A stretch of DNA of 10,578 bases from Candidatus Magasanikiibacteriota bacterium (lineage in GTDB: Bacteria; Patescibacteriota; Patescibacteriia; Magasanikbacterales; GWA2-37-8): positions 1 to 10,578 of the forward strand of contig JAPLWP010000046.1 of NCBI GenBank assembly GCA_026396535.1, in the 5' to 3' direction. A program made the position numbers and the translations under genes. The notes under the pieces are model-generated. The model was not told the DNA's origin. It ran no database searches and was given only the letters and a program-made list of their open reading frames with translations. Below are positions 1 to 10,578 of this stretch, piece by piece. Each line of letters opens with the position of its first letter. Positions within the stretch are counted from its first letter, which is position 1.

Positions 1-385
1 CTAGATTTTTTACTTGCCAATTAGAAACTTTAATTTTTGTTGGATTTAAATAATAAGTTTTATTATTTTTGTTTAAAAACAGAGTACTGCTAATCACACT
101 CATCTGCTCAGGCTGGCCAGCTATATCTTGAAACTGCAATACTGCAGCTGAATTGCCGACAGTCGGAGCCGTAATTACTTTAGCATTATTAATTTCTTGC
201 GTTACTACCTGAATAATTTGAGCACCCTGCTGTTCTATCATAGAGATAGTTTGATTTTTTACACGCGATTGAATTAACAAGGCGACAAGCGCCACAATCG
301 ATAACAAAATAGCACTAGCCACAAAAACATACAGAAGTAATTCCAGCAGAGTAAATCCTTGATTGTTATTTTGGATATTGCGCAT
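1..385 (-). CDS. Pseudopilin/prepilin-like protein, C-terminus cut by window edge
   Basis: This is a partial gene running off the left edge. Translation from the ATG at 383-385 gives 128 codons with no stop. The protein starts MRNIQNNNQG and then FTLLELLLYV, a class III prepilin signal: a short basic or polar leader, Gly before the cleavage site, Phe at +1 and Glu at +5, followed by a hydrophobic helix of about 20 residues. Prepilin peptidase should cut after the Gly, and the subunit should then join a pilus or pseudopilus anchored in the membrane. The rest, with a region rich in Gln, Asn and Val, resembles the variable globular head of PilW/GspJ-type minor pseudopilins, but the exact class cannot be set without the C-terminus. 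It starts 4 bases after the stop of the preceding pseudopilin gene, so it is probably in the same operon and translationally coupled. No clear Shine-Dalgarno is visible. Confidence 0.85.
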   Translation of the reverse strand, partial: MRNIQNNNQGFTLLELLLYVFVASAILLSIVALVALLIQSRVKNQTISMIEQQGAQIIQVVTQEINNAKVITAPTVGNSAAVLQFQDIAGQPEQMSVISSTLFLNKNNKTYYLNPTKIKVSNWQVKNL

Positions 386-389
386 AATT

Positions 390-848
390 TTATGGACAAA
401 ATTCAGTGCTAGTCCCGGTACTACTAGCAGTACGCCAATCAGTAAATAAGGTTGAAAAAGAAACATTTATACTGTTTGATCCAGCTTGTGTCCATTGCAC
501 TTTGGAGGTAACTTTTTTTATCTGAGAATTTATATCTACCACACTAATAGTACGTGTAAAAATATCCGTGACATCAGGTTGAGCTACCAAACCCCACTGA
601 CCGCTAGATGACAAACCAAAATTTCCGACGGTTAGGTTGGTAAAATTTTGATCACGAATACTGCGGGCCGCTTCTAGCCCTTCTTGGGCCAAAAAAATCG
701 CTCTGTCTCTTTGGCCAGCGCGAATAGTACTTTGCTGACCATAGGTTAAAATTCCTAAAAAAATCAAAGACAACAGTGCGAGAAGCCCGCTAGCCAATAC
801 TATCTCTACCAGAGAAAAACCTTGGTGATTTTTTATAATTTTTATCAT
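390..848 (-). CDS. Pseudopilin/prepilin-like protein (PilV/GspI-like)
   Basis: This 152-residue protein carries a type IV prepilin N-terminus: leader MIKIIKNHQG, then FSLVEIVLAS with Phe+1 and Glu+5, and a hydrophobic helix to about residue 34. Prepilin peptidase should cut after Gly10, and the mature subunit should sit in the inner membrane before assembly. After the helix comes a segment around residues 45-70 (QRDRAIFLAQEGLEAARSIR) typical of minor pseudopilins, then a beta-rich head ending near FTDWR. The final tail is Ser/Thr-rich and ends in FCP; the single Cys has no obvious partner. The start codon overlaps the stop of the upstream pseudopilin gene (ATGA at 845-848), a strong sign of translational coupling. 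It is probably a minor subunit priming fibre assembly or forming its tip. The I/V-type assignment is a guess from size and shape. Confidence 0.87.
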   Translation of the reverse strand: MIKIIKNHQGFSLVEIVLASGLLALLSLIFLGILTYGQQSTIRAGQRDRAIFLAQEGLEAARSIRDQNFTNLTVGNFGLSSSGQWGLVAQPDVTDIFTRTISVVDINSQIKKVTSKVQWTQAGSNSINVSFSTLFTDWRTASSTGTSTEFCP

Positions 849-1327
849 AGGCCCACAATACCAAGTTCATTGATAGATACATTTTTCTGCCGACCGTCCT
901 GATGAATTATCATTACGGTACCAGAAGCAGCCGTCCAACCAGAAAATTTATTAAATATAACTTCGTTTAATCCGGATAATTTTACAGTTGCTGATAATTT
1001 ATAATTTTCATCCAAATTTTGATCGCGCGAGGCAAAATTATTTCCTTTAAAAACCGTAATGGTGCTACTGACCATTTCCACTCCCCAATCCGAATCCCCA
1101 TCTACTGCCTGCGCATGTATTTGTCCACGACGCAAAATATCTGCCACCGTAGTCGCCGCAATCGCCACTTCATTTTCTGACTGCAAAGACAGATACATCG
1201 GAGCAGCAATACCGGCAAGCAAACTGATCAATGCTACTGATAATAATAATTCCAAAAGTGTAAAGCCATTTTTTTTCGAAAATGGCTTGGACACTAATAC
1301 AGATTTTTTCTGCAAAAAAGATTGCAT
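845..1327 (-). CDS. Pseudopilin, GspH/FimT-like
   Basis: This 160-residue prepilin-like protein has its cleavage motif at residues 21-26 (G, then FTLLE) and a hydrophobic helix to about residue 45 containing Ala-Gly-Ile-Ala-Ala-Pro. The segment near residues 55-75 (ATTVADILRRGQIHAQA) and the beta-rich remainder ending in a short INELGIVG motif fit the GspH/FimT family, whose members are minor subunits initiating pseudopilus or pilus assembly. The leader is rather long (21 residues) if the ATG at 1327 is used. A GTG at codon 12 (position 1294) would give a more usual 10-residue leader. I keep the ATG because it lies one base after the upstream stop, as expected for coupled translation. The gene follows the GspF-SH3 reading frame and overlaps the next pseudopilin gene by 4 bases. 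Confidence 0.87.
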   Translation of the reverse strand: MQSFLQKKSVLVSKPFSKKNGFTLLELLLSVALISLLAGIAAPMYLSLQSENEVAIAATTVADILRRGQIHAQAVDGDSDWGVEMVSSTITVFKGNNFASRDQNLDENYKLSATVKLSGLNEVIFNKFSGWTAASGTVMIIHQDGRQKNVSINELGIVGL

Positions 1328-1328
1328 A

Positions 1329-1874
1329 TTATGGACTAATAGTGGAAGCTGTTTTTACATATTGGGCACTTACCCACCCCAACTGATCCGGACCTAAAAT
1401 TATCTGATACCAGCCATCTTGACGATCAGTGTATTTAAATTGCTCCCCAGCTAGTGCTTTACGAATAAGCTCTGATTTAGAAGATGAAGCCATGCGAATA
1501 TTTACATAACCCAAAGAAGTAGAGGCAACTTCTAGCATACCAGGACCAAGTGATTGTGTAGTAGGCGGAAGCACTGGCAAAGCTGGACTAGAAGTATTGA
1601 TAAGTAAAGTGCTAGAAGGCGTGCTAGTGGCTGATCCTTTTGGTCCAATAATAATCACCGAACTAGTAGATAGTGTACTGCTAGTCATAATAGGCTCTAC
1701 AACTACCGGAACTGCCGAAGATTTAACAGGAGCAGATTGTGAAGACGCTGATGAATTTGAACCAGCATCATTTTTGCTACTAAGACCGCCTACTAAACTA
1801 TATATAGGTAAAATTACAGCCAATGCTACGGCCACTACCCCAAGCCAAACTACCACCAACAACAATGGCTCCAA
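1329..1874 (-). CDS. C-terminal part of GspF fused to a bacterial SH3 domain (downstream of in-frame stops)
   Basis: The coordinates start at the first usable codon, a TTG at 1872-1874. Clear GspF/PilC homology extends upstream in the same frame to 2009 (IPTPIQSLISAGEKSGAL, then the EPLLL helix), where it meets two TAA codons. No ATG, GTG or TTG lies between 2009 and 1875, so the TTG is probably an internal Leu rather than a true start. From the TTG: residues 2-29 form the third GspF transmembrane helix (EPLLLVVVWLGV to LPIYSLVGGL). Residues about 30-110 are a low-complexity Ser/Thr/Pro/Ala linker. Residues about 112-174 resemble an SH3b domain (VNIRMASSSKSELIRKALAGE, then DGWYQI and LGWVSAQYV). 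Known GspF topology puts the C-terminus outside the cytoplasmic membrane, so the SH3 domain would face the cell wall, where such domains often bind peptidoglycan. It ends one base before the next pseudopilin start. An independent secreted SH3 protein is a less likely reading. Confidence 0.7.
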   Translation of the reverse strand: MEPLLLVVVWLGVVAVALAVILPIYSLVGGLSSKNDAGSNSSASSQSAPVKSSAVPVVVEPIMTSSTLSTSSVIIIGPKGSATSTPSSTLLINTSSPALPVLPPTTQSLGPGMLEVASTSLGYVNIRMASSSKSELIRKALAGEQFKYTDRQDGWYQIILGPDQLGWVSAQYVKTASTISP

Positions 1875-2000
1875 AATTACACTAAGATTTTTGGTAGTTA
1901 ATTCAGTTTTAGCTTCAAAAGTTTCGCTGATATTTATAAAAATTCTGGAAAGCGCACCTGACTTCTCCCCTGCCGAAATTAAACTCTGAATCGGAGTCGG

Positions 2001-2027
2001 AATATATTTTTATATTTATTTATTACT
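2001..2027 (-). other. Double in-frame stop (TAA-ATA-TAA) inside the gspF reading frame
   Basis: On the minus strand the gspF frame reads Asn-Lys, TAA (2018-2016), ATA, TAA (2012-2010), then Lys-Tyr-Ile-Pro and normal GspF sequence in the same frame. The stretch is made only of A and T and contains three copies of AATA (2024-2013) and a run of five A (2011-2007). Removing one AATA unit and adding one A would give Ser-Asn-Lys-Tyr-Lys-Lys-Tyr-Ile-Pro and abolish both stops. Two slippage-type changes, biological or technical, are therefore enough to explain it. That repair is inference; the stops and the shared frame are read directly. Confidence 0.85.
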
Positions 2028-2894
2028 TTTAAAACTTTCTTCAAAAGATTTTCCTTCTTCTACTTGATCATGTAAATAGCCATAAATTTTCCCGTAAGAT
2101 CTCAAAGTACCAGAATCTTTGAGTGAGGACAGTGCTTGCAATACTGGCAAACCGGAATTGAGTAATGTGCCCATGATATATCCAAATCTAGCCAACTCCG
2201 CTTCGCGAATTAAATTTTTAATACCTGGGATTAAAAATAATAACCATTGGCCGATAAATTTTGTTTTGGAAAAAACAAATAAAAAATATAAAATTAAAAA
2301 CAACCCAACCAAAAATGAAGGTACTACTATCGCGCCATATTTAGCCAAAAAGGCACCGAAGCTCATTAACACTCTGGTAACTAAGGGAAGCTTCAAATTT
2401 AACTGACCAAATACACTAGCCAAACGCGGCAAAATAAACCAGGCAATACCAATACCCACTACCATTGCAATCGCCATCACAAATACCGGATACATCATGG
2501 CCGCACGAATTTTGGATTGGAACGATCTGGTCTTAGACTGTTGGGTCACCACCACACCCAAACTCTCGTGCAATCTACCGCTGTCTTCGCCAATTTTTAT
2601 TAAAGCAATAATATGGGGTGGTAGAATCCCAGTTTTACCTAAAGCATTTGATAGACTAAAACCAGAGCTAATATCCTCTACCAGACCATCTATAATATTG
2701 AGAAGTTTGGTCGATTTTACTTCGGATTTAATAGCTTCAAGCGATTCAATAATATCCATACCCGAAGCTAAAAGCATCGCCAAATTTTCAATAAAATATT
2801 CTTTTTCTTCATTAAAACCAAAACTAAAAGCTAGAATAGATGGCTTTTTAGCTTTTGGATCTTTTTGGTTATCTAAATTTTTATCCGAGCTCAT
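2016..2894 (-). CDS. gspF: GspF/PilC-family inner-membrane platform protein, N-terminal part
   Basis: This is the platform protein of type IV pili and type II secretion systems, which sits in the cytoplasmic membrane and couples the assembly ATPase to pilin insertion. The 292-residue open frame holds the first GspF domain (about residues 30-155, with LAMLLASGM and the IKIGEDSGRL motif at 99-108). Two membrane helices follow (about 131-158 and 188-208). The second GspF domain starts near residue 232 (AELARFGYIMGTLLNSGLPVL) but stops after SFEESFKSNK, before its own GE-SG motif and last helix. The missing part is encoded in the same frame beyond two TAA codons. Full-length relatives are about 400 residues, so this fragment alone lacks the third transmembrane helix. 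A polar, Lys-rich extension of about 20 residues precedes domain one. The ATG lies 12 bases after gspE with no clear Shine-Dalgarno. Without readthrough or a sequence error, the platform is likely incomplete. Confidence 0.9.
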   Translation of the reverse strand: MSSDKNLDNQKDPKAKKPSILAFSFGFNEEKEYFIENLAMLLASGMDIIESLEAIKSEVKSTKLLNIIDGLVEDISSGFSLSNALGKTGILPPHIIALIKIGEDSGRLHESLGVVVTQQSKTRSFQSKIRAAMMYPVFVMAIAMVVGIGIAWFILPRLASVFGQLNLKLPLVTRVLMSFGAFLAKYGAIVVPSFLVGLFLILYFLFVFSKTKFIGQWLLFLIPGIKNLIREAELARFGYIMGTLLNSGLPVLQALSSLKDSGTLRSYGKIYGYLHDQVEEGKSFEESFKSNK

Positions 2895-2906
2895 GGGTAA
2901 AAAATT

Positions 2907-4232
2907 TTAAAATTTTGGTCCATCTTCAAATAATGTGACTGATCCTTGGGCGCGAGCAATTTTCCAAATTTGAGCAGTCGACGGATTTTTCAAAATTAAT
3001 TCTTCTAACTCCGGAGTGACTTCAATAAATTCATAGATAGCGGTGCGGCCTTTAAAGCCTGTGTGTCCGCAACTTTCACAACCCTTACCCTGATACAGTA
3101 CAATATGTTTACCGGTAAAATATTTAGAAGCGTCTTCAGAAATATTTTTCTTGATTTCTTCTTTGGAAGAATTCACACTATAGCGACATTTATCACAAAT
3201 TTTACGCACCAAACGCTGAGCAATAAGCACTTCAAGAGTGGAGGCCAATAAAAATGGTTCAATACCCATATCCAGCAAACGTGGCACAGCGGTCGCGGCA
3301 TCATTGGCATGAAAGGTAGACAATAATAAGTGGCCGGTCAAAGCAGCGTTCACAGCTGTCTCAGCGGTTTCTTTATCACGAATTTCACCTACCAAAATAA
3401 TATCCGGATCTTGGCGTACAATTGAGCGCAGACCTTTGGCAAAGGTGAGATTGGTCTGAGCATTTACCTGAATTTGGTTAATGCCAGGCATTTTATATTC
3501 TACCGGATCTTCGATAGTAGTAATATTTACATCCGGACTATTTAATAGTTTTAAAAGCGCATATAGAGAAGTGGTCTTACCAGAGCCGGTAGGACCGGTG
3601 ACCAAAATCATACCAAATGGTTTGTTGGAAGCAGTCAATAATAATTTTTGATCATGTTCAGACAAACCCAAATCCGCAAAAGAAAAACTACGAACATATT
3701 GCGACAATAAACGAATAACCACTTTTTCACCGTTTAAAGTAGGCAAAATGGAAATACGCATATCGAGCGATTTATCGCCTTTTACCTGACGGATCGCACC
3801 GTCTTGAGCGGAAAAATGTTCATCAATTGGCAACATCGCCTGCACTTTGATACGGTTCAAAATATTTCCATAATATTCTTTTGGTATACGACCCGCTTCT
3901 TGCATCACACCATCAATACGAAAACGAACAATCACTTCTTTGTCCTGGGGCTCGATATGAATATCAGAAGCGCGGTAAGCCGAAGCGTCATCTACAATCT
4001 GTTCAATAATTTCAGGCGCAATACGTTTTTGCTGTTTAATAATATCACTATTATCAGATTCAGCTATAGCTTGGCCAAGCAAGTCTTTATTGATGATTTC
4101 TTGAGATAATAAATAATCCAAAAATTTACCTTCCTCCCCTTTGGTGGCGGCTTCCGCTTTTTTCACATCATCATCCGTAATATAATTTCCTTGCAACAAA
4201 ACCTCTTTTATTTTTTTGTCTTCTATTTTCAT
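2907..4232 (-). CDS. gspE: Type IV pilus/type II secretion assembly ATPase (GspE/PilB family)
   Basis: This hexameric cytoplasmic ATPase powers pilin or pseudopilin insertion through the GspF platform. All core motifs are present: RASDIHIEP at residues 87-95, Walker A GPTGSGKT at 213-220, the Asp box TTIEDPVEY at 238-246, Walker B region DPDIILVGEIRD at 275-286 with catalytic Glu283, and the His box TGHLLLSTFHAND at 299-311. The zinc-binding cysteines are C346/C349 and C385/C388. At 441 residues it is short. The N-terminus (about 1-60) resembles only the first, helical half of the usual MshEN/GspE_N domain. The C-terminus ends at LFEDGPKF, roughly 15-20 residues before most relatives. It is probably PilB/GspE rather than PilT, because it has the zinc motif and a GspF partner next to it. 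It starts 6 bases after the response regulator stop, clearly within one operon. Confidence 0.95.
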   Translation of the reverse strand: MKIEDKKIKEVLLQGNYITDDDVKKAEAATKGEEGKFLDYLLSQEIINKDLLGQAIAESDNSDIIKQQKRIAPEIIEQIVDDASAYRASDIHIEPQDKEVIVRFRIDGVMQEAGRIPKEYYGNILNRIKVQAMLPIDEHFSAQDGAIRQVKGDKSLDMRISILPTLNGEKVVIRLLSQYVRSFSFADLGLSEHDQKLLLTASNKPFGMILVTGPTGSGKTTSLYALLKLLNSPDVNITTIEDPVEYKMPGINQIQVNAQTNLTFAKGLRSIVRQDPDIILVGEIRDKETAETAVNAALTGHLLLSTFHANDAATAVPRLLDMGIEPFLLASTLEVLIAQRLVRKICDKCRYSVNSSKEEIKKNISEDASKYFTGKHIVLYQGKGCESCGHTGFKGRTAIYEFIEVTPELEELILKNPSTAQIWKIARAQGSVTLFEDGPKF

Positions 4233-4238
4233 AATGAC

Positions 4239-4622
4239 TTAATCGGCTATTAAAGTAGCAACGACATAATCCACGATTTTATTGATAGAGGTATCGGATT
4301 TTACAAAATACCATTTGGCTCCAAGTGACTTGGCTTTTTGAGCATCGTCATCTTGACCCAAATTCGAAGCGATAATTACCGGCGTATTGTCTTTTTTTTC
4401 TTTGAGAGATTTTAGAACTTCAAAACCATCCATCTTTGGCATCATGAGATCAAGTAAAATCAGATCAAATTTTTCTTTTTTAATTGCTTCCCAAGCGGCC
4501 AAGCCATCATTTACTACTTTGGTCTCAAATCCACTATGATTTAATTTGAGTTCCAAAGCTCTTGCCATCGGCTTCTCATCTTCAGCAATTAAAATTTTCT
4601 TTAATTTCTTTTCGCCAGCCAT
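4239..4622 (-). CDS. Single-domain response regulator (CheY-like receiver)
   Basis: This 127-residue protein consists of one receiver domain and no output domain. The acidic pocket is Glu14/Asp15 (ILIAEDE), the phospho-acceptor is Asp58 (LILLDLMMPKMDG), the switch Ser is Ser86 (VIIASNLG) and the conserved Lys is Lys108 (YFVKSD). All residues needed for phosphorylation and switching are intact, so it should signal by protein-protein contact. It is the first gene after a promoter and lies 6 bases before the assembly ATPase, so a role in gating pilus or pseudopilus assembly is the simplest inference. Its partner kinase is not in this window. The ATG at 4622 is the first one downstream of the promoter; no strong Shine-Dalgarno is visible. 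Confidence 0.93.
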   Translation of the reverse strand: MAGEKKLKKILIAEDEKPMARALELKLNHSGFETKVVNDGLAAWEAIKKEKFDLILLDLMMPKMDGFEVLKSLKEKKDNTPVIIASNLGQDDDAQKAKSLGAKWYFVKSDTSINKIVDYVVATLIAD

Positions 4623-4641
4623 AATAATTTTGATTAGTTAT

Positions 4642-4670
4642 ATTATAGCATAATTTAAACTTTTCCACAA
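4642..4670 (-). promoter_or_regulatory. Promoter of the response regulator-gspEF-pseudopilin operon
   Basis: On the minus strand there is an extended -10 element, TGCTATAAT, with the hexamer at 4647-4642. A weak -35 (TTGTGG at 4670-4665) lies exactly 17 bases upstream. It is about 20 bases before the response regulator ATG and directly follows the leuS terminator. A consensus sigma-70-type reading is likely; the -35 matches only at its TTG. Confidence 0.7.
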
Positions 4671-4674
4671 AATA

Positions 4675-4711
4675 GAACAAACAAAAATCCCCTGAATTAT
4701 TCAGAGGATTT
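4675..4711 (-). terminator. Rho-independent terminator of leuS
   Basis: Read on the minus strand, AAATCCTCTGAA (4711-4700) pairs with TTCAGGGGATTT (4696-4685) to give a 12-bp stem with one U-G wobble and a 3-base loop. A U-rich tail (TTTTGTTTGTTC) follows. It begins 18 bases after the leuS stop and separates leuS from the next operon. Confidence 0.85.
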
Positions 4712-4728
4712 TAGATTTCACTAAATTT

Positions 4729-7143
4729 TTACAACACGATGCTTATTAGTTTGCCTTTGACGTAAATTACTTTCTTTGGCTGCGCGCCTTCGAGCCATTT
4801 TTGAATTTTTTCACTAGAAAGAGCCATCTTTTTGGCTTCTTCTTCGTTGATATCAGCTGAGACTACCAAAGTATCGCGCAATTTACCATTCACCTGCACT
4901 GCCAAAGTAATTTCTTCATCTTTGGCCAGCTCGGCATCGTATTTTGGCCAAGCGGATTCAAAGATACTTTCACTGTTACCCAATTCATTCCACAATTCTT
5001 CAGTCATATGTGGTGCAAATGGAGATAGTAGTTTGAGCAGTACACTAAAATCTTCTTTACTGATTGCCTCTACCTTACCCATTTCATTGGAAAGCTGCAT
5101 CATAGAAGAAATAGCGGTATTGAAACGCATAGCTTCAATATCTTCTGAAACTTTTTTAATAGTTTGATGAAGTTGAGCGGTTAATTTTTTGTCCATGGCA
5201 GCTGTTTCAGAAATTTTTTCATTTAGCGCCCACACTCTTTCCAAAAATCTACGTACACCAACCACACCTTTGGTACTCCAAGCACAAGGCTGGTCAAACG
5301 GACCCATAAACATTTCATATAGACGCATCGCATCCGCACCGTATTCTTCTACGACTTCGTCTGGATTTATCACATTGTTCCAGCGCTTACTCATCTTGCG
5401 ACCATCTTCAGCCAAAATCAGACCAACGTTTTGCAAACGAGTAAACGGCTCTTCATTGGCCACCGCGCCAATATCAAATAAAAATTTGTGCCAGAAACGA
5501 GCATAGATCAAATGGCGGGTAGCATGTTCAGCACCACCAACATAGAGATCAATCGGATTCCAATAATTTATTTTATTTTTATCCCAATCATAATTTCCCT
5601 CCGCGTCTTTTGGCATAGTGTAGGCCAAATAATACCAACAACTGCCGGCCCATTGTGGCATAGTATTGGTTTCACGTTTGGCTGGACCGCCACATTGCGG
5701 ACAGGCAGTATTTACCCAATCCGTAATCGTAGCTAGAGGTGATTCCCCAGTACCACTTGGTTCATAATTTTTTACTTTCGGCAATTCTAGCGGCAGCTGA
5801 TCTTCCGGCACCGCTACCCACCCATCTTTTTCACAATGGATCAAAGGCATCGGCTCGCCCCAGTAGCGCTGACGAGAAAATACCCAGTCGCGTAATTTAT
5901 ATTGTACTTTTTTTTCACCCAACCCTTTAGCTTCCAAATATTCAATCATTTTTATTTTTGCCTCTTTGGTTGGCAAGTTGTTTAGAAAATCACTATTCAC
6001 AGCACTTCCTTCACTAGTAAACGGTTTTTCATTCACATCATTATCACACGATACTACAGCCAAAATTGGTAAATTGTATTTTTTGGCAAATTCCCAATCA
6101 CGCTCATCGTGCCCCGGCACAGCCATAATAGCGCCGGTACCATATCCATACAAAACATAGTCCGCCACAAACACTGGCAATTCAGATCCGTTCAGTGGAT
6201 TAATAGCTTTTACACTTTTCAATTCCACGCCATTTTTTTCTTTTTGTAATTCAGTACGCTCTAGATCACTTTTACTTTTCGCTTGATCCAAATAATCTTG
6301 CACTTCTTTTTGGTTAGAAATTTTTTCCAAATTCTGTGCAACCAATGGATGCTCCGGAGCTACTACCATATAGGTAGCACCAAATAGCGTATCTGGACGA
6401 GTAGTAAAGATTTTTAAAATTTCTTCACTGTCTTTTATTTTAAAATCTACCAAAGCACCTTCACTTCGGCCAATCCAATCACTCTGCATTTTTTTAATAT
6501 GTTCCGGCCAGAGCGGCAATTTATCCAAACCATCCAATAATTTTTCAGCGTAATCGGTAATTTTCAAAACCCACTGACGCATTGGCTTGCGCTCAATTTC
6601 ACTACCGCAGCGTTCACAGCGACCATTGTCCAAATCTTCATTAGCCAATCCAGTCTGACAACTAGGACACCAGTTGATTGGCGCAAAAGATTCATAGGCC
6701 AAACCTTTTTTAAATAACTGCAAAAAAATCCACTGTGTCCATTTATAATATTTTGGATCAGTAGTATTCACTTCCCTATCCCAATCATAAGTGAAACCCA
6801 ACAATCCTAATTGCTTTTTAAAAGTCGCTACATTTTCCGCGGTGGCTTGCGCTGGATGAACTTTATTTTTTATCGCATAATTTTCAGCCGGCAAACCAAA
6901 AGCATCCCAACCCATTGGATGGAGCACATTGTAACCCTGCATCATTTTCATGCGACCTACAATATCGGTGGCGATATAGCCTTTTGGATGACCAACATGC
7001 AGGCCAGCACCGGACGGATACGGAAACATATCCAAAACATAATACTTTGGCTTTCCGGATTCTTCTTTGGTTTTATAAATTCCGGTCTTTTCCCAGGTTT
7101 TCTTCCATTTCTTCTCTACCTCTTTATGGTTGTATTGCTTCAT
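4729..7143 (-). CDS. leuS: Leucyl-tRNA synthetase
   Basis: This class Ia enzyme charges tRNA-Leu with leucine in the cytoplasm. At 804 residues it has the full set of landmarks: HIGH-type motif HVGH at 49-52, zinc cysteines C159/C162/C176/C179, the editing (CP1) domain with TTRPDTLFG at 247-255 and GTGAIMAVPGHDERD at 335-349 (Asp346 being the conserved editing Asp), and a second Cys pair at C481/C484. The AGSCWYY and DLYVGGAEHA core elements are present, as is the KMSKS-type loop, here KMSKR at 583-587. The leucine-specific insertion before the KMSKS loop, present in the E. coli enzyme, is absent; the size and layout match the Bacillus type. The anticodon-binding and C-terminal domains end in KVIYVKGKLISIVL. 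It appears to be transcribed alone, with its own terminator. No Shine-Dalgarno is seen before the ATG. Confidence 0.98.
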   Translation of the reverse strand: MKQYNHKEVEKKWKKTWEKTGIYKTKEESGKPKYYVLDMFPYPSGAGLHVGHPKGYIATDIVGRMKMMQGYNVLHPMGWDAFGLPAENYAIKNKVHPAQATAENVATFKKQLGLLGFTYDWDREVNTTDPKYYKWTQWIFLQLFKKGLAYESFAPINWCPSCQTGLANEDLDNGRCERCGSEIERKPMRQWVLKITDYAEKLLDGLDKLPLWPEHIKKMQSDWIGRSEGALVDFKIKDSEEILKIFTTRPDTLFGATYMVVAPEHPLVAQNLEKISNQKEVQDYLDQAKSKSDLERTELQKEKNGVELKSVKAINPLNGSELPVFVADYVLYGYGTGAIMAVPGHDERDWEFAKKYNLPILAVVSCDNDVNEKPFTSEGSAVNSDFLNNLPTKEAKIKMIEYLEAKGLGEKKVQYKLRDWVFSRQRYWGEPMPLIHCEKDGWVAVPEDQLPLELPKVKNYEPSGTGESPLATITDWVNTACPQCGGPAKRETNTMPQWAGSCWYYLAYTMPKDAEGNYDWDKNKINYWNPIDLYVGGAEHATRHLIYARFWHKFLFDIGAVANEEPFTRLQNVGLILAEDGRKMSKRWNNVINPDEVVEEYGADAMRLYEMFMGPFDQPCAWSTKGVVGVRRFLERVWALNEKISETAAMDKKLTAQLHQTIKKVSEDIEAMRFNTAISSMMQLSNEMGKVEAISKEDFSVLLKLLSPFAPHMTEELWNELGNSESIFESAWPKYDAELAKDEEITLAVQVNGKLRDTLVVSADINEEEAKKMALSSEKIQKWLEGAQPKKVIYVKGKLISIVL

Positions 7144-7165
7144 AATAATTCAAAAATATATAGGT

Positions 7166-7194
7166 AATCTACAGGAAAAACAGAAATAAATCAA
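7166..7194 (-). promoter_or_regulatory. Possible weak promoter of leuS
   Basis: TTGATT (7194-7189) and TAGATT (7171-7166) are separated by 17 bases on the minus strand, each matching 4 of 6 consensus bases. They lie just upstream of leuS and after the terminator of the 77-residue gene, where a promoter would be needed. In such AT-rich sequence a chance match is quite possible. Confidence 0.35.
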
Positions 7195-7200
7195 TTATTA

Positions 7201-7238
7201 TACAAAAGAAGATGACCGCCGGCGAATTGCCGGCGGTC
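7201..7238 (-). terminator. GC-rich terminator of the 77-residue gene
   Basis: A perfect 10-bp inverted repeat, GACCGCCGGC (7214-7223) and GCCGGCGGTC (7229-7238), has a 5-base loop. On the minus strand it is followed by ATCTTCTTTTG, a moderately U-rich tail. The stem stands out as almost pure GC in an AT-rich region. It would isolate the small gene from leuS. Confidence 0.75.
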
Positions 7239-7290
7239 TGATCCACCAAAGTCACCAACAATCGTCACGAAGACGAGGTCGGCAGACCAA

Positions 7291-7524
7291 TCAAGCCGCT
7301 CGCCCCAGAGGCTTGTCCCCCGATGATTGGGCGGAACGTTTCAGCCATTGATAATAGCGCTTGGACAATTCCAAGGCTTTCAAACTTGGAGCAAGTGGAT
7401 TCACTTGCGGAAGACCTTTACGCAACCGCTTTTTTTCAGCTGCGATGGCCCTATTACAACGTGCGATAGCCCGATCACAATCAACAACCTGTTGATTGAC
7501 TGACGCTGGATACTTCTTTTTCAT
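7291..7524 (-). CDS. Small basic protein of unknown function (77 residues)
   Basis: I do not recognise this protein. It is 77 residues, rich in Lys and Arg, and looks mostly helical. Residues about 8-36 (VNQQVVDCDRAIARCNRAIA and on) have an amphipathic pattern with two Cys seven residues apart. A Pro-containing turn (residues 39-46, LPQVNPLA) is followed by a second helix with aromatic residues (SKRYYQWLKR). A helical hairpin that binds nucleic acid, ribosome or another protein would fit but is not shown. Support for a real gene is unusually good: consensus promoter at 7551-7579, the only strong Shine-Dalgarno in the window (GGAGGGG at 7534-7528, three bases TAG before ATG) and a terminator behind it. 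GC is about 49% by hand count, higher than sampled neighbouring stretches (27-42%), suggesting different selection or origin. There is no signal peptide or membrane segment. The stop is TGA. Confidence 0.8.
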   Translation of the reverse strand: MKKKYPASVNQQVVDCDRAIARCNRAIAAEKKRLRKGLPQVNPLAPSLKALELSKRYYQWLKRSAQSSGDKPLGRAA

Positions 7525-7527
7525 CTA

Positions 7528-7534
7528 CCCCTCC
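7528..7534 (-). promoter_or_regulatory. Strong Shine-Dalgarno of the 77-residue gene
   Basis: GGAGGGG on the minus strand lies 3 bases before the ATG at 7524, with the core GGAGG 5 bases away. It fixes the start codon and contrasts with all other genes here, which have no clear ribosome binding site. Confidence 0.8.
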
Positions 7535-7550
7535 GAGAAAAATTACTTTT

Positions 7551-7579
7551 ATAGTAATATCCGACCAAAAATTTGTCAA
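7551..7579 (-). promoter_or_regulatory. Promoter of the 77-residue gene
   Basis: A perfect -35 hexamer TTGACA (7579-7574), a 17-base spacer and a -10 TACTAT (7556-7551, 4 of 6 matches) lie on the minus strand. The 5' leader would be about 20 bases and contains the Shine-Dalgarno. The -35 begins a few bases after the mutM terminator stem. Confidence 0.7.
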
Positions 7580-7609
7580 TTAAAAAATCCCGACTAATTC
7601 GGGATTTTT
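7578..7609 (-). terminator. Rho-independent terminator of gdhA-mutM, overlapping the mutM stop codon
   Basis: On the minus strand AAAAATCCCGA (7609-7599) pairs with TCGGGATTTTT (7593-7583): an 11-bp stem with a 5-base loop followed by more U. The first arm begins inside the mutM TAA stop codon (7610-7608), so the hairpin can form only once the ribosome has left. Confidence 0.87.
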
Positions 7610-8477
7610 ATTTCTGACAATTTGGACAATAATGCGTCCCCCGTCCCGCGTGCTTTATTTTTAATATTATACTTTTACATTTTTTACACTTCTCACCATC
7701 ACGTCCATAGACTTTTAGAAAATTAATATGACTGCCGGTGCGCCCATCACTATCTACATAATTATTAAAAGTAGTGCCACGATTTTCTATGGAAACTTTT
7801 AATACTTGAGCCACCATTTCAAAAAGTTTTTTAAGTTCGGCTTGGGATAGATCCGAGGCTTTTCTCATTGGCAAAATTTTTGCCTCAAAACAAGCTTCGT
7901 CGGCATAGATATTACCGATACCGGAAATCAATTTTTGATTGAGCAATAGTGCTTTGACATTAGTCTGGCGCTTCTGAAATAATTTGGCAAAATCTTCAAA
8001 TATGTAGTCTGAAGTTAGCGGCTCTATGCCGAAATTATTTTTTACAATTTTTTCTTTCTCTTTTGTAGACACCAATTTTATATATCCAAATCGGCGCAGA
8101 TCATTAAAAAAGAGTTGCCCGCCGTCACTAAAATTAAAAATTACGCGCGTGAATTTATTTGGCACATTCGTATTCATAGCAGTCTGGCTATGTCCTCCAG
8201 CCAATACCCTATCTTTATTGCGATAAATCAGCTGGCCGGTCATTTTCAGATGCACCAGCATATATCCGTATTTACCAGACTTGTCCAAAGCAAACATGAG
8301 CAACTTGCCCCGACGCTCAATGTGACTAAAATTATTTCCAACCAAAACTTTCAAAAACTCCGCGCTTTTATTATGAACACTTTTTGTAGCCAAAATTTTT
8401 ATATCTTTAATTTTTTTGGTAGAAATCTTTTTTTCCAAATCACGACGAATAGTTTCTACCTCTGGCAACTCCGGCAT
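7608..8477 (-). CDS. mutM: Formamidopyrimidine-DNA glycosylase (Fpg/MutM)
   Basis: This bifunctional base-excision repair enzyme removes oxidised purines such as 8-oxoguanine and cleaves the abasic strand. The start is set at 8477 because the mature protein must begin Met-Pro-Glu-Leu-Pro-Glu: Pro2 is the catalytic nucleophile and Glu3 is also catalytic. A longer frame from 8510 would bury it behind 11 residues. Further landmarks in the 289-residue protein are Lys58 (RRGKLL), HLKMTG at 76-81, DLRRFGY, the helix-two-turn-helix with ISGIGNIYADEACF, and a C-terminal zinc finger with four Cys (CKKC and CPNC) around GRGTHYCP, whose Arg contacts DNA. Length and order match the family. The start lies one base after the gdhA stop, so the two genes are probably cotranscribed and coupled. 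Confidence 0.97.
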   Translation of the reverse strand: MPELPEVETIRRDLEKKISTKKIKDIKILATKSVHNKSAEFLKVLVGNNFSHIERRGKLLMFALDKSGKYGYMLVHLKMTGQLIYRNKDRVLAGGHSQTAMNTNVPNKFTRVIFNFSDGGQLFFNDLRRFGYIKLVSTKEKEKIVKNNFGIEPLTSDYIFEDFAKLFQKRQTNVKALLLNQKLISGIGNIYADEACFEAKILPMRKASDLSQAELKKLFEMVAQVLKVSIENRGTTFNNYVDSDGRTGSHINFLKVYGRDGEKCKKCKSIILKIKHAGRGTHYCPNCQK

Positions 8478-8478
8478 A

Positions 8479-9705
8479 CTATATTTTAATCTTAGCCGCC
8501 ACTCTTTCAACCGCTTTCACAAAAGCAGCCGTGCGCATCGGCACGTTGTATTTTTCTTTTGTTTCCCACACTTCATTGAAGGCATCTACCATGATTGGTT
8601 TTAATTTTGCCAATACTTCCTCTTCACTCCATTTAAGGTTTTTTACATTTTGCTCCCATTCAAAACAGCTTACAGTCACACCGCCGGCATTGGCCAAAAC
8701 ATCCGGCACTACTATCACACCATTTTGACTCAAAATTTCATCGGCTTCCGGAGTAGTTGGTCCATTAGCCAATTCTACGATAGCTTTAGCTTTGATATTG
8801 GCGGCGTTGTCTATTGTAATTTGATTTTCCATAGCGGAGGGTACCAAAATATCCACTGCCAATTCCAATAATTCAGCGTTGGATACTTTTTGCACTCCTT
8901 CAATTCCGGTGAGAGTTCCAGTTTTTTCTTTATGAGCAAAAACTGTATCCAAGTCCAAACCATCTGGATTATATACGCCGCCTTTGCTGTCACTGAGTGC
9001 TACTACTTTAAAACCATCGGCTGCGAGTAATTTGGCCATGAAACCACCGACATTACCCATGCCTTGAATAGCCACTTTAGTTTCGGCCGCACGCCAGTTC
9101 ATTTTATCCATCAATTCACGAGTAACATATACGCCGCCTTGAGCTGTAGCTTGTTCACGACCTTCGCTACCACCGTCGGCAATAGCTTTACCAGTAATTA
9201 CACCCGGATCACTGTGACCTACTAATTTTTCATATTCATCGCGCATCCAGCCCATAATTTTTGGAGTGGTATACATATCCGGTGCTGGCACATCTTTGTC
9301 CGAACCAATTTCACGCCAAATTTTGCGAATATATTCACGAGACATTCTTTCTGTTTCACCTTCGGATAATTTTTTTGAATCAACAATAATGCCACCCTTA
9401 CCACCACCCATTGGAATATTTACGGTAGCACATTTAATCATCATCCAGAAAGACAAAGCACGCACTTCGTCGAGTGATACATTTTCATGATAGCGGATAC
9501 CGCCTTTGTATGGACCTAGAGCATCATTATACTGACTTCTAAAGCCGGTAAATACTTTTACCTCTCCATCATCCATACGCACCGGCACCGACACGGTGAG
9601 CACGCGATCTGGACGCTGTAAAATAGCATGAATATTTTTATCCAAATTCATTATATTGGCGGCCTTTTCTAGCTGTTTGAGTGCATTTTCAAAAGGATTT
9701 TGCAT
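8479..9705 (-). CDS. gdhA: Glutamate dehydrogenase (Glu/Leu/Phe/Val dehydrogenase family)
   Basis: This enzyme interconverts glutamate and 2-oxoglutarate plus ammonia with NAD(P), linking carbon and nitrogen metabolism in the cytoplasm. The 408-residue protein is a normal length. The N-terminal substrate domain contains GPYKGGIRY (64-72, Lys67), Lys91, the PMGGGKGG loop (Lys103) and VPAPDM with catalytic Asp143. The Rossmann domain carries QGMGNVGG (Gly215, Gly217, Gly220). Later ANAGGVTVSCFEWEQN at 339-353 includes Ser346. Lys67 and Ser346 correspond to residues that bind the side-chain carboxylate in known glutamate dehydrogenases, favouring glutamate over branched-chain substrates; this is by analogy. 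Cofactor choice between NAD and NADP cannot be read with confidence. It is first in a two-gene unit with mutM. A good promoter lies upstream; no clear Shine-Dalgarno precedes the ATG. Confidence 0.96.
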   Translation of the reverse strand: MQNPFENALKQLEKAANIMNLDKNIHAILQRPDRVLTVSVPVRMDDGEVKVFTGFRSQYNDALGPYKGGIRYHENVSLDEVRALSFWMMIKCATVNIPMGGGKGGIIVDSKKLSEGETERMSREYIRKIWREIGSDKDVPAPDMYTTPKIMGWMRDEYEKLVGHSDPGVITGKAIADGGSEGREQATAQGGVYVTRELMDKMNWRAAETKVAIQGMGNVGGFMAKLLAADGFKVVALSDSKGGVYNPDGLDLDTVFAHKEKTGTLTGIEGVQKVSNAELLELAVDILVPSAMENQITIDNAANIKAKAIVELANGPTTPEADEILSQNGVIVVPDVLANAGGVTVSCFEWEQNVKNLKWSEEEVLAKLKPIMVDAFNEVWETKEKYNVPMRTAAFVKAVERVAAKIKI

Positions 9706-9731
9706 AGGTTAAATATTAAATTATTGGATTA

Positions 9732-9760
9732 ATGATACACCTATAGATAAGACAAGTCAA
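9732..9760 (-). promoter_or_regulatory. Promoter of gdhA-mutM
   Basis: On the minus strand the -35 is TTGACT (9760-9755, 5 of 6 matches), the spacer is 17 bases and the -10 is TATCAT (9737-9732, 5 of 6). It lies 26 bases upstream of the gdhA ATG and just after the terminator of the preceding gene. No operator-like palindrome was seen around it. Confidence 0.75.
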
Positions 9761-9774
9761 AGACTAAAAGGTTT

Positions 9775-9807
9775 CAATAAAAAAAGACCATTTTGCAATG
9801 GTCTTTT
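9775..9807 (-). terminator. Rho-independent terminator of the secreted repeat protein gene
   Basis: On the minus strand AAAAGACCATT (9807-9797) pairs with AATGGTCTTTT (9792-9782): an 11-bp perfect stem with a GCAA loop (a GNRA-type tetraloop), followed directly by more U. It starts about 10 bases after the stop codon at 9817. Confidence 0.9.
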
Positions 9808-9816
9808 AAAAAATTC

Positions 9817-10566
9817 TTAAGGATTTTCTACAGGCAATACCTGACCTTTATCCACTATCCAAAAACTTCCGCCAGATTCTACAACGTCACCGTTTGGAGC
9901 TTTGATACCAAAGGAGAATGTATGTTCACCGATGTCAGCTTTTTTGAACGCCGGCAGTAATCTGCCGCTCGAAGAAGTTTTGGCACCTGGATTTGTATTT
10001 GGTCCAAAAGTTGCCATATCCATCAATTCTTCATCATCCACCGCTACATCCATAAAGTAAACTTGATTCTTGTAATCAATGGAATTGCCGTTGGCGATGT
10101 ATACCAAAATATTTTGCTTTTTACCAACTTCTGTTTGGTAGCTATTCATAGAAACACGAATTTTGTCATACCAAGCGCCGTATTGATTCTTATCACCATC
10201 CACTACTTCAAATTTACCCCACGGTTCGGAAGTGGCACCATTTTTAGCGGTAATCAAAAAAGAAAAGGAATGTTCACCGATTTGATCGTCGCCAAAAGTA
10301 CCAATCTCACCGCTACAAGTGACTACTGATCCACAGGTCTTCACTACATTACCATCCATTTTTATCTGGGTCTTTTTGATAGTACTAGCATTGGAAAGTT
10401 TTATACTAACAAAAAATTTATCATTCTTCATCACATGAGGATTGCCGGTAGTAATATTCTGATATTTCGGCGGAGTTTTTTTGATCGGAGCGGCCAAAGC
10501 ATTTTGAGCCAAAAATAAACTAAATACTGCCGTTACCACTAATAAACTTTTAAAATATTTTTTCAT
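9817..10566 (-). CDS. Secreted protein with two Ig-like repeats, function unknown
   Basis: This 249-residue protein has an N-terminal signal peptide (basic MKKYFK, hydrophobic core, ALA cleavage site after about residue 25), so it should be exported by Sec. The mature part has two related beta-rich units, about residues 50-123 and 151-239. Each ends with nearly the same block: IGEHSFSF...NG (96-109) followed by GKFEVVD, and IGEHTFSF...NG (212-225) followed by GSFWIVD. The pattern suggests tandem Ig-like or CARDB-type folds. Two Cys in the first unit (C78, C84) could form a disulfide; the second unit lacks them. There is no lipobox, C-terminal anchor or catalytic motif, so it may be free or bound to surface partners. 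An adhesion or surface-decoration role is plausible but not shown. The start is the only sensible one before the signal peptide, with 12 bases left upstream and no visible ribosome binding site. Confidence 0.85.
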   Translation of the reverse strand: MKKYFKSLLVVTAVFSLFLAQNALAAPIKKTPPKYQNITTGNPHVMKNDKFFVSIKLSNASTIKKTQIKMDGNVVKTCGSVVTCSGEIGTFGDDQIGEHSFSFLITAKNGATSEPWGKFEVVDGDKNQYGAWYDKIRVSMNSYQTEVGKKQNILVYIANGNSIDYKNQVYFMDVAVDDEELMDMATFGPNTNPGAKTSSSGRLLPAFKKADIGEHTFSFGIKAPNGDVVESGGSFWIVDKGQVLPVENP

Positions 10567-10578
10567 AAATTATATTAA

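Follow-up and report, generated by a model that had tools for sequence, protein, structure and literature searches.

Two in-frame TAA codons in a pilC–SH3 gene of a Candidatus Magasanikbacteria draft genome, probably a local fault of the contig

Results

The pilus locus and its interrupted gene

The stretch of DNA analysed here (the window) is the whole of contig C90 (10,578 bases), which belongs to a fragmented draft genome of Ca. Magasanikbacteria, here labelled G000 (870,480 bases in 165 contigs, 88% complete); Candidatus Magasanikbacteria are also the nearest named relatives of the window. The draft genomes G001, G003 and G004 were used for comparison. The gene order on the minus strand includes leuS, a response regulator, pilB/gspE, pilC/gspF and pilin-like genes (Table 1). 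pilC adjoins the gene for a PilB/GspE ATPase upstream (T2SSE match, E 1.5e-121) and pilin-like genes downstream (N_methyl match, E 3.3e-7; another, at E 4.9e-4, narrowly misses the cut-off).

Table 1. Features of the pilC locus and of the gaps found around it (window coordinates)
Feature	Position	Strand	Remarks
pilC/gspF before the first TAA (292 codons plus stop)	2016..2894	-	T2SSF PF00482, E 4.6e-31
First in-frame TAA	2016..2018	-	Column is K (10), R (3) or H (3) in 16 relatives
Second in-frame TAA	2010..2012	-	Column is K (12) or R (4) in 16 relatives
pilC/gspF after the stops, to its own stop codon	1329..2009	-	PF00482, E 1.9e-9; PF08239, E 5.3e-11
pilB/gspE ATPase, 441 aa	2907..4232	-	Lacks 89 codons near 4046-4051 and 20 near 2918-2919
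Site of missing deacetylase-like gene (307 aa in G004)	4685..4729	-	In G004, between leuS and the response regulator
Site of missing 272-aa inositol-phosphatase-family-like gene	8467..8478	-	In G004, about 787 further bases between gdh and mutM

Translation of 2894-1329 gives a PilC/GspF protein with stops at residues 293 and 295, so that the gene is not one uninterrupted coding frame; this bears out a first-pass annotation, made from the DNA letters alone, which had placed two TAA codons within a gspF frame. That annotation also held that homology resumes at once in the same frame, and it does: after the TAAs the T2SSF match picks up again at profile position 64, and the 16 relatives described below align on both sides. 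Two T2SSF stretches pass the cut-off, one with 88.3 bits and the other, which is read through both TAAs, with 79.1 bits. The window protein shares these two domains with the known inner-membrane platform proteins PilC and GspF (PF00482; solved relatives 3jc8 PilC, 2whn PilC and 2vma GspF), and a profile of the window protein plus 40 relatives matches 3jc8 PilC over positions 33-371 (E 2.8e-45). It differs from them in having two in-frame TAAs in the second domain and an SH3_3 tail behind a Ser/Thr-rich linker. The part of the gene after the stops encodes the rest of the second T2SSF domain, the last long helix, the linker and the C-terminal SH3_3 domain.

The SH3 domain (window 1329-1500), which was absent from the first-pass annotation, is common in this group: PF08239 accompanies PF00482 in 113 of the 120 PilC matches listed (952 in total, with candidates limited by length), making these PilC–SH3 fusions of Patescibacteria; some of the named matches among those listed come from Ca. 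Magasanikbacteria, Moranbacteria or Uhrbacteria.

Relatives carry an uninterrupted gene

We aligned 16 relatives, picked from the best 18 PilC matches and 65-87% identical. Each has one PilC–SH3 protein of 508-526 aa in a single frame that is gapless at the stop site and, unlike the window gene, carries no stop. A DNA alignment of the site with one relative and a codon-level comparison with four showed no length change, and the four same-genus draft genomes have sense codons at both stop columns. Judged on the alignment, the agreement of the 16 relatives on both sides of the stops is beyond chance. The stops are private to the window contig among the relatives examined, and no insertion or deletion is needed to account for them. 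The first-pass annotation had proposed that losing one AATA unit and gaining one A would restore the frame; such compensating length changes are unnecessary, and we rejected an indel origin because the site is gapless in both protein and DNA alignments.

A wider PilC-family search covered 95 genomes, including the window's own, and matched 83 of them. All 18 PilC matches in kin that were flagged for stops were re-read: 14 have no stop in the alignment, and the other four have one stop each (query positions 7, 372, 372 and 374), in no case within the conserved core. We therefore rejected the idea that the stop recurs in kin, and a stop conserved in relatives, as programmed readthrough would have it, was found neither among the 16 aligned nor among the 18 re-read sequences. 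Protein searches did not find an intact conspecific PilC: the best match was 86% identical over the whole protein and 85% over the first part. The part before the stops is 93% identical to its G004 counterpart. An exact search of viral contigs with the 39-base stretch of the stop site gave no match, which is uninformative.

Both parts of the gene are equally conserved, with no sign of decay. Compared with G004, the 291 codons preceding the stops have a dN/dS of 0.035 and the 76-codon core that follows has 0.027, similar to the neighbours pilB (0.022), cheY (0.024) and leuS (0.049), all of these values being rough since dS exceeds 1 in these comparisons. In a leave-one-out comparison, the window PilC departs from otherwise invariant columns at 0/159, 1/59 and 0/19 positions (1/237 outside the stops). 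The cause of the stops is either very recent or outside the cell.

Recoding and gene splitting

If both TAAs were read as amino acids, by readthrough or reassignment, full-length PilC would be made. The frame and its conservation do run on past the stops, and both columns are always basic (K, R or H) in the 16 relatives, which speaks for such decoding. TAA, however, is an ordinary stop in this genome: among 122 G000 genes aligned to the end of their G004 protein, 118 have a stop within 6 codons (at exactly the aligned codon in 106), and these stops are 95 TAA, 16 TAG and 7 TGA. TAA is not reduced in use as a stop, and by our reading the 149 + 38 G000 genes compared below contain no other clear in-frame TAA, one in a poor alignment being discounted. 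Readthrough would have to occur twice within three codons, the four same-genus genomes have sense codons here, and a tRNA with a UUA anticodon was not found among the 28 typed of 29 tRNA matches in G000, an incomplete set that is also without tRNA-Lys. According to the introduction of the Codetta paper (PMC8629427), all bacterial code changes then known reassign UGA; that paper gives UGA as Gly in Absconditabacteria/Gracilibacteria, whereas the window would involve TAA, in one gene. We regard recoding of the two codons as very improbable, and still less credence attaches to its narrowest form, in which this Magasanikbacteria strain would read two close UAA codons as basic residues at pilC only, by context-dependent recoding.

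The gene could instead have been split, yielding two polypeptides that reassemble or a separate membrane-anchored SH3 protein. In a model of the read-through protein (41 sequences; mean pLDDT 76, about 90 near the break), the break is predicted to fall between helices 284-290 and 300-312 of the second cytoplasmic domain, a position that might in principle be tolerable, although a split there would, on the same model, cut that domain in two. No relative examined has a split gene. The first-pass annotation doubted a separately translated second half on the ground that there is no start codon between 2009 and 1875, and we agree: the first ATG, GTG or TTG in frame past the second TAA is a TTG at 1874, 135 bases beyond the stops and just inside the last long helix, and no Shine-Dalgarno-like motif was seen ahead of it. 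TTG and GTG starts at 1865-1856 are preceded by GGAG, but their product would comprise only the end of the last helix and the tail. There is, then, no restart codon with a ribosome site soon after the stop, and we consider a gene split quite improbable. Both recoding and gene splitting are unlikely: TAA reassignment, a suppressor tRNA and a split are disfavoured by stop usage, by the lack of a matching tRNA in the incomplete set found, by the unsplit relatives examined and by the distance to a start codon.

Damage to the neighbouring genes

The first-pass annotation took the flanking pilus genes to be intact and argued from this against old decay. This is wrong for pilB, which lacks, both in frame, a block of 89 codons behind the N-terminal part and another of 20 ahead of the final three residues. 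Two whole genes present in G004 are missing from this stretch as well (Table 1); G003, too, has a deacetylase-like gene, of 308 aa, upstream of its own response regulator. The PilB of another assembly (P0191; 550 aa, in a cluster of 8 sequences) is full length and 99% identical over the aligned part. P0191 and the window protein show a small number of residue differences, so that its source may be a sister species.

Damage elsewhere in the draft genome

Comparison of G004 proteins with 284,291 bases of G000 gave 149 genes at ≥60% identity, a set from which pilC was left out because its G004 copy is cut by a contig end. A second batch covered 87,568 further G000 bases and 38 genes, both batches making up well under half of the genome. 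Several broken genes were found on contigs C6, C75, C160, C110, C63, C85 and C91. rpoC has 14 codons missing and a frame change, rpsB has 49 codons missing, tsf has a frameshift near its end, and in ileS a 10-codon deletion removes the YGADAMR stretch; each is the only copy (for ileS, the only full copy), and second copies of the four were not found in the G000 assembly. In addition, dnaA has lost 26 codons, a PcrA/UvrD-type helicase lacks 19 codons including DEFQD, recJ and a gene that we take to be secD-like are frameshifted, and a YebC-family gene is also damaged. A viable cell with all these genes broken is hard to imagine, and those in rpoC, rpsB, tsf and ileS are lesions that a living cell could hardly bear, as would be expected of an assembly or consensus error.

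At the DNA level, clean deletions numbered 16 in G000 versus 4 in G004 over 161,333 aligned bases, compared with 6 in G001 versus 5 in G004 over the 194,493 aligned bases of the control pair, although two of the 16 (997 and 185 bases) are better seen as G004 insertions. BLAST overlaps of 5-12 bases were present at 5 of the 16 G000 junctions, the rest showing 3 or fewer or a short gap, and no consistent direct repeat was seen.

The two G004 insertions are intron-like. The longer one (L067 1839-2837), missing from both G000 and G001, lies in what looks to us like a 16S rRNA gene; the shorter one (L159 18316-18499) sits within tRNA-Tyr, and G000 has this tRNA complete.

At the protein level, deletions of at least 8 residues affect 9 of 149 genes in G000, 5 of 156 in G001 and 1 of 154 in G004, and frame changes in the same gene sets number 3, 0 and 2, respectively; in these raw counts G000 stands out from the controls less clearly than in the essential genes. 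By our reading, the control deletions lie mostly in linkers or repeat-like stretches, whereas several in G000 lie in conserved cores. By our count, 11 of 17 gene-breaking G000 events are in frame (binomial P 0.008 against one third), a count that omits two 9-residue events in variable or repeat-like stretches and is subject to a detection that favours in-frame events. Such an excess could point to selection and hence to genuine deletions, but it may partly reflect detection.

Stops inside alignments numbered 10 in G000, 24 in G001 and 14 in G004, with one more in the 38-gene batch of G000. On reading the 11 from G000, we place 7 near an end, 2 as results of the tsf frameshift, 1 in a probably non-coding ORF and 1 in a poor alignment, so that by this reading none of the other 149 + 38 G000 genes has a clear substitution-type stop in its body. 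Most control stops, as we read them, lie close to an end or within short ORFs that may be non-coding.

By our reading, single substitution-type stops do occur in other same-genus drafts: one TAA in a G001 gene (L143), presumably UvrA-like, and one TAG in each of two G004 genes (L156 and L083), which we take to be RNase J-like and D-Ala-D-Ala carboxypeptidase-like. These are three genes in 156 + 154 comparisons, with one stop each, whereas the window pilC has a pair. Given these cases, one such gene per genome is unremarkable, whatever its cause.

Discussion

The first-pass annotation left four options open: assembly or consensus error, recent pseudogenisation, population polymorphism, and readthrough or recoding. 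It also suggested comparing the locus in relatives, and all 16 aligned here lack a stop at the site; of the four options, the last is disfavoured by the evidence above and the first is the best supported. We think it probable that the two TAAs are a local sequence fault of the window contig, introduced in sequencing, library preparation or assembly, and not new biology. The reasons are that the relatives examined are uninterrupted, that the site shows no length change, that only copies of essential genes are broken in the same draft, and that pilB is broken twice. In the living population, pilC–SH3 would then be one intact gene, and we infer that its two TAAs would arise from the same kind of unreliability as the other lesions of G000. 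The weak point is a mismatch in the class of error: the faults elsewhere are deletions and frameshifts, and the stops are a pair of substitutions. The failure to find a conspecific pilC for comparison weakens this reading further.

We rank second a genuine nonsense event of very recent date, which may have been a single local multi-base mutation and would make pilC either a newly formed pseudogene or polymorphic in the population, leaving the accessory pilus/secretion system unassembled in the sampled strain. The lack, by our reading, of clear substitution-type stops in the bodies of the other G000 genes compared speaks for it, as a pair of base errors would be atypical of G000, and so do the damage to pilB in the same operon and the in-frame excess among gene-breaking events. 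The same draft genome also has a second PilC without stops (G000:C88:10850-11857), so that loss of the first could be tolerated. Against it, rpoC, rpsB, tsf and ileS are broken as well with no second copy found, so that breakage in this draft implies no biology; pilC has accumulated no missense change; and another assembly contains a full-length PilB of 99% identity, though this may be from another species. On balance, a genuine mutation seems to us possible but doubtful, and a fault of the contig is the reading we favour.

The case serves mainly as a caution: with rpoC and rpsB interrupted as well, little can be concluded about the organism from a broken gene in this draft genome. Should the stops be real, they would point to an accessory pilus/secretion system recently lost by one strain, an ordinary event. 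The only important outcome, if true, would be recoding of UAA, and the evidence is against it.
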